Source of the DNA: Candidatus Poribacteria bacterium
Lineage (GTDB): Bacteria; Poribacteria; WGA-4E; WGA-3G
Assembly (NCBI GenBank): GCA_022827185.1
Contig: JAJDTM010000022.1
Location: 62,001-126,000 of the forward strand
Direction: 5' to 3'
DNA length: 64,000 nt
Positions 1 through 64,000 of this stretch are shown piece by piece (the stretch's first letter is position 1; every line of letters begins with the position of its first letter). The notes beneath the pieces are model-generated. The model had not been told where the DNA came from, did no database searches, and worked only from the letters and a program-made list of their open reading frames with translations. Made by a program: the position numbers and the translations under genes.

Positions 1-125
1 CAGAGAAGGGATAGAAACGGTAGAATAACGGTGTATTTTTTCATAATTTCATGGTGTGTAGTTTTCAGTAGTCCTCCTACTTTGCAGGCGAAGTTTTCTA
101 CCTCACCGACTAACAACTAATTTAT

Positions 126-219
126 TAGGACTTACGCACTGTTTCTTAAAGTCCCCCTGATAAGGGGGATTTAGGGGGTTTAAAATTTACCATCGCGTGC
201 TAAATTTGCGTAAGTTCTA
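126..219. repeat. Palindromic MITE-like repeat, family 1, copy A
   Basis: The left end TAGGACTTACGCA is matched by an inverted right end TGCGTAAGTTCTA. The centre carries the palindrome CCCCCTGATAAGGGGGAT followed by TTAGGGGG. The same arrangement recurs at 2392, 22753 (half copy) and 28294, with a core copy inside the coding region near 30293. No open frame is present, so mobility would have to be supplied by a transposase elsewhere. The rest of the first 302 bases holds nothing else that I recognise except a second repeat end just before the first gene. Confidence 0.75.
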
Positions 220-273
220 TAATTTATAATACGCGGTATTCACTCGGAATGTCAAGATAAAACGTTTTCGGTA

Positions 274-303
274 TCCTAAATCGACACCTACAGTGCGATT
301 GCT
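274..303. repeat. Solitary repeat end, shared with the 47.3-47.6 kb element
   Basis: The sequence CCTAAATCGACACCTACAG with GTGCGATTG after it closely matches the inverted ends of the element at 47314-47570 (AAATTGACACCTATAGTGCG). Only one end is found here, abutting the 3' end of the membrane protein gene. It may be a decayed copy or a solo end. Confidence 0.4.
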
Positions 304-2234
304 TAATCTGGCAAAATCCGATACCCCGTGCTAATCCCAGTAATCATCCCGATAATTGCCCAGAGGCCAGCACACGTCATCTCTCCGAGAACCAACCCAA
401 GAAATATAGGTCTCGCCGTCCGATACGCCTTCAATCCGCCATATTTCACAATACTAAATTTCAATCCCCAACCCAAAAATATAGAGAACCAGAGTTTAAA
501 CGTCGCCCAAGAACTCAGCATCGTATAACCGAGCGGATGCAAGGGCCACCACACAAAGGTTTGACGCATCCACATCAAAAACACCGTGAAGGCGCTCCCG
601 AATAGCATAAATCCAGTGTTCGTCCAATTCGTGCTCGTCTTCGGGCTTGTCAGAAGTCCTTCAAGTTGCCGCATAAACCAACTGCCCCCCGTATAAGGCG
701 CACCGTGTGCGTAACTAATTCTAATCGCAGAATAATAGGAAACCGCAAGCCCGATAACCATCGCAACCGCCATAGCGATAAGGAGTTGCCGCCGCTTGAC
801 GCGCGCCTCGTCTGCTGCCTTCAACCCGTTCATGATGTTCGGCATCATAAATTCACGCAGATCTAACGTGAGGCACACCGGATGCATCATTATCGAAGTC
901 AATGTGGACGGGTGAATTTTTGAGGTCCCGAGCGTTGTCAGGAAAAAACTTTGGGGTGAAAACGAAGGATTGATGAACGGGATACCGCCGTTGATGACCT
1001 GCCACGTCAGCACAACATACATCGCAAGCAGAAACAGCACGAAACCGAACGCGAAGATAATAGACATACCCATCATGTGATTGAAAAATACCAGCACACA
1101 GATACCGCCGAGGAGTCCGAAGATTGTAACGCCGTGCGGAAGTGCTTCGTCCGATGGACGGAACTGGAGCATGTTCTTAATGTGATGCCGCATCTTCCAG
1201 AGCGCGATCGCCACAAACGCCAGACACGCCCCCGCCTCTTGTGCCGCACTAAACGACTTACCTGTCCACTGTACACCCGGTCCCGAAGTCAGTTGAAAAC
1301 CGAGCATTACCCCTAAGAGGCATTGCAGCTTGTAAAAGACGAAGAAGAACCATATACTAAACGATACCTCCAAAGTTAGCAGATAACTAAACCCCACCAT
1401 CGACCAGAAGATAACAATTTGAAATGGGCGCAAGGCACTCCAAGGACGTTCAACGAGGTACTGATTCAACCAAAAATCACGTGGGATATGGGGTGTGTTC
1501 GGAAAAAACGTATGCAAGCCGTTCATCGTATGCAAAAATACAGGGAACGCAAATCCGAACCAGAGCGCGCTGTTCTTAAAAAGTGGTCCGAGGCTACCCC
1601 TGCCTTGTGCCGCCATCTCCACAGGCAACTTAACGAGCGGGAAGGCACACCGCTCATACTCTACCCACTGTTTGCGGAGCAGCACTGAGAGGCAGATCAT
1701 CACGAAATAGACAACCAGTACATAAGCACTCCACGTCAAGATCGGGACGATCCACGCACCCCACGGCACCGATTCGCCTGCAAACAACCCTTCAAAGAAT
1801 GACTGTGCTGCGCTATGGTCTTGCACCACGCGCCAATGCGGAATATAGTGATGAAATAGCGATTCCCAGTCGTTCTCCGGCGTGGCGAGGTATTTATAAG
1901 CCACCATCGGGCTGAGTGCATAGCGCATCATCCCTGAAGACGGGATGCCTGCCGGCGCGAGCATGATACACCAAATCGTGACAAGCTCTCCAGATGAAAA
2001 CGCCGAAGTAGGACGAACTCGCTTCAAGAGAACGTTGATACCTAACACAAAAATCGTTAGGACAAAGAAGGGACCCACCGGAAAGTGTCCACCTGCAAGG
2101 AAGATATTGCGGATAACGTAATCGTTATAAGGCGCGAGGAGGCATTCGGTAGTAGCACACGCTAAACCGATTAGTACCGCACGCCATGTGAGGCTATCTC
2201 GGACCTGTTGCTGAATCAATGAGTCGCCTTTCAA
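303..2234 (-). CDS. Polytopic membrane protein, DUF6785/DUF6784-like
   Basis: A 643-residue protein with about a dozen hydrophobic segments spread along its length and no soluble domain. It is a distant paralogue of the protein at 45004-46908. Both share an N-terminal transmembrane block, a 'GEL(V/L)' loop, the stretch 'TPEN(D/E)W..L...YIP.W..VQD', 'LRKQW.E.E..(A/C)(F/Y)P' and a C-terminal block rich in W and P ('WWP.H..GY'). The family is of unknown function. Its fold is reminiscent of OPT-type transporters, but I see no substrate motif. Translation probably starts at TTG 2234. An alternative TTG at 2219 has an AAGG about eight bases upstream. Repeat elements flank the gene on both sides and it has no close operon partner. 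Confidence 0.75.
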   Translation of the reverse strand: MKGDSLIQQQVRDSLTWRAVLIGLACATTECLLAPYNDYVIRNIFLAGGHFPVGPFFVLTIFVLGINVLLKRVRPTSAFSSGELVTIWCIMLAPAGIPSSGMMRYALSPMVAYKYLATPENDWESLFHHYIPHWRVVQDHSAAQSFFEGLFAGESVPWGAWIVPILTWSAYVLVVYFVMICLSVLLRKQWVEYERCAFPLVKLPVEMAAQGRGSLGPLFKNSALWFGFAFPVFLHTMNGLHTFFPNTPHIPRDFWLNQYLVERPWSALRPFQIVIFWSMVGFSYLLTLEVSFSIWFFFVFYKLQCLLGVMLGFQLTSGPGVQWTGKSFSAAQEAGACLAFVAIALWKMRHHIKNMLQFRPSDEALPHGVTIFGLLGGICVLVFFNHMMGMSIIFAFGFVLFLLAMYVVLTWQVINGGIPFINPSFSPQSFFLTTLGTSKIHPSTLTSIMMHPVCLTLDLREFMMPNIMNGLKAADEARVKRRQLLIAMAVAMVIGLAVSYYSAIRISYAHGAPYTGGSWFMRQLEGLLTSPKTSTNWTNTGFMLFGSAFTVFLMWMRQTFVWWPLHPLGYTMLSSWATFKLWFSIFLGWGLKFSIVKYGGLKAYRTARPIFLGLVLGEMTCAGLWAIIGMITGISTGYRILPD

Positions 2235-2391
2235 ACAGATTTCTACAAATTATCTTAACCACACAGCATACTATAGCACAGCCCTCCCATTTTTACAGCA
2301 TAATTTATGCGTTCTTAAGCGTGAATTGCGAGCTTGACCCTCTCCCAAAAAGCCGTGTTAAGGCTCCAGACAGTATTTGTGTTTAACGATT

Positions 2392-2483
2392 TAGAACCTA
2401 CGCGCTTCCTCTCAAAGTCCCCCTGATAAGGGGGATTTAGGGGGTTAAAAGTACCGAAATCATTGCTTTTTGCGTAAGTCCTA
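2392..2483. repeat. Palindromic MITE-like repeat, family 1, copy B
   Basis: Ends TAGAACCTACGCG and TTGCGTAAGTCCTA surround the CCCCCTGATAAGGGGGAT core. It lies in the roughly 390-base gap between the divergent membrane protein and lipoprotein genes. Apart from A+T-rich sequence just before the lipoprotein gene, nothing else is recognisable in that gap. Confidence 0.75.
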
Positions 2484-2625
2484 TGATTTTAAAGTTGTAA
2501 TTTTTGCTCATATTTGGTAACTTTTTTCACGGAACGCATGAATCCGAAAAAATATCAATTGATGATGCATTATCAATTCTAAAATCTACTATAAAAAACA
2601 CCTCGTGAAACATGTTGGAGGTAAA

Positions 2626-3432
2626 ATGAGAATCAGTTTAATGAAATTCCTATCAGTATTTCTTTGTAGTACACTTTTACTATCCGGCTGTGGCTCCGAT
2701 GCCCCTGAAACTGATGAGAGCGTCGTCACACCCACGGAAGAAAAAAGGGTTCCGAGTTACTATCCTGATGCAATCGGTAACCGGTGGGTTTATCGCGAAG
2801 CGAACGGATTTGAATGGGAACGGATCGTTTCAAAAGAACGCGTTATTCAGGGCAGAGTTTATCGCGTTTTTGACTACAATCCGCCCATTGAAGACACCCC
2901 GTTTGACTATCTAAAAACGCCGTCCTACCGTGTCACACAAAATCGAGTACTCTTCTTTGTAGGTGAAGAAATTAATCGCTATTTTGAAGTCGATTTCGCG
3001 GAGGCACTTGAAACAAGAGTATTTCCAGGCGAAAACGTTGAAGTTAAGGTCCGGGCCATCTCAGAACATGAACTTATTTTCTTTCGTATTCCACCAATCA
3101 GTAATTTTCAATGGGATGTCCTTGATCTGACAGTCAAAGGTGATATCATCTTCTCGGATTTAGATGGCGCCAAACTCCCATTTGAGATACACTACCTAAT
3201 CACCGGAGCGGTTGTGGGTAGCGGGTCAGTCCAAACACCCGCTGGCAATTTTGAAGCCACCGCCAAAATTCAATATAAGTCACAAATCACCACAAGCATC
3301 TTGGACGAAGAAGAGACAACAGAAGAAAAAACAGATACTGTCTGGTTAGCACCCAATGTCGGCATCGTTAAGGTCGAAAATGAAGATCGAACGGTTGAGT
3401 TAATCGAGTATTCCCTACAAGAAGAGTTTTGA
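2626..3432 (+). CDS. Lipoprotein of unknown function
   Basis: A 268-residue predicted lipoprotein. A short hydrophobic leader ends in the lipobox LLSGC, followed by an acidic low-complexity linker and a beta-rich domain of about 220 residues. I chose ATG 2626 because GGAGGT lies three bases upstream; a GTG at 2605 in the same frame would add seven residues ahead of the signal. The mature part alternates short strands and contains 'YYPDAIGNRWVYRE', a phrase common in secreted domains of unknown function in environmental bacteria. No catalytic motif is visible. The peptidase gene about 110 bases downstream could be co-transcribed. Location is inferred as membrane-anchored at the periplasmic face or in the outer membrane. 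Confidence 0.7.
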   Translation: MRISLMKFLSVFLCSTLLLSGCGSDAPETDESVVTPTEEKRVPSYYPDAIGNRWVYREANGFEWERIVSKERVIQGRVYRVFDYNPPIEDTPFDYLKTPSYRVTQNRVLFFVGEEINRYFEVDFAEALETRVFPGENVEVKVRAISEHELIFFRIPPISNFQWDVLDLTVKGDIIFSDLDGAKLPFEIHYLITGAVVGSGSVQTPAGNFEATAKIQYKSQITTSILDEEETTEEKTDTVWLAPNVGIVKVENEDRTVELIEYSLQEEF

Positions 3433-3544
3433 TTCTTTAGGTCTCTGAAAAGGTTAAGCCATACTGGATAATCGGTAGGCAACTATCGGCGCGCTTACGA
3501 AGCATATCTACCAGCCGATGCCTACACATACTTACACCACAGTT

Positions 3545-4909
3545 ATGAAACATTTTAACAAATACCTCAAGGGAACACTTCACGCTGTGCTCGCCTTGCT
3601 AACGCTTGCAGTCATCACAACACGCAGCGAAGCGGAAGTCTATCCGTATAGATACGGAAACGACCAAAAGATTATCACAATCAAAGGACTCCCGCTCGAT
3701 TTATCACGGTTCGACTCGGTTGCCAACGGATATATCCCACACAAAGGCGGCAACGATTTCATCATGATGGAGCAGTTCGATAAAAACTGCGGTCCCAACA
3801 GCGTCCAGATGTTGCTCTACTACCACAGAAAGCACCGACGACTTAAGGATATCTGGAGCGCAGCGGACATTAATACCGTCGCATTCGGAACAGTACCGAG
3901 CGAACTCCGACTGGCACTCAATGAATTGGATGTCCCTACCCACTGGTATAGCAGAAGGACACTCGATGACCTGCGACGCTACATTGATGAAAATCGTCCG
4001 CCTATTCTGCTCCTGCGACTCTCAAACAGAGGATATCACTGGGTGGTCGCTGTCGGTTATGATACCCGCTGGAACGAATTCCTCATCGCTGACCCTAACG
4101 GACACTTTAAATGGTGGACCGCCGAGCAACTTAACGCCAATTGGTCGCTCGAATGGCTACCGGAATTTGAGACAGATGAAGAAGAGTGGTATGAATTTCA
4201 GGTCGACATAGGCTTAATCAATAACATCCACCTTAACCCGCATACCGTCATCGTTCCGTTAGAAGTCCCCTCCTTTGAAACAAGTTACCGAGATTACTGG
4301 TCAGATATGCAAGCGATCAAGGTTTATGGTGATCTTGAATTTCGCGGCGGCACGCGTCAATGGGAAGAGATACTCACGTTTGAAAATCCGTTTAGTATTG
4401 TACAGGTCTCCGACATTGAACTATTGACCTCCACCGGTACAGCACGCGTAGACGGATGGGAGCGTATTAATAACAACCGTTCGATTCGACTCTGGGGCAC
4501 AATTGAAGACGGATGGTTCCTCCGTGGCAGAATGTGGATCATCGTTCGGACCTTCTACTTCAACGATGTCGCCGCTGCAGATATAAACACTGCGAAAGCC
4601 CCGTCTGTGTCCCCTATCGAAACATCGCTTTTGCCGAACTACCCGAACCCGTTTAACCCAGAAACGTGGATACCCTATCAGTTGGCAAAATCAGCAGATG
4701 TGAGTGTCTCCATCTATGCAGCGAATGGAAAGTTAGTCAGGCATCTCGCGTTAGGACATAAACCGGCAGGCATCTACCACAACAAATCTCGCGCTGTCCA
4801 TTGGAACGGCAGAAACGAACGCGGCGAACCCGTCGCAAGCGGCATTTATTTCTACACACTCAAAGCAGGCGATTTCATAACTACCCGAAAAATGTTGATA
4901 AGAAAATAG
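3545..4909 (+). CDS. Secreted C39-like cysteine peptidase with C-terminal FlgD-like sorting domain
   Basis: About 454 residues. A signal peptide (first ~30 residues, ending near TRSEA) precedes a papain-fold C39-like domain. The catalytic Cys lies in 'FDKNCGPNS', the His in 'GYHWVVAVGY' and the Asp in 'LIADPNG'. A beta-rich middle follows, then a C-terminal FlgD/Ig-like domain starting 'NYPNPFNPETWIPYQL' and ending 'SGIYFYTLKAGDF' with basic residues at the terminus. That ending is typical of type-9-like sorting domains. The protein is therefore expected to be exported and surface-attached or released. Start: the signal peptide fits best from ATG 3545; an ATG at 3518 in frame would place nine polar residues in front. 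The cysteine, histidine and aspartate make it a plausible active peptidase, but the substrate is unknown. Confidence 0.75.
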   Translation: MKHFNKYLKGTLHAVLALLTLAVITTRSEAEVYPYRYGNDQKIITIKGLPLDLSRFDSVANGYIPHKGGNDFIMMEQFDKNCGPNSVQMLLYYHRKHRRLKDIWSAADINTVAFGTVPSELRLALNELDVPTHWYSRRTLDDLRRYIDENRPPILLLRLSNRGYHWVVAVGYDTRWNEFLIADPNGHFKWWTAEQLNANWSLEWLPEFETDEEEWYEFQVDIGLINNIHLNPHTVIVPLEVPSFETSYRDYWSDMQAIKVYGDLEFRGGTRQWEEILTFENPFSIVQVSDIELLTSTGTARVDGWERINNNRSIRLWGTIEDGWFLRGRMWIIVRTFYFNDVAAADINTAKAPSVSPIETSLLPNYPNPFNPETWIPYQLAKSADVSVSIYAANGKLVRHLALGHKPAGIYHNKSRAVHWNGRNERGEPVASGIYFYTLKAGDFITTRKMLIRK

Positions 4910-4971
4910 GGACTCCGTGCACCCAGAACCCAAAACTTGAGGAATCCTAAAAATCATTGAAATCCCATAAA

Positions 4972-6369
4972 TCATAGTTCAGATGACAAAGGCAGCCACA
5001 ACGCCACCTCCGTCCCTTCACCAAGCGTACTCTCAATTTCAACGCTACCGCCATGCTCCTCAAGAATCCGTTTCACATTCGCCAAACCGAGTCCTGTCCC
5101 TCTCGTCTTCTTGGTAAAGAACGGTTCAAACAGCTGCGCTAAATCTTCTTCGGGTATCCCGATGCCGTTATCAACGACCTTGATGCCAACCCTATCTGCT
5201 TCTGCCAGGATAGAAACCTCCAACACACCGCCTTGCGGCATCGCCTCCATCGCATTCAGAGCGACATTCATAAATGCCTGCTTCAATTTATCTGAATCAA
5301 ACTGAATTTCTGGGGTTACAGTTGACAAATCCAACACTAACGCAATCTTGTGGTGTGCTAAGTTGGCTTCCATCAAATCCAAGACCGCTTTCAGGACAGG
5401 CGCAAGCCGTTGTTGCGTGAGGGTAAGCGCAGTAGGACGGGCAAAGTCCATCAATCCCTTAACAATCGCATCAATTCGTTCAATCTCTTCAAGGATATAA
5501 CGCAGCGATTGCTGATGCCGTTCCTGCGACATTTCGGGTTTCTGCATCAACATCTGTGCTAACATCCGCATAGACGACAAAGGATTTCGGATCTCGTGTG
5601 CGAAGGAAGCAGACATCTTTCCGGCTGTTGCTAAGCGTTCCGCTTGAATCAGTTGATCCCTTGACTGCTTGAGATCTCTGGTCATCTGATTAAACGCAGC
5701 AGCGAGATCGCCAATCTCGTCGTGTGTTTTAAGTTCACACTGTTCATCAAGGTTTCCGGTTGCGACGCGCGCTGTAGAGTCAACCAAAATTTTGATTGGG
5801 TTCGTTAAGTTTCTGCCAATAAGATGACTGATGAGTGCAACCAGCCCTATAACAAGTACAGCGATGCTGAGCATGTACCACGTAAGCGTTCGTTTTGCTT
5901 CAGCGATCGCTTCCATTGGACGCAGCAAGCAATAAAATCTGCCAAGATTGAGCGGGAGATAAAAAACTTTATACGGTTTTCCATTAAGCGTAACATCTCG
6001 TATAACGGATTTTCCATCTGGATTCTCAAGATGTGGTTTGACCTCACGAAGCCGCATTTTATCCGCCAAATTAGTCCAACCTTGCTCTACATCAGAGAAT
6101 GCGTCCAATGTGGTGCCATTAAGCGTGTAATCAGAGCCAAAAATCATAATTTCAACACCATAGGCACTCTTGATTTTTTCTGGTTCCTCCTGTCTAAAGT
6201 ACCCCGTTTTCGTGATGGTATCAAGCCAGCCTTCGGTTTCACGCGTAAACTGTTCGTCATATTTCCACGCGAAGATTTCAACAGCAATTAACGGGAGAAC
6301 AATAGCAACCAGAGCAAAGAGCAGCATGAACGGGAGAACAATTTTGGTTTGAATACTATACCGACGCAT
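4972..6369 (-). CDS. Sensor histidine kinase (HAMP-HisKA-HATPase)
   Basis: A 465-residue membrane kinase. TM1 lies at about 12-36, a periplasmic sensor of about 125 residues follows, TM2 at about 165-186, then HAMP and the HisKA box 'FAHEIRNPLSSM' with phospho-acceptor His near 258. The ATPase domain carries an N box 'NVALNAMEAMPQGG' and G boxes 'DNGIGIP' and 'GTGLGL'. The start at 6369 has GAGGGATCCG directly upstream; an in-frame ATG at 6414 lacks one. No response regulator gene adjoins it, so its partner must be encoded elsewhere. It is divergent from the ECF sigma gene at 6946, which may or may not belong to the same pathway. Confidence 0.9.
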   Translation of the reverse strand: MRRYSIQTKIVLPFMLLFALVAIVLPLIAVEIFAWKYDEQFTRETEGWLDTITKTGYFRQEEPEKIKSAYGVEIMIFGSDYTLNGTTLDAFSDVEQGWTNLADKMRLREVKPHLENPDGKSVIRDVTLNGKPYKVFYLPLNLGRFYCLLRPMEAIAEAKRTLTWYMLSIAVLVIGLVALISHLIGRNLTNPIKILVDSTARVATGNLDEQCELKTHDEIGDLAAAFNQMTRDLKQSRDQLIQAERLATAGKMSASFAHEIRNPLSSMRMLAQMLMQKPEMSQERHQQSLRYILEEIERIDAIVKGLMDFARPTALTLTQQRLAPVLKAVLDLMEANLAHHKIALVLDLSTVTPEIQFDSDKLKQAFMNVALNAMEAMPQGGVLEVSILAEADRVGIKVVDNGIGIPEEDLAQLFEPFFTKKTRGTGLGLANVKRILEEHGGSVEIESTLGEGTEVALWLPLSSEL

Positions 6370-6945
6370 CGGATCCCTCTTTTTGTAGCATGGTTTCCTG
6401 TTAGGCTGTGTCACCCTGGACCCTTTTAGAAAAATGGTATTATCTGATAGATTTCATTTTCCAGCATACAAAATCTCAGGTTTTCTTAAATTATGCACCC
6501 TTTTTGCTTACAAATCGCGTCATTAACAATAGAAACCCATCTTCAGTTCACTTTCAAAGAGAAATATGTTGGCACAAATCCTATGCAGTGATTCATTGAC
6601 ACTTAGGTGGCAGCTTCATTGAGGTCGTTGTTAGTATAATCCAAAGCAGTTGACTTGTCAACCATGATTGTTTCGGGAAATGAAAACAAATTTGCATCCT
6701 AAAATCAAATGTGTTATCATATATAATGTAAACTAAAATTAGGAATATAGATAAGGTTGAAGCCACCTGTTCTCGTAAGCGATATTTTAACCGAACAAAT
6801 TTCGACCAAAAACGTCTAATATGTGGGTAATCGTGAACTTTTTAATACACACGGTGTGTAAGTGTTAAACAACTTCACTTTTAAGAATAAAAACAATAAA
6901 CTGAGGCAATTCAAAATTAACTTCGCGCCACATGGAGAAACAGAC
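6370..6945. other. Divergent intergenic region, no gene seen
   Basis: This 576-base A+T-rich region separates the kinase from the sigma factor. The only promoter-like element I can point to is a TATAAT at 6722-6727 without a good -35 at normal spacing. Open frames here are short and without recognisable content. Confidence 0.4.
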
Positions 6946-7593
6946 ATGACAGATATCCAAGAATCTACCACCTTCTATACAGACTTGGAACTCGAACACA
7001 TTGATGAGGATGCACTCGTCAATCAGTTCCAAAACGGCGATACAGCAGCTTTTAATCCGCTTGTACGCAAATATCAGAAGAAAATTTACAACCTCATGTA
7101 CCAGCGGGTTCGCGATCAGGAAACAGCAAAAGACCTCTGCCAAGAAGTTTTCCTGAAAGCGTTTAATGCACTCCCGACCTTCAAAGGCAGTTCAGCTTTT
7201 TACAGCTGGATTTACCGGATTGCCATCAACTGCAGCATTGATTTTCAGCGTCAGCGTAACCGTGGGAAGGTTCTTACGTTTGAAGAATTACCACTTGAAG
7301 CGGACGACATGCTAAAGATGGCGGATTCCCACCCGTCTCCCGAAAAACTGCTTGAGGAAAAGGAACTCGGGCTTATTATCCGAAAGGCGGTGAGGAAACT
7401 CCCACCGGGCCAACGCCGTGTCTTTAACCTGCGGCACCGAAGAGAACTCGCGATTAAAGAGATCGCAGTGCTGCTAAACAGGTCAGAAGGCACGGTTAAA
7501 GCACACTTACACCACGCACACCGGCAACTCCAAGGTATGCTGCGCCCCTACTTGCAAAATGAACCGCTCGAATGGGACGAAGAAATTCGATAG
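6946..7593 (+). CDS. ECF-type RNA polymerase sigma factor
   Basis: A 215-residue group 4 sigma factor. Region 2 runs from 'LVNQFQNGDTAAFNPLVRKY' through 'CQEVFLKAF' to 'FYSWIYRIAIN'. Region 4 carries 'LPPGQRRVFNLRH' and the helix-turn-helix 'AIKEIAVLLNRSEGTVKAHL'. ATG 6946 has GGAGA seven bases upstream; a GTG at 6862 would add 28 unconserved residues. No anti-sigma gene adjoins it, unlike most RpoE-type loci. It is a stand-alone sigma factor, in contrast to the membrane-fused sigma proteins at 32-40 kb. Confidence 0.92.
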   Translation: MTDIQESTTFYTDLELEHIDEDALVNQFQNGDTAAFNPLVRKYQKKIYNLMYQRVRDQETAKDLCQEVFLKAFNALPTFKGSSAFYSWIYRIAINCSIDFQRQRNRGKVLTFEELPLEADDMLKMADSHPSPEKLLEEKELGLIIRKAVRKLPPGQRRVFNLRHRRELAIKEIAVLLNRSEGTVKAHLHHAHRQLQGMLRPYLQNEPLEWDEEIR

Positions 7594-7782
7594 AACCGGA
7601 TAAACCTTGGCACAAAAAAACGAAAAACACGTCACTTTCCGCGTGTCCCGTGGCATCTGCACGTCACAGTTATCCCAACATTACAAAGATACCTTCCGTC
7701 GCCAGCAGCATGTAACACGCGGTGGATCACAACTGAAAACTGAAAACGATAACTGAAAACTGAAAACTAATTGATATATAAC

Positions 7783-7811
7783 TTGACAAAATACCCTAAA
7801 TATTGTATAAT
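7783..7811 (+). promoter_or_regulatory. Sigma-70 promoter of the tRNA cluster
   Basis: TTGACA at 7783-7788 and TATAAT at 7806-7811 are separated by exactly 17 bases, both perfect consensus. The first tRNA begins 34 bases after the -10 box. This is the clearest housekeeping promoter in the window and implies a vegetative sigma factor of normal specificity. Confidence 0.88.
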
Positions 7812-7844
7812 ATATACGGTTCGTTAATAAGAAAAACAACAATA

Positions 7845-7932
7845 GGTGGGATGGCTGAGTGGACGAAAGCGGCGGTCTTGAAAACCGTTATGGCGAAAGC
7901 CATCGTGGGTTCGAATCCTACTCCCACCGCCA
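7845..7932 (+). tRNA. tRNA-Ser (UGA)
   Basis: The acceptor GGTGGGA pairs with TCCCACC. The anticodon loop CTTGAAA gives anticodon TGA. A long class II variable arm is present, the T loop is GGTTCGAATCC, and CCA is encoded. Confidence 0.95.
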
Positions 7933-7939
7933 TTCTTTA

Positions 7940-8024
7940 GGAGAGGTGCAGGAGTGGTTGAACTGGACTGCCTGCTAAGCAGTTATGGCGAAAGCCATCG
8001 TGGGTTCGAATCCCACCCTCTCCG
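7940..8024 (+). tRNA. tRNA-Ser (GCU)
   Basis: The acceptor GGAGAGG pairs with CCTCTCC. The anticodon loop CTGCTAA gives GCT, reading AGC/AGU codons. The variable arm (TATGGCGAAAGCCAT) is identical in core to the preceding tRNA-Ser. CCA is not encoded. It lies eight bases after the previous tRNA. Confidence 0.95.
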
Positions 8025-8073
8025 TTTTAATCGTTGTCAGCTTGCCTCGCAGTGAGAACAGTCAGTAGTTGTC

Positions 8074-8137
8074 AGTAAGAAAGTTGTGAAGTGTGCTAAA
8101 GCTTCAAAGTTGAAAACTTTACAGACTTCTTTAACTG
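8074..8137. repeat. Dispersed intergenic repeat, intact copy
   Basis: A block beginning AGTAAGAAAGTTGTGAAGTG and ending in ACAGACTTCTTTAACTG lies between tRNA genes. The same block occurs at 28240-28460, where another element interrupts it. It is flanked by TTGTCAG and CTGACAA, as in the repeat at 9087. Confidence 0.6.
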
Positions 8138-8160
8138 ACAACTGATAACTATTACAATAC

Positions 8161-8234
8161 GCGCCTGTAGCTCAGTGGATTAGAGCATCTGACTACGGAT
8201 CAGAAGGCCAGGGGTTCGAATCCTCTCAGGCGCT
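8161..8234 (+). tRNA. tRNA-Arg (ACG)
   Basis: The acceptor GCGCCTG pairs with CAGGCGC. The anticodon loop CTACGGA gives ACG, whose A34 is the substrate of TadA. It ends 25 bases before the tadA start codon. CCA is not encoded. Confidence 0.95.
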
Positions 8235-8259
8235 TCAAAACGGATTTATTGGACAAAAC

Positions 8260-8718
8260 TTGGACCGCGATCGTTTCTGGATGCGACACGCACTTGAGTT
8301 AGCACAACACGCAGCCGAGAACGGGGAAGTGCCAGTCGGTGCGATCCTCGTTAAGGGCGATGTCCTTATTGCTGAAGCGTCCAACTTGCGCGAACAGTGT
8401 GGCAACCCTATCGCGCATGCAGAGCTGCTTGCAATACAAGCAGCATCAGAAAAAATACGGAACTGGCGGTTTACTGATACAACACTTTATGTGACGTTAG
8501 AACCGTGTCCAATGTGCGCGGGCGCGATTGTGTTGGCGCGAATTCCAAAAGTTGTTTACGGTGCAACAGACCCCAAATCAGGGGCTGCTGGCACGCTTTA
8601 CAACATCCTCCAAGATGAACGGTTAAACCATCGGGTTGAAATAGTAAGTGGTGTATTAGCAGAAGAAAGCACGGCACTGCTGAAATCCTTTTTTCGACAA
8701 CGCCGGCATAAACCGTAA
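8260..8718 (+). CDS. tadA: tRNA-specific adenosine deaminase TadA
   Basis: A 152-residue zinc deaminase that converts A34 to inosine in tRNA-Arg(ACG), allowing it to read CGU, CGC and CGA. The motif 'HAE' (His53, Glu55) and 'PCPMC' (Cys83, Cys86) supply the zinc ligands and the proton shuttle. Length and sequence are full and typical. The start is probably TTG 8260: the first ATG (8281) would delete part of the conserved N-terminal helix, and no strong ribosome site marks either. Its only essential tRNA substrate is encoded immediately upstream, so enzyme and substrate may be on one transcript. Confidence 0.95.
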   Translation: MDRDRFWMRHALELAQHAAENGEVPVGAILVKGDVLIAEASNLREQCGNPIAHAELLAIQAASEKIRNWRFTDTTLYVTLEPCPMCAGAIVLARIPKVVYGATDPKSGAAGTLYNILQDERLNHRVEIVSGVLAEESTALLKSFFRQRRHKP

Positions 8719-8872
8719 AATATAAGTGAGCCAATAAAACTTTTTAAAAATTGTCTTCGGACAAGCGGGCTGCTTGTGGTCCCGTTGTGGAGACGATGTA
8801 AGTCGGCTTCTCAGAAACCGTTGTCGTCTACGAAGCACAAGCCCAATCTTTCAGGTCTGGGTGCCTTGACAA

Positions 8873-8957
8873 GGAGAGATGCAGGAGTGGTTGAACTGGA
8901 CAGTCTCGAAAACTGTTGTGACGCAAGTCACCGTGGGTTCGAATCCCACTCTCTCCG
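8873..8957 (+). tRNA. tRNA-Ser (CGA)
   Basis: The acceptor GGAGAGA pairs with TCTCTCC. The anticodon loop TCTCGAAAA holds CGA, reading UCG. The variable arm (GTGACGCAAGTCAC) is class II. CCA is not encoded, and a run of T follows. The 150 bases between tadA and this tRNA hold no recognisable feature. Confidence 0.93.
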
Positions 8958-9004
8958 TTTTTTGATATTTTCGTGTTGAACGACAGTTAAATTTTGCAAC
9001 CTCT

Positions 9005-9077
9005 GGGGCAGTAGCTCAGTTGGGAGAGTGCATCCCTCGCACGGATGAGGTCACGGGTTCAAATCCCGTCTGCTCCA
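9005..9077 (+). tRNA. tRNA-Ala (CGC)
   Basis: The acceptor GGGGCAG pairs with CTGCTCC, with one G-U pair. The anticodon stem-loop CATCC-CTCGCAC-GGATG gives CGC. The T loop is GGTTCAAATCC. CCA is not encoded. Confidence 0.93.
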
Positions 9078-9086
9078 TACTTAATG

Positions 9087-9203
9087 GTTGTCAGTCGTCA
9101 GAGAAATAGTCGTCAGTTAAAGAGGTTTGCTGTTGCTTGAACAGTAAACTCAACTGCCATAAGAATTCTCTTAACTGATAACTGATAATCGACAACTGAC
9201 AAC
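9087..9203. repeat. Intergenic inverted-repeat element
   Basis: A 117-base element with ends GTTGTCAGT and ACTGACAAC sits between two tRNA genes. Its ends resemble those around the repeat at 8074. It contains no gene and is probably a MITE-like insertion. Confidence 0.5.
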
Positions 9204-9211
9204 TATAAAAC

Positions 9212-9303
9212 GGAGAGATGCAGGAGTTGGTTGAACTGGCATGATTGGAAATCATGTGTGCTGTTTTGCAGTACCGTGGGTTCGAATCCCACTCTCTCCG
9301 CCA
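9212..9303 (+). tRNA. tRNA-Ser (GGA)
   Basis: The acceptor GGAGAGA pairs with TCTCTCC. The anticodon loop TTGGAAA gives GGA, reading UCC/UCU. A long variable arm is present and CCA is encoded. It completes the set of four serine isoacceptors in this cluster. Confidence 0.93.
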
Positions 9304-9325
9304 GTTTTTTTAATTGCTAACGCCT

Positions 9326-9596
9326 TGACTATGCTAGGTGGGGAGGTAGCGGTGCCCTGCATCTGCAATCCGCTAAAGCAGAACTGAATCCCCAGTATGA
9401 GGCATGTTTCTGTGGGGTCTGTCCCACGTACGTAGTGTTGAGAGTTGGGTCTTGAGCAACGAGTGCTTGTTGAACCCCGTCAGGTCCGGAAGGAAGCAGC
9501 GGTAAATAAGTTACGCGTGTGACGCAAGGGTGCCTGACTTGAGCTAACGGCGCGGGCAACGCTTGGAGAAGCCTGTCAACTCTGGGTGCATAGTCA
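9326..9596 (+). ncRNA. ffs: Signal recognition particle RNA, large bacterial type
   Basis: The SRP core GTCAGGTCCGGAAGGAAGCA at about 9479-9498 is the conserved 4.5S/domain IV hairpin that binds Ffh. The 5' part, with GCGGTGCCCTGCA and the AATCCGCTAAAGCAG loop, matches the Alu-like domain of large (about 270-nt) SRP RNAs. The ends TGACTATGC (9326-9334) and GCATAGTCA (9588-9596) pair perfectly and define the terminal helix. It directly precedes dnaX, as in Bacillus. Confidence 0.93.
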
Positions 9597-9668
9597 TCTT
9601 TTGGGCATATCAACTGGACTGACTACATCTCATTCCCGAATTCGAGTCATACAAGAAAGGATTGCGCG

Positions 9669-11456
9669 ATGTCTTATGAAGTTCTCGCCCAAAAATGGCG
9701 TCCCCAAAATTTCAGTGATGTTGTTGGGCAGGAACACGTTACCACAACGCTAAAAAACCAGATTCTGTCTGAACGTATCGGACACGCCTATCTTTTCTGG
9801 GGACCCCGTGGTACCGGTAAAACCACCGTCGCCCGTATCCTCGCCAAAGCCGTTAACTGCCCCAACCGCATCCAAGAAACCGAATTTGACACTACCAAGA
9901 CCGCCGAGCCTTGCAATCAATGTGAATTTTGCAACGACATTTCACAAGGCAGATCCCTCGATGTATTTGAGATGGATGCCGCCTCCAACCGCGGTATTGA
10001 TACCATCAGAGACCTCCGAGAAAACGTCAAACTCTCTCCTGCCACCTGCACCTATAAAATCTATATCATAGATGAAGCGCACATGCTCTCAACAGAGGCG
10101 TTCAACGCCTTACTCAAAACCCTTGAAGAGCCGCCACCGCACGTCATGTTCATCATGGCAACGACAGAACATGCCAAAATCCCGAAGACCATCAGTTCTC
10201 GCTGCCAAGACTTCGATTTTCGACACCTCGAAGATGAAAAAATAATTGAACGCTTGCAGCTAATCGCTAAAGCAGAAACAATCTCGGCGAATTTGGATGC
10301 ACTCACACTCATTACCCGTCAATCCGAGGGATGCCTACGGGACGCTGAAAATCTGCTGGAACGCCTCATCTCCTCCGCTGGCAAAGATCTGACAATTGAT
10401 GCTGTCGAGCAAATCATTGGGCTTAGTTCCACTTCGCTGCTCCGAGAACTCGCAGAAGCACTCACCGAAAGAAATCTCGCAAAGAGCCTAAAAACACTGA
10501 ATAACTTAACGAAACAAGGCACAGATCTATCACAATTCCTCGATCAACTGATTGGTTATTTTCGAGACCTGCGACTCTTAGCAATTGATGACAGCTTAAG
10601 TGAATTGATCCAGAGCCCCCAATCAGATGTATCAGAACTCAAGCAGAAGGCTGAGCAGATGTCAGTAAACCGACTATCACGGATCATCAAGATTTTGATG
10701 CATACCGACCGTGATATTAAACAGTATGGTTACCCACAACTGCAGTTAGAAGCCGCACTTATCCAACTTAACTCACTTGAAGAAGGCATCCCACTTCAGG
10801 AAATTGTTGACAAACTCTCCACATTAGAGCAGAAGTTTGACGCTGCAGGGATTTCCGCCCCAGCACAGCAGCAACATCCATCGTCAGATATGAATCTACC
10901 TGACAGGCAAACGACATCACCGCAGCAGTCTTCCCAACCTCAAGATCAACCCGCCTCATTCTCATTTGACTCAGAAGAAGACACAGCAAGCACACAACTC
11001 ATAGCACAGACTGCTACATCCTCCGCTGCTGCTCTGAATGCGTCAAATCCTTCGTCAAGTCCACAAGGATCCCGAAACCTCGCAAACCTTTCTTCATTTT
11101 GGGAGGACATCAAATCACAACTCCCCATGAAACTTAAATACGGTTTGTTAGATGGGTCTGTTCCCTCTGTGAACGGGACAGACACGGTTAAAATCGCATG
11201 TTCACCGACAAATCTCTCAATCGTCACGGAGGCAGACAGGAAAACTATAGCCGACGCGCTAACACAAATCGTAGGAACACCCGTGAAAATTGAGTTGGCT
11301 GCCTTAGATACTGTACCGGAATCAGCATCTTCTCAAGATGCAACCGAAAAAGGAAAACGAAAAACACCAATGATACGAAAATCTGAAGCCCAAGACGACC
11401 CGCAACTCAAAACTGCTCTTGAACTTTTTGATGCTACAGTCTTGGAAACTCAATAA
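9669..11456 (+). CDS. dnaX: DNA polymerase III subunit gamma/tau
   Basis: A 595-residue clamp-loader ATPase of the replisome. The N-terminal 'YEVLAQKWRPQNFSDVVGQ' is diagnostic, with Walker A 'GPRGTGKTT' near 45-53, zinc ligands Cys64 and 'CNQCEFC' (82-88) and Walker B/DExx 'IIDEAHML'. Domain III follows, then a Ser/Gln/Pro-rich linker (about 390-470) and a C-terminal tau-like domain. A weak GAAAGGATTGCGCG precedes the ATG. I saw no obvious A-run plus hairpin that would impose the frameshift some species use to make gamma. It is first in the conserved dnaX-ybaB-recR order. Confidence 0.97.
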   Translation: MSYEVLAQKWRPQNFSDVVGQEHVTTTLKNQILSERIGHAYLFWGPRGTGKTTVARILAKAVNCPNRIQETEFDTTKTAEPCNQCEFCNDISQGRSLDVFEMDAASNRGIDTIRDLRENVKLSPATCTYKIYIIDEAHMLSTEAFNALLKTLEEPPPHVMFIMATTEHAKIPKTISSRCQDFDFRHLEDEKIIERLQLIAKAETISANLDALTLITRQSEGCLRDAENLLERLISSAGKDLTIDAVEQIIGLSSTSLLRELAEALTERNLAKSLKTLNNLTKQGTDLSQFLDQLIGYFRDLRLLAIDDSLSELIQSPQSDVSELKQKAEQMSVNRLSRIIKILMHTDRDIKQYGYPQLQLEAALIQLNSLEEGIPLQEIVDKLSTLEQKFDAAGISAPAQQQHPSSDMNLPDRQTTSPQQSSQPQDQPASFSFDSEEDTASTQLIAQTATSSAAALNASNPSSSPQGSRNLANLSSFWEDIKSQLPMKLKYGLLDGSVPSVNGTDTVKIACSPTNLSIVTEADRKTIADALTQIVGTPVKIELAALDTVPESASSQDATEKGKRKTPMIRKSEAQDDPQLKTALELFDATVLETQ

Positions 11457-11577
11457 TCACTGCTTTCCAAATCGGAAAGCGTATCTATAAGGAAATTTTT
11501 ACCCACCAAGTGCCTTGTAACAAAATAGGAACGTATGTAGACCCCACGAAAAGCCACTTGGGGACAGGACCAAAACT

Positions 11578-11886
11578 ATGAAGATGAATGACCTGATGAA
11601 ACAGGCACAACAAATGCAAAAACGGATGCTTGAAATCCGAGAAGAACTCGCAAACCGAACCGTTGAAGCAACTGTCGGAGGCGGGATGGTAACCGCTGTC
11701 GTTAATGGACAACAAGAAGTTATCTCACTCCGAATTACGCCAGAAGTCGTTGACCCAGAAGATACTGAAATGCTTGAAGACTTAGTTGTAGCAGCAGTCA
11801 ATGAGGCATTGCAACAATCACAAGAATTGATGTCCGCAGAAATGAGCAAATTGACTGGCGGTATTAAAATTCCGGGACTCCCGTAA
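11578..11886 (+). CDS. YbaB/EbfC-family nucleoid-associated protein
   Basis: A 102-residue DNA-binding protein of the YbaB/EbfC family. These are homodimers that bind duplex DNA as 'tweezers' and are nearly always encoded between dnaX and recR. Length and motifs are standard: an N-terminal helix 'MNDLMKQAQQMQKRM', the glycine turn 'GGGMVTAVVNGQQEV' and a C-terminal helix with 'LPG' near the end. The codon before MNDL could also start translation (ATGAAG ATGAAT). Confidence 0.93.
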   Translation: MKMNDLMKQAQQMQKRMLEIREELANRTVEATVGGGMVTAVVNGQQEVISLRITPEVVDPEDTEMLEDLVVAAVNEALQQSQELMSAEMSKLTGGIKIPGLP

Positions 11887-11958
11887 CCCAAGGATAGCAA
11901 GAACACATAACGTTACGTCCGCTGTCCACGCTGCTACGGGAATTAGCAGAAAAAATCT

Positions 11959-12573
11959 ATGCAAGAATACCCGAAACCGCTTGCGAAACTCATCACTGAA
12001 CTCCAAAAGCTACCGACAATCGGCCAGAAAACAGCACAACGTTTAGCTTTTTTTATGCTAAAGTTACCTGACACTGAAACTGCCCAAATTGCGGAAGCCA
12101 TTGCGGAGGTAAAACAACAACTCTCTTACTGCGACGTGTGCGGTACTATTACCGATACTAACCCGTGCTATATCTGTACCAATCCACGCCGCGACCAACG
12201 AATAATTTGTGTCGTCGAAGAGTCGGACGATCTTTGGGCAATTGAGAGGACTAATGGCTATACCGGGCTCTATCATGTACTCGGCGGCGTTCTGTCACCA
12301 TTAGATGGAACAGGTCCCGATGAACTCGGAATTAACACACTCTTTCAGCGAATCCGAGAATCCACTGCAAACGCGCAACCCGTGCAAGAGGTCATCCTCG
12401 CAACGAATTGGACAACAGAAGGGCAAGCAACAGCACTTTATCTGATACAACACTTGGAAATGTTTGAAATTACAGTCACCCGAATTGCTCACGGTATCCC
12501 AGTTGGAGGGGATCTAGAGTACATTGACGAGGTGACCCTTGCAAAAGCACTTGAAGGCAGGCGGAAAGCTTAA
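11959..12573 (+). CDS. recR: Recombination protein RecR
   Basis: A 204-residue recombination mediator acting with RecF/RecO in single-strand gap repair. Helix-hairpin-helix 'LPTIGQKTAQRLAF' is followed by a four-cysteine zinc finger (Cys58, 61, 70, 73) and a Toprim domain starting 'ICVVEESDDLWAIE' and ending with 'GIPVGGDLEYIDEVTL'. The stop codon is immediately followed by the ATG of the next gene, implying translational coupling. Confidence 0.96.
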   Translation: MQEYPKPLAKLITELQKLPTIGQKTAQRLAFFMLKLPDTETAQIAEAIAEVKQQLSYCDVCGTITDTNPCYICTNPRRDQRIICVVEESDDLWAIERTNGYTGLYHVLGGVLSPLDGTGPDELGINTLFQRIRESTANAQPVQEVILATNWTTEGQATALYLIQHLEMFEITVTRIAHGIPVGGDLEYIDEVTLAKALEGRRKA

Positions 12574-13566
12574 ATGAGAACGCAGAGGCTTATACCACTT
12601 TTAGTTATCCTGTTTTGCGGGGCGTTTAGCATCGCGTGTGAGAAGGCAGATTCAGAAAACCGAAACATCGAACCAAGAAACACTGCCGACCTCAACACCA
12701 GCATAGCCCGTCAGGCGAATGTAATCTTTGATGCACAACGTGCGTTTACAATGTTAGAAAAACAGTGCGAATTCGGTCCGAGACCGCCAGGGTCAAAGGC
12801 ACACAGCGAAACACAAGATTACCTATTTAAAGAACTTCAGAAATACGCAAACAGTGTCGTCCTTCAACCGCATACGTACAAGGCAGAAACCGAAACACTG
12901 CACCTGAATAATATCTTGGCAGAGTTCGGACCGGAGTCCCCACCCGTTACTGGAAAGGGACAGAACGGAGAAACAATTCTACTCGCGGCACATTGGGATA
13001 CACGCCCATTCGCAGACCACGATCCAAAACCAGAAAATCGGGATAAACCGATCCTCGGTGCCAACGATGGTGCTTCCGGCGTTGCTGTCCTTCTTGAAAT
13101 TGCCAGAGTATTAAAGGAGCAGCCACCACCACGGCGAGTTGTTATTGTCCTTTTCGATGGTGAAGATTACGGCAGATCTATCGACGATATGTTTATCGGT
13201 TCCCGATTTTTTGCCCGGAACCTCGGAAAATGGAAGCCAGACTACGGAATCCTATTAGACATGGTCGGCGACAAAGATTTGGCACTACCAATAGAACGAT
13301 ATTCTTGGGAGGCAAACCCTGCATTTACTGAGGCGATATGGAATCGAGCGATAACACTCGGTTTAGCACCTTTTCAACAACGCTTGGGTCCGAAAATTAT
13401 GGATGATCACGTCCCATTAATCAAAGTCGGAATCCCGATGGTTAATATAATCGACTTCACTTATCCATATTGGCACACAATTGAAGATACCGTTGACAAA
13501 TGTAGTCCTAAGAGTTTAGAGGTTGTCGCTACACTCGTTATCAGCATTGTTTACGACGGACTATAG
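12574..13566 (+). CDS. M28-family lipoprotein, glutaminyl-peptide cyclotransferase-like
   Basis: A 330-residue predicted lipoprotein (hydrophobic leader ending SIAC) with an M28/QPCT zinc hydrolase fold. Metal ligands and catalytic acids are visible in 'AHWDTRPFADHDP', 'GANDGASGVAVLLE' and 'LFDGEDYG', with a final His in 'YPYWHTIEDT'. The exact phrasing resembles secreted glutaminyl cyclases, which form pyroglutamate at protein N-termini, more than M28 aminopeptidases. This is a family-level inference. It starts on the base after the recR stop codon, so it is expressed with the recombination genes although unrelated in function. Confidence 0.85.
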   Translation: MRTQRLIPLLVILFCGAFSIACEKADSENRNIEPRNTADLNTSIARQANVIFDAQRAFTMLEKQCEFGPRPPGSKAHSETQDYLFKELQKYANSVVLQPHTYKAETETLHLNNILAEFGPESPPVTGKGQNGETILLAAHWDTRPFADHDPKPENRDKPILGANDGASGVAVLLEIARVLKEQPPPRRVVIVLFDGEDYGRSIDDMFIGSRFFARNLGKWKPDYGILLDMVGDKDLALPIERYSWEANPAFTEAIWNRAITLGLAPFQQRLGPKIMDDHVPLIKVGIPMVNIIDFTYPYWHTIEDTVDKCSPKSLEVVATLVISIVYDGL

Positions 13567-13631
13567 AATAGTTATCAGTGTGCTTCGCAGTGAGAATTCG
13601 GTTTTTCTGCGAAAAACCTTCAACTAAAAAA

Positions 13632-15509
13632 ATGAATACCTACCAAAAACATTATGACATCATTGTTGTCGGTGCGGGGCACGCAGGTTGCGAAGCCGCA
13701 CTCGCCGCTGCGCGAATAGGCTGCGAAACCCTTAGCGTCACCATTAATCTGGACACGATCGCCAAGATGTCTTGCAACCCTGCTATCGGTGGACTCGCCA
13801 AGGGGCATCTCGTGAAAGAGATAGACGCGCTCGGCGGCGAAATGGCAAAAAATATTGACAAAACCGGGATCCAATTTCGACGCTTGAATACCAAAAAGGG
13901 ACCTGCGGTACGTTCCAGCCGCGCACAAGCCGATAAAAAGGCATACCAAGATGAAATGAAACGCGTCTTGGAGGCACAACAAAAACTTGATATCAAACAG
14001 GTGTTGGTTGAAGAACTCCTCGTAGAAAATGGAAAATGTATCGGAATTCTGAGTCAGACACAAACCGCCTATTTCGCGGATGCCGTAATTCTGACAACGG
14101 GGACTTTCTTGAAAGGCATTATCCATATCGGTGATGTCTCATACAGCGCGGGGAGAGCAGGTGAATCTTCTGCTGAGAAACTCTCAGACAGTTTTTTGAG
14201 CCTTGGGTTCGAGATCGGCAGACTTAAAACCGGCACACCCCCACGCGTCAATGCCCATACAATTGACTTCAACCAGATGGAAATCCAGCCCGGTGATGAA
14301 AATCCGCTGCCTTTCTCATTTTCAACCGAACAGATCACACAGCCCCAACTCCCATGTTATCTAACTTACACAAATGAAAAAACACACGATGTCATTCGCG
14401 AGAACCTTCACCGGTCAGCAATGTATAGCGGTCGCATCGTCGGCATCGGTCCCCGTTATTGCCCATCAATTGAGGATAAGGTCGTCCGCTTTTCAGAAAA
14501 AACAGAACATCAAGTCTTCGTAGAACCAGAGGGACGAGACACCGACGAAATTTACTTGAACGGCATCTCCGCGAGTCTCCCTGAAGATGTACAGGTAGAG
14601 ATGGTGCATAGCATCAAAGGGTTAGAGAACGCTGAGATCATGCGCTTCGGATACGCCGTAGAATACGATTTCGCACCAGCAACGCAATTACAATCAACAC
14701 TTGAAACAAAACAGGTCCCCGGACTCTATTTCGCTGGACAACTCAACGGCACTACTGGGTATGAGGAAGCCGCTGCGCAAGGGCTTATCGCTGGCATCAA
14801 CGCCGCCTTAAAGGTTAAAGGCGAACAACCCCTCGTTTTAGATAGGGCACAAGCATACATAGGCGTGCTTATCGACGATCTGGTTACGTTGGACATCCGT
14901 GAACCTTACCGTATGTTCACATCACGCGCTGAATACAGATTAGCATTACGAGAAGACAACGCCGATTTGCGACTCACCGAAATCGGTAGGCAAATCGGGT
15001 TGGTTGATGACGACAGATACCGCCAGTTCCAACAGAAAGCAGTAGACATCCAGACAGAATTGAAACGGTTACAGGAGACAATTCTTAAACCGACCACAGA
15101 AACCGTGGACAATTTGGCAAATATCCTTAAGACGGGCGAACTAAAGCAACCCACATCGTTGGCAGACCTTTTGAAACGCCCAGAACTCTGTTATGAACAC
15201 ATAACACAAATCGCACCGTCTACCGAGATGCTGCCGCCAGCCGTGACAGAACAGGTAGAAATCCAGATTAAATACGACGGATATATCCAACGACAGCAAC
15301 GACAGATTCACCAATTCAAGAAATTGGAAAATTTTCAAATTCCAGACACATTTGACTACGCCAACGTCCACGGACTAAAGACAGAGGCACGAGAAAAACT
15401 CGCAAAGATTCGTCCCGCCTCTATCGGGCAAGCGTCGCGACTGCCGGGTGTTTCGCCAGCCGATATTTCAATCTTGACGGTTATGCTTCATCAACAAAGA
15501 GCACAATAA
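13632..15509 (+). CDS. mnmG: tRNA uridine-5-carboxymethylaminomethyl modification enzyme MnmG (GidA)
   Basis: A 625-residue FAD protein that, with MnmE, installs cmnm5 on U34 of certain tRNAs. The FAD motif 'DIIVVGAGHAGCEAA' is at the N-terminus, with the GidA signatures 'GTFLKGIIHIG' and 'PPRVNAHTIDF', the 'GLYFAGQLNGTTGYEEAAAQG' region and the C-terminal helical domain ending 'LPGVSPADIS'. I use ATG 13632; an upstream GTG (13578) would add 18 unconserved residues. rsmG follows 13 bases later, the usual gidAB order. No mnmE is in the window. Confidence 0.96.
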   Translation: MNTYQKHYDIIVVGAGHAGCEAALAAARIGCETLSVTINLDTIAKMSCNPAIGGLAKGHLVKEIDALGGEMAKNIDKTGIQFRRLNTKKGPAVRSSRAQADKKAYQDEMKRVLEAQQKLDIKQVLVEELLVENGKCIGILSQTQTAYFADAVILTTGTFLKGIIHIGDVSYSAGRAGESSAEKLSDSFLSLGFEIGRLKTGTPPRVNAHTIDFNQMEIQPGDENPLPFSFSTEQITQPQLPCYLTYTNEKTHDVIRENLHRSAMYSGRIVGIGPRYCPSIEDKVVRFSEKTEHQVFVEPEGRDTDEIYLNGISASLPEDVQVEMVHSIKGLENAEIMRFGYAVEYDFAPATQLQSTLETKQVPGLYFAGQLNGTTGYEEAAAQGLIAGINAALKVKGEQPLVLDRAQAYIGVLIDDLVTLDIREPYRMFTSRAEYRLALREDNADLRLTEIGRQIGLVDDDRYRQFQQKAVDIQTELKRLQETILKPTTETVDNLANILKTGELKQPTSLADLLKRPELCYEHITQIAPSTEMLPPAVTEQVEIQIKYDGYIQRQQRQIHQFKKLENFQIPDTFDYANVHGLKTEAREKLAKIRPASIGQASRLPGVSPADISILTVMLHQQRAQ

Positions 15510-15522
15510 CTTGGCAAAGGAC

Positions 15523-16188
15523 ATGCACGTTTTAAAAGAGACATTTGATCAGTATGGATTCCCTTTAACGACACAGCAGGTAGCACAGTTTGACCAATAT
15601 CGCACCGAACTGCTCCGGTGGAATAAACATATCAACCTGACAGCAATTACAAATGAAGATGAGATTATTCATAAGCATTTTCTCGATTCGTTGAGCGTTT
15701 TAGAACATATTTCACTTAAAAGTGGTGATGCCGTGATTGATGTCGGAACAGGTGCCGGGTTCCCTGGAATCGTCCTGAAAATTTACATGCCAGATATTCG
15801 GCTAACGCTTGTTGAAGTATCAAAAAAGAAAAGTAGTTTCCTAAAATTTCTGATCTTACAATTGGACCTTCATCAGGAAGTCAACACCGAAGTACTGACT
15901 GAACGTGCGGAAGTTTGTGCACAAGACCCCGATCGCGTTGGTACCTATGATTGGGTTTTCACTCGCTACGTCGCAAGTATCCAGGACTCAGCAGCGTACT
16001 GCCTACCCTTCCTAAAATCAACAGGCAAGTGGGTAGCTTACAAGTCTGGAGAAGAGATAATAAACAGTGAAATTGACAACAGCACCACACACCTCAGCGC
16101 GCTCGGTGGATGCGTTGAAACTGTCTTTACCAATTCAAAACTCAACCGAGGTTATGTTGTGATGCACCGTGTTAACACAACAGAATAA
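15523..16188 (+). CDS. rsmG: 16S rRNA (guanine-527 N7) methyltransferase RsmG (GidB)
   Basis: A 221-residue SAM methyltransferase acting on the 530 loop of 16S rRNA. Characteristic parts are 'WNKHINLTAIT', 'HFLDSL', the SAM loop 'VIDVGTGAGFPGIVLKI', 'LVEVSKKKSSFL' and 'YVASIQ'. The ATG at 15523 gives the usual N-terminal length; an in-frame TTG at 15511 is also possible. It forms an operon with mnmG. The STAS gene begins 40 bases after its stop. Confidence 0.94.
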   Translation: MHVLKETFDQYGFPLTTQQVAQFDQYRTELLRWNKHINLTAITNEDEIIHKHFLDSLSVLEHISLKSGDAVIDVGTGAGFPGIVLKIYMPDIRLTLVEVSKKKSSFLKFLILQLDLHQEVNTEVLTERAEVCAQDPDRVGTYDWVFTRYVASIQDSAAYCLPFLKSTGKWVAYKSGEEIINSEIDNSTTHLSALGGCVETVFTNSKLNRGYVVMHRVNTTE

Positions 16189-16228
16189 AAGGACAAAAGC
16201 CGAAAAAGAAATACTAAGGACAAGTCTT

Positions 16229-16567
16229 ATGAATTTTGAGACAACAATCGAGACCGGCAATATCTCCACCCTTCATATCGCAGGTAAGATCCTTGGAAAT
16301 GCCACCGATATTTTTCGCAAGGAAATGGAACTGCAACTTCAAACGGGGCGCGATAAATTAGTTGTTGATCTAACGAACGTTTCGTTAATCGACAGCAGCG
16401 CGTTAGGCGCAATTGTAACCACTTTAAAATGCTGTCAGGAATCTGGCGGGAAACTGGTCTTGCTTAACCCGCAGAAAGCAGTTCAAGAAGTTTTGGAGGT
16501 AACGCAGCTCGCAACCGTTATCGAAATTTATGATACGGAGGAGGCTGCGCGCGCCGCTTTCATGTAA
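16229..16567 (+). CDS. STAS-domain anti-sigma factor antagonist
   Basis: A 112-residue single STAS domain (SpoIIAA/RsbV type). The phospho-site region is 'LIDSSALGAIV' (Ser56/Ser57), where an RsbW-like kinase would phosphorylate. AAGGA lies eight bases before ATG 16229; an in-frame ATG at 16169 would overlap rsmG. Proteins of this family bind the anti-sigma kinase when unphosphorylated and so release a sigma factor or other target. The SpoIIE-like phosphatase and RsbW-like kinase nearby make it part of one switch. Confidence 0.9.
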   Translation: MNFETTIETGNISTLHIAGKILGNATDIFRKEMELQLQTGRDKLVVDLTNVSLIDSSALGAIVTTLKCCQESGGKLVLLNPQKAVQEVLEVTQLATVIEIYDTEEAARAAFM

Positions 16568-16582
16568 GAGAAAAACCATAGA

Positions 16583-16681
16583 GAGTTAACGGTTATAGGT
16601 TATAAGTTAACAGTTAACTTCTTGTGGCAGGTAGTTTTGTTGTGGTATTCACAGCATCGTAGTTTATAACTTATAACTTTA
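16583..16681. repeat. Intergenic A+T-rich inverted repeat
   Basis: The 5' side GGTTATAGGTTATAAG is mirrored by TTTATAACTTATAACTTTAG on the 3' side, with a 60-70 base spacer. A similar element is found at 21869-22020, so the signalling genes sit between related hairpin repeats. Confidence 0.45.
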
Positions 16682-16685
16682 GCAC

Positions 16686-19082
16686 ATGAAAGACAAAAAT
16701 CGTACAGAGCGTTTTCGGTTTAAGGTTGGGCTACGCGGTCAACAAGTGGTGCTTTTTCTGTTAGTCGCACTCATGCCACTGTTCGCCATTTCACTGGCGA
16801 TCAAGGTGTTGGGTGAAAATGCTCTAAAAGGAACTGTCGGCGAAAACCATGTACTTCTGGCGCAAGAAAAACTCGCCCGCGTGGATAATGCCATTTCCGA
16901 GAAAATCGAAAAAATCCAAGCTGAACTCCCAAACATCCGACCAGCAGTTGTGTTTTCCAACACTGCTAACGGGAACGAAGCCATATTTTTTAAAGCTTGG
17001 ACGCAGCTCGTGGATAGTATCCGGCTACTTGAAACTTATGCCGGGGACGAAACTGAAGTAACTATCACCAATGCCTCCGGGTATGTGATCCGTTCAAACA
17101 ACCGGCAACTCAAGTACTTCACCCAAAGAGGCATCCCGCATCAGGTGAACAACACAGCCTGGTGGCAGAGCGCATACAACAACGGTATAGGTTACCCATT
17201 TGCTGAAGACATCAGTTATGACAAAAGACGGAAAGTATATCTGCTACCAATCGCACTCCCAATACGTACGACATCCGAAGCCTCGGCAGCAAATGCTGAG
17301 AATAACGTCGTAGGCGTGTTGCGGATTGTGCTGGTACTCCCTGAACTCAAACGTATTGTGGAGTCGAGCCTCGAATTGGAGAAAACGCACACCATCTTAA
17401 CAGATGAATCCGGTAAAATCATTGCAGCTTCATCGGAAAGTGGGTATCAAGTAGATACCTACATGGAAATGAACAACGCAGCAGAGGAAGCAATTATTGA
17501 GGCAAAAAAGGCGGATCAAGGAAAATACTACGATTACGAAGCAGAAGGGGAAACGGATAGCTTCAACGAACCGCGTGTGTACGGCTGGGCGCGAACCCAA
17601 CGCTCGTCTGACGAACCGTGGAAGGTGCGGCAAAACTTCAGCAATTGGATCATCTTTATTTCACGGCCAACTGCTTCGGCTTACGTTGGGGTCGTCAAAT
17701 TAAACAACTATATTTTTTATGTTACCATTGTGTCAAGTTGCATCGTTGTACTTATTGCATGGTGGGCAGCACAACGGATCGCGACACCTATTTTGAAAGT
17801 GGCACAAGCCGCACGTAGTATTGGGCAAGGTGAATTTGATAGCGAAATCGTCGTTGACAGCGATGACGAAGTCGGTACCCTCGCTGAAGAATTCAACGAG
17901 ATGCGCCGAAACCTGAAAATCGCAGTTGACAAACTCACGCGAGAGGAGAGAAAACTTACCGCCATCGTAGATAATCTCGGTGAAGGGCTGATTGTTGTTG
18001 AACCCACCGGACATGTACTGTACGTCAATCCTGTGGCTGAACGACTCCTTAACCTCGGAGAAACCACCGGTTACGAAAACTATATCACAATTGACACAGA
18101 AACCGGCGCAATCCGCTGGACAAAGGCATCAGAATCAACCGAAAATCCTCAAATACAAGAAACACAAACGGTTGATATGAAAATTCTGTCCGCCTCGCAG
18201 CGTGAGATGACACAGCACCAAACGATGATCGCGGAAATGAGTGTCAATGGACATCAACGCAACACTGATGAGGCTCGGGTCCTCCGCATTATAGCCAGCC
18301 AGTTTCCTGATGAGAGCAACAACGTCGCTGGTACAGTTTATGTCTTTGACGACATCACAAATGAACACGAAATAGAGCAGATGAAATCGGAGTTTGTGTC
18401 GCTTGTGTCGCATGAATTACGGACACCTCTAACTTCCATCATCGGCTTTATTTCATTGATACTTGATGGGAAAACCGGTGAAATTAATCAGAAACAGCAC
18501 GAAAGTTTGAGCCGTGCACACCGTCAATCAAAGCGACTCGCTGTCCTTATAAACGATCTGCTTGACATCTCCCGAATTGAATCCGGACGTATTGAGATGA
18601 AGCAGGAACAAGTACAGATAGATTGGATAGCAAAACGCCGAATCGAAGAACTCCGGCCACAAGCAGATGAGAAATCTATCGCTCTCATCTTGGAGACACC
18701 GCCGAATTTACCGCTCATGATTGCCGATGCTGACCGGATTGGACAAATTTTTATCAACCTGATCGGAAACGCTATTAAATTTACGCCCGATAACGGAAAA
18801 GTGACGGTCAGAATATCAAAATCTTCGCAAAACGGGAGCGAAGGCAACGGTTTTCACGTTGAAGTAATCGATACGGGACCAGGTATACCCGCTGAAGAGA
18901 GAGAAAAGGTGTTCGATAAATTCAGACAACTCGGAAATGTACAGACTCGCCAACAGGGCGGAAGCGGCTTAGGGCTCTCAATCGCATCAGGAATCGTCGA
19001 AGCACACGGTGGAAAACTATGGGTGGACACCGGAGATAACGGACAAGGGTGCAACTTCCAGTTTTTTATTCCGTTTTCTTAG
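16686..19082 (+). CDS. Cache-type sensor histidine kinase with HAMP and PAS
   Basis: A 798-residue kinase. TM1 lies at about 20-42, a periplasmic Cache-like sensor of about 290 residues follows, then TM2 ('IFYVTIVSSCIVVLIAWWA', about 340-362) and HAMP with 'PILKVAQAARSIGQGEF'. A PAS segment 'IVDNLGEGLIVVEPTGHVLYVNP' has an extended insert. The HisKA motif 'FVSLVSHELRTPLTSI' has its His at about 576, and the HATPase has 'GNAIKFTPDNG', 'DTGPGIP' and 'GGSGLGLSI'. It is followed by a receiver-phosphatase gene, a likely partner that would couple periplasmic signal to the STAS switch. Confidence 0.92.
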   Translation: MKDKNRTERFRFKVGLRGQQVVLFLLVALMPLFAISLAIKVLGENALKGTVGENHVLLAQEKLARVDNAISEKIEKIQAELPNIRPAVVFSNTANGNEAIFFKAWTQLVDSIRLLETYAGDETEVTITNASGYVIRSNNRQLKYFTQRGIPHQVNNTAWWQSAYNNGIGYPFAEDISYDKRRKVYLLPIALPIRTTSEASAANAENNVVGVLRIVLVLPELKRIVESSLELEKTHTILTDESGKIIAASSESGYQVDTYMEMNNAAEEAIIEAKKADQGKYYDYEAEGETDSFNEPRVYGWARTQRSSDEPWKVRQNFSNWIIFISRPTASAYVGVVKLNNYIFYVTIVSSCIVVLIAWWAAQRIATPILKVAQAARSIGQGEFDSEIVVDSDDEVGTLAEEFNEMRRNLKIAVDKLTREERKLTAIVDNLGEGLIVVEPTGHVLYVNPVAERLLNLGETTGYENYITIDTETGAIRWTKASESTENPQIQETQTVDMKILSASQREMTQHQTMIAEMSVNGHQRNTDEARVLRIIASQFPDESNNVAGTVYVFDDITNEHEIEQMKSEFVSLVSHELRTPLTSIIGFISLILDGKTGEINQKQHESLSRAHRQSKRLAVLINDLLDISRIESGRIEMKQEQVQIDWIAKRRIEELRPQADEKSIALILETPPNLPLMIADADRIGQIFINLIGNAIKFTPDNGKVTVRISKSSQNGSEGNGFHVEVIDTGPGIPAEEREKVFDKFRQLGNVQTRQQGGSGLGLSIASGIVEAHGGKLWVDTGDNGQGCNFQFFIPFS

Positions 19083-19229
19083 ATGGAAATGCCTTGAAGG
19101 ACGTGTATTTCTGAAAAGAGTTCTGGTTCGTCGTAGCGCAATTGATTGCGCTTCGCGTAAGTCCTGACAATTCAAAAAAACCGTTTTTGACGAACGAAAA
19201 AACGGAGCTGAAACCTAATATCTAAAAAT

Positions 19230-20456
19230 ATGGCTGAAACGATCTTAGTCGTCGATGACGACCTGGATATACTTGAACTACTAAAGATGAACCTTGAACC
19301 AGAGGGCTACGATGTACAGACCGCCAGTGATGGGGAAAGCGCAGTACAAAGTGCCTGCACAGATCCACCAGATCTGATCCTTCTGGATGTGATGATGCCA
19401 CATAAAAACGGGTTCCAGGTCATAGAAGAACTAAAAGATATAGAGGAGACAAAAAATGTTCCAATCATCCTTGTTACGGCGCGCGGGCAGACGGAAGATA
19501 AAGTCCGAGGGTTGGATACTGGTGCTGACGATTACATTACAAAACCCTTTGATTTACGCGAAGTAACCGCACGCGTTGAAGCTGTCCTCGGCAGAACTCG
19601 CCCCATTAAATACATCAACCCTCTTATGCGAGCAATGGGCGAAGGGTTTAGCGAAAAGGGGTTGGAACAACTCGCAGGACACCTTCAAGCCGCTGCTGCT
19701 ATTCAGAAAAAATTATTACCAGAACAGGCACCCAGTATTGATGGGTTTGACATTGCAACCCTGTTACAAAGTTCTACGTCCGTCTCTGGCGATTTCTACG
19801 ATTTCATCCCGTTGAGCGAAACACAGATTGGAATCGTTCTCGGTGATGTAAAGGGAAGTGGTATTCCAGCAGCACTACTAATGGTGATGATCCGGACAGC
19901 ACTCCGACTACTCTGTCATGAGGAAGAGGCACCGGCTTCAATCCTTAAACGGATTAATGACTTAGTCGTCCGAGACACCGAAGCGGATCTATTCGCAACA
20001 ATGGTCTACGGGATATTAGACACAACCGCTTCAACCTTTACATATTCAAACGGTGGACACTGCTATCCATTTCACTGGACTCAGAACCGCAACATAACCG
20101 TCTTAAAAACCGGCGGCATGTTGATAGGGGCATTTGACGAAGCAACTTTCACAACTGGCACCTGCCACCTGGCCCCCGGCGATATCATCGCTTTCTATAC
20201 CGATGGTATCACTGAAACAGGAACTGGAGATAGCACGGCTGCTGATCCGAATCAAAGCATATCCACAACGCATGAAGACGCAATACTGACCGATATGTTC
20301 TATGGTGGTGATAGGCTCGCTGCTTGCCTCTCCAAAAATGCTTCACTATCAGCATCAGCCTTATGCGAAGCGATTGTTGAAGATTTAGCACGGTTCAGTG
20401 GAAGCACACAAACCCATGATGATCGGGCTTTAATTGTTATAAAACGCGACGTCTAA
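19230..20456 (+). CDS. Response regulator fused to SpoIIE/RsbU-type PP2C phosphatase
   Basis: 408 residues. The N-terminal receiver domain begins 'ILVVDDDLDILEL', with phospho-acceptor Asp near 53 ('LILLDVMMP') and the conserved Lys in 'DYITKPFD'. A linker helix 'AAAIQKKLLP' joins a PP2C/SpoIIE domain ('SGDFYDF', 'GDVKGSGIPAALLM', 'FYTDGITE', 'HDDRALIVI'), with metal-binding Asp residues visible. The role inferred from the family is dephosphorylation of a STAS protein when the receiver is phosphorylated by the upstream kinase. The PP2C motifs are intact, so catalysis is expected. Confidence 0.92.
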   Translation: MAETILVVDDDLDILELLKMNLEPEGYDVQTASDGESAVQSACTDPPDLILLDVMMPHKNGFQVIEELKDIEETKNVPIILVTARGQTEDKVRGLDTGADDYITKPFDLREVTARVEAVLGRTRPIKYINPLMRAMGEGFSEKGLEQLAGHLQAAAAIQKKLLPEQAPSIDGFDIATLLQSSTSVSGDFYDFIPLSETQIGIVLGDVKGSGIPAALLMVMIRTALRLLCHEEEAPASILKRINDLVVRDTEADLFATMVYGILDTTASTFTYSNGGHCYPFHWTQNRNITVLKTGGMLIGAFDEATFTTGTCHLAPGDIIAFYTDGITETGTGDSTAADPNQSISTTHEDAILTDMFYGGDRLAACLSKNASLSASALCEAIVEDLARFSGSTQTHDDRALIVIKRDV

Positions 20457-20582
20457 AACACGACGGGCATGCCGTGTAAGCACTGCCCGCATAACAAAAT
20501 AACGAAAGATGGGACTATTCTCAAACCCGTCTTATAAACACCCTTGGAAAACATCCAAGGGCACAGAGAAGGAGCTTCAAAC

Positions 20583-21290
20583 GTGGGCGAGAGGACTGAA
20601 CAAGCTATTACGCTTTCTCTCCCAAGCTCAATGCAACATGTTTACCTGCTTAAGGCTGTTGTCACCGAAATCCTCAACGAAACGGATTTCGATGAAGACA
20701 CCCAAGAGCGGATTAACCTTGCTGCCATTGAAGCGGGTACAAACGCTATTGAAAACGGCAATAGAGAGGATCCGACCAAACAAATAACTTTTCAGTTAAT
20801 GCTGACTGAGAACGAACTTACCATTAACACCCTGGAGGAAAGCGAGGGATTCAAACATAAAGAAACCGAAACCGCACAGGTTATTATGCTTTCTCTCCCA
20901 AGCTCAATGCAACATGTTTACCTGCTCGACGTTGTCGTTACCGAGATATTGAAAGGGACGGACTTCTCTGAGGAAACTCAAGAGCAGATTAACCTTGCCG
21001 CCATTGAAGCGGGTACAAACGCTATTAAACATGGAAATAAAGAGGATCCACGCAAAAGAGCAACAATCCAGTTTATTCTTGATGAAGATAAACTAACTAT
21101 TGTTATTGAGGACCAAGGCGAGGGATTCACACGCCAAGAAGTTGCTGACCCTCTTGATCCAGCGAATTTGCTCAAAAGCAGTGGCAGAGGCATATTTCTC
21201 ATGGAAGCCTGTATGGACGCTGTAACTTATGAAGCCAACGGCACCATCATCAAAATGGTTAAATACATGGCAGAACTGGAGGCGCAATGA
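20583..21290 (+). CDS. RsbW-like anti-sigma kinase with internal tandem duplication
   Basis: About 235 residues from GTG 20583, which has AAGGAG eight bases upstream. It consists of a partial and a full HATPase_c (RsbW/SpoIIAB-like) unit in tandem with a 92-residue (276-bp) period. Both units start 'LSLPSSMQHVYLL' and share 'INLAAIEAGTNAI'. The second unit has the N box 'AGTNAIKHGN' and G boxes 'EDQGEGFT' and 'SGRGIFLMEA'. The first has 'IENGN' and the degenerate 'LEESEGFKHKE' and lacks the last G box, so only the second can bind ATP in the usual way. It lies between the phosphatase and the second STAS gene. Confidence 0.88.
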   Translation: MGERTEQAITLSLPSSMQHVYLLKAVVTEILNETDFDEDTQERINLAAIEAGTNAIENGNREDPTKQITFQLMLTENELTINTLEESEGFKHKETETAQVIMLSLPSSMQHVYLLDVVVTEILKGTDFSEETQEQINLAAIEAGTNAIKHGNKEDPRKRATIQFILDEDKLTIVIEDQGEGFTRQEVADPLDPANLLKSSGRGIFLMEACMDAVTYEANGTIIKMVKYMAELEAQ

Positions 21291-21495
21291 TATTTATTCA
21301 TATTTTTCTAAATTTAATACCAACCAAGCCTACCAGAAAGATGTCCTAAGACCTATTCATCTAATACATCCAAGCCTTTCCGTCTATAGGACACAGCGCA
21401 TAAAGCATCGAACCCCATCAAAGCGGATGGATAGGGCATCGCATGCAGCAATCGCCACTTAGGTTTGGGACCATTTTACATCTCAAGGAATTACT

Positions 21496-21855
21496 ATGCA
21501 AGTTAACGTTCGACACAAAGGCAGTATTACAATTTTAGATATTGAGGGTAAAGTTATTGGGGCAGATGCTTTAGCCCTTAAATCCATCATTGACCAACAG
21601 ATCGAAGCAGTAAATAATGAAGCGGAACAGGAGGAAAAACTCAACTTAATTTTAAACCTGGAGCGGGTCCAAATGATGGATAGTTCCGGTTTAGGTGTAC
21701 TTGTCGCTTCTTATACCACCATTCGCAGGAATGACGGACAGGTCGTCCTTCTCAATCTTGGAGGCAACATCAGAAGCCTTATTGTTATGGCAAAACTGAT
21801 GACAATCTTTGACTGTTACAATACAGAAGCTGAAGCTATAGGTCATTTCCTATAG
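21496..21855 (+). CDS. STAS-domain anti-sigma factor antagonist, second
   Basis: A 119-residue STAS protein with phospho-site 'MMDSSGLGVLV' (Ser63/Ser64) and 'VVLLNLGGNIRSLI'. AAGGA precedes ATG 21496. It differs enough from the STAS protein at 16229 to have a separate target or partner. A 205-base stretch upstream contains no gene. No sigma factor gene of the SigB type is in this locus, so the output of the switch is unknown. Confidence 0.9.
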   Translation: MQVNVRHKGSITILDIEGKVIGADALALKSIIDQQIEAVNNEAEQEEKLNLILNLERVQMMDSSGLGVLVASYTTIRRNDGQVVLLNLGGNIRSLIVMAKLMTIFDCYNTEAEAIGHFL

Positions 21856-21868
21856 GTTCAAACGGGAA

Positions 21869-22020
21869 TAGTTATAAGTTATAAGTTACAAGTTTGGTTT
21901 TTGATGTTTGATCGTTATTCCAAGAAGTCTCTACTCAATTGAAGTACTGACGGTTACCAAAGAAACTTGAATAATCAGAACCCTCTTAACTAAAAACTTA
22001 TAACTGTTAACTAACAACTA
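21869..22020. repeat. Intergenic A+T-rich inverted repeat
   Basis: TAGTTATAAGTTATAAGTTA on the left is mirrored by AACTTATAACTGTTAACT on the right. It resembles the element at 16583-16681. Confidence 0.45.
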
Positions 22021-22027
22021 TACAAAT

Positions 22028-22750
22028 ATGGAAGCGCGTATCTCTACTGACACAGCACAAAGCATCAATTTATGGTACAAATGCACGGGGTGCAACGAAT
22101 TTGTTTTCAGAGGTGAACTCGAACGGAACCTTTATACCTGCTCACACTGTGGTGCCTTGTTCCCTTTACTTGCCGAAAAACGTCTCGAGCACCTACTTGA
22201 CGATCCTTCAGCAGCAGAAATCAGATCAACTAACGCCGCTGGTATTACCGCCGAAGGAACAATTTCAGGGTACCCTGCTTCTCTTTTCATCGCCGATATG
22301 GATGTGATTCCTGTTGAGATTGACATGTCTCTCCTTTTTTCAGCCATTGAATCCGTTTTACAAAAACGGATGCCCCTAATTACGATTGTTGCATGCCAAC
22401 CGGAGGGATCCGAAGAGACTTTGACAGAAACCCCCTATTTGACAATGCAACTGGAACGATTAGCAGACGCAGCACTGCCCCATATCACCGTTCTGACTGA
22501 AACAGACACATACCCACTCGCCACGCACCTCCCCGTCGGCGAATTGGTTATTGCGGAAAGTACATCGGCTTCCCAAAAACCGGCACCACCAAATCTACAA
22601 CCCGCACTGCATGCCCCAGAAGAACAACTCCTTACGCAGCTCCCAACATCAGAACGCCAGAGAGAGCCTGACATAAGTGTTGATTGCTATACCTCGCGCG
22701 AAGAACTTCCTGACATATTAGGACGACTTCTGAATTTTTTTTCGGTATAA
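22028..22750 (+). CDS. AccD-like protein lacking carboxyltransferase active-site motifs
   Basis: 240 residues. The start 'LWYKCTGCNEFVFRGELERN' followed by 'CSHCGALF' and 'RLEHLLDD' reproduces the zinc ribbon and first helix of acetyl-CoA carboxylase beta subunit AccD. Further on, 'GTISGYPASLFIADMD', 'AIESVLQKRMPLI', 'LERLADAALPHITVLTE' and 'GELVIAE' follow AccD order. The Gly-rich oxyanion and acyl-CoA motifs ('GGSMGSVVGEK', 'SGGARMQEG', 'TGGV') are absent or replaced, and the last third is a Pro/Gln-rich tail. The protein is therefore an AccD-derived fold without the expected chemistry. A regulatory or partner-binding role is possible. A frameshift is unlikely because the frame is intact over its whole length. 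Confidence 0.7.
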   Translation: MEARISTDTAQSINLWYKCTGCNEFVFRGELERNLYTCSHCGALFPLLAEKRLEHLLDDPSAAEIRSTNAAGITAEGTISGYPASLFIADMDVIPVEIDMSLLFSAIESVLQKRMPLITIVACQPEGSEETLTETPYLTMQLERLADAALPHITVLTETDTYPLATHLPVGELVIAESTSASQKPAPPNLQPALHAPEEQLLTQLPTSERQREPDISVDCYTSREELPDILGRLLNFFSV

Positions 22751-22752
22751 CT

Positions 22753-22811
22753 GCCAGAAGTCTCCTTGATAAGGGGAATTTAGGGGTAATGCTAAATTTG
22801 CGTAAGTCCTG
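22753..22811. repeat. Partial family 1 repeat
   Basis: AAGTCTCCTTGATAAGGGGA and a right end TTTGCGTAAGTCCTG are present but the left inverted end is missing. It is a decayed copy in the gap before galK. The gap also has the small palindrome GGCGGGGTTTGTAACCCCGCC near 22888. Confidence 0.6.
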
Positions 22812-22960
22812 ATTTTAAATGTGTTATAGTAAAATCCGAAAATATATTTACACTTTGACAGACAATATCCATCTACCGCTACTGCAGGCGGGGTTTGTAA
22901 CCCCGCCACTGGAAAAATAATTACGGAATCTATTATAAATGTAAGTCAAAGGGACGGAAA

Positions 22961-24241
22961 ATGCAAAAAGACGCTTCGGGCAACGGAACCCTCGACCCAC
23001 AATCCAATCGAATCCGCTCCATCACACAGAAGTTTGAGGAGACTTTCGGCAGCCCGCCTACGTTCATCGCATCAGCCCCCGGCAGAGTAAATCTCATCGG
23101 TGAGCATACAGATTACAACGACGGTTATGTGTTTCCAGTCGCCATTGATAAATATATTAACATCGCCGCGCGTCGGCGAACTGACCGACGTATCAAACTA
23201 CACGCCTCAGATGTGAACGATTCCTGGGAATTTAACCTTGACGCGCGCCAGTCTATCCCACAGCAAGCACCCGCGTGGAGCCATTACCTCATCGGTGTTG
23301 CATCCCTCCTCCAAGCATCAGGGAGAACAATAGCAGGGATAGATGCCGTTATCACCGGCGATGTCCCAATTGGCGCAGGGTTAAGTTCTTCAGCCGCACT
23401 TTCAGTCTCTGCCACACTCGCTTTTTTAACTGCCGGTTCCGAACTCGTAGGGGACGGGTTTCCGGTCCCTGAAAATCATAAGAAAGAACTCGCAGCATTA
23501 TGCCAACGCGTCGAACACGAATTTGCGGGAGTTAACTGTGGTATCATGGATCAAACGATCTCGCTGTTAGGGAAGGCAAACCACGGACTGTTCCTTGACT
23601 GTCGTTCGCTTGAATATGAGCATGTTCCCCTTAATTTGGCAGGACACTATATTACGATTTGCAACACAAAGGTCAAACGGGAACTCGCCGCCTCTGAATA
23701 CAACAAACGGCGTGCGGAATGCGAAAGAGGTGTAGATATCCTCAGTCAGTGGATACCGGGTATTTCTTCACTTCGTGATATCGCCTTAAGCGATTTCAAA
23801 AAACACGAAGAAGAATTACCGGCGTTAACACAAAAGAGATGTCGGTATGTGATTGAAGAAAACACGCGTGTATTAGAGGCGGTTTCTGTCCTCAAGGCGC
23901 GTAACCAACAGATAACAGAAAAAACAGATGAAGCACTCATACAATTCGGTCATCTAATGAACGCGTCACATGACGGACTGCGCGACGATTATGAAGTCAG
24001 CTGCAAGGAGTTAGACCTACTTACCGACATCGCACGTAGCATTACAGGGGTGATTGGAAGTCGCATGACAGGGGCAGGTTTTGGAGGCTGCACCGTTAAC
24101 ATCGTTCACAAAGACGCTTTAGAAACGTTCCAGACCCGTGTGCGCAAGGAATACCAGAAACAGATCGGCATTGAACCTGAAATTTACCGCTGTCATGTTG
24201 GGAACGGCGCACAAGTTTTTTGGAACTCGGAATTATCTTGA
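22961..24241 (+). CDS. galK: Galactokinase
   Basis: A 426-residue GHMP kinase that phosphorylates galactose to galactose-1-phosphate. The galactokinase signature 'GRVNLIGEHTDYNDGYVFP', the ATP loop 'GDVPIGAGLSSSAALSV' and the C-terminal 'MTGAGFGGCTVNIV' are all present. GGGACGGAAA precedes the ATG. The stop codon overlaps the next gene's ATG as TGATG, so the two sugar kinases are translationally coupled. No galT or galE is in the window. Confidence 0.95.
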   Translation: MQKDASGNGTLDPQSNRIRSITQKFEETFGSPPTFIASAPGRVNLIGEHTDYNDGYVFPVAIDKYINIAARRRTDRRIKLHASDVNDSWEFNLDARQSIPQQAPAWSHYLIGVASLLQASGRTIAGIDAVITGDVPIGAGLSSSAALSVSATLAFLTAGSELVGDGFPVPENHKKELAALCQRVEHEFAGVNCGIMDQTISLLGKANHGLFLDCRSLEYEHVPLNLAGHYITICNTKVKRELAASEYNKRRAECERGVDILSQWIPGISSLRDIALSDFKKHEEELPALTQKRCRYVIEENTRVLEAVSVLKARNQQITEKTDEALIQFGHLMNASHDGLRDDYEVSCKELDLLTDIARSITGVIGSRMTGAGFGGCTVNIVHKDALETFQTRVRKEYQKQIGIEPEIYRCHVGNGAQVFWNSELS

Positions 24242-25329
24242 TGAACTCTATGGAAACAACGAAACATAGTATCGGCGTTGACCTTGGCGGAACGGATATC
24301 AAGGCTGGATGGGTTTCATCAGTAGGTGATGTTTCTTGTCGCGTGGTAGTCTCGACAGACGTAGAAACAGGCGGTCCCAAGGTTGTAGCATCGCGGATTG
24401 CAGAAGCCGTCCGCCAAGTTCTTGTGAAAGCAGAAACCGAAGACATCTGGGCAACACCAAGGTCCGACTCGGAGGAACCGCCACCAAACAGGGTAGACGC
24501 ATCTGAAACCCATGACGAAGTCCGCGAAATTGGGGTTGGACTCGGCTCACCGGGACTTATCATTGCTGAAACGGGTGTCGTCCATTTCTCACCAAACTTT
24601 CCGGGGTGGAGCGATATTCCCCTTGTTACTTATGTAAACGCAGAACTGGCGAAACTACAACCCCTTAAGAAGTACAAACCGATATTAAGAGGTATGGACA
24701 ACGATGTGAATGCGATGACTTTAGGTGAACTGCATCACGGTGCGGGTGTCGGCTATAATAACCTTGTCGCATTGACACTCGGCACAGGCGTAGGTGGCGG
24801 TGTGGTAATTGAGGGTGAGGTTTATCACGGAAGTCAAAATACTGCTGGCGAATTGGGACATACTGTCGTTGAACCCGATGGACGTTATTGTGGTTGCGGG
24901 AATCAGGGGTGTCTTGAGGCTTATGCGGGTGCGAAAAACATCGTGGAACGCATCCAAGAGAAGATAGCAGCTGGACGCAGCACTACTTTAGCCGCCGCAA
25001 CAAACGCCGGAACACCATTAACACCGCAGATGATAGCGGAAGCCGCGCAAGCAGGGGACGAACTCGCAATTGAGATTTTTGCTGAAACGGGGCGGTATAT
25101 AGGCATTGCCCTCACCTCAATAGCACATATTCTCAATCCTCAAATCGCGATCATCGGCGGAGGCATCGCAGAAGCTGGTGAGAAACTGCTCTTTGAACCG
25201 ATCCGCGCTGAATTCTCGAAACGTGCGATGGATATACCGGCACAAATGAAAATTGTAAAGGCACACCTCGGAAATGACGCTGGCATTGTAGGCGCCGCGA
25301 TGCTTGCACTCGAAGGATTTTTTAAATGA
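24241..25329 (+). CDS. ROK-family sugar kinase (glucokinase-like)
   Basis: About 362 residues. The ATP loop 'IGVDLGGTDIKAGW' and the ROK zinc motif 'YCGCGNQGCLEAYAG' are clear, with 'LGTGVGGGVVIEG' between them and 'LNPQIAIIGGGIAE' at the C-terminal phosphate site. The family phosphorylates glucose or related hexoses. An insert of about 30 polar residues after the first beta-hairpin ('ATPRSDSEEPPPNRVDASET') is longer than usual. The start overlaps the galK stop; a second Met nine bases on (24250) is also possible. The coupling with galK points to a galactose/glucose salvage pair. Confidence 0.9.
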   Translation: MNSMETTKHSIGVDLGGTDIKAGWVSSVGDVSCRVVVSTDVETGGPKVVASRIAEAVRQVLVKAETEDIWATPRSDSEEPPPNRVDASETHDEVREIGVGLGSPGLIIAETGVVHFSPNFPGWSDIPLVTYVNAELAKLQPLKKYKPILRGMDNDVNAMTLGELHHGAGVGYNNLVALTLGTGVGGGVVIEGEVYHGSQNTAGELGHTVVEPDGRYCGCGNQGCLEAYAGAKNIVERIQEKIAAGRSTTLAAATNAGTPLTPQMIAEAAQAGDELAIEIFAETGRYIGIALTSIAHILNPQIAIIGGGIAEAGEKLLFEPIRAEFSKRAMDIPAQMKIVKAHLGNDAGIVGAAMLALEGFFK

Positions 25330-25354
25330 ACTGTTATCTCGTTTCTCGGCTATT

Positions 25355-25407
25355 AAAACCAACAACTCGACTCCGTTATAAATGTTAAGGCACGAGTTGT
25401 TGGTTTT
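25355..25407. terminator. Strong inverted repeat after the sugar-kinase operon
   Basis: AAAACCAACAACTCG (25355-25369) and CGAGTTGTTGGTTTT (25393-25407) form a perfect 15-bp stem with a 23-base loop. It ends in T4, and a mirrored A4 allows termination from both directions. Its position 26 bases after the ROK gene fits a transcription terminator. Confidence 0.6.
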
Positions 25408-25459
25408 GGAATAAAATCTGCCAAATTTCATAACTGGTTTGGACCAATAGAGGGACACC

Positions 25460-26176
25460 ATGAAAAACGGATTTATCCTTTCCAACTTTTTTTATTTTAC
25501 AGCTGTCCTCAGTCTCCTGATCTGTTTCGGTTGTGGAGACACCGAAGACGAGCAAGAAGTAATCAAACCGAACTATAATACGTTCGATGAACACCCCCTA
25601 CAATCCGATGATCAATTACCACAATTGACAGACATAGACGACATAGACTTGAAAGACGCTGAACAATGGCTACACTTAACGCTCAAAGACTGGGGAAATT
25701 TAAAAGACGAAGATTGGGAAAAGTTGAAAGACGAAGATTGGATCAGGTTAACAGACGCGGAAGTTAAAGAACTCAGGAACCTAAAGGTTCCGAAAGATTG
25801 GGCCTTTGCGGATGCAGACGAAGCGTTACGCAAAAAACATCGCGAAGCTCAGTTTTTCCAACAATTCGGAGACATCCCACAGGTTCGTTACATCGTAGAG
25901 CGTGATCGAATGCAGCGAAGCGGAATTGTAACACTTGAGCGTGCTATTCAAATGGTTGCTAAGTCGGCAGCAATGTATTTTCTTTTTCCGGGTCCTGATA
26001 ATCAACAGGCATTTGAAACAACAAGAAACCTGCTACAGGCTATAATAGAACAAGAAGAACGCTGGGGCTAAAAAGAAGAACTTCGCCTCTTAGATCAGCT
26101 CAGAATAGAAGCCCCTGAAGCTTGGGTAAAAAGCATGCGTGCCTTTCTTATTGAACCCATAGTGAGTAAGAGGTAA
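25460..26176 (+). pseudogene. Lipoprotein gene interrupted by an in-frame stop
   Basis: The first open part (25460-26071, 203 residues) begins with a signal peptide and the lipobox CFGCG, followed by an acidic segment with repeated 'LKDEDW' units and a helical C-terminal domain. After TAA (26069-26071) the same frame stays open for 34 more codons to 26176, reading 'KEELRLLDQLRIEAPEAWV', amphipathic and in the style of the preceding helices. A single point mutation would join both parts. GAGGGACACC before the ATG supports translation. Either a recent nonsense mutation, a sequencing error, or stop readthrough explains it. Function unknown. Confidence 0.6.
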
Positions 26177-26301
26177 GAATTCAAATCAAATGGGGATCTG
26201 AGGCGGAGAGAAAAGGACACAAATGATCCCCCTTTCGTTCCCTATCGGACTAAATTCTCATGTTTTACGCAATATGACTTCAATAAAGGAACTTTAAAAA
26301 A

Positions 26302-26949
26302 ATGAAAAATGAGATACATTATCGAGTGCCCTTCTTACAAATTTTAGCACTCCTCTGTTTAGCGTTAATTCCGTTAAGTTGTGCAAAGGTGTCAGATTTC
26401 GTAAAAGACACCTTCCGACCAGAGATCATTGTCCCTGTCTTTGACCCTGATGCTTACATTATGCCGCAGACAGGCACCGTCGGTTACCTCAAAAACGGCA
26501 TCAAGGCAATGGCAGTACCGCTCAACGATGTGAAGGCGGTCGATGCATTCGCTATCTTTATCTATAATGGGACCGACCACTGGATCTCCTTTAAAAAGAA
26601 AGATTGCCAGATGCTTGATGGCACCATGAATGTTACGAAGCCGATCGACAAATCGCAGGAATCTTTTTATTTGAAAAAGAACTTTAAACCGACGCTGCCC
26701 CCCGAATTTGCAGCGGAAGTGTTCCGATGGGATAAAACTATCAGAGTACAAGGGGGGCCAGCAGTCCTACCGAGAGCAGACATCGAAAAAACCACGGTAA
26801 TGCCGAAGCACCACGCAAGATTCTTCCTCTATTTCCGCAAACGGAGTATTAATTATAGCAATTTACGGATCATTGTACCAAGAGTCACAAGCGATTTCAA
26901 TAACCAACAAACAACCTTCGTCTTCAAATTTAAGGTGCAACGTGGCTAA
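26302..26949 (+). CDS. Lipoprotein of unknown function
   Basis: A 215-residue predicted lipoprotein with a leader ending IPLSC and a mature part that looks all-beta ('GTVGYLKNGIKAMAVPLND', 'FAIFIYNGTDHWISF'). This may be an Ig-like or adaptor domain. It is preceded by the interrupted lipoprotein gene and followed by the NHL lipoprotein; the three may form a surface or periplasmic locus. No catalytic residues are recognisable. Confidence 0.7.
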   Translation: MKNEIHYRVPFLQILALLCLALIPLSCAKVSDFVKDTFRPEIIVPVFDPDAYIMPQTGTVGYLKNGIKAMAVPLNDVKAVDAFAIFIYNGTDHWISFKKKDCQMLDGTMNVTKPIDKSQESFYLKKNFKPTLPPEFAAEVFRWDKTIRVQGGPAVLPRADIEKTTVMPKHHARFFLYFRKRSINYSNLRIIVPRVTSDFNNQQTTFVFKFKVQRG

Positions 26950-27119
26950 CCTTGGGGACCCGCAGGCTGATGTAGCATAGGCCTTCGGTTTCCTGTGCAT
27001 CCCAAAAACGTAAGCCGTAATGTAATGGACGGTTGTTGCTGAGAACAAAATCGGGTTTCCGATGAAAAAACAAAACGCAGCATGCAACAACGGCGCATGC
27101 GGATAAACGGAAAAGACGC

Positions 27120-28181
27120 TTGAAATCTCAAACAGACCTAACCGAACCGCAAGGAAATATAAAAAGCCGAACCGCAAGGAAATATAAAAAAGTCTGGTTT
27201 TTGCTCCTTGCATTTTGTTTCAGTTGCACCCTGCCCGAAAGTGAACTTGCGCAACCGGTCAAAATTCTGCCATCAAACCGCGAACGGAAACCTACGCTAA
27301 TAGTAGGTATCAACTACATCAAAACACTCGGCAATCCTGGACAAGGCGCAGGTGAATTTCAGATGCCCTTAGGCATCGCAATAGATGAAGCAGATAGAAT
27401 CTACGTTGCCGACGCGGGGAATAATCGGGTACAAGTTATTGACGACCTCGGAAATTTCATCACAGAATTTGGAGGACGTGGGTGGCAGAGAGGCGAGTTT
27501 GATCACCCAGCAGATATAGCCTTAAGTTTCCAACGGAGTTACCGCCTCTATGTCGTTGACACAGGCAACAATCGGGTGCAATACTGCAATTTTGTGGATC
27601 GGATCTTCTACCCACTCACCGAAAATGTAGATAACATCCTGCTTGATCAACCCGAAGGCATCGGTATCGGACGGAATGGTGAGGTCTATATCGTAGACAC
27701 AGGCAATCATCGCTGGATTGAATTCAATGTCGCAGGGGTCCCAGTTACAGCAAGAGGGAACTTCGGGAGCGGTACAGAACAACTCTGGAATCCTACAGAC
27801 CTCGGTGTTGATACCCACGGAAACGTCTATGTCGTTGACACAGGGAACCATCTCATCAAAAAATACGACTTCAGCGGCAATCCTATGAGTGCTTGGGGGG
27901 GTGAAGGAAATAAACTTGGACAACTCCGAGAACCGAAGTGCATCACCTTAGACGACTGGAATTATGTCTATGTAACCGACAGCGGCAACCGACGCATCCA
28001 AGTCTTCACACCTAATGGTGAGAGCATCACAGAATTTAGTAACCCAGCACTCTTAGCACCTGTAGGGGTCGCAGTCTCGAAAACCGGACGCGTCTTCGTG
28101 AGTGACGCTGAAGCGAACGACATAAAGGTGTTCCAAGTTTTTCGGATAAAACTGACGCACCTTATCAAATACCTCTTGTAG
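27120..28181 (+). CDS. NHL-repeat lipoprotein
   Basis: 353 residues. An N-terminal leader ending CFSC is followed by about six NHL beta-propeller repeats, each with the pattern 'GNxYVVDTGNHRxxxF' (for example 'RIYVADAGNNRVQV', 'VYIVDTGNHRWIEF', 'VYVTDSGNRRIQVF'). Such six-bladed propellers bind proteins or peptides. The start is uncertain: TTG 27120 gives a basic n-region partly encoded by a duplicated 25-bp repeat, and I see no good ribosome site. If the start is later, the leader would be shorter but still begin before the hydrophobic run 'VWFLLLAFCFSC'. Confidence 0.82.
   Translation: MKSQTDLTEPQGNIKSRTARKYKKVWFLLLAFCFSCTLPESELAQPVKILPSNRERKPTLIVGINYIKTLGNPGQGAGEFQMPLGIAIDEADRIYVADAGNNRVQVIDDLGNFITEFGGRGWQRGEFDHPADIALSFQRSYRLYVVDTGNNRVQYCNFVDRIFYPLTENVDNILLDQPEGIGIGRNGEVYIVDTGNHRWIEFNVAGVPVTARGNFGSGTEQLWNPTDLGVDTHGNVYVVDTGNHLIKKYDFSGNPMSAWGGEGNKLGQLREPKCITLDDWNYVYVTDSGNRRIQVFTPNGESITEFSNPALLAPVGVAVSKTGRVFVSDAEANDIKVFQVFRIKLTHLIKYLL
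27142..27192. repeat. 25-bp tandem repeat in the NHL gene leader
   Basis: The unit CCGAACCGCAAGGAAATATA plus AAAAG occurs twice in direct tandem. A third, diverged copy (CCGAACCGCAAGGAAACTTA) lies at about 52499 inside the start of the peptidase-like gene on the other strand. Because 25 is not a multiple of three, the two copies here are read in different frames ('EPQGNIK' and 'RTARKYK'). Confidence 0.7.
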
Positions 28182-28239
28182 AAGGCGAAAATCCGCAGAA
28201 ATACATGGAATAGTTAACAGTTGCCAGTTAACAGTTGCC

Positions 28240-28460
28240 AGTAAGAAAGTTGTGAAGTGTGCTAAAGTTTCAAAGTTGAAAACTTTACTAGGGTAGGACT
28301 TACGCATTGCCTCTTAAAGTCCCCCTGATAAGGGGGATTTAGGGGGTTTAAAACTAAAAAATCTACCATCGCGTGCTAAATTTGCGTAAGTCCTGTAGGG
28401 GAAACACCCAAGCAAAAACACTTCCCTAACTTCAGAACACTTTACAGACTTCTTTAACTG
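28240..28460. repeat. Nested repeats: family 1 element inside another dispersed repeat
   Basis: The block seen intact at 8074-8137 begins here at 28240 (AGTAAGAAAGTTGTGAAG) and resumes at 28439 (ACTTTACAGACTTCTTTAAC). Between the two halves lies about 150 bases that include a complete family 1 copy at 28294-28395 (TAGGACTTACGCA ... TGCGTAAGTCCTG). ACTTTAC occurs at both junctions (28282-28288 and 28439-28445), as expected for a 7-bp target duplication. Confidence 0.7.
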
Positions 28461-28494
28461 GTGACTGGAAACTGGTGACTGGAAACTCCTTTAA

Positions 28495-31400
28495 ATGCGT
28501 ATCCCACTCTTTTTCCTTGCCTCCTTCTGTTTGTGCCTGCTACCATGTCTCGGAAGTACGGCACAAGAATCCGCTGACGACAAAACTAAAACCCTCGAAC
28601 TCCCGCCCTTTTCCGTCCTCCAGAAAACCGAATCCATTGAACTAAAAACGGGTGAGCGGGAATTCACGGTGAAGTACCCACCAATTCTCCCAAACACTGA
28701 ACAGTTAATCGAAGTAGATGGAAAAACCCTCGTGCGAAGTATAGATTATCAAATTGATTTCTATTCAGGAAAAATCACTATAGAAGCACCGGATACTACG
28801 ACTACCCCTTACAAGATAACCTACCGCACGCTGCCTTTCGCAATTAAAGAGGTCTACAAACGCGACCTATATGGAAAGCAAACTCCATCAACAGAATCTA
28901 CTGATAGTCTCCTCCCCAAAACTGGCGAATCTGAAAAGGTGCTTGGACAGCCTTTTGGTGAACTTGGAGGCACCTCCTCTACAGGTGATGGGACATCACA
29001 GCTAGAAGTGTCCGGTAGCCAAACATTCGGTATCTCGCTCGGCAGCGGACGTAGCATCTCACAGAATCAGGAACTCCGTGTCAATGTAGAAGGTAAAGTC
29101 TCCGAAAACATCAGTGTCCTCGCACTACTATCCGACCAAGATCTACCTATTCAACCCGAAGGGACAACCGAAAATATTCAAGACATTGATCAGAAATTGA
29201 TTCGTATTACACACCCAAACATGAAAGGCACCTTAGGTGACTTTGAGGGGTCGCTCGGCACCTCTGAATTCATCTTTTTTCCACGTGCCTTGGAAGGCGT
29301 ACAAGTCGAAGGCGATTTCAAGTGGGGGAGCTTCCACCTTATTCCGAGTGCCATTCCGAAAGGGCAGTCTACCAGCTTAGTCCTTCGCGGCGAAGAAGGA
29401 CGGAGCGAATATCGGCTCACGGTCGATGGGCAATACGTCATCGTAAAGGCAGGCAGTGAAATCGTCTGGCTGAATGGCGAAAGGATGCGGCGCGGTGAAA
29501 ACAACGATTACATTATCCGAGAATATGGAGACCCAATCGTCGAGTTCAACAGCAAACACCTCATCACAAGCAACGACACGATTCGGATCGACTTTGAATA
29601 CATCCCAGAAGATCGCGCGTATCAACAAAATCTCTATGGACTCAGCAGTGTCTTCAAACTGCCCGGAGAATGGATAACGCTCGGTGCTTCCTATGCCGTT
29701 GAGGCAGACCTAAAGGAACCGGAACAGGCTTTAATCATACTTGAAGAGACCGATCTTGAGGCGCTCCGTCAAAATATCCTTGACCCCGAAGAAGACGGCA
29801 GATCACTTCTCACAGCACCCCAGAAACACACTGTATGGGGGTTAGAAAGCCGCGTGAACATTACTGAAAAAGCGTGGATCGAAGGTGAACTCGCCTACAG
29901 TAATCTTGATAAAAATACCTATTCCACCGTAGACCGTAAAGAGGTGAGTCAGGCGTGGAAACTGACCGGTTACGCGGATTGGGATTTTGCGACATGGACA
30001 GATAAACTGCGACCTAAACTGAACACAAACCTCGACCTCCGAGCGATGGACGCTGACTTTGTACCTGTCGGTGCGTCAAGCAGTAATCGGAATCGCTCCC
30101 GTTATGAAACGCAATACACCAAAGAGGGTTTTGATGACGCGTTCCTGTTTGGTAGGGGCGAGGTTACCTCACCCTCACAAAACGCACGAGATGAGAGAAC
30201 CGCGAGCTTTGACATCCAACTGATTCCAACAGATTGGTTGGCGGTCGATGCTGGAATCAGTAGAAGCGAAGAGAAAGAACCACAACGCGACACCCCCCTG
30301 ATAAGGGGGGATAAAGGGGGGTTGGCGGACGAAACAGAGACATCACCGACGACAAACGCAACGATCCGCAACAATTTCAATTGGGGTGTGAACTTCAATC
30401 GTCGATCAGGCAGTGGAGGTATAACCGCTACCACCAGACGCGGAAACACACGCATCAGTGGGCAAGAGAAAGCAACCACTGCATCGGAAAGCAAAGCGCT
30501 GTCGTTTAAACAAAACCCGTCTAAAGGCGCGCAACTGCTGAAGAAATTACCGAATCTCCGTTGGGATGACTATCGGAGTAGTTCGCGGGTTGAGGGTGAG
30601 GATTCAACACGGACACAATCGCAGCAGAAGTTACGGCAGGAAGGCAATTTGGCTTATCCGATCGGTCCGTTCAGAATTATGGGAACATTGGGCAGGGTGG
30701 AATCAAACGAGGCGCGTAATGCCACGCTCAACCGAAAGCGGAACCGCGCAATTGGACGTATCAATCTCGTTGATTTTAGTTGGGCATCTCTGAATACCAG
30801 TTACGAACTTGAGGAGGCTTACGCAAAAGAACCGTTGCTCACTGTTGATGACGAACCGATCGGTTTATCCGATTGGCAGCGGAATACGACCGGACGCACA
30901 TGGAAAGTCGGCATCTTTTCACAACAGAAATCCTTTCTCAGCGGCGGTATGAATCTGACCGCAAACCTCGCACGTCGGGCGCTGAAAGCACACACCGATC
31001 TCGGCGCGAATACAACAACCCAACTCGCAGATATTAACATTCAGTTGACACCATTAAGTCGGGCAATTGACATAGAACTCACCTACGAATTAGATAAAAA
31101 ATTAACAAGCCAACGCCGCGAAGTCTATACCAACATCCATCCACACACCGGTGTCCGGCTCCAACCCGGCGACGGATATTACGTGAAGTTGGACGATCTA
31201 CACTACGTAGAGGATGCCGAAGAAGGCACTTACATCAAAATCTACCAAAATGTGGGTGATAAACCGACAACGGCGGTAGATGCAGACTTTCGCCTCCGTT
31301 TTCAACCCCGCCAGTTTTTCGCACGGCGCAACCGAGCGCGGCAACAACAGCAGCAACGAGAGGCAATGTTGAAAGGTGATAGTTTACGTCCAACACCGCC

Positions 31401-32250
31401 AGCATCAGAGCAAAGCGTGCATCCTTCTCGGATGGAATGGTTTCTGAACGCACTCAGAGGTCAAACACGACTCTGGCTGACCGAGGAACAGGAGGTAGAG
31501 GATGCTGTTTCGCTATATCTACTCCAAAATCTACACGGTTCAGATACGCTTTTCGGGCGGGTGAACCAACACCATCGACTCGAATTCGTCCCCTCAACGG
31601 CGTTCAGTTTTGAACTTAACTTCCGGGCAGGGGAGACGCTCAACAAGCGGATTAATAACCAAGAACGCCACAGACGCCACAACACTTGGGATGTTGGCTT
31701 CTCTATGAATCCGACGCAACGTCTCTCTGTTGGCGCGAACTGGGAACAACGTCGGGAGACCGAAAAATATAGCCAACTCGATTTTGAAGACCTCGCGCAG
31801 GAAGAGGTGGGAGATCCTTCTCCGACACCTATCTCAGACCTGCGTCAGTTTGAGCAGATAACTGAACTGAATCTCCGATACCAGTTGAGTAAAACACTAC
31901 GATGGAGCGGTATCAGTGGCTATAAACGGACAATCGACGAGGAGCAACTTGACGAAGAACCCGAAGCCAAAACACGTACCTTTTCGTTTGAGAACCGCGT
32001 CACCTATAGTCTCATCGGTAAGGGACGCATTGATTTCAACTACAAACTCGGCTACGGCAAAAGCAGTGGCGGCATACCCTTCGCGCAATACACTTTCTAC
32101 GAAGGCATCAGCCACGAAATCCGGACGATAGCAGACTACAGATTACGGAAATTCACCGACCTACTACTGCGACTCAATTACCGTCTCCTCTCAACGAAAG
32201 AGCGGAAACCCGAACACCGTCTGGAGATGACCGTCAGTGCGGAACTTTAA
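28495..32250 (+). CDS. Large outer-membrane beta-barrel-like protein, SprA-like features
   Basis: 1251 residues. A signal peptide (cleavage near GSTAQES) precedes an N-terminal periplasmic region with 'SGSQTFGISLGSGRSISQNQ', 'LLSDQDLPIQPEG' and 'IQDIDQKLIRI', a pattern known from SprA and related giant secretion pores of FCB bacteria. The remainder is made of alternating amphipathic strands with many aromatic and charged residues, typical of a very large beta-barrel. It is shorter than SprA (about 2400 residues), so homology over the whole length is not claimed. A repeat core is read in frame near residue 600. If it is SprA-like it could export proteins that carry the FlgD-like sorting domain seen at 3545-4909. 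Its stop codon overlaps that of the convergent sigma-WD40 gene. Confidence 0.6.
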   Translation: MRIPLFFLASFCLCLLPCLGSTAQESADDKTKTLELPPFSVLQKTESIELKTGEREFTVKYPPILPNTEQLIEVDGKTLVRSIDYQIDFYSGKITIEAPDTTTTPYKITYRTLPFAIKEVYKRDLYGKQTPSTESTDSLLPKTGESEKVLGQPFGELGGTSSTGDGTSQLEVSGSQTFGISLGSGRSISQNQELRVNVEGKVSENISVLALLSDQDLPIQPEGTTENIQDIDQKLIRITHPNMKGTLGDFEGSLGTSEFIFFPRALEGVQVEGDFKWGSFHLIPSAIPKGQSTSLVLRGEEGRSEYRLTVDGQYVIVKAGSEIVWLNGERMRRGENNDYIIREYGDPIVEFNSKHLITSNDTIRIDFEYIPEDRAYQQNLYGLSSVFKLPGEWITLGASYAVEADLKEPEQALIILEETDLEALRQNILDPEEDGRSLLTAPQKHTVWGLESRVNITEKAWIEGELAYSNLDKNTYSTVDRKEVSQAWKLTGYADWDFATWTDKLRPKLNTNLDLRAMDADFVPVGASSSNRNRSRYETQYTKEGFDDAFLFGRGEVTSPSQNARDERTASFDIQLIPTDWLAVDAGISRSEEKEPQRDTPLIRGDKGGLADETETSPTTNATIRNNFNWGVNFNRRSGSGGITATTRRGNTRISGQEKATTASESKALSFKQNPSKGAQLLKKLPNLRWDDYRSSSRVEGEDSTRTQSQQKLRQEGNLAYPIGPFRIMGTLGRVESNEARNATLNRKRNRAIGRINLVDFSWASLNTSYELEEAYAKEPLLTVDDEPIGLSDWQRNTTGRTWKVGIFSQQKSFLSGGMNLTANLARRALKAHTDLGANTTTQLADINIQLTPLSRAIDIELTYELDKKLTSQRREVYTNIHPHTGVRLQPGDGYYVKLDDLHYVEDAEEGTYIKIYQNVGDKPTTAVDADFRLRFQPRQFFARRNRARQQQQQREAMLKGDSLRPTPPASEQSVHPSRMEWFLNALRGQTRLWLTEEQEVEDAVSLYLLQNLHGSDTLFGRVNQHHRLEFVPSTAFSFELNFRAGETLNKRINNQERHRRHNTWDVGFSMNPTQRLSVGANWEQRRETEKYSQLDFEDLAQEEVGDPSPTPISDLRQFEQITELNLRYQLSKTLRWSGISGYKRTIDEEQLDEEPEAKTRTFSFENRVTYSLIGKGRIDFNYKLGYGKSSGGIPFAQYTFYEGISHEIRTIADYRLRKFTDLLLRLNYRLLSTKERKPEHRLEMTVSAEL
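30293..30323. repeat. Family 1 repeat core within a coding sequence
   Basis: CCCCCCTGATAAGGGGGGAT followed by AAAGGGGGGTT is the palindrome of the MITE-like repeat. Here it is translated as 'TPLIRGDKGGLA' within the barrel protein. The ends TAGGACTTACGCA are not present. Confidence 0.75.
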
Positions 32251-35183
32251 CGTGATTCGGTGATAGCCTCATCCCAATCCCACAAAAAGATTGTACCATC
32301 CTGCGCTGTGCTAACCAACGTTTCACCGTCAGGCGAAAATTTTAACGTCTCCACTTCCTGCGTATGCCCATCAAGCGCAGCGATTCTGTCTCCTGTCTTG
32401 ACATCCCATAATTGGATTGTACCGCTGCCATGCCCATTGACGAGAATTGCGCCATCCGGCGAAAACACCAACGGTCTTGGATAATCATGATGTATCCCCC
32501 AACCGCGTTTATGCACAGTGCTCACCGAAAAAACTTTATGACCGGTCCGCACATTCCATAAATGGAGTTGACTCGGTGTACCCGCAGCGAGCAAGGCGCG
32601 GTCCGGTGAAAACGCCACTGCCGAAATATGACCCAGATTCTCTTGTTCCGTCGGTTCTGCAAAGACAGTCAAAGCTTCACCAGTCGCAACGTCCCACATT
32701 CGGATGTCGCCTTCTGTAGTGCCACTCACAAGCCATCTACCATCCGGTGAGAACGCCACTGCCAAAATTGTTGGCATATTTTCGTGAAAACCGAGGGGTA
32801 GGTCCACATAAAGCGGAATTACCAATTCATCACCTGTTTCCGTGTTCCATAAGCGAATGCCATTACCCGAAGTAGCCGCTACCGTTTTAGTTCTATCGTC
32901 AGGAGAAAAGATAAGTTCTCTGGCATGTTTCTGCCAGGTTGCAAGTTCGTCCCCAGTCGATACATCCGTCAACCGAGTTAGATTATCTGGCTTCGTAGTA
33001 GAGAACGCCATAGGGAACCCACCAAAAATTATAGTACCATCTGCCGCTGCACTGATGAGTTTCGTGCCATCCGGCGAAAACGCCATAGCTGAATACCAAT
33101 CCCGATGTCTACTATTTTGGACAGTAGACTTTTGCGATGTTTCCACATCCCAAAAGGTAATTTCACCGTTAAACGCCGCGCTGACAAGTGTGGAACTATC
33201 CTCAAAGAAGGTCGCCGCTTTTATGGAGTGTGTGTGCCCAGTGATAAGGGTATCTACTCGAGCCCCAGTCGCTGTCTGCCAGAATCGGATTGTGCCATCC
33301 GTACTCCCGCTGACGAGTGTCCGACCATCCGGTGAAAATGCTAACGCAGTGATACCGTTGATATGTCCAGTAAGCGTCGCGAGCGGTTCACCAGTGGTGG
33401 TATCCCACAATTGCACTGTTTTATCGGTACTGCCACTGGCAAGCATTTTTCCATCGGGTGAAAACGCCAACACATTTGTCGGTCCAGTATGTTTCTGCAG
33501 CGTCACCCAATCCTTGTCACCAGTAGTATCCCACAATCTTACTGTCGTATCTGTGCTGCCACTGGCGAGACGCGTGCCATCCGGCGAAAACGCCACTGCT
33601 AAGACCCAATTCTTTTTAAACATCCGATGCACAGGTTTATTCAACGGTTGAAGCGGCAAATCTACGTGCCCTCTGAGTGTCAATAACTTTTTACGGGTTG
33701 CTACATCCCATAACTGGATCGTCCCGTCCCTTTTTCCAATCGCGATTTTATCGCTTGTCATCGTGTAGATACCACTAAAATCCTCCGAACTAAAGAGACC
33801 GATCCCGAATAGCCCAGTTTTAAGGTGTTTTGTTTTTCCTTTCCCGTTCTCTATATTCAATTGGGTAATTGCAGCATGCCCGGAACTACTCAAACCGATA
33901 AGCGTTTTCCCATCCGAAGAGAATCGCAATACGGAAGCAGACCCGTACAAGTCAATAAGCGGCACTTCGCGCTCGGTAGCGATCTCCCACAATTGGATGA
34001 GCGTCTCCCGAGAAGAACTGGTAAGGAAACGGCCATCAGGTGAAAATCTGAGGGCTTCACACACGCCGCTGCCAAACAGAGATTTCTCTTCGCCTGTTTC
34101 CACATCATACAGCCACACCCCGATGTTGCTACCGACTGCAAGTAGGGTTCCATCCGGTGAAAACTGAATTGTGTTAATCCCACTTTTTCCAAAGCGCGCT
34201 TTCGCCGCTTTGGGCAACTTCCAATGTGCGTGGTTTTTAACTGTTTCATCTGATTCAGCGTCTGCAACCGATGCCGAAACGTCGTTAGGTTGCTGGTTGG
34301 AAATATCACCCTCGCTCGGTGTATTGACACTTCCAAACTGCGTCCGAATATCCGGTTTGGCTTCAAGGTTCAGTACAATCGGTGCTTCAATGAGTTCAAC
34401 TGCCATCTCTGATGGTGCGTCGAAACTATACGGTTTTTGAAAACGCGACAGGTATTGATGGTTTCCGATACCTAACATCAAAAGGACGACTGCTATTGTG
34501 GAAACACCGATTGCCCACGGCACGAACGGTTTGCTGTTAGATGGCGCAATCGGTTTCAGACGCGAAACCTCGCGCATGATATTCTCTGTAAGATTCGGTG
34601 TGATTTGGAAATGTTCTAAAGCCTCGCGAATCATGGGTTCCTCCTTCTTTAAGCGGTGGCGCGCACGGCTGAGGCGACTCTTAATCGCACCCACCGATAC
34701 ACCCAAAAACTTGCTAATCTCTTCACACGTCATCTCCCCGAAATAGTGGAGGGTCATGACCGTCCGCTCACTCTCCTGTAACTTCGCGAGCAGCTCTTTG
34801 ACGACTTCGCGCTGTGATTCCGCTGTTACGCGTTCGTTTTCCGAAATGACATACCCAGAATATGTAGCCTTTTCCAACTGCATGCCACCTGTGGCATCCA
34901 GCGACTGCATCCATAAACGCTTCCGACGCAGCCATGCCTTGCAACGGTTTGTGGCGATCACATAAAGCCAACTCGCAAAACGCTGCGGCTCCTTGAGCGT
35001 CGTCAGTTTCTGGTATGCTTTCAGGAAGGTGTCTTGTGTAATTTCCTCAGCGACATGGAAATCTCCAACCTTCCGCCACACAAGCGCGTGAACCGACTTC
35101 TGGTACTTTTTCACCAACTCAGCGAAAGCAGCATCATCGCCTTCAAGGACGCATTGAATCAGTCGAGTATCGTCATTTCTCAT
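32247..35183 (-). CDS. Membrane-anchored ECF sigma factor fused to a 14-blade WD40 domain
   Basis: 978 residues. ECF sigma region 2 (about 6-85) contains 'FAELVKKYQKSVHALVWRKV', 'QDTFLKAYQKL' and 'FASWLYVIATNR'. Region 4 (about 125-180) ends with the helix-turn-helix 'CEEISKFLGVSVGAIKSRLS'. A 40-residue linker, one transmembrane helix (about 221-240, 'VPWAIGVSTIAVVLLMLGIG'), a Pro/Asp-rich stalk and about fourteen WD40 repeats ('FSPDGxxLASGSxDxTVxLWD') follow, enough for two 7-blade propellers. The propellers are expected outside the cytoplasm. GGAGATATCCG precedes the ATG. A strong ribosome site plus ATG (34634) occurs inside at Met184. Similar fusions are known in Planctomycetes ECF families; how the sigma part is released is unknown. 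Confidence 0.92.
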   Translation of the reverse strand: MRNDDTRLIQCVLEGDDAAFAELVKKYQKSVHALVWRKVGDFHVAEEITQDTFLKAYQKLTTLKEPQRFASWLYVIATNRCKAWLRRKRLWMQSLDATGGMQLEKATYSGYVISENERVTAESQREVVKELLAKLQESERTVMTLHYFGEMTCEEISKFLGVSVGAIKSRLSRARHRLKKEEPMIREALEHFQITPNLTENIMREVSRLKPIAPSNSKPFVPWAIGVSTIAVVLLMLGIGNHQYLSRFQKPYSFDAPSEMAVELIEAPIVLNLEAKPDIRTQFGSVNTPSEGDISNQQPNDVSASVADAESDETVKNHAHWKLPKAAKARFGKSGINTIQFSPDGTLLAVGSNIGVWLYDVETGEEKSLFGSGVCEALRFSPDGRFLTSSSRETLIQLWEIATEREVPLIDLYGSASVLRFSSDGKTLIGLSSSGHAAITQLNIENGKGKTKHLKTGLFGIGLFSSEDFSGIYTMTSDKIAIGKRDGTIQLWDVATRKKLLTLRGHVDLPLQPLNKPVHRMFKKNWVLAVAFSPDGTRLASGSTDTTVRLWDTTGDKDWVTLQKHTGPTNVLAFSPDGKMLASGSTDKTVQLWDTTTGEPLATLTGHINGITALAFSPDGRTLVSGSTDGTIRFWQTATGARVDTLITGHTHSIKAATFFEDSSTLVSAAFNGEITFWDVETSQKSTVQNSRHRDWYSAMAFSPDGTKLISAAADGTIIFGGFPMAFSTTKPDNLTRLTDVSTGDELATWQKHARELIFSPDDRTKTVAATSGNGIRLWNTETGDELVIPLYVDLPLGFHENMPTILAVAFSPDGRWLVSGTTEGDIRMWDVATGEALTVFAEPTEQENLGHISAVAFSPDRALLAAGTPSQLHLWNVRTGHKVFSVSTVHKRGWGIHHDYPRPLVFSPDGAILVNGHGSGTIQLWDVKTGDRIAALDGHTQEVETLKFSPDGETLVSTAQDGTIFLWDWDEAITESR

Positions 35184-35213
35184 CGGATATCTCCAGAAAG
35201 GGGAGTTTTTAGT

Positions 35214-35239
35214 ATTTCACTTAACACCTTGTGACGCGA
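35214..35239 (-). promoter_or_regulatory. Conserved upstream motif of sigma-fusion genes, copy 1
   Basis: On the minus strand TCGCGTCAC, eight bases and AAGTGAAAT lie 31-56 bases before the ATG. The same two blocks with nine-base spacing precede the sigma-transglutaminase gene (40620-40646). The spacing is shorter than a normal ECF promoter, and residual paralogy could explain it, but an autoregulatory promoter is possible. Confidence 0.35.
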
Positions 35240-35327
35240 CTTAGGTCGAAAACGGTTGCAGAATTCTGCAATTTCTTAAATAGCAAGTTTCAGGAACCGA
35301 AACAATGATTGTCTATAGGTGAAAATC

Positions 35328-37673
35328 TCATTTAGGTGGAACGTCCCATAGGAGTATCGTTCCAGCAAAGCGGGAATACAGGTTTGTGCTTGCGAGCGTT
35401 TTTCCATCAGGCGCAAACACCAATTCTTTAACGGGACTCATGTATGGCTTGAAGGCGGCAAGTTTGTGTCCCGCAGGTAGCAACCACAACTGAATTGTCC
35501 CATCTATATCTCCACTTGCCAGAAAAGTCGCATTGGGCGCGAATGCTAATTTACAGACTTCACTTGTGTGCCCTTCAAGCGTTACAGATTTCCGGGTTGC
35601 GACATTCCATAAATAAATTGTTTTACCGGCACTCGCAGCAACGATGAGAGGTTCCCCAGCGCGCCCCAATGCCACAGCACCCACTGGCACATCCAAACAC
35701 TTCATACCGAACAGTGCTTGCAATTTATCTATCAAATTCAGTTTCTCCTTAGCAACACTGAATATAGCAAATGTTTCACCAGTATCGGTATTCGACGAGT
35801 GGACCTCCGATCCTTTGCCCATTGCAATCACTTCACCATCTTGTGTAAATGCAAAGCTAAACGCCAGCACAGGACTCCGGTTTGGGCCACCGCCTCCAAG
35901 TGTACACAGGTGTCTTTGGGTAAGAACATCCCATATCTCCATCGCATCAATCCGATTTTGAATAACCAGTTTTTCACCGTTTGGTGAGAAAACGGCTGGA
36001 TGTAAGCGATGACCTGCCCTCTCAAACGATGTTGCGAAAAGATGATACATTGCCGGGGTCCGAGGCATTGGCACAGTAACCAAACCAGGCGTTAACAGAG
36101 TCATCGGCACGCCACGAGGCACGTTCGCGAGGTCGTAATCGGTACGATATTCTCCAGTAGCGGCATCCCATATTTCAACTTTGCCGGAAATGGTCAAAGC
36201 AGCGAGAGTGGTACTATCTGCCAAAGCAGCGAAGGGTGTGTTATATTCAGAAAACGCTAAACCGATGATTTCGCTTCCATCTTCCATTGGCACAGCAGCT
36301 CGCCAATTCGGTTCAATATGTTTTTTTCCCTTCTCGCGGTGTCCGGGGAGTTGCATCCGCAATCTTTCGGTGCCAGTATTTGTATCCCACAGATGAATTT
36401 TGCTACCCGTGCTGGTCGCAATCGTTTTCCCATCGTGCGAGAACACTAACGTGAAAAACCTACTCGTCCATCCCGTCGTCAAGGTGCGTTCATGCTTGCC
36501 AGTCTGTGCTGACCACACATCCACTGTGCCGTGGTGATTCATAGTGATAACAGTTGCGCCATCCGCTGACAGCACAAATTCCCACAAACCACCACTCTTA
36601 TTTTTAAGTGTAGCAACCTGCGAATATGTATCCATATTCCATATCTCAATATCGTCTAACCCCGCAACAGCAAGCGTTTTCCCATCTTTTGAGAATGCAG
36701 GTATCGCTGGATACCCCTCGAAATTTGCGACCCTTTTTGGAAACGTTGCCACCTGTTTTCCTGTCTCAAGGTCCCAGAGACTTACGTTCTTGGAAGTCGC
36801 AATCGCAAGCCTTCTGCCATCTGGCGTAAAACTGAACGCTCTTACCTCGCCGTTAGGTTTTGGAAGCGTAGTTATTTTACGATTCGTGCGTCCATCTTTA
36901 ACGCTAATTGTTCCGTCTTTGTTCTCAAAGGCGAAGATAACACGCGTGCTATCCGCAAATGCCTTCACCCTAACACTGGTACGTGCATCTTTAAGCGGAT
37001 TAAATCTCGGTAACTTGGTGGTGAAAGTGTCTAACTGCCTTCCAGAGGAAACATCCCACATCCAGACCTTAGGGACATCCCATCTCCAAGGATCTCCACC
37101 AATCAAATCGTGTGAAGCTTTGTCAATCGATCCCTTACCGACAAGGGTTTTTCCATCATCCAAGAATGTCAATCTGTTGATCCAATAATTAGGCAGCTTG
37201 AATGTGAGTAAAAGTTTCTGACTTTCAACATCCCAGATACGACATGCGTTGTCCCCACCAGCAGTAGCAAGCATTGTACCATCAGGAGAAAATGCCACCA
37301 GTCCGATTAAAACCATATTCTCTGTGATAAGCGCAATTTCATCACCAGTACTGACATCATAAAGCCATACACCTGCAGAACTCGCAATCGCCAAGCGAGT
37401 ACCATCGGTGGACAACTGCATATCGGTGAAGGTGCCTTTCCCAATCCTCGCTTTTGCACCTTCAGGCAAACTCCACCGGGTGTAGTCTTCTGGGTTCGCT
37501 AAAACCCGATGCGTCTGGATCAGCAGCACGACCATCACCAAAGCAGTGATTACCCACCACACAAACGGTTTACTATCAGAAGAAGCAGAAAACTTAGCGA
37601 ACGGCATCTCATATATCACATTCTTGCCGGGATTCAGTGTGATTTGAAAATTATCTAAAGCATTCCGAATCAT
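35328..37673 (-). CDS. Membrane-anchored WD40 protein, sigma-less paralogue
   Basis: About 781 residues, starting at ATG 37673 with GGAGG six bases upstream. Its first residues 'MIRNALDNFQITLNPGKNVI' align with residues 184 onward of the sigma-WD40 protein ('MIREALEHFQITPNLTENI'). A transmembrane helix ('WWVITALVMVVLLIQT') and about a dozen WD40-like blades follow. The sigma domain is missing entirely and the sequence upstream of the start has no trace of it. The blades are more diverged and some lack the WD dipeptide. It may act as a sensor without output, or partner the neighbouring sigma proteins. Confidence 0.85.
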   Translation of the reverse strand: MIRNALDNFQITLNPGKNVIYEMPFAKFSASSDSKPFVWWVITALVMVVLLIQTHRVLANPEDYTRWSLPEGAKARIGKGTFTDMQLSTDGTRLAIASSAGVWLYDVSTGDEIALITENMVLIGLVAFSPDGTMLATAGGDNACRIWDVESQKLLLTFKLPNYWINRLTFLDDGKTLVGKGSIDKASHDLIGGDPWRWDVPKVWMWDVSSGRQLDTFTTKLPRFNPLKDARTSVRVKAFADSTRVIFAFENKDGTISVKDGRTNRKITTLPKPNGEVRAFSFTPDGRRLAIATSKNVSLWDLETGKQVATFPKRVANFEGYPAIPAFSKDGKTLAVAGLDDIEIWNMDTYSQVATLKNKSGGLWEFVLSADGATVITMNHHGTVDVWSAQTGKHERTLTTGWTSRFFTLVFSHDGKTIATSTGSKIHLWDTNTGTERLRMQLPGHREKGKKHIEPNWRAAVPMEDGSEIIGLAFSEYNTPFAALADSTTLAALTISGKVEIWDAATGEYRTDYDLANVPRGVPMTLLTPGLVTVPMPRTPAMYHLFATSFERAGHRLHPAVFSPNGEKLVIQNRIDAMEIWDVLTQRHLCTLGGGGPNRSPVLAFSFAFTQDGEVIAMGKGSEVHSSNTDTGETFAIFSVAKEKLNLIDKLQALFGMKCLDVPVGAVALGRAGEPLIVAASAGKTIYLWNVATRKSVTLEGHTSEVCKLAFAPNATFLASGDIDGTIQLWLLPAGHKLAAFKPYMSPVKELVFAPDGKTLASTNLYSRFAGTILLWDVPPK

Positions 37674-37773
37674 GGGTTCCTCCGTGCTGACATACACGGT
37701 AAAGACGCATCTTATCTGTTAATAGAATTATACCATAAACCCAACCAAAAGTGCATACGTCCGAAAAGAAGTA

Positions 37774-37987
37774 CAGGGCTATTTAGTTCTCGGTTTTTTT
37801 GCCCAATTTTGAACCCCCAGGCCCGGTAGGTGCGTGTTTTGCGGTGTACTCACCCAAATTTTGCCCACACGCGGCAAAATTTTGCTTCGCAGTGAGAAAG
37901 CTTTACATTTGCGATCTGCATTCTAACCGCACCGGATCTATAACAGAAAGCGTAAACCCGCGAATTTCTTAAAACTAAATAGTCCTG
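37774..37987. repeat. MITE-like element, family 2, copy 1
   Basis: CAGGGCTATTTAGTT (37774-37788) and AACTAAATAGTCCTG (37973-37987) are inverted repeats with one mismatch, 214 bases end to end. No gene lies between them. The interior has the palindrome AAATTTTGCCCACACGCGGC with GCAAAATTTTG. This accounts for much of the 580-base gap between the two convergently spaced genes; the rest shows no gene. Confidence 0.6.
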
Positions 37988-38196
37988 AAAGAAGTACGTT
38001 TATAGGAAAAACCTATTCTTGAGGCAATTCGGTGGATCCCGTCCGCGCAAAAACTTGAACATCATCTGAAGATGATAGTGAATGCGAACTTCAATATCAA
38101 ATCGGGAAGTTAATTGGGTATTTGGATGAATGGAAAAGCGGAGATTTAACGTGAGGCGTGCAAGGTTAATTGAACGTTTGAATAGGGCAAGGATAA

Positions 38197-38233
38197 GGCG
38201 GCAACCCTTGGCAATCCGCAGGTGGTTGCCGCC
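38197..38233. terminator. GC-rich hairpin after the sigma-transglutaminase gene
   Basis: GGCGGCAACC (38197-38206) pairs with GGTTGCCGCC (38224-38233), a perfect 10-bp stem with a 17-base loop, starting 21 bases beyond the stop codon of the minus-strand gene. A T-run is not obvious, so it may be a processing or Rho-dependent end. Confidence 0.45.
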
Positions 38234-38253
38234 TCTGCAATCCTATAGGATCC

Positions 38254-40590
38254 CTATTCAACAATGGCAATTTCAAGTTGATTGAGCGTTCGGAAAATGC
38301 CTTCAGCAAATTCATTCAGATTATCTGATTCCAAGGTACTTCCATCAAGTTGAATATGATTCGCATCGGCGATGGTCTGTCCCAATGTTGGATCCATCTG
38401 TACCCACCTGCCAACGTAGACTTCAGCCCAGAAGTGGTAGTAAAAGGCATCCTGTCCAAATATGATACCGGAGCAGATACGTGCCGGAATTCCAGCAGCT
38501 CGTGCTAAAGCAATAAAAAGCACAGTGTGTTCCGTGCAATCCCCGGAGAGCGATTCCAGGGCAGTTAAGGATGAACCGAAACCACCACTCACTTTTTTCT
38601 CCGTAATGGCTGTATGAACCCATTGACATAATTTCTCTGCCGCACGCCATGAATTGACTTCCCCGTCTAATATTTCTGCGGTTTTCGCACGAATCGCTGG
38701 TGCGTCAGTTTGAATATAAGCACTCGCGCCAAGGAACTTACCTTCAGCATCCTGAACCGGTAAATCGGGGCAATCCTCCGCTGCAACTGTTGGCACCTGA
38801 ATCGAAAGTCTACCTGAATGCTCACTGTTTGCTTCCAGCTTTTGACGGGAATTAGACATGATGGCATCAGCGATACTTCCTGATGTCAATTTTACGTCGG
38901 CTTCAAAGTTTCTCGCGTTTCGCGTAGGGTGTTTGCCGGAGGGAAGAATACGCGTTTTTAAAACGATATCAACCTCTTCCGTATCGCCAAACGCGGCCTC
39001 CTTATCGGTTTTTGTTGTTACCATAGAGAAACCCATCATCGGCACCTCGCTTCGGTAACTTACACCATCAGTGTCAAGCCAGACTTTCTGAGTGACCCCA
39101 TTCATCATGTCCACTGTTTGACGTAAAACATAGACCTGCTTTTCTTCTGATTGGTAGGTTAAAGTATCCTGCCCTTCAACCTCGAGTTCCGCTTTCACTG
39201 GCTTCAACAGATCAAAACTGAAAATGTGGAAGTTCAGTTTGTCGCCTATTTTAAGGCCTTTCCGGAAGAGTGATTCGACACCTGTATATTCAGAAATTGT
39301 ATCCGGTGGTACAGGAACTTCTGATTCGGTAGTTTCGCCATTGAGCGTTGTCTTAATGTAAGCAACACCATCTACAATACGCCCCTCCACCTGTTTTAAA
39401 CCGGACTCATTGGAGGTTGAGAGGAAGTGACGCGGCATTAAATCGGAACCTATATACTCAACGCGGGTGCTTTCAATTGTTACATCGCTCCCGAGTCCCT
39501 TAAGATTCATAACTATATTAATTTTGTTACGATCCACCTCTTTCCCTTCATACTCGGTTTTTTCACTGGATATGTGCATGTAACCGATCTTGGTATTCAT
39601 CAAGGTGAAATTGTACCAGTGTTCTTTCGGATTTTGTGGCATGTTTTCAGGAACATCTTCTTCGTCCACCTGCACTGCAGCAAATAGCACTTCATCAGGT
39701 TGCTGACCGGCACCATCATTTTTATTCGGCGCAGCAGTGCTTCCGGGTTGCATCCGAACATCTGGCTTGGATTCAAGGTCCAGCACAACGGGTGCGTCAA
39801 TGATCTCTATTGTCATCTCTGACGTAGCATCAAAACTATAGGGACGCTGGAAACGTGCTAAGTATTGGCTGCCAATACCTAACATCAAGAATATTACGGC
39901 GATTGTAGAAACGGCGATTGCCCACGGGACCAACGGTTTATTACCAGATGGTGCGACAGGTTTCAAACGCGAAATCTCACGCATGATATTCTCTGTAAGA
40001 TTCGGCGTAATTTGGAAGTTGCCTAAAGCCTCTCGTATCATCGGTTCCTCCTTTTTTAAGCGACGACGCGCACGGTAGAGACGATTCCGAATCGCCGCCT
40101 CCGATACACCTAAAAACTCGCTTATCTCTTCGTACGTCATTCCTCCGAGGTAGTAGAGCGTGATGACAGTTCGATCACTCTCCTGCAACTTCGCAAGCAA
40201 CTTTTTGACGACTTCGCGTTGTGCTTCCGTTGTCATGCGCTCGTTCTCCGCAATGATATATCCAGAATAAGTTGCTTTTTCCAATTGCGCGCTGCTCGTG
40301 TCTTCCAACGACTGCGTCCACGTCTGATTTTTTCGGTGCCACGCTGTGCAGTGATGTGCGGTTATCACATAAAGCCAACTCGCAAAGGACTGTGGTTCCT
40401 TTAACGTAGAGAGTCTCTGATACGCTTTCAGGAACGTCTCTTGTGTAATATCCTCGGCGATATGGAAATCTCCAACCTTCCGCCACGCAAGCGCGTGAAC
40501 GGATCGCTGATATTTTTTCACGAGTGTGGAGAACGCCGTATCATCACCATCAAGCACGCGTTGGATAAGCTGAGCATCATCGTTTTTCAT
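38254..40590 (-). CDS. Membrane-anchored ECF sigma factor fused to a transglutaminase-like domain
   Basis: 778 residues. Its first 250 residues match the sigma-WD40 protein closely: region 2 ('FSTLVKKYQRSVHALAWRKV'), region 4 ('YEEISEFLGVSEAAIRNRLY') and a transmembrane helix 'VPWAIAVSTIAVIFLMLGIG' at about 221-240. The WD40 part is replaced by a beta-rich domain and a C-terminal transglutaminase-like fold. The likely catalytic residues are Cys685 in 'SLSGDCTEHTVLF', His719 in 'FYYHFWAEVYVG' and Asp733 in 'MDPTLG'. The enzyme domain is expected on the periplasmic side, where it could act as protease, crosslinker or peptidoglycan-binding sensor. GAGGTATCCG precedes the start. Met184 again has a strong internal ribosome site. 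Confidence 0.9.
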   Translation of the reverse strand: MKNDDAQLIQRVLDGDDTAFSTLVKKYQRSVHALAWRKVGDFHIAEDITQETFLKAYQRLSTLKEPQSFASWLYVITAHHCTAWHRKNQTWTQSLEDTSSAQLEKATYSGYIIAENERMTTEAQREVVKKLLAKLQESDRTVITLYYLGGMTYEEISEFLGVSEAAIRNRLYRARRRLKKEEPMIREALGNFQITPNLTENIMREISRLKPVAPSGNKPLVPWAIAVSTIAVIFLMLGIGSQYLARFQRPYSFDATSEMTIEIIDAPVVLDLESKPDVRMQPGSTAAPNKNDGAGQQPDEVLFAAVQVDEEDVPENMPQNPKEHWYNFTLMNTKIGYMHISSEKTEYEGKEVDRNKINIVMNLKGLGSDVTIESTRVEYIGSDLMPRHFLSTSNESGLKQVEGRIVDGVAYIKTTLNGETTESEVPVPPDTISEYTGVESLFRKGLKIGDKLNFHIFSFDLLKPVKAELEVEGQDTLTYQSEEKQVYVLRQTVDMMNGVTQKVWLDTDGVSYRSEVPMMGFSMVTTKTDKEAAFGDTEEVDIVLKTRILPSGKHPTRNARNFEADVKLTSGSIADAIMSNSRQKLEANSEHSGRLSIQVPTVAAEDCPDLPVQDAEGKFLGASAYIQTDAPAIRAKTAEILDGEVNSWRAAEKLCQWVHTAITEKKVSGGFGSSLTALESLSGDCTEHTVLFIALARAAGIPARICSGIIFGQDAFYYHFWAEVYVGRWVQMDPTLGQTIADANHIQLDGSTLESDNLNEFAEGIFRTLNQLEIAIVE

Positions 40591-40619
40591 CGGATACCTC
40601 TGAAAAGGGAATGTTCATC

Positions 40620-40646
40620 ATTTCACTTCAACATATAGTGACGCGA
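40620..40646 (-). promoter_or_regulatory. Conserved upstream motif of sigma-fusion genes, copy 2
   Basis: Minus-strand TCGCGTCAC, nine bases, AAGTGAAAT, matching the motif before the sigma-WD40 gene. The sigma-less paralogue has no such motif upstream, in keeping with a link to the sigma part. Confidence 0.35.
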
Positions 40647-40842
40647 TAAGCGGAGAAATAATCTCACAAATATTTATCAAAGTCATCAAGGAGGCACTAC
40701 ACGTTAGATTATACTTAGGAGGACATCTCATGCGTTATCAACTTATCAAATCCGCAACGTTTTTTCAACATCTTCTTCCTACTTACTTCCACAGATTCCG
40801 CTTGACATTGCACGTATCTTAGAATAAAATAGAGCCAAATTG

Positions 40843-42042
40843 ATGCCTCAACGCTCTGTGTCAGTGATGCCATTAAGCGGTATGCAACTATTCAAATACA
40901 CCCTCACACTTCTTATATTTCTTCACACACTCCTTGCGATGGGTGCGCCACGGTTTCATCCCGAAGCGACACGGTTGTATGATGCCGGGGTACGCGCACT
41001 CACACATGGAGACGAGAAAAAAGCGAGAACTAATTTAGAGAAGGCAGTCAAACTTGATGGATCAATAGCGGATGCATACTGCGTTTTAGGAATGATTTAT
41101 AAAGGTGCCGAGGAAGTCCACGCCGCAGCTGAAGCGTTTCAACGGGCAACAATCGCAGATAAAAACTATATTGAAGCGTATTGTGAGCTTGGTGATATAC
41201 TACTCATCCACTTAGGCGACTCCGCACAGGCGACACAGGTGCTACAAAAAGCAATAGCGATGGACACCGATCATGCGCGTGCGAGGGCCCTATTAGGCAT
41301 CGCCTATTTTCGTGATAATCGAACCGATGCTGCCATTAGTGAACTTCAACGCGCTATTAAACTCGATCCGACTTTGAAGACAGCACACTACACGCTCGGC
41401 ACCGCTTTTCTTCAGAAGGAAGCGTGGCAACCCGCTATTGATACTTTCAAAAAACTGATTGAAATTGATCCATTCCACGCAAAGGCGTACTTCAGTTTAG
41501 GCACAACGTACCGTCGTATGGGTGAAATGGCAGCGGCACAAGAGAATTTACAACGTTTTGAAGTGCTGTCTATTGAGGAAGAAAAGCTGACACATCTCAA
41601 AAAATTTGTGCAACAAAACCCTACCAACGCCGAAGCGTGGTACCGACTCGGTAGACTCCAACTGAAACGGAAGTTATGGCACGATGCAACGCAATCTTTG
41701 GAACGTTACGTCACGCTCGCGCCACAAGAGACGCGTGGTTATGAAGCACTCGGTTATGTCCAGTTTCAACGGCAAAACTATCCACAAGCGAAAACAATGT
41801 ATGAGAAGGTGATTGCACATAAGCCGAATGTCGCTACCTACCGTAACAGCCTCGGTGGAGTTTATCTGATGTTAGAAGATTACACTGAAGCAATTGAGCA
41901 ATACCAAACCGCCATCCACTTACAGCCAACTGAACCGCGTTTTTATCTGAACCTTTCTAAGGCTTACGAGCTTGCCGGTGCTCATACAGAAGCCGCGAAA
42001 ATCTATCAAGAATATGAACGTCTTACGTCAAAGAAAAAATAA
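40843..42042 (+). CDS. Secreted TPR protein
   Basis: About 399 residues. A signal peptide ('LFKYTLTLLIFLHTLLAMGA') is followed by eight to ten tetratricopeptide repeats of 34 residues with the pattern 'AxxxLGxxYxxxGxxxxAxxxFxxAxxxDPxxxxA'. ATG 40843 is used; ATG 40882 places the hydrophobic stretch nearer the N-terminus and fits a signal peptide well. TPR solenoids bind partner proteins. It opens a four-gene operon: the FGE-like start codon lies inside its last 30 bases. Confidence 0.85.
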   Translation: MPQRSVSVMPLSGMQLFKYTLTLLIFLHTLLAMGAPRFHPEATRLYDAGVRALTHGDEKKARTNLEKAVKLDGSIADAYCVLGMIYKGAEEVHAAAEAFQRATIADKNYIEAYCELGDILLIHLGDSAQATQVLQKAIAMDTDHARARALLGIAYFRDNRTDAAISELQRAIKLDPTLKTAHYTLGTAFLQKEAWQPAIDTFKKLIEIDPFHAKAYFSLGTTYRRMGEMAAAQENLQRFEVLSIEEEKLTHLKKFVQQNPTNAEAWYRLGRLQLKRKLWHDATQSLERYVTLAPQETRGYEALGYVQFQRQNYPQAKTMYEKVIAHKPNVATYRNSLGGVYLMLEDYTEAIEQYQTAIHLQPTEPRFYLNLSKAYELAGAHTEAAKIYQEYERLTSKKK

Positions 42043-42874
42043 CACTATCATAAGGGTAGGTCTCCACGCCTACCCGTTTATAAGGGGCCTCATCCTACTT
42101 TCCGCAGTTATAGGGTTCTTACCTTGTGCGTTGGCTGAACCTGAACTCTGCCTCATCCCCGCTGGCACCTTTACGATGGGGAGTGATGACCACCTCCCGA
42201 ATGAAGCACCCGCACATAAAATCTATCTGGATGCCTACTATATCAGTAAAACCGAAGTCACCAACGCCGAGTATTATCCGTTTTGGCTTGAAAGTGGTGG
42301 CGCCGACAGTGAACATACCCCTATCAGTTACGGTGGCGAGTTCGGTACCTGGCCCGAGATTGCAAAGACGAAGCCTAACCACCCTGTCATCGGTATTTCG
42401 TGGGATGCTGCTGTTGCCTATGCGGCGTGGCGAGGCATGCGGCTGCCTACCGAAGCAGAATGGGAAAAAGCCGCACGTGGAACGAACGCTAAACGGTGGC
42501 CCTGGGGGAATACCTTCACACAACGCATTAAGGGTACCACTATCCACGCAAACGTTTGGCAACAGTCAGGGGCACACTTGCAACCGGTTGGTACTTACCC
42601 CACGGGGATCAGTCCTTACGGTGCACACGATATGGCAGGTAATGTCTGGGAATGGGTAGCAGACTGGTATTCAGAAACCTTCTATTACCGCAGCCCTGAT
42701 CGAAATCCGAAGGGACCCGCGGTCGGTAGTCACCGTATTGTGAAAGGCGGTTCGTGGTTAAACCCAGAGACATTCGCAAGGTGTGCCGCACGGTTCGGTC
42801 AACACCCCGCAATCGGCACCAGTTTTATCGGATTCCGGCTCGCGAAAGATGCGACTCCCACCTATGAAAAGTAA
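42014..42874 (+). CDS. Formylglycine-generating-enzyme-like (SUMF1/DUF323) secreted protein
   Basis: About 286 residues. An N-terminal hydrophobic helix precedes a SUMF1/FGE fold, with 'IPAGTFTMGSDD', 'HKIYLDAYYISKTEVTNAEY', 'RLPTEAEWEKAARG', 'PYGAHDMAGNVWEWVADWY', 'KGGSW' and the C-terminal 'CAARFGQHPAIGTSFIGFR'. The two catalytic cysteines of true FGE are not both evident (only one, in RCAARF), so sulfatase activation is doubtful. Many bacterial family members are instead ligand-binding or nonheme oxidoreductases. It overlaps the preceding TPR gene and the following gene by short stretches, which implies translational coupling. Confidence 0.85.
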   Translation: MNVLRQRKNNTIIRVGLHAYPFIRGLILLSAVIGFLPCALAEPELCLIPAGTFTMGSDDHLPNEAPAHKIYLDAYYISKTEVTNAEYYPFWLESGGADSEHTPISYGGEFGTWPEIAKTKPNHPVIGISWDAAVAYAAWRGMRLPTEAEWEKAARGTNAKRWPWGNTFTQRIKGTTIHANVWQQSGAHLQPVGTYPTGISPYGAHDMAGNVWEWVADWYSETFYYRSPDRNPKGPAVGSHRIVKGGSWLNPETFARCAARFGQHPAIGTSFIGFRLAKDATPTYEK

Positions 42875-51367: not shown

Positions 51368-52531
51368 TTACATAGGATTGGATGGACTCCAACGTTTACC
51401 ATACATCAGCATAATCCGGTTATGAATAAATTCGTATTTGGCAGGGCAACAGGCACGGAGTTTATCGGGATAAATAAAATAGAAGCCAATACTTTCTGCC
51501 ATATCCTCATCTGGATTCTCTGTATAAGCGTACTCTGTTACAAACGCTGATCGCTCTTGAGTCGTTGACCAGCCAGATTCACTTGTTAAATCTTGTTGCC
51601 ATCCGCCAAGTTTCACCCAATCCTTTTTAAGTTGAGGATCAAAAACATACCACCATAAAAAATGGGCTTTTTCGTGGGCAATTATTTTACGCGTATCATC
51701 GCGATGAAAGCGACCAAGACCATCACCATGATCGCGATGGCGAAGGAAAATAGATTCAGCAAATGTTATATAACCGCGACTTACCATTGCAGAACTGATG
51801 CCTTTTTCTTCCGTATCAATCCTACGAACTATATACTTTAATTGCGGTGTTTTATGTAATCCCTGAGGGAATTCTTCAAGGACGGACATAATAAGCATCA
51901 GATCGTCATTTCCAAAATCCGAATAACCTTTGGCTGTGTTGTTTTTGGTACGCGGGGGTAACGCAGCATGAGACGGGACATCTATACCATACCTTTTCTT
52001 CATTATTGATTTTATTGCGGATCTGTTTGTCCCATTTTCAGTTATGAATTGAACGACAGCATGAAAAAGACGTTTCTCCGGTGATGCTATTCCTTGAGAT
52101 TCTTCGGTTGGAAGCGCGTCCCTACTAATAGTAACGTGTTTTGACTTATCTTTAAGTTCAATCTTAATACCGTTTTCTAACGCATCATCGCTTATATTCC
52201 ATGAAGAAAACTGTGGATTCAGAATATCTGGGGATACGGCTTCAAAGACCTTTAAAAGCGCAGCAGCGTCTTTTGTCGTCCATGTAGAATCTAAATAGAT
52301 AGAATATTTTTCCTGTAACCGTAAGAGCGGATATTTATTTGATGTTTCAGGGGGCAGTGTATAACAACTCGCTTGGAGAATTATGATTAATAGAAAGAGA
52401 GCGGCAGAACTGAAGAACAAATTAAAAGACGTGTAACTTGAAACGAAGCGGAAAGCGGATATACGGAATGGGACAGGCAATTTAACGAGCCCAGCTGACC
52501 GAACCGCAAGGAAACTTAGAAAAATTCGCAT
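51368..52531 (-). CDS. Lipoprotein with zinc-peptidase-like HExxH
   Basis: About 387 residues. A long basic n-region, part of it coded by a diverged copy of the CCGAACCGCAAGGAAA repeat, precedes a hydrophobic run and the lipobox LQASC. The C-terminal half contains 'IIAHEKAHFLWWYVFD', an HExxH zinc-binding motif (His-Glu-Lys-Ala-His). A third metal ligand (Glu or His about 20 residues downstream) is not certain; 'ERSAFVTEYAYTENPDEDMAE' is the most likely place. The start is at ATG 52531, two bases after the stop of the DUF1592 gene, so the two are co-translated. No family was recognised. Confidence 0.65.
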   Translation of the reverse strand: MRIFLSFLAVRSAGLVKLPVPFRISAFRFVSSYTSFNLFFSSAALFLLIIILQASCYTLPPETSNKYPLLRLQEKYSIYLDSTWTTKDAAALLKVFEAVSPDILNPQFSSWNISDDALENGIKIELKDKSKHVTISRDALPTEESQGIASPEKRLFHAVVQFITENGTNRSAIKSIMKKRYGIDVPSHAALPPRTKNNTAKGYSDFGNDDLMLIMSVLEEFPQGLHKTPQLKYIVRRIDTEEKGISSAMVSRGYITFAESIFLRHRDHGDGLGRFHRDDTRKIIAHEKAHFLWWYVFDPQLKKDWVKLGGWQQDLTSESGWSTTQERSAFVTEYAYTENPDEDMAESIGFYFIYPDKLRACCPAKYEFIHNRIMLMYGKRWSPSNPM

Positions 52532-52533
52532 CG

Positions 52534-55062
52534 TCAATCATCCTCAGTACCGCGTCGTAACCGGAACGGATCGCTTTTAACAATTTCTGTAATGAGTACC
52601 GAACTCCTGTAACCTTCAACTTCAAGTTGTGCGACGATCTGGTCAACAGTAGGTCGGTCGTAATATTCCAGTCCCCTACCCAGAGCATACGTCAACATCT
52701 TTTCCGTCAAACAGCGCACAAACTGTTGTTTCCTGTCCTTAAGGATCTGTTTCAGGTCTGCTATACCGTCAAAAGCGGTACCATCCGGCAATACCGCTGT
52801 TGTATCAATCTCCAATTCACCCTCTTTTTTCCGAAACGCTCCAATTGCATTATAGTTCTCAAGTGCAAACCCGATGGGGTCCATTTTGGCATGGCAGTTG
52901 GCACATGCGGGGTCTTCTCGATGCTGTTCAAGACGTTCCCGTAACGTGGTTCCGATAATAGCCTCGTGATCCTCTTCCAATTCCGGGACATCCGGTGGCG
53001 GTGGCGGTGGCGGTGAACCGAGAATCTGTTCCAGCACCCAGCGTCCTCTTTTCACGGGTGAGGTTCGGGTCAGGTTGGAGGTCACTGTCAAGACGCTGGC
53101 GTGGGTAAGTATGCCGCCGCGTGAGGCACCTTGCAACGTGACACGCTGAAACGCCTTGCCTTTAATCGCTTCGCCACCAGGAACAGTTTTCTTCTGTCCC
53201 ATCCAGTTTCCGCGCGTGTCGGTAATACCGTAATGGTTCGCCAATTCCTTGTTGAGGAAGGTGTAATCTGCGTCAAGTAGATCAAGGACGCTCCTATCCT
53301 CACGGAAGATTGATTCAAGAAAGAGTTCTGTCTCCCCCAACATCGCCGCACGCAATCTGCGACCGAAGACCGGAAATCGTTCACGGTCAGGCGTAACCGT
53401 TGCGATGCGTTGGATTTGCAGCCATTGTGAACCAAAGTTGCGAGCCAATTCTGTTGCTTTCGGGTCCGCCAACATCCGTTTAACTTGTGCCTCAAGATTA
53501 TCAGTCAGCTGATTTTTCGCCGCTAGTTCAAAAAGTTCGTCATCTGGCATACTGCTCCAAAGAAAGTAGGAGAGCCGAGAGGCGAGTTGAAACGCATCAA
53601 TCGGGTATGGCTCCGGACTTTGTGGGCGGTCATCTAACTCCAATCGAAATAGGAACTTCGGTGAACAGAGAATAACTTTAATCGCTGCCTGAATACCTGC
53701 TTCCCATTTTGAGCCATCAGCTTGCATCGCGCCAACAAACTGCGTGAGTTGTTCGATTTCGGTGTCAGTCGGCGGACGGCGATATCCACCACGAAGCAGG
53801 CGGGTCAACACTTCACGTGTCTGTTCTATTTGTGGGATGTCCGGTGTACATGCCAAGATTTCGAGTTGGGTATCGGGTCGAGTATCCAATGGACCCTCCG
53901 CCCAGAGTGCCCGGATTTGGAGATTGGCGGACGGCTCACCGTCTGGAGGCTTAACCATCGCAATCCCTGCCCTTTGGATGTTCGGGATCCCGGTAACGAG
54001 CACCTCAACCGTCTGCGTCTTTTTCGGGTCGCGGGAAGTAATCTCAAAGGTTTTTAGAATCTTGATCTTGTTATCGGCTGCCGGGTCCACGCCGACCAAT
54101 CGGGCAAGTTCCTCTGGCGGCGAGATCCCTTCTAATGCTTCACCTTGAATAAATAAGGCGATTTCAACAGGCGTTTGACGCTCAGGCTCAGCGATAGGCG
54201 TTTCATCATCGGTCTCAGCATCCGAGGTTTCACTATAAGGATCGGTCTCAGCGGCAGGGGGTCCATTATCGGGTTCAACGTAGAGTGTCGCCTTGTAGAG
54301 AATTTCTTCCTCGGGGAACATGTTAAAATAGGGCGCCCCTGTCGTGAAGGGACCCGATTTCCACGTCTCTGTAGCCGTTGGGTTAAGAAGCCGGAAACGT
54401 TGATCAGGGACCTCATCGTGGTGTGGCTCAAGGCGCCATCCTCTTTGGTAGCGTTTCAAGGGCGGTGGTGGCTCCACCAAAATCACACGCGTCGCAATGG
54501 CTTCTGCTGCTTCAAGATAGCGTTCCATCAGCAGCGGCGACATCGTCAATACATCACCGATATTATCAAATCCGTGTCCTACGTCATCGGCAGGAAAACT
54601 TTCGGTAGGATCGAAATCAACACCGAGCAGATCCCGAACGGTATTTTTGTATTCGACTTTATTCAGACGGCGCACCGTGATACGTCCAGGATCCGGCTTA
54701 GCCGTGCGATCTGCGTGTTCAAAAATCGCCTCAATATGTGCAACAAAGGCATCGGATTCTTCCAGCGTTGGTTGATGCTCACTCTCCGAGGGTGGCATTT
54801 GTCCCGTCGTTAACATATCAAAGACCCGGTCCCAGACATCACGATTTTCAATTAGCGACAGATCATCTGAAAAAGAATCAAGTGCAAGTTCAGCGGCGGG
54901 TTCGCCGCCAGCATGACAACTGAAGCAGTATTTTTTCAAGAACGGGCGACCCTCTTGCGCAAAACCAGAAGGTGTCTCTTCCCCCGGTTTGGCGGCGAAG
55001 GCGATGAGTATGAATACCAATATTAGGCAGAGGCATTGTGGGATACGATTGAACGAGATCAT
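52534..55062 (-). CDS. Cytochrome c with DUF1587-1592-1588-1585 domains
   Basis: 842 residues. A signal peptide precedes a heme-binding c-type motif 'KKYCFSCH' and the domain string DUF1587 ('[20 protein letters not shown]'), DUF1595/DUF1592 ('[20 protein letters not shown]', '[14 protein letters not shown]'), DUF1588 ('[20 protein letters not shown]', a second CxxCH) and DUF1585 ('[20 protein letters not shown]'). This architecture is frequent in Planctomycetes and relatives and usually sits beside DUF1552. It is presumed to be periplasmic or outer-surface and redox-active. GGGAGTCTATCA precedes the ATG. A stretch '[19 protein letters not shown]' is a proline-rich linker. Confidence 0.9.
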
Positions 55063-55136
55063 TGATAGACTCCCGTAAGATACAGAATAAAGTTTATTCG
55101 CTTATGGATAATCGCTTGTGTCTGTTTATAGCGTTT

Positions 55137-55844
55137 CTAATCCTCTAATTTTTTCATGCTTTTCATAATTTGGGACTTAAGTTCTTCATCTTCTGCCTTC
55201 TCTGCCAAATCTAATGCTTCCTGAAAATCTCGCTTAGCATTATCAGCATGACCTAACTCTCTGTTGGCAATCCCCCGGACAGCATAGGCTCTCGAATTGT
55301 CTGGGTTTAGCCGGATAGCTTCGTCAAAGTCAGGGATAGCCGCTTCAGGATGCCTTAACTTAACTTTCGCGATTCCTCGATTGTTATAGGCATCTGCGTC
55401 ATCAGGGTTTAGACGGATAACTACATCGTAGTCAGAAATAGCTTCAAAGCATTGTCCAATCTCATCCTTCGCATTGCCTCGATTGTAGTAGGCATATACA
55501 TGGTTAGGATTCAGGCGTATCGCTTCATCAAAGTCAGGGATAGCCGTTTCAGGATGTCCTAACTTAGCTTTCACAACACCCCGATTGTAATAAGCATTTG
55601 CATCGTTTGGGGTTAGACGGATCACCGCATCATAGTCGGAGATAGCTTCAAAGTATTGTCCAATCTCATCCTTCACATTACCTCGCTTAAAATAAGCGAA
55701 GGCAAGGTTAGGGTTTAGGTCTAGTGCTTTATCATACGCCGAAATAGCGGATTCATAGTCTCCTTGATCGGACAAGGCATTCCCCTTATCAAGGTGGCTT
55801 TCGGCAGATTCGACATTGTTATTTGTGTCATTCGTATTTTCCAT
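55137..55844 (-). CDS. TPR protein
   Basis: 235 residues made of about five TPR units ('AFAYFKRGNVKDEIGQYFEA', 'ANAYYNRGVVKAKLGHPETA', 'VYAYYNRGNAKDEIGQCFEA') with near-identical alternate repeats, a sign of recent internal duplication. No signal peptide is seen. It starts on the last base of the upstream gene's stop codon (TAATG overlap), so both are coupled. It presumably binds the membrane-anchored coiled-coil partner. Confidence 0.88.
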   Translation of the reverse strand: MENTNDTNNNVESAESHLDKGNALSDQGDYESAISAYDKALDLNPNLAFAYFKRGNVKDEIGQYFEAISDYDAVIRLTPNDANAYYNRGVVKAKLGHPETAIPDFDEAIRLNPNHVYAYYNRGNAKDEIGQCFEAISDYDVVIRLNPDDADAYNNRGIAKVKLRHPEAAIPDFDEAIRLNPDNSRAYAVRGIANRELGHADNAKRDFQEALDLAEKAEDEELKSQIMKSMKKLED

Positions 55845-56410
55845 TAGACTTTCTCTTTTGTGGGAGGAGAATAGTTTTTTAGCTGCTCTAATAACTCTTC
55901 TTCCTCGGAGAACCCTGACGACGAGGTTGAGGTGGAAGCTGCTTCGCCTTCACTATTAGTAGAAGCAGTTTCGCTTTGATTCTTCTGCGCTACTTGGGTA
56001 GGTGCGGTGTTGTTCTCAATTGCTTGTGTGGCTTGGGTGGAAGTTGCCTTGCCCCGAGCGTTCTTTTTGTTGTTCTGGTAAATAGAATACAACAAAGGCC
56101 CGAAGATCCCCGCCAGAATTATATATTGCAGGTTAAGCATGATCCCTGTTCTTTCTTCAAGCTTCGTGACTGTTTTCTCCAACTTTCCTACAGTTTCGGT
56201 CAAGGTTTCCACATTCTCGTTCAACTTTCCGAGAGTATCAGTTAAAGTCTTCACATTTCTGTTCAATTCTTCCACATTTTCGTCAAGTTTCGCTATATCT
56301 ATCTGTTTGGTAACCGTTATAATGTTTGGATCCGACGGATCCTGCCCAAACGCAGCAGTAACAAACAGGATACAGAGAATTCCGAATAGGATACCCCACC
56401 CATTTAACAT
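55844..56410 (-). CDS. Coiled-coil membrane protein
   Basis: About 188 residues from ATG 56410, preceded by GGGAGATTCATA. An N-terminal hydrophobic signal or anchor is followed by a leucine-spaced coiled coil made of repeated 'L.ENVETLT(E/D)T(V/L)GKLE' units (about 40-90). A second membrane segment ('YIILAGIFGPLLYSIY') and a Ser/Thr-rich charged tail follow. It is reminiscent of mechanical spacer or tether proteins. It is coupled to the downstream TPR gene. Function unknown. Confidence 0.75.
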   Translation of the reverse strand: MLNGWGILFGILCILFVTAAFGQDPSDPNIITVTKQIDIAKLDENVEELNRNVKTLTDTLGKLNENVETLTETVGKLEKTVTKLEERTGIMLNLQYIILAGIFGPLLYSIYQNNKKNARGKATSTQATQAIENNTAPTQVAQKNQSETASTNSEGEAASTSTSSSGFSEEEELLEQLKNYSPPTKEKV

Positions 56411-56623
56411 TATGAATCTCCCAGATTTCAATTTTACTACATGAAAATAACACATAATATCGCTATTTTAGTTCGTGGGTCAAATTATTTTAGCATATTA
56501 TTCAAGAAAAATGTAGAAAAAATGCACTGCGCGACGTAGCAGTGTGCTAAGAAAATCAATGACAAAAGCGAAAACTTCAAACTAATCCTGCTCGTCCTCA
56601 GCTTCTATAACTCCTCGTAAATG

Positions 56624-56836
56624 ACTCTGAAATTTGCCAGGATGATTTAGTTTTCCGAAATTTTAGATTTTCGCCCCCACAGATCCGCGGTAGGAGGGAA
56701 CTCCGATTCCCGATTTTTCCGATAAATTGCACTCTGAAATTTGCCAGGATGATTTAGTTTTCCGAAATTTTAGATTTTCGCCCCCACAGATCCGCGGTAG
56801 GAGGAACTCCGATTCCCGATTTTTCCGATAAATTGC
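56624..56836. repeat. Tandem duplication of a 107-base unit
   Basis: The unit starts ACTCTGAAATTTGCCAGGAT and ends CCCGATTTTTCCGATAAATTGC. It occurs at 56624-56730 and again at 56731-56836; the second copy differs by a single missing G. Near identity means recent duplication. It carries no open frame. The 5' part of the gap, 56411-56623, shows nothing recognisable. Confidence 0.85.
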
Positions 56837-56860
56837 ACAAAAACCTTAAAACTAAATAAC

Positions 56861-57052
56861 CAGGGCCATTCAATTGTAGGTTTTTGGTGTTTGGTGTTGT
56901 CCTTTTCGCAGGTGCTAACACCTAATATATGTTATGTGTTAAAACAAAACGCCGAAATTTTCGCTAGATTTCGCAGCATTTCGCAGCATTTCGCACCGGA
57001 TCCTGGAAAAAAGATGTCCAATCGAATAATTTCTTAAAATTGAATGGCCCTG
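56861..57052. repeat. MITE-like element, family 2, copy 2
   Basis: CAGGGCCATTCAATT (56861-56875) and AATTGAATGGCCCTG (57038-57052) are perfect 15-bp inverted repeats around a 162-base interior that includes GCATTTCGCAGCATTTCGCA direct repeats. The right end plus the preceding TTTCTTAAAA resembles the right end of the element at 37774-37987. Confidence 0.7.
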
Positions 57053-57071
57053 ACTAAATAACCCTGAAAAT

Positions 57072-57100
57072 TTGCTTTTTTAAGATGGCTTTGCTAAAAT
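57072..57100 (+). promoter_or_regulatory. Sigma-70-like promoter before the dehydrogenase gene
   Basis: TTGCTT (57072-57077) and TAAAAT (57095-57100) at 17-base spacing, 34 bases before the ATG. It is a reasonable but not perfect housekeeping promoter. Confidence 0.45.
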
Positions 57101-57133
57101 GGTAGACTAAAATCGTGAGAGGGGTCTATAGCC

Positions 57134-58204
57134 ATGAATCAACACGAACAAGAAGCGATTGTAAACGCAGACGCATTGCAAAGCGTCTGCAGCCAACTTT
57201 ACCAAGAAGTCGGCGTTGCGCAATCGGATGCGGATACCATTGCGGAAATGCAGGTCCTCATGGACTTGCGGGGTGTTCATTCGCACGCAACACGCGGCTT
57301 ACCCGGTTATGTCCGAGGCATGATCAGCGGGAACATTAATCCCAACCCACAACTCCAGACGCTCGAAGATAACCCTGCCTCTGTTCTATTAGATGGCGAC
57401 CGCGGGTTAGGACATCTCGTCAGTATCCGTGCAATGAACCTCGCTATCGAAAAGGCGAAGGCTGCCTCAATTGGCGTGGCTATCGTTCGGAATAGCAATC
57501 ACTTCGGGGCTGCCTCAAGTCATGCCATGCGAGCCTTACCACACGATATGATCGGTTTCGCAACGACCAACGGACTCGGTGTAAATGTCGCTGTCTTCGG
57601 GGCAAGGAGCGTCTCGATCGGCAATAACGCGTTTTCCTATGCCATCCCCGCTGGCGAGGAACCGCCGATTGTGTTGGATATGGCGTGCGGTGCTGCTGCC
57701 GCTGGACGGATCGGAACCGCAAGGTTATATCAGGAAAAAATCCCCTTGGGATGGGCACTCGATGCAGACGGCAACGAAACTGAGGATCCGGGACAAGTCG
57801 CTGTGATCCTACCCGCCGCAGGTCCCAAAGGTTCTGCCCTTGCAATCGTGATGGATGTTTTATGTGGTCCGTTGAGCGGTGGATTAATGGGCATCAACAA
57901 ACGGTTTCAGCCGGGGGACACGCCCCTCGAAAAACGCGTATCAGGACACTTTTTCTTCGCAATTAACATCGCTAACTTCACCCCTGTTTCAGAGTTCAAG
58001 GCTGAAATCGATCGACAAATTCAGATGACGCGTCAAGCCACTCCACGCGCCGGTTTTACCCGCGTCACGTTACCCGGTGAGATTGAGTCGGAATTAACGC
58101 AAGAACGCCTCGCAAACGGGATACCCCTTCACAAGGAACCGTTGCGAACACTTGAACAACTCGCCGACGAGTTAGGTGTCGAAATTCCGTGGGACAGGCA
58201 GTAA
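57134..58204 (+). CDS. Malate/L-lactate dehydrogenase family (Ldh_2) oxidoreductase
   Basis: 356 residues of the NAD(P)-dependent YlbC/Ldh_2 family, with a catalytic His in 'DLRGVHSHATRGL' and the conserved 'IVRNSNHFGAASSHAMRAL', 'GFATTNG', 'DMACGAAAAGRI' and 'GPKGSALAIVMDVLCGPLSGG'. These enzymes reduce 2-oxo acids such as 2-oxoglutarate, oxaloacetate or ureidoglycolate-type substrates; the sequence does not decide which. GAGAGGGGTCTATAGCC precedes the ATG. The gene ends 85 bases before the restriction-modification gene but has no functional link to it. Confidence 0.92.
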   Translation: MNQHEQEAIVNADALQSVCSQLYQEVGVAQSDADTIAEMQVLMDLRGVHSHATRGLPGYVRGMISGNINPNPQLQTLEDNPASVLLDGDRGLGHLVSIRAMNLAIEKAKAASIGVAIVRNSNHFGAASSHAMRALPHDMIGFATTNGLGVNVAVFGARSVSIGNNAFSYAIPAGEEPPIVLDMACGAAAAGRIGTARLYQEKIPLGWALDADGNETEDPGQVAVILPAAGPKGSALAIVMDVLCGPLSGGLMGINKRFQPGDTPLEKRVSGHFFFAINIANFTPVSEFKAEIDRQIQMTRQATPRAGFTRVTLPGEIESELTQERLANGIPLHKEPLRTLEQLADELGVEIPWDRQ

Positions 58205-58289
58205 ATTTCCTGCTTGCAATCGCGCCCTATATCCGTGTATAATTGGCGTTGTCTTAAATCCGATTGCCAACGCTACACGGAGAAACGCC

Positions 58290-61200
58290 ATGCCGACACT
58301 TAATATCAAACCGACACATAAACCCATCAAAAACTACTACACAGAACTTGAAGCATACACGAAAATCGGCGCGGAACACGAAGGCGCAGTCCGAACCGCA
58401 TTCCAAACGCTCCTCCAACACTATTGCCGACAAGCAGACCTCCTCCTTGTCTGTGAAAAGACACGCTACACAAAAACGAACAGACGCATCCAGTTAGATG
58501 GCGAAGTCGTTGATGCTTTCGAATTACCCCATGGACATTGGGAGGCAAAAGATACACAAGACGATCTGCCGACCGAAGCACGGCGAAAATCGGAAGCAGG
58601 GTATCCCTTTAAAAATATCATTATTCAATCCCCGACACGCGCACTCCTCTATCAGAACGGGCACCTCCGCCTTGACCACGACCTGACAGATCCAAAGAAT
58701 CTTATCGAGCTGCTGAACACCTTCTTTGCCTATCAAGAGGAAAACATCGTCGATTGGTATGCTGCAGTAGAGGAGTTTCGGGAGAAGGTACCGGTGCTGG
58801 GCCGCGGTGTCGCACAGCGCGTTGAGACCGAGATGCAGGACAACCCCTTGTTTCGGCAGGCGTTTGGGAATTTCCATCAGCAGTGCCGAGCCGCTATTGA
58901 CCCAAACCTCACCGAAGCACAGGTTGAAGAGATGCTCATCCAGCACCTCCTCACCGAACGGATTTTCCGCACCGTTTTTGACAACCCCGATTTTACCAAC
59001 AGAAACATCATCGCCCAAGAAATTGAGAAGGTAATCCAGGTCCTTACGCAGCGTTCCCCAAGCCGTTCCGAGTTCCTGCGTCCCTTAAATCCGTTCTACA
59101 TTGCGATTGAGAAAACCGCTGCGACTATCACCGATTTCTCACAAAAACAGTCGTTCTTGAATACGGTCTACGAGCAGTTCTTCCAAGGCTTTTCGGTGAA
59201 GGTTGCCGACACGCACGGTATTGTCTATACGCCACAACCCATCGTAGATTTCATGGTGAAAAGCGTTGAACACGTCCTTAAAACCGAGTTCGGACGGTCA
59301 CTTTCGGATATGGGGGTTCACATCATCGATCCGTTTGTTGGCACCGGTAACTTTATCGTACGCCTCATGCAAGAAATTCAGGGCAGACGGCTACCACAGA
59401 AATACCGAGAGGAACTGCACTGTAACGAGGTGATGCTGCTTCCGTATTACATCGCCAATCTCAACATTGAACACGCTTATTTTGAGCGAACAGGCAGCTA
59501 TGAACCTTTCCCGCATATCTGCTTTGTGGATACATTTGATACGGTGGATTTAATGGATGCCCCCGAACAGACCGGACGGTTTTCCTTTTTTACACCGGAG
59601 AATACATTACGGGTTGAGGAGCAAAGAGAGACGCCAATGTTCGTCGTTATCGGCAATCCGCCTTACAATGCAAGGCAGTCTGACGAAAACGATAACAACA
59701 AGAATCGACCGCATGCAGGCGTTGACACACGGGTGCGTAACACGTTTGTCGCTGATTCTAATGCACAGTCGAAAAATAAACTCTATGACCCGTACGTCAA
59801 GGCGTTCCGGTGGGCAATGGACAAACTCGGTGATGAGGGGATCGTCGCCTTCGTGACGAACAACAGTTTTATTAACGCGCAAATGTTTGATGGCATGCGA
59901 AAGCACCTCTCCGAGGAGTTTGACACGCTCTATATTCTGGACTTAGGGGGTAACGTCCGCAAGGGACAGCCGGGCGATGCGAATGTGTTCGGTATTCAAG
60001 TCGGGGTAAGCATTAATCTGCTTGTTAAAGGTAGTAGGCACACTCCGTGTGCCGTAACCCCTAATAGCGCATCGCGCACCTTTTACAATGATGAGACAAT
60101 AGAACTGAGTAAGGAACGCACCTTTGCGTTCCTTGACGAAAACCAGCATATCGGTAATATAGAATGGCAGATGCTGACTCCTGATAAACGGCATACATGG
60201 CTCACGGCGGATCTCCACACCGATTTTGACACTTTCATTCCGATGGGGAGTAAGGAAGTAAAGGCAAGTAAGGGTAAAACTGAAGGAACGCTTTTTAAAA
60301 CCTACAGTCTCGGTGTGTCAACGAACCGAGATACCTGGGTTTACAACTTCAATACGACCTCTCTCACTGAAAATATCCAGCGGATGATAAAATTCTATAA
60401 TGCGCAGACGCTTGAGTGGATAGGTACAAAAAACAGCACTGGAGTGAATCTTGATGATTTCGTGGATTCCGATCCGCAGAACATCAGCTGGAGTGAAAAC
60501 TTAAAACGTAAACTGAAAGCAGGACAACTTGCAGAGTTTGCTGAATCAAAATTACGTCTGTCCCTCTACCGCCCGTTTACAAAAACAAATCTGTTTTTTG
60601 ATAGACTCATGAATGAGCGCGTTTATGTATTTCCATCCATTTTTCCCACACTTGAAGCGGAAAGGGAAAATCGGGTTCTCTGTGTCAACATGACTCCGGA
60701 GAGACCTTTTGCTTGCTTGATGAGTGATTGCATTCCCGTAAATGTTATGGCTGGTGGTTTTGGATCGCCAACACAATGCTTTCCGTTCTATACTTACGAT
60801 GAGGATGGCACAAATCGCCAAGAGAATATCACGGATTGGGCATTGACGCAGTTTCAAAAACACTACGCAGATGACACTATCACCAAGTGGGACATCTTCC
60901 ATTATACCTACGGATTACTGCACCATCCCGATTATCGCGATCGGTATCAAGAAAACCTCAAACGAGACTTACCCCATATCCCCTTCGCCGAAGACTTCTG
61001 GACGTTTGCAAAGGCAGGCGCGCGGTTAGCCGAACTTCACGTCAATTACGAATCCCAACCCGAATACGATAAGCTTGAGCCGATTGAAACGCCGGGCATG
61101 CAAGTCAATCTGCGTGTAGAACGAATGAAATTCTCCAAAGACAAAACGCAGTTGAAATACAATGACTTCCTCACGTTGGAGGGCATCCCTCTTGAAGTAT

Positions 61201-61397
61201 TTGAGTATCGGTTGGGGAACCGGTCTGCATTGGAGTGGGTCGTGGATCAGTATCGTGTGAAGGTAGACAAACGGAGTGGCATCCAGAACGATCCGAATCG
61301 TGATGAAGATCCCGAGTATATCCTCCGTCTGATTGGGCAGGTGATTACCGTTAGTTTAGAGACAGTAGACATTGTAAACGGTTTACCTGCATTGTAG
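58290..61397 (+). CDS. Single-chain type IIG/ISP-like restriction-modification enzyme
   Basis: About 1035 residues from ATG 58290 with GGAGA eight bases upstream. The N-terminal region has a probable PD-(D/E)xK nuclease site ('GEVVDAFELPHGHWEAKD', Asp75, Glu85, Lys87). An N6-adenine methylase core follows, with motif I 'IIDPFVGTGNF' (about 345) and motif IV 'VIGNPPYN' (about 455). The C-terminal 350 residues look like a target-recognition domain ('VYVFPSIFPTLEAERENRVL', 'MSDCIPVNVMAGGFGSPTQC'). No helicase domain is present between nuclease and methylase, which separates it from classical type ISP enzymes. A palindromic repeat is read in frame at about residue 582-591. Confidence 0.88.
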   Translation: MPTLNIKPTHKPIKNYYTELEAYTKIGAEHEGAVRTAFQTLLQHYCRQADLLLVCEKTRYTKTNRRIQLDGEVVDAFELPHGHWEAKDTQDDLPTEARRKSEAGYPFKNIIIQSPTRALLYQNGHLRLDHDLTDPKNLIELLNTFFAYQEENIVDWYAAVEEFREKVPVLGRGVAQRVETEMQDNPLFRQAFGNFHQQCRAAIDPNLTEAQVEEMLIQHLLTERIFRTVFDNPDFTNRNIIAQEIEKVIQVLTQRSPSRSEFLRPLNPFYIAIEKTAATITDFSQKQSFLNTVYEQFFQGFSVKVADTHGIVYTPQPIVDFMVKSVEHVLKTEFGRSLSDMGVHIIDPFVGTGNFIVRLMQEIQGRRLPQKYREELHCNEVMLLPYYIANLNIEHAYFERTGSYEPFPHICFVDTFDTVDLMDAPEQTGRFSFFTPENTLRVEEQRETPMFVVIGNPPYNARQSDENDNNKNRPHAGVDTRVRNTFVADSNAQSKNKLYDPYVKAFRWAMDKLGDEGIVAFVTNNSFINAQMFDGMRKHLSEEFDTLYILDLGGNVRKGQPGDANVFGIQVGVSINLLVKGSRHTPCAVTPNSASRTFYNDETIELSKERTFAFLDENQHIGNIEWQMLTPDKRHTWLTADLHTDFDTFIPMGSKEVKASKGKTEGTLFKTYSLGVSTNRDTWVYNFNTTSLTENIQRMIKFYNAQTLEWIGTKNSTGVNLDDFVDSDPQNISWSENLKRKLKAGQLAEFAESKLRLSLYRPFTKTNLFFDRLMNERVYVFPSIFPTLEAERENRVLCVNMTPERPFACLMSDCIPVNVMAGGFGSPTQCFPFYTYDEDGTNRQENITDWALTQFQKHYADDTITKWDIFHYTYGLLHHPDYRDRYQENLKRDLPHIPFAEDFWTFAKAGARLAELHVNYESQPEYDKLEPIETPGMQVNLRVERMKFSKDKTQLKYNDFLTLEGIPLEVFEYRLGNRSALEWVVDQYRVKVDKRSGIQNDPNRDEDPEYILRLIGQVITVSLETVDIVNGLPAL
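60031..60060. repeat. Palindromic repeat inside the methylase gene
   Basis: GTAGTAGGCACACTCCGTGT followed by GCCGTAACCC forms a stem around GGCACACTCCGTGTGCC. It is read in frame as 'SRHTPCAVT'. A second copy lies downstream at 61550-61578. Confidence 0.7.
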
Positions 61398-61549
61398 CAG
61401 GCGTATTTAGTTTTACATATTCATCACTTTATATATATGGATAGGTCTTCGTCTGTAGGAGCGAGCTGTGCTCGCGATCTTGCGAAAAGCGTTAACACCT
61501 ATAAATGAAAACCAAAGTCAAAACCGAAAACTAAATCGTCCTGTGTATT

Positions 61550-61578
61550 GTAGTAGGCGCACCCCGCGTGCCGTAACC
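61550..61578. repeat. Palindromic repeat upstream of the NACHT gene
   Basis: GTAGTAGGCGCACCCCGCGT followed by GCCGTAACC, a close match to the repeat at 60031. It lies 11 bases before the ribosome site of the NACHT gene. Confidence 0.7.
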
Positions 61579-61601
61579 TATGTAAAACAAGGAGGTAAAC
61601 A

Positions 61602-64000
61602 ATGGATTTTGAAATCGCAACAGAAATTCTCAAATCAGGAGTCGGAACAGAAATTTTCAAACAGGTTTGTGCGTTAACTGGAGATGGATATGAAAAGTTA
61701 GAGGCAAAAATCGCCAACGCCTGTCACAAGTACGATAAAAACTACCGTGAACGTCATGGACAGATCAAAGTCTTTTGCGCCGAGATGCGGGAACCAATAC
61801 CGCTTGACGATGTCTATGTCGCGATTCAGTTCTTAGATCAACACACATTATCACGGTATAGGTCGCCTGAGGAAGTTGAACAGGCATTCCGGGAAAGGGG
61901 TGGGAGGCATTTCGATTCGTTTTCAGATGAACGTCAGGATGGAATACAGGTTGCTAATGATAAACAGTATCTGATGTTGCTCGGTGGTCCCGGTGTCGGA
62001 AAATCAACTTTCCTGCGTAAAGTTGGTCTTGAAGCGTTGAAAGGTAAAAACGGAAGTTTTGAACATAAGTGTATTCCAATCTTTCTTGAACTAAAAAGGT
62101 TCACTGCGGATCAAATCAACATTGAGATGCTGGTTACCGAAGAGTTTAGGACATGTGGTTTTCCGGATCCAGAACGGATGACAGGGAAAGCATTGAAATC
62201 GGGGAAACTCCTTATACTCTTCGATGGGCTTGACGAGGTCCCTGCTGCGAATGTTGATAATGTAGTAAGTAAAATCGGAGATTTTGTTGATCGGTATAGC
62301 GACAATCGCTTTATTGCTTCATGTCGGATAGCAGCGTATAGCGGAGGATTTAAACGTTTTACTGAGGTGGAGATGGCAGACTTTGATGATTTTCAGATTG
62401 AGGCGTATATCAAAAAATGGTTTGACTCAACACCCGATCAGGGCCAACACCAACTTGATGAGGAAATGAAAACCGCGGATCAGTGTTGGGAGACGCTGAA
62501 TGCAAGTGAGCATTCGGCAACCAAGGAGTTAGCAAGGAATCCGTTGTTACTCACGCTTCTGTGTATGGTCTACAATAGATCGCAAAACTTTCCGAGAAAT
62601 CGGGCAGCCCTTTATGAGGACGCTCTCAATATTTTTCTCAAGGAGTGGGCGGCTGAAAAACGGGTGAATCGCGGGGCCTCGATAACCCAATATTTGGACA
62701 TTGCGGATGAAAAGCGGATGCTCTCCGAAATTGCGGCGAAAAATTTCAACGAGAATCGTCTTTTTTTTAGTGAAGATGAACTCATCAATCAGATTCAAGA
62801 ATTCGGTGCTGGGAATGCGAATACGCGAGAAACGTTCAACGCTCCCAAGATCCTGGAAACAATCCTTGTTGATCAGGGACTTTTCGTTGAACGCGTCAGA
62901 GACTCCTACTCTTTCTCTCACTTGACGTTTCAGGAGTATTTAACGGCGAATTATATTGTAGGTGATCCGCGATCAATTCAAGGCTTAGTAAATCAGCATT
63001 TACATGACCCACAGTGGCGAGAAATCTTCTTACTCACTGCTGGACTGATGCGCGAGGCGGACGATTTGATTAAGGCGATGGAAAAAGAAGTTGCTAAGTT
63101 TATCAACACCCCTGGCCTCAAATCGCTGCTACAGTGGGCAGAACGGAAGATGGACACCAAAGGTGATCGGTGTAAGGAAGTTGTCAAACGATTATTTATC
63201 CTACGCCAATTCTTTTCTCTGTGGCTGCTCAATAAAATTTATGAGGTTTTTGAAGATGTCGTTAATCACGCCCTCGTCCGGGACCGAGACATTACCCTCG
63301 CCCGAGACATTACCCTCGCCCGAGACCTCGCCCTCGACCGAGACCTTGACCTCGTCCGAGACATCGTCCGAGACATCGCCTTCGTCCGAGAGCTCGTCCG
63401 AGACCGAGACCTTGGCCTTGACCGAGACCTTGGCCGAGAGCGCGTCCGAGAGCTCGTCCGAGACCTTGTCCGAGACCGAGAACGCTTGCGAGAACGCTTG
63501 CGAGAACGCGTCCGAGACCGAGACCGAGACCTCGCCTCCGACCTTGCCCTCGACTTCGTCCTTGACCCCTACCAAGATTTTTACAAGTATATAGACACTG
63601 ATTTTTATCAGTCTGTGTCCCCTCAATCCAAGAATCGGTTTGATAAGCAACTACAGAAACAAATAGCATTGGTCAAGGATATGAAAGATCTGAAAATCTT
63701 TAAACAGGTGGATCTACAGCGGATGGTTCAGCGGTTTAATGAACAGCGAGAATTCATCAAGACGGCAGCGGCGGAGAAATCTGTTGAACCCCCAGCAGAA
63801 TCTATTCACGACACATGGATCTCTGTTTTGGATATCACTGACGAAATGCTCGCTATTCCGCGCGAGGCGTTGGAGTCTTATGCCACGTATCTTGAAGCAG
63901 TGGAGCTCATCGTTGCGTGCAAAGAGGCGGCTGGACGTGTATCACCTAAGGTATGGCAGAAAATTGAGGGGCGGTTTTTGACTACAGATGCAGCAGATAT
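61602..64000 (+). CDS. NACHT-domain ATPase with Arg-Asp-Leu repeat tract (3' end beyond window)
   Basis: At least 799 residues; the frame is still open at the window end. AAGGAGGT lies five bases before ATG 61602. The N-terminal helical domain (1-100) is followed by NACHT: Walker A 'LLGGPGVGKST' (128-136) and Walker B 'LLILFDGLDEVP' (203-214). Typical NACHT helical parts follow ('ELARNPLLLTLLCMVYNR', 'FSHLTFQEYLTANYI', 'WREIFLLTAGLM'). At about 557-656 a low-complexity tract of repeated R-D-L/V units (for example 'RDLVRDRERLRER') is present, then a helical C-terminus. Bacterial NACHT proteins serve in antiphage defence as NLR-like sensors. The nearby restriction-modification gene supports a defence locus. 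Confidence 0.9.
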   Translation, partial: MDFEIATEILKSGVGTEIFKQVCALTGDGYEKLEAKIANACHKYDKNYRERHGQIKVFCAEMREPIPLDDVYVAIQFLDQHTLSRYRSPEEVEQAFRERGGRHFDSFSDERQDGIQVANDKQYLMLLGGPGVGKSTFLRKVGLEALKGKNGSFEHKCIPIFLELKRFTADQINIEMLVTEEFRTCGFPDPERMTGKALKSGKLLILFDGLDEVPAANVDNVVSKIGDFVDRYSDNRFIASCRIAAYSGGFKRFTEVEMADFDDFQIEAYIKKWFDSTPDQGQHQLDEEMKTADQCWETLNASEHSATKELARNPLLLTLLCMVYNRSQNFPRNRAALYEDALNIFLKEWAAEKRVNRGASITQYLDIADEKRMLSEIAAKNFNENRLFFSEDELINQIQEFGAGNANTRETFNAPKILETILVDQGLFVERVRDSYSFSHLTFQEYLTANYIVGDPRSIQGLVNQHLHDPQWREIFLLTAGLMREADDLIKAMEKEVAKFINTPGLKSLLQWAERKMDTKGDRCKEVVKRLFILRQFFSLWLLNKIYEVFEDVVNHALVRDRDITLARDITLARDLALDRDLDLVRDIVRDIAFVRELVRDRDLGLDRDLGRERVRELVRDLVRDRERLRERLRERVRDRDRDLASDLALDFVLDPYQDFYKYIDTDFYQSVSPQSKNRFDKQLQKQIALVKDMKDLKIFKQVDLQRMVQRFNEQREFIKTAAAEKSVEPPAESIHDTWISVLDITDEMLAIPREALESYATYLEAVELIVACKEAAGRVSPKVWQKIEGRFLTTDAAD
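63273..63545 (+). repeat. Degenerate tandem repeat encoding R-D-L units
   Basis: Repeats of 6, 9 and 18 bases built from GTCCGAGAC, CTCGCCCGAGACATTACC and similar units. They encode alternating Arg, Asp, Leu and Val. The opposite strand is also open, as expected for such codons, but gives only Ser/Asp/Val low-complexity sequence. Confidence 0.8.

Follow-up and report, generated by a model that had tools for sequence, protein, structure and literature searches.

A probable internal translation start at the sigma/membrane junction of ECF sigma-sensor fusion genes in Poribacteria

Introduction

Translation starts that lie in frame within a longer gene are known (PMC9430671, PMC11005335). In CTP1L-type endolysins, one gene with an internal ribosome-binding site at a domain border gives both a full-length and a C-terminal-only protein (PMC4777826, PMC9430671), and the truncated product of CTP1L assembles with the full-length protein and alters its activity (PMC4777826). 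CheA-S, IF2 beta and CcmM-S are likewise N-terminally truncated isoforms arising from internal in-frame starts, and alternative starts tend towards stronger Shine-Dalgarno (SD) sequences than annotated ones (PMC11005335). As for sigma factors, PMC8999054 describes ECF proteins with C-terminal extensions, namely ECF57 (WD40) and ECF48/52/53 and IutY (transmembrane (TM) anti-sigma fusions), and PMC8567305 describes planctomycete ECF-WD40 fusions.

The Poribacteria genes analysed here resemble the endolysins in the layout of one gene, a domain-border internal ribosome-binding site and a full-length plus a predicted C-terminal-only protein; they differ in that the parts joined are a sigma factor and a membrane sensor, that about 20 strong sites occur per genome and that a heteromer of the products is putative. 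CheA-S, IF2 beta and CcmM-S are single genes and experimentally shown, whereas here we deal with a paralogous family studied by computation only. The likeness to ECF57, ECF48/52/53, IutY and the planctomycete ECF-WD40 proteins is one of domain layout, a single chain in which sigma2-sigma4 precede a TM and/or WD40 sensor, and in the available parts of the two sources (PMC8999054, PMC8567305) we found no internal start described for any of them. A limited search of the open-access literature found no description of an internal start in combination with an ECF-WD40/TM fusion; each part is already known by itself.

Results

Junction element in the sigma-WD40 gene

The window, a 64,000-nt stretch of a Candidatus Poribacteria contig, contains an ECF sigma fusion gene with the following features:

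32247..35183, minus strand: ECF sigma-transmembrane-WD40 fusion gene, 978 aa (open frame; WD40 families by Pfam)
34635..35183, minus strand: sigma module, codons 1-183 (alignment with paralogue and relatives; AF2)
34640..34646, minus strand: internal SD AAGGAGG (sequence; duplex energy)
34632..34634, minus strand: internal in-frame ATG, codon 184, 5 nt 3' of the SD (sequence)
32247..34634, minus strand: predicted short product, a sigma-less juxtamembrane-TM-WD40 protein of 795 aa (from the internal start)
34461..34523, minus strand: hydrophobic segment around FVPWAIGVSTIAVVLLMLGIG, probable membrane anchor (sequence; AF2 helix 224-240, low confidence)

The sigma part of the 978-aa protein aligns with a neighbouring paralogue that matches Sigma70_r2/r4, and AF2 modelling of residues 1-285 gave confident sigma2 and moderate sigma4 helices. 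At the sigma/membrane junction the minus strand reads AAGGAGGAACCCATG, spelt AAG GAG GAA CCC ATG with AACCC as the spacer between SD and ATG. The open reading frame thus holds an SD and an in-frame start codon at functional spacing, with a duplex energy of -12.6 kcal/mol at the internal SD versus -6.4 at the gene's own start. The genome's 16S rRNA ends 3' in GGATCACCTCCTTTCT, the canonical anti-SD, so that AAGGAGG is a full-strength SD in this organism. A synonymous respelling of the junction without the SD is AAAGAAGAA. The hydrophobic segment lies about 40 residues past the internal start, and the predicted short product would lack the sigma module, codons 1-183. Packing of the segment after the ATG on the sigma domain was considered and set aside, as AF2 pLDDT falls below 50 from residue 188, too low to judge.

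The same element in a neighbouring paralogue

The preliminary description of this DNA had claimed the element both in the sigma-WD40 gene (ATG 34634) and in a sigma-transglutaminase gene (ATG 40041), and the sequence confirms both. The second gene comprises:

38254..40590, minus strand: ECF sigma-TM-transglutaminase fusion, 778 aa, same junction (Pfam Sigma70_r2, r4, Transglut_core)
40039..40053, minus strand: internal SD and ATG, AAGGAGGAACCGATG, ATG 40041 (sequence)

Its matches to Sigma70_r2, r4_2 and Sigma70_ECF (Pfam) establish the presence of sigma2 and sigma4, to which the sigma part of the WD40 fusion is homologous by alignment. The sensor extensions are WD40 repeats and a transglutaminase core (Pfam), and the TM helix (224-240) is supported by sequence and the low-confidence model. 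Here too the internal SD is the stronger one (-12.2 versus -7.2 at the own start).

Three copies of the pattern GGAGGAACCNATG lie in the window (34632-34644, 37671-37683 and 40039-40051, all minus strand) against an expected count of 0.02 from dinucleotide shuffles; they are homologous and so not independent. An SD energy of -10 kcal/mol or lower was found at only 0.9% of 1277 in-frame internal ATGs of non-family open reading frames and 2.8% of the other in-frame internal ATGs within family genes, but at 90% of the 151 junction ATGs with glutamate at the SD position. The SD and ATG at the junction are not there by chance.

Genes that begin at the homologous ATG

The middle copy of the pattern belongs to a gene without a sigma module:

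35328..37673, minus strand: sigma-less TM-WD40 paralogue, 781 aa from ATG 37673 (five-species alignment)
37671..37683, minus strand: GGAGGAACCCATG, start of the sigma-less paralogue (sequence)
37727..37736, minus strand: extended -10 promoter-like TGGTATAAT upstream of the gene (kept in five species)

The longest open reading frame begins 24 nt further upstream, at GTG 37697. In the orthologues, found in at least four other species, the region upstream of the ATG shows frame-breaking indels, the conserved TGGTATAAT and purine-rich SDs, while the region downstream is under purifying selection (dN/dS 0.21-0.27). Because of the upstream indels and the conserved promoter, ATG 37673 is likely the true start, as had been proposed together with the origin of such genes by loss of the upstream part.

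That origin gains support from the window paralogue and from a separate sigma loss by a different member in another genome (G006), where a 21-residue sigma4 remnant ending in a stop lies upstream of a 799-aa open reading frame that follows an SD and is intact and collinear with its fused relatives. Its dN/dS relative to these is close to the values that the fused genes show with one another. Between remnant and sensor frame (locus L145, 16840-17086) there is a small insert containing GGCAATGAATTGCCCTACTACGAA, a word also present in one other fetched locus. A further candidate for a natural two-gene version, locus L158 with a TAA 21 nt before the ATG, was rejected: its C-terminal half carries a deletion and a frameshift, and it is probably a pseudogene.

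Distribution within the family

The 6.1-Mb genome has about 80 sigma fusions of this kind, with WD40, transglutaminase or other C-terminal parts. Many of these paralogues stand in tandem arrays, and their number marks an extreme expansion of membrane sigma factors of the one-piece type; related genus-level genomes gave about 40 to 105 matches each to the query, some of them ordinary ECF sigma factors. The junction ATG is present in 36 of the 81 scored members and absent in 45, and ATG with a strong SD (energy of -10 or lower) is present in 21 and absent in 60. Members without the ATG carry ATA, ATC, TTG and other codons there and tend towards GAA; in one subclade the ATG is kept with a weak SD (AAAGAAGAACC).

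Family-wide, ATG and SD tend to occur together (Fisher 1.6e-11), but this signal vanished when 16 pairs chosen for phylogenetic independence were compared (6 v 8, p=0.79) and we dropped covariation as evidence. The coupling is therefore a property of clades, one clade plus a replicate in f2 and f4, two other families of its order.

Selection on the SD-forming synonymous sites

We aligned 243 distinct family members from 20-odd genomes; 142 of them, drawn from many genus-level genomes, carry the peptide xEEPM. The first glutamate (E1) is GAG in 132/142 (family-wide share of GAG 48%), the second (E2) is GAA in 135/142, and the codon before E1 (K1) has a third-base G in 131/142 despite encoding K, E, R or Q in different genes (family-wide AAG share 39%). 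Pairs of glutamates are spelt GAGGAA in 126/142 genes (89%) at the junction versus 21-30% elsewhere. Under synonymous resampling an SD energy of -6.4 would be expected, while -10.7 is observed.

Changes were counted by parsimony on a tree from which the junction codons had been left out. The third base changed 5 times at K1, 6 times at E1 and 7 times at E2, the median being 25, and among 156 variable codons K1 has the fewest third-base changes in proportion to its first-plus-second-base changes (5 vs 20). The four-codon windows with the fewest third-base changes start at E1, K1 and K0; the E1 window contains methionine, which has no synonyms, and the K1 window, K1-E1-E2-P, is free of it and ranks second slowest of 251, overlapping the slowest one. 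Over 257 codons in the 142 genes the SD-forming codons are nearly the slowest synonymous stretch, while flanking synonymous sites are fast (L 34, K0 25 and I 36 changes). When only E, K and Q sites are compared, K1, E1 and E2 rank second, sixth and eighth of 44, so slowness of this degree is shared by a few other synonymous sites. Conservation of the SD beyond codon need, the test that the preliminary description had set, holds in the KEEPM clade, where it exceeds what codon usage and neighbouring codons call for, and in f2/f4, but does not extend to the whole family.

Start-site features and distant relatives

Strong SDs and open RNA at the start are ordinary features of true bacterial translation starts. 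The mean junction SD energy is -11.8 kcal/mol versus -8.8 at the genes' own starts, the junction being stronger in 126 of 151 genes, in line with the tendency noted for alternative starts (PMC11005335). Of 25 positions compared, the junction ATG has some of the weakest RNA structure around it, below the level given by synonymous resampling (z +0.8 at the ATG and +1.3 ten codons further along), the codons 3' of the ATG are A/T-rich and unstructured, and GC3 over the ten codons after it is third lowest of 255 windows. Arginine codon 186, two after the ATG, alternates between C and A at its first base but keeps A at its third (27 first/second-base versus 7 third-base changes by parsimony), as might be expected under selection for an open start region.

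In f2 and f4 a GGAG-type SD and ATG are kept with the peptides KEELTM, KKELIPM, KEELIKM, KEMLTM and SEEAIPM, the spacing of the junction being shifted by one to two codons. The SD is stronger than the synonymous expectation in all 17 of 17 genes having methionine there, with a slight bias because the ATG with the best SD was picked where several were present. Such junctions also occur in further named Poribacteria loci, and three GTDB families of the order have SD plus ATG placed precisely on the domain border.

Discussion

Selection on the SD synonymous sites, open RNA, relatives with other peptides and genes that start at the homologous ATG together make a working internal translation start the best explanation of AAGGAGG-N5-ATG at the junction, and on these sequence comparisons we consider it probable. 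The preliminary reading of the element as an internal start is sustained by the conserved SD sites and by the other junction peptides that keep SD and ATG; it does not carry over to the 45 of 81 members that have no ATG there.

The element might instead be a leftover of an operon fusion, in which once-separate, translationally coupled genes for a sigma factor and a sensor or anti-sigma factor were joined and the second gene's start persists unused. Its exact place at the domain border in three families would suit this, as would the known ECF-anti-sigma fusions (PMC8999054). An unused SD should drift, yet its synonymous sites are nearly the slowest of the region in the KEEPM clade and RNA openness is retained, and we regard such a fossil as unlikely. 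Less likely still is an artefact, produced by constraint on the protein together with codon-pair preference or by gene conversion between paralogues: the KEEPM peptide is conserved and tandem clustering makes conversion possible, but the preference fails where GAGGAA spells only 21-30% of EE pairs elsewhere, SD and ATG survive in relatives with other peptides, and the fast-evolving codons that flank the slow SD sites refute it. A role for the SD-like sequence in slowing elongating ribosomes, so that the sigma part folds before the TM helix emerges and the ATG is incidental, fits a domain boundary some 40 residues ahead of the TM segment; it leaves the 5-9 nt spacing to the ATG unexplained and does not account for the A/T-rich unstructured codons after it or for genes beginning there, and seems to us the most improbable of the three.

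If the internal start works, initiation at the gene's own start would give the membrane-anchored ECF sigma-sensor fusion, and initiation inside the same mRNA would give a protein that lacks the sigma part and consists of a short tail in the cytoplasm, a TM helix and a sensor domain in the periplasm. Each gene bearing the element probably makes the full protein and the sensor-only protein; that both are made in the cell, and with this topology, we infer. The short form may then dilute, sequester or cooperate with the long one; the preliminary description had suggested that it could dimerise with the long form or sequester it. By analogy with CTP1L the short form may, tentatively, pair with the long one by way of the sensor/TM part common to both, and in this way determine how many sigma domains a sensor complex contains. 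A somewhat more doubtful extension is that the whole paralogous family consists of two-product genes, in which a sigma-free sensor joins the fusion, sets the sigma number per complex and restores a separate sensor.

Were the internal start real, gene counts and annotations would understate the products of a very large Poribacteria regulator family, and there would be a concrete way to approach the restraint of membrane-tethered sigma factors. With its many paralogues and spelling variants, the family is also a clean case for telling selection on an internal ribosome-binding site apart from selection on the protein.

A separate observation concerns the genes' own upstream regions. A GCAACC...GCGTCAC(TAT) pair, at 35231-35259 (minus strand) in the window and upstream of many members, resembles an ECF -35/-10 promoter, and 70 of 211 family genes have [AG]TCACTAT in the 150 nt preceding them, frequently at -52 or -28. 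This suggests that the sigma factors of the family control their own genes.
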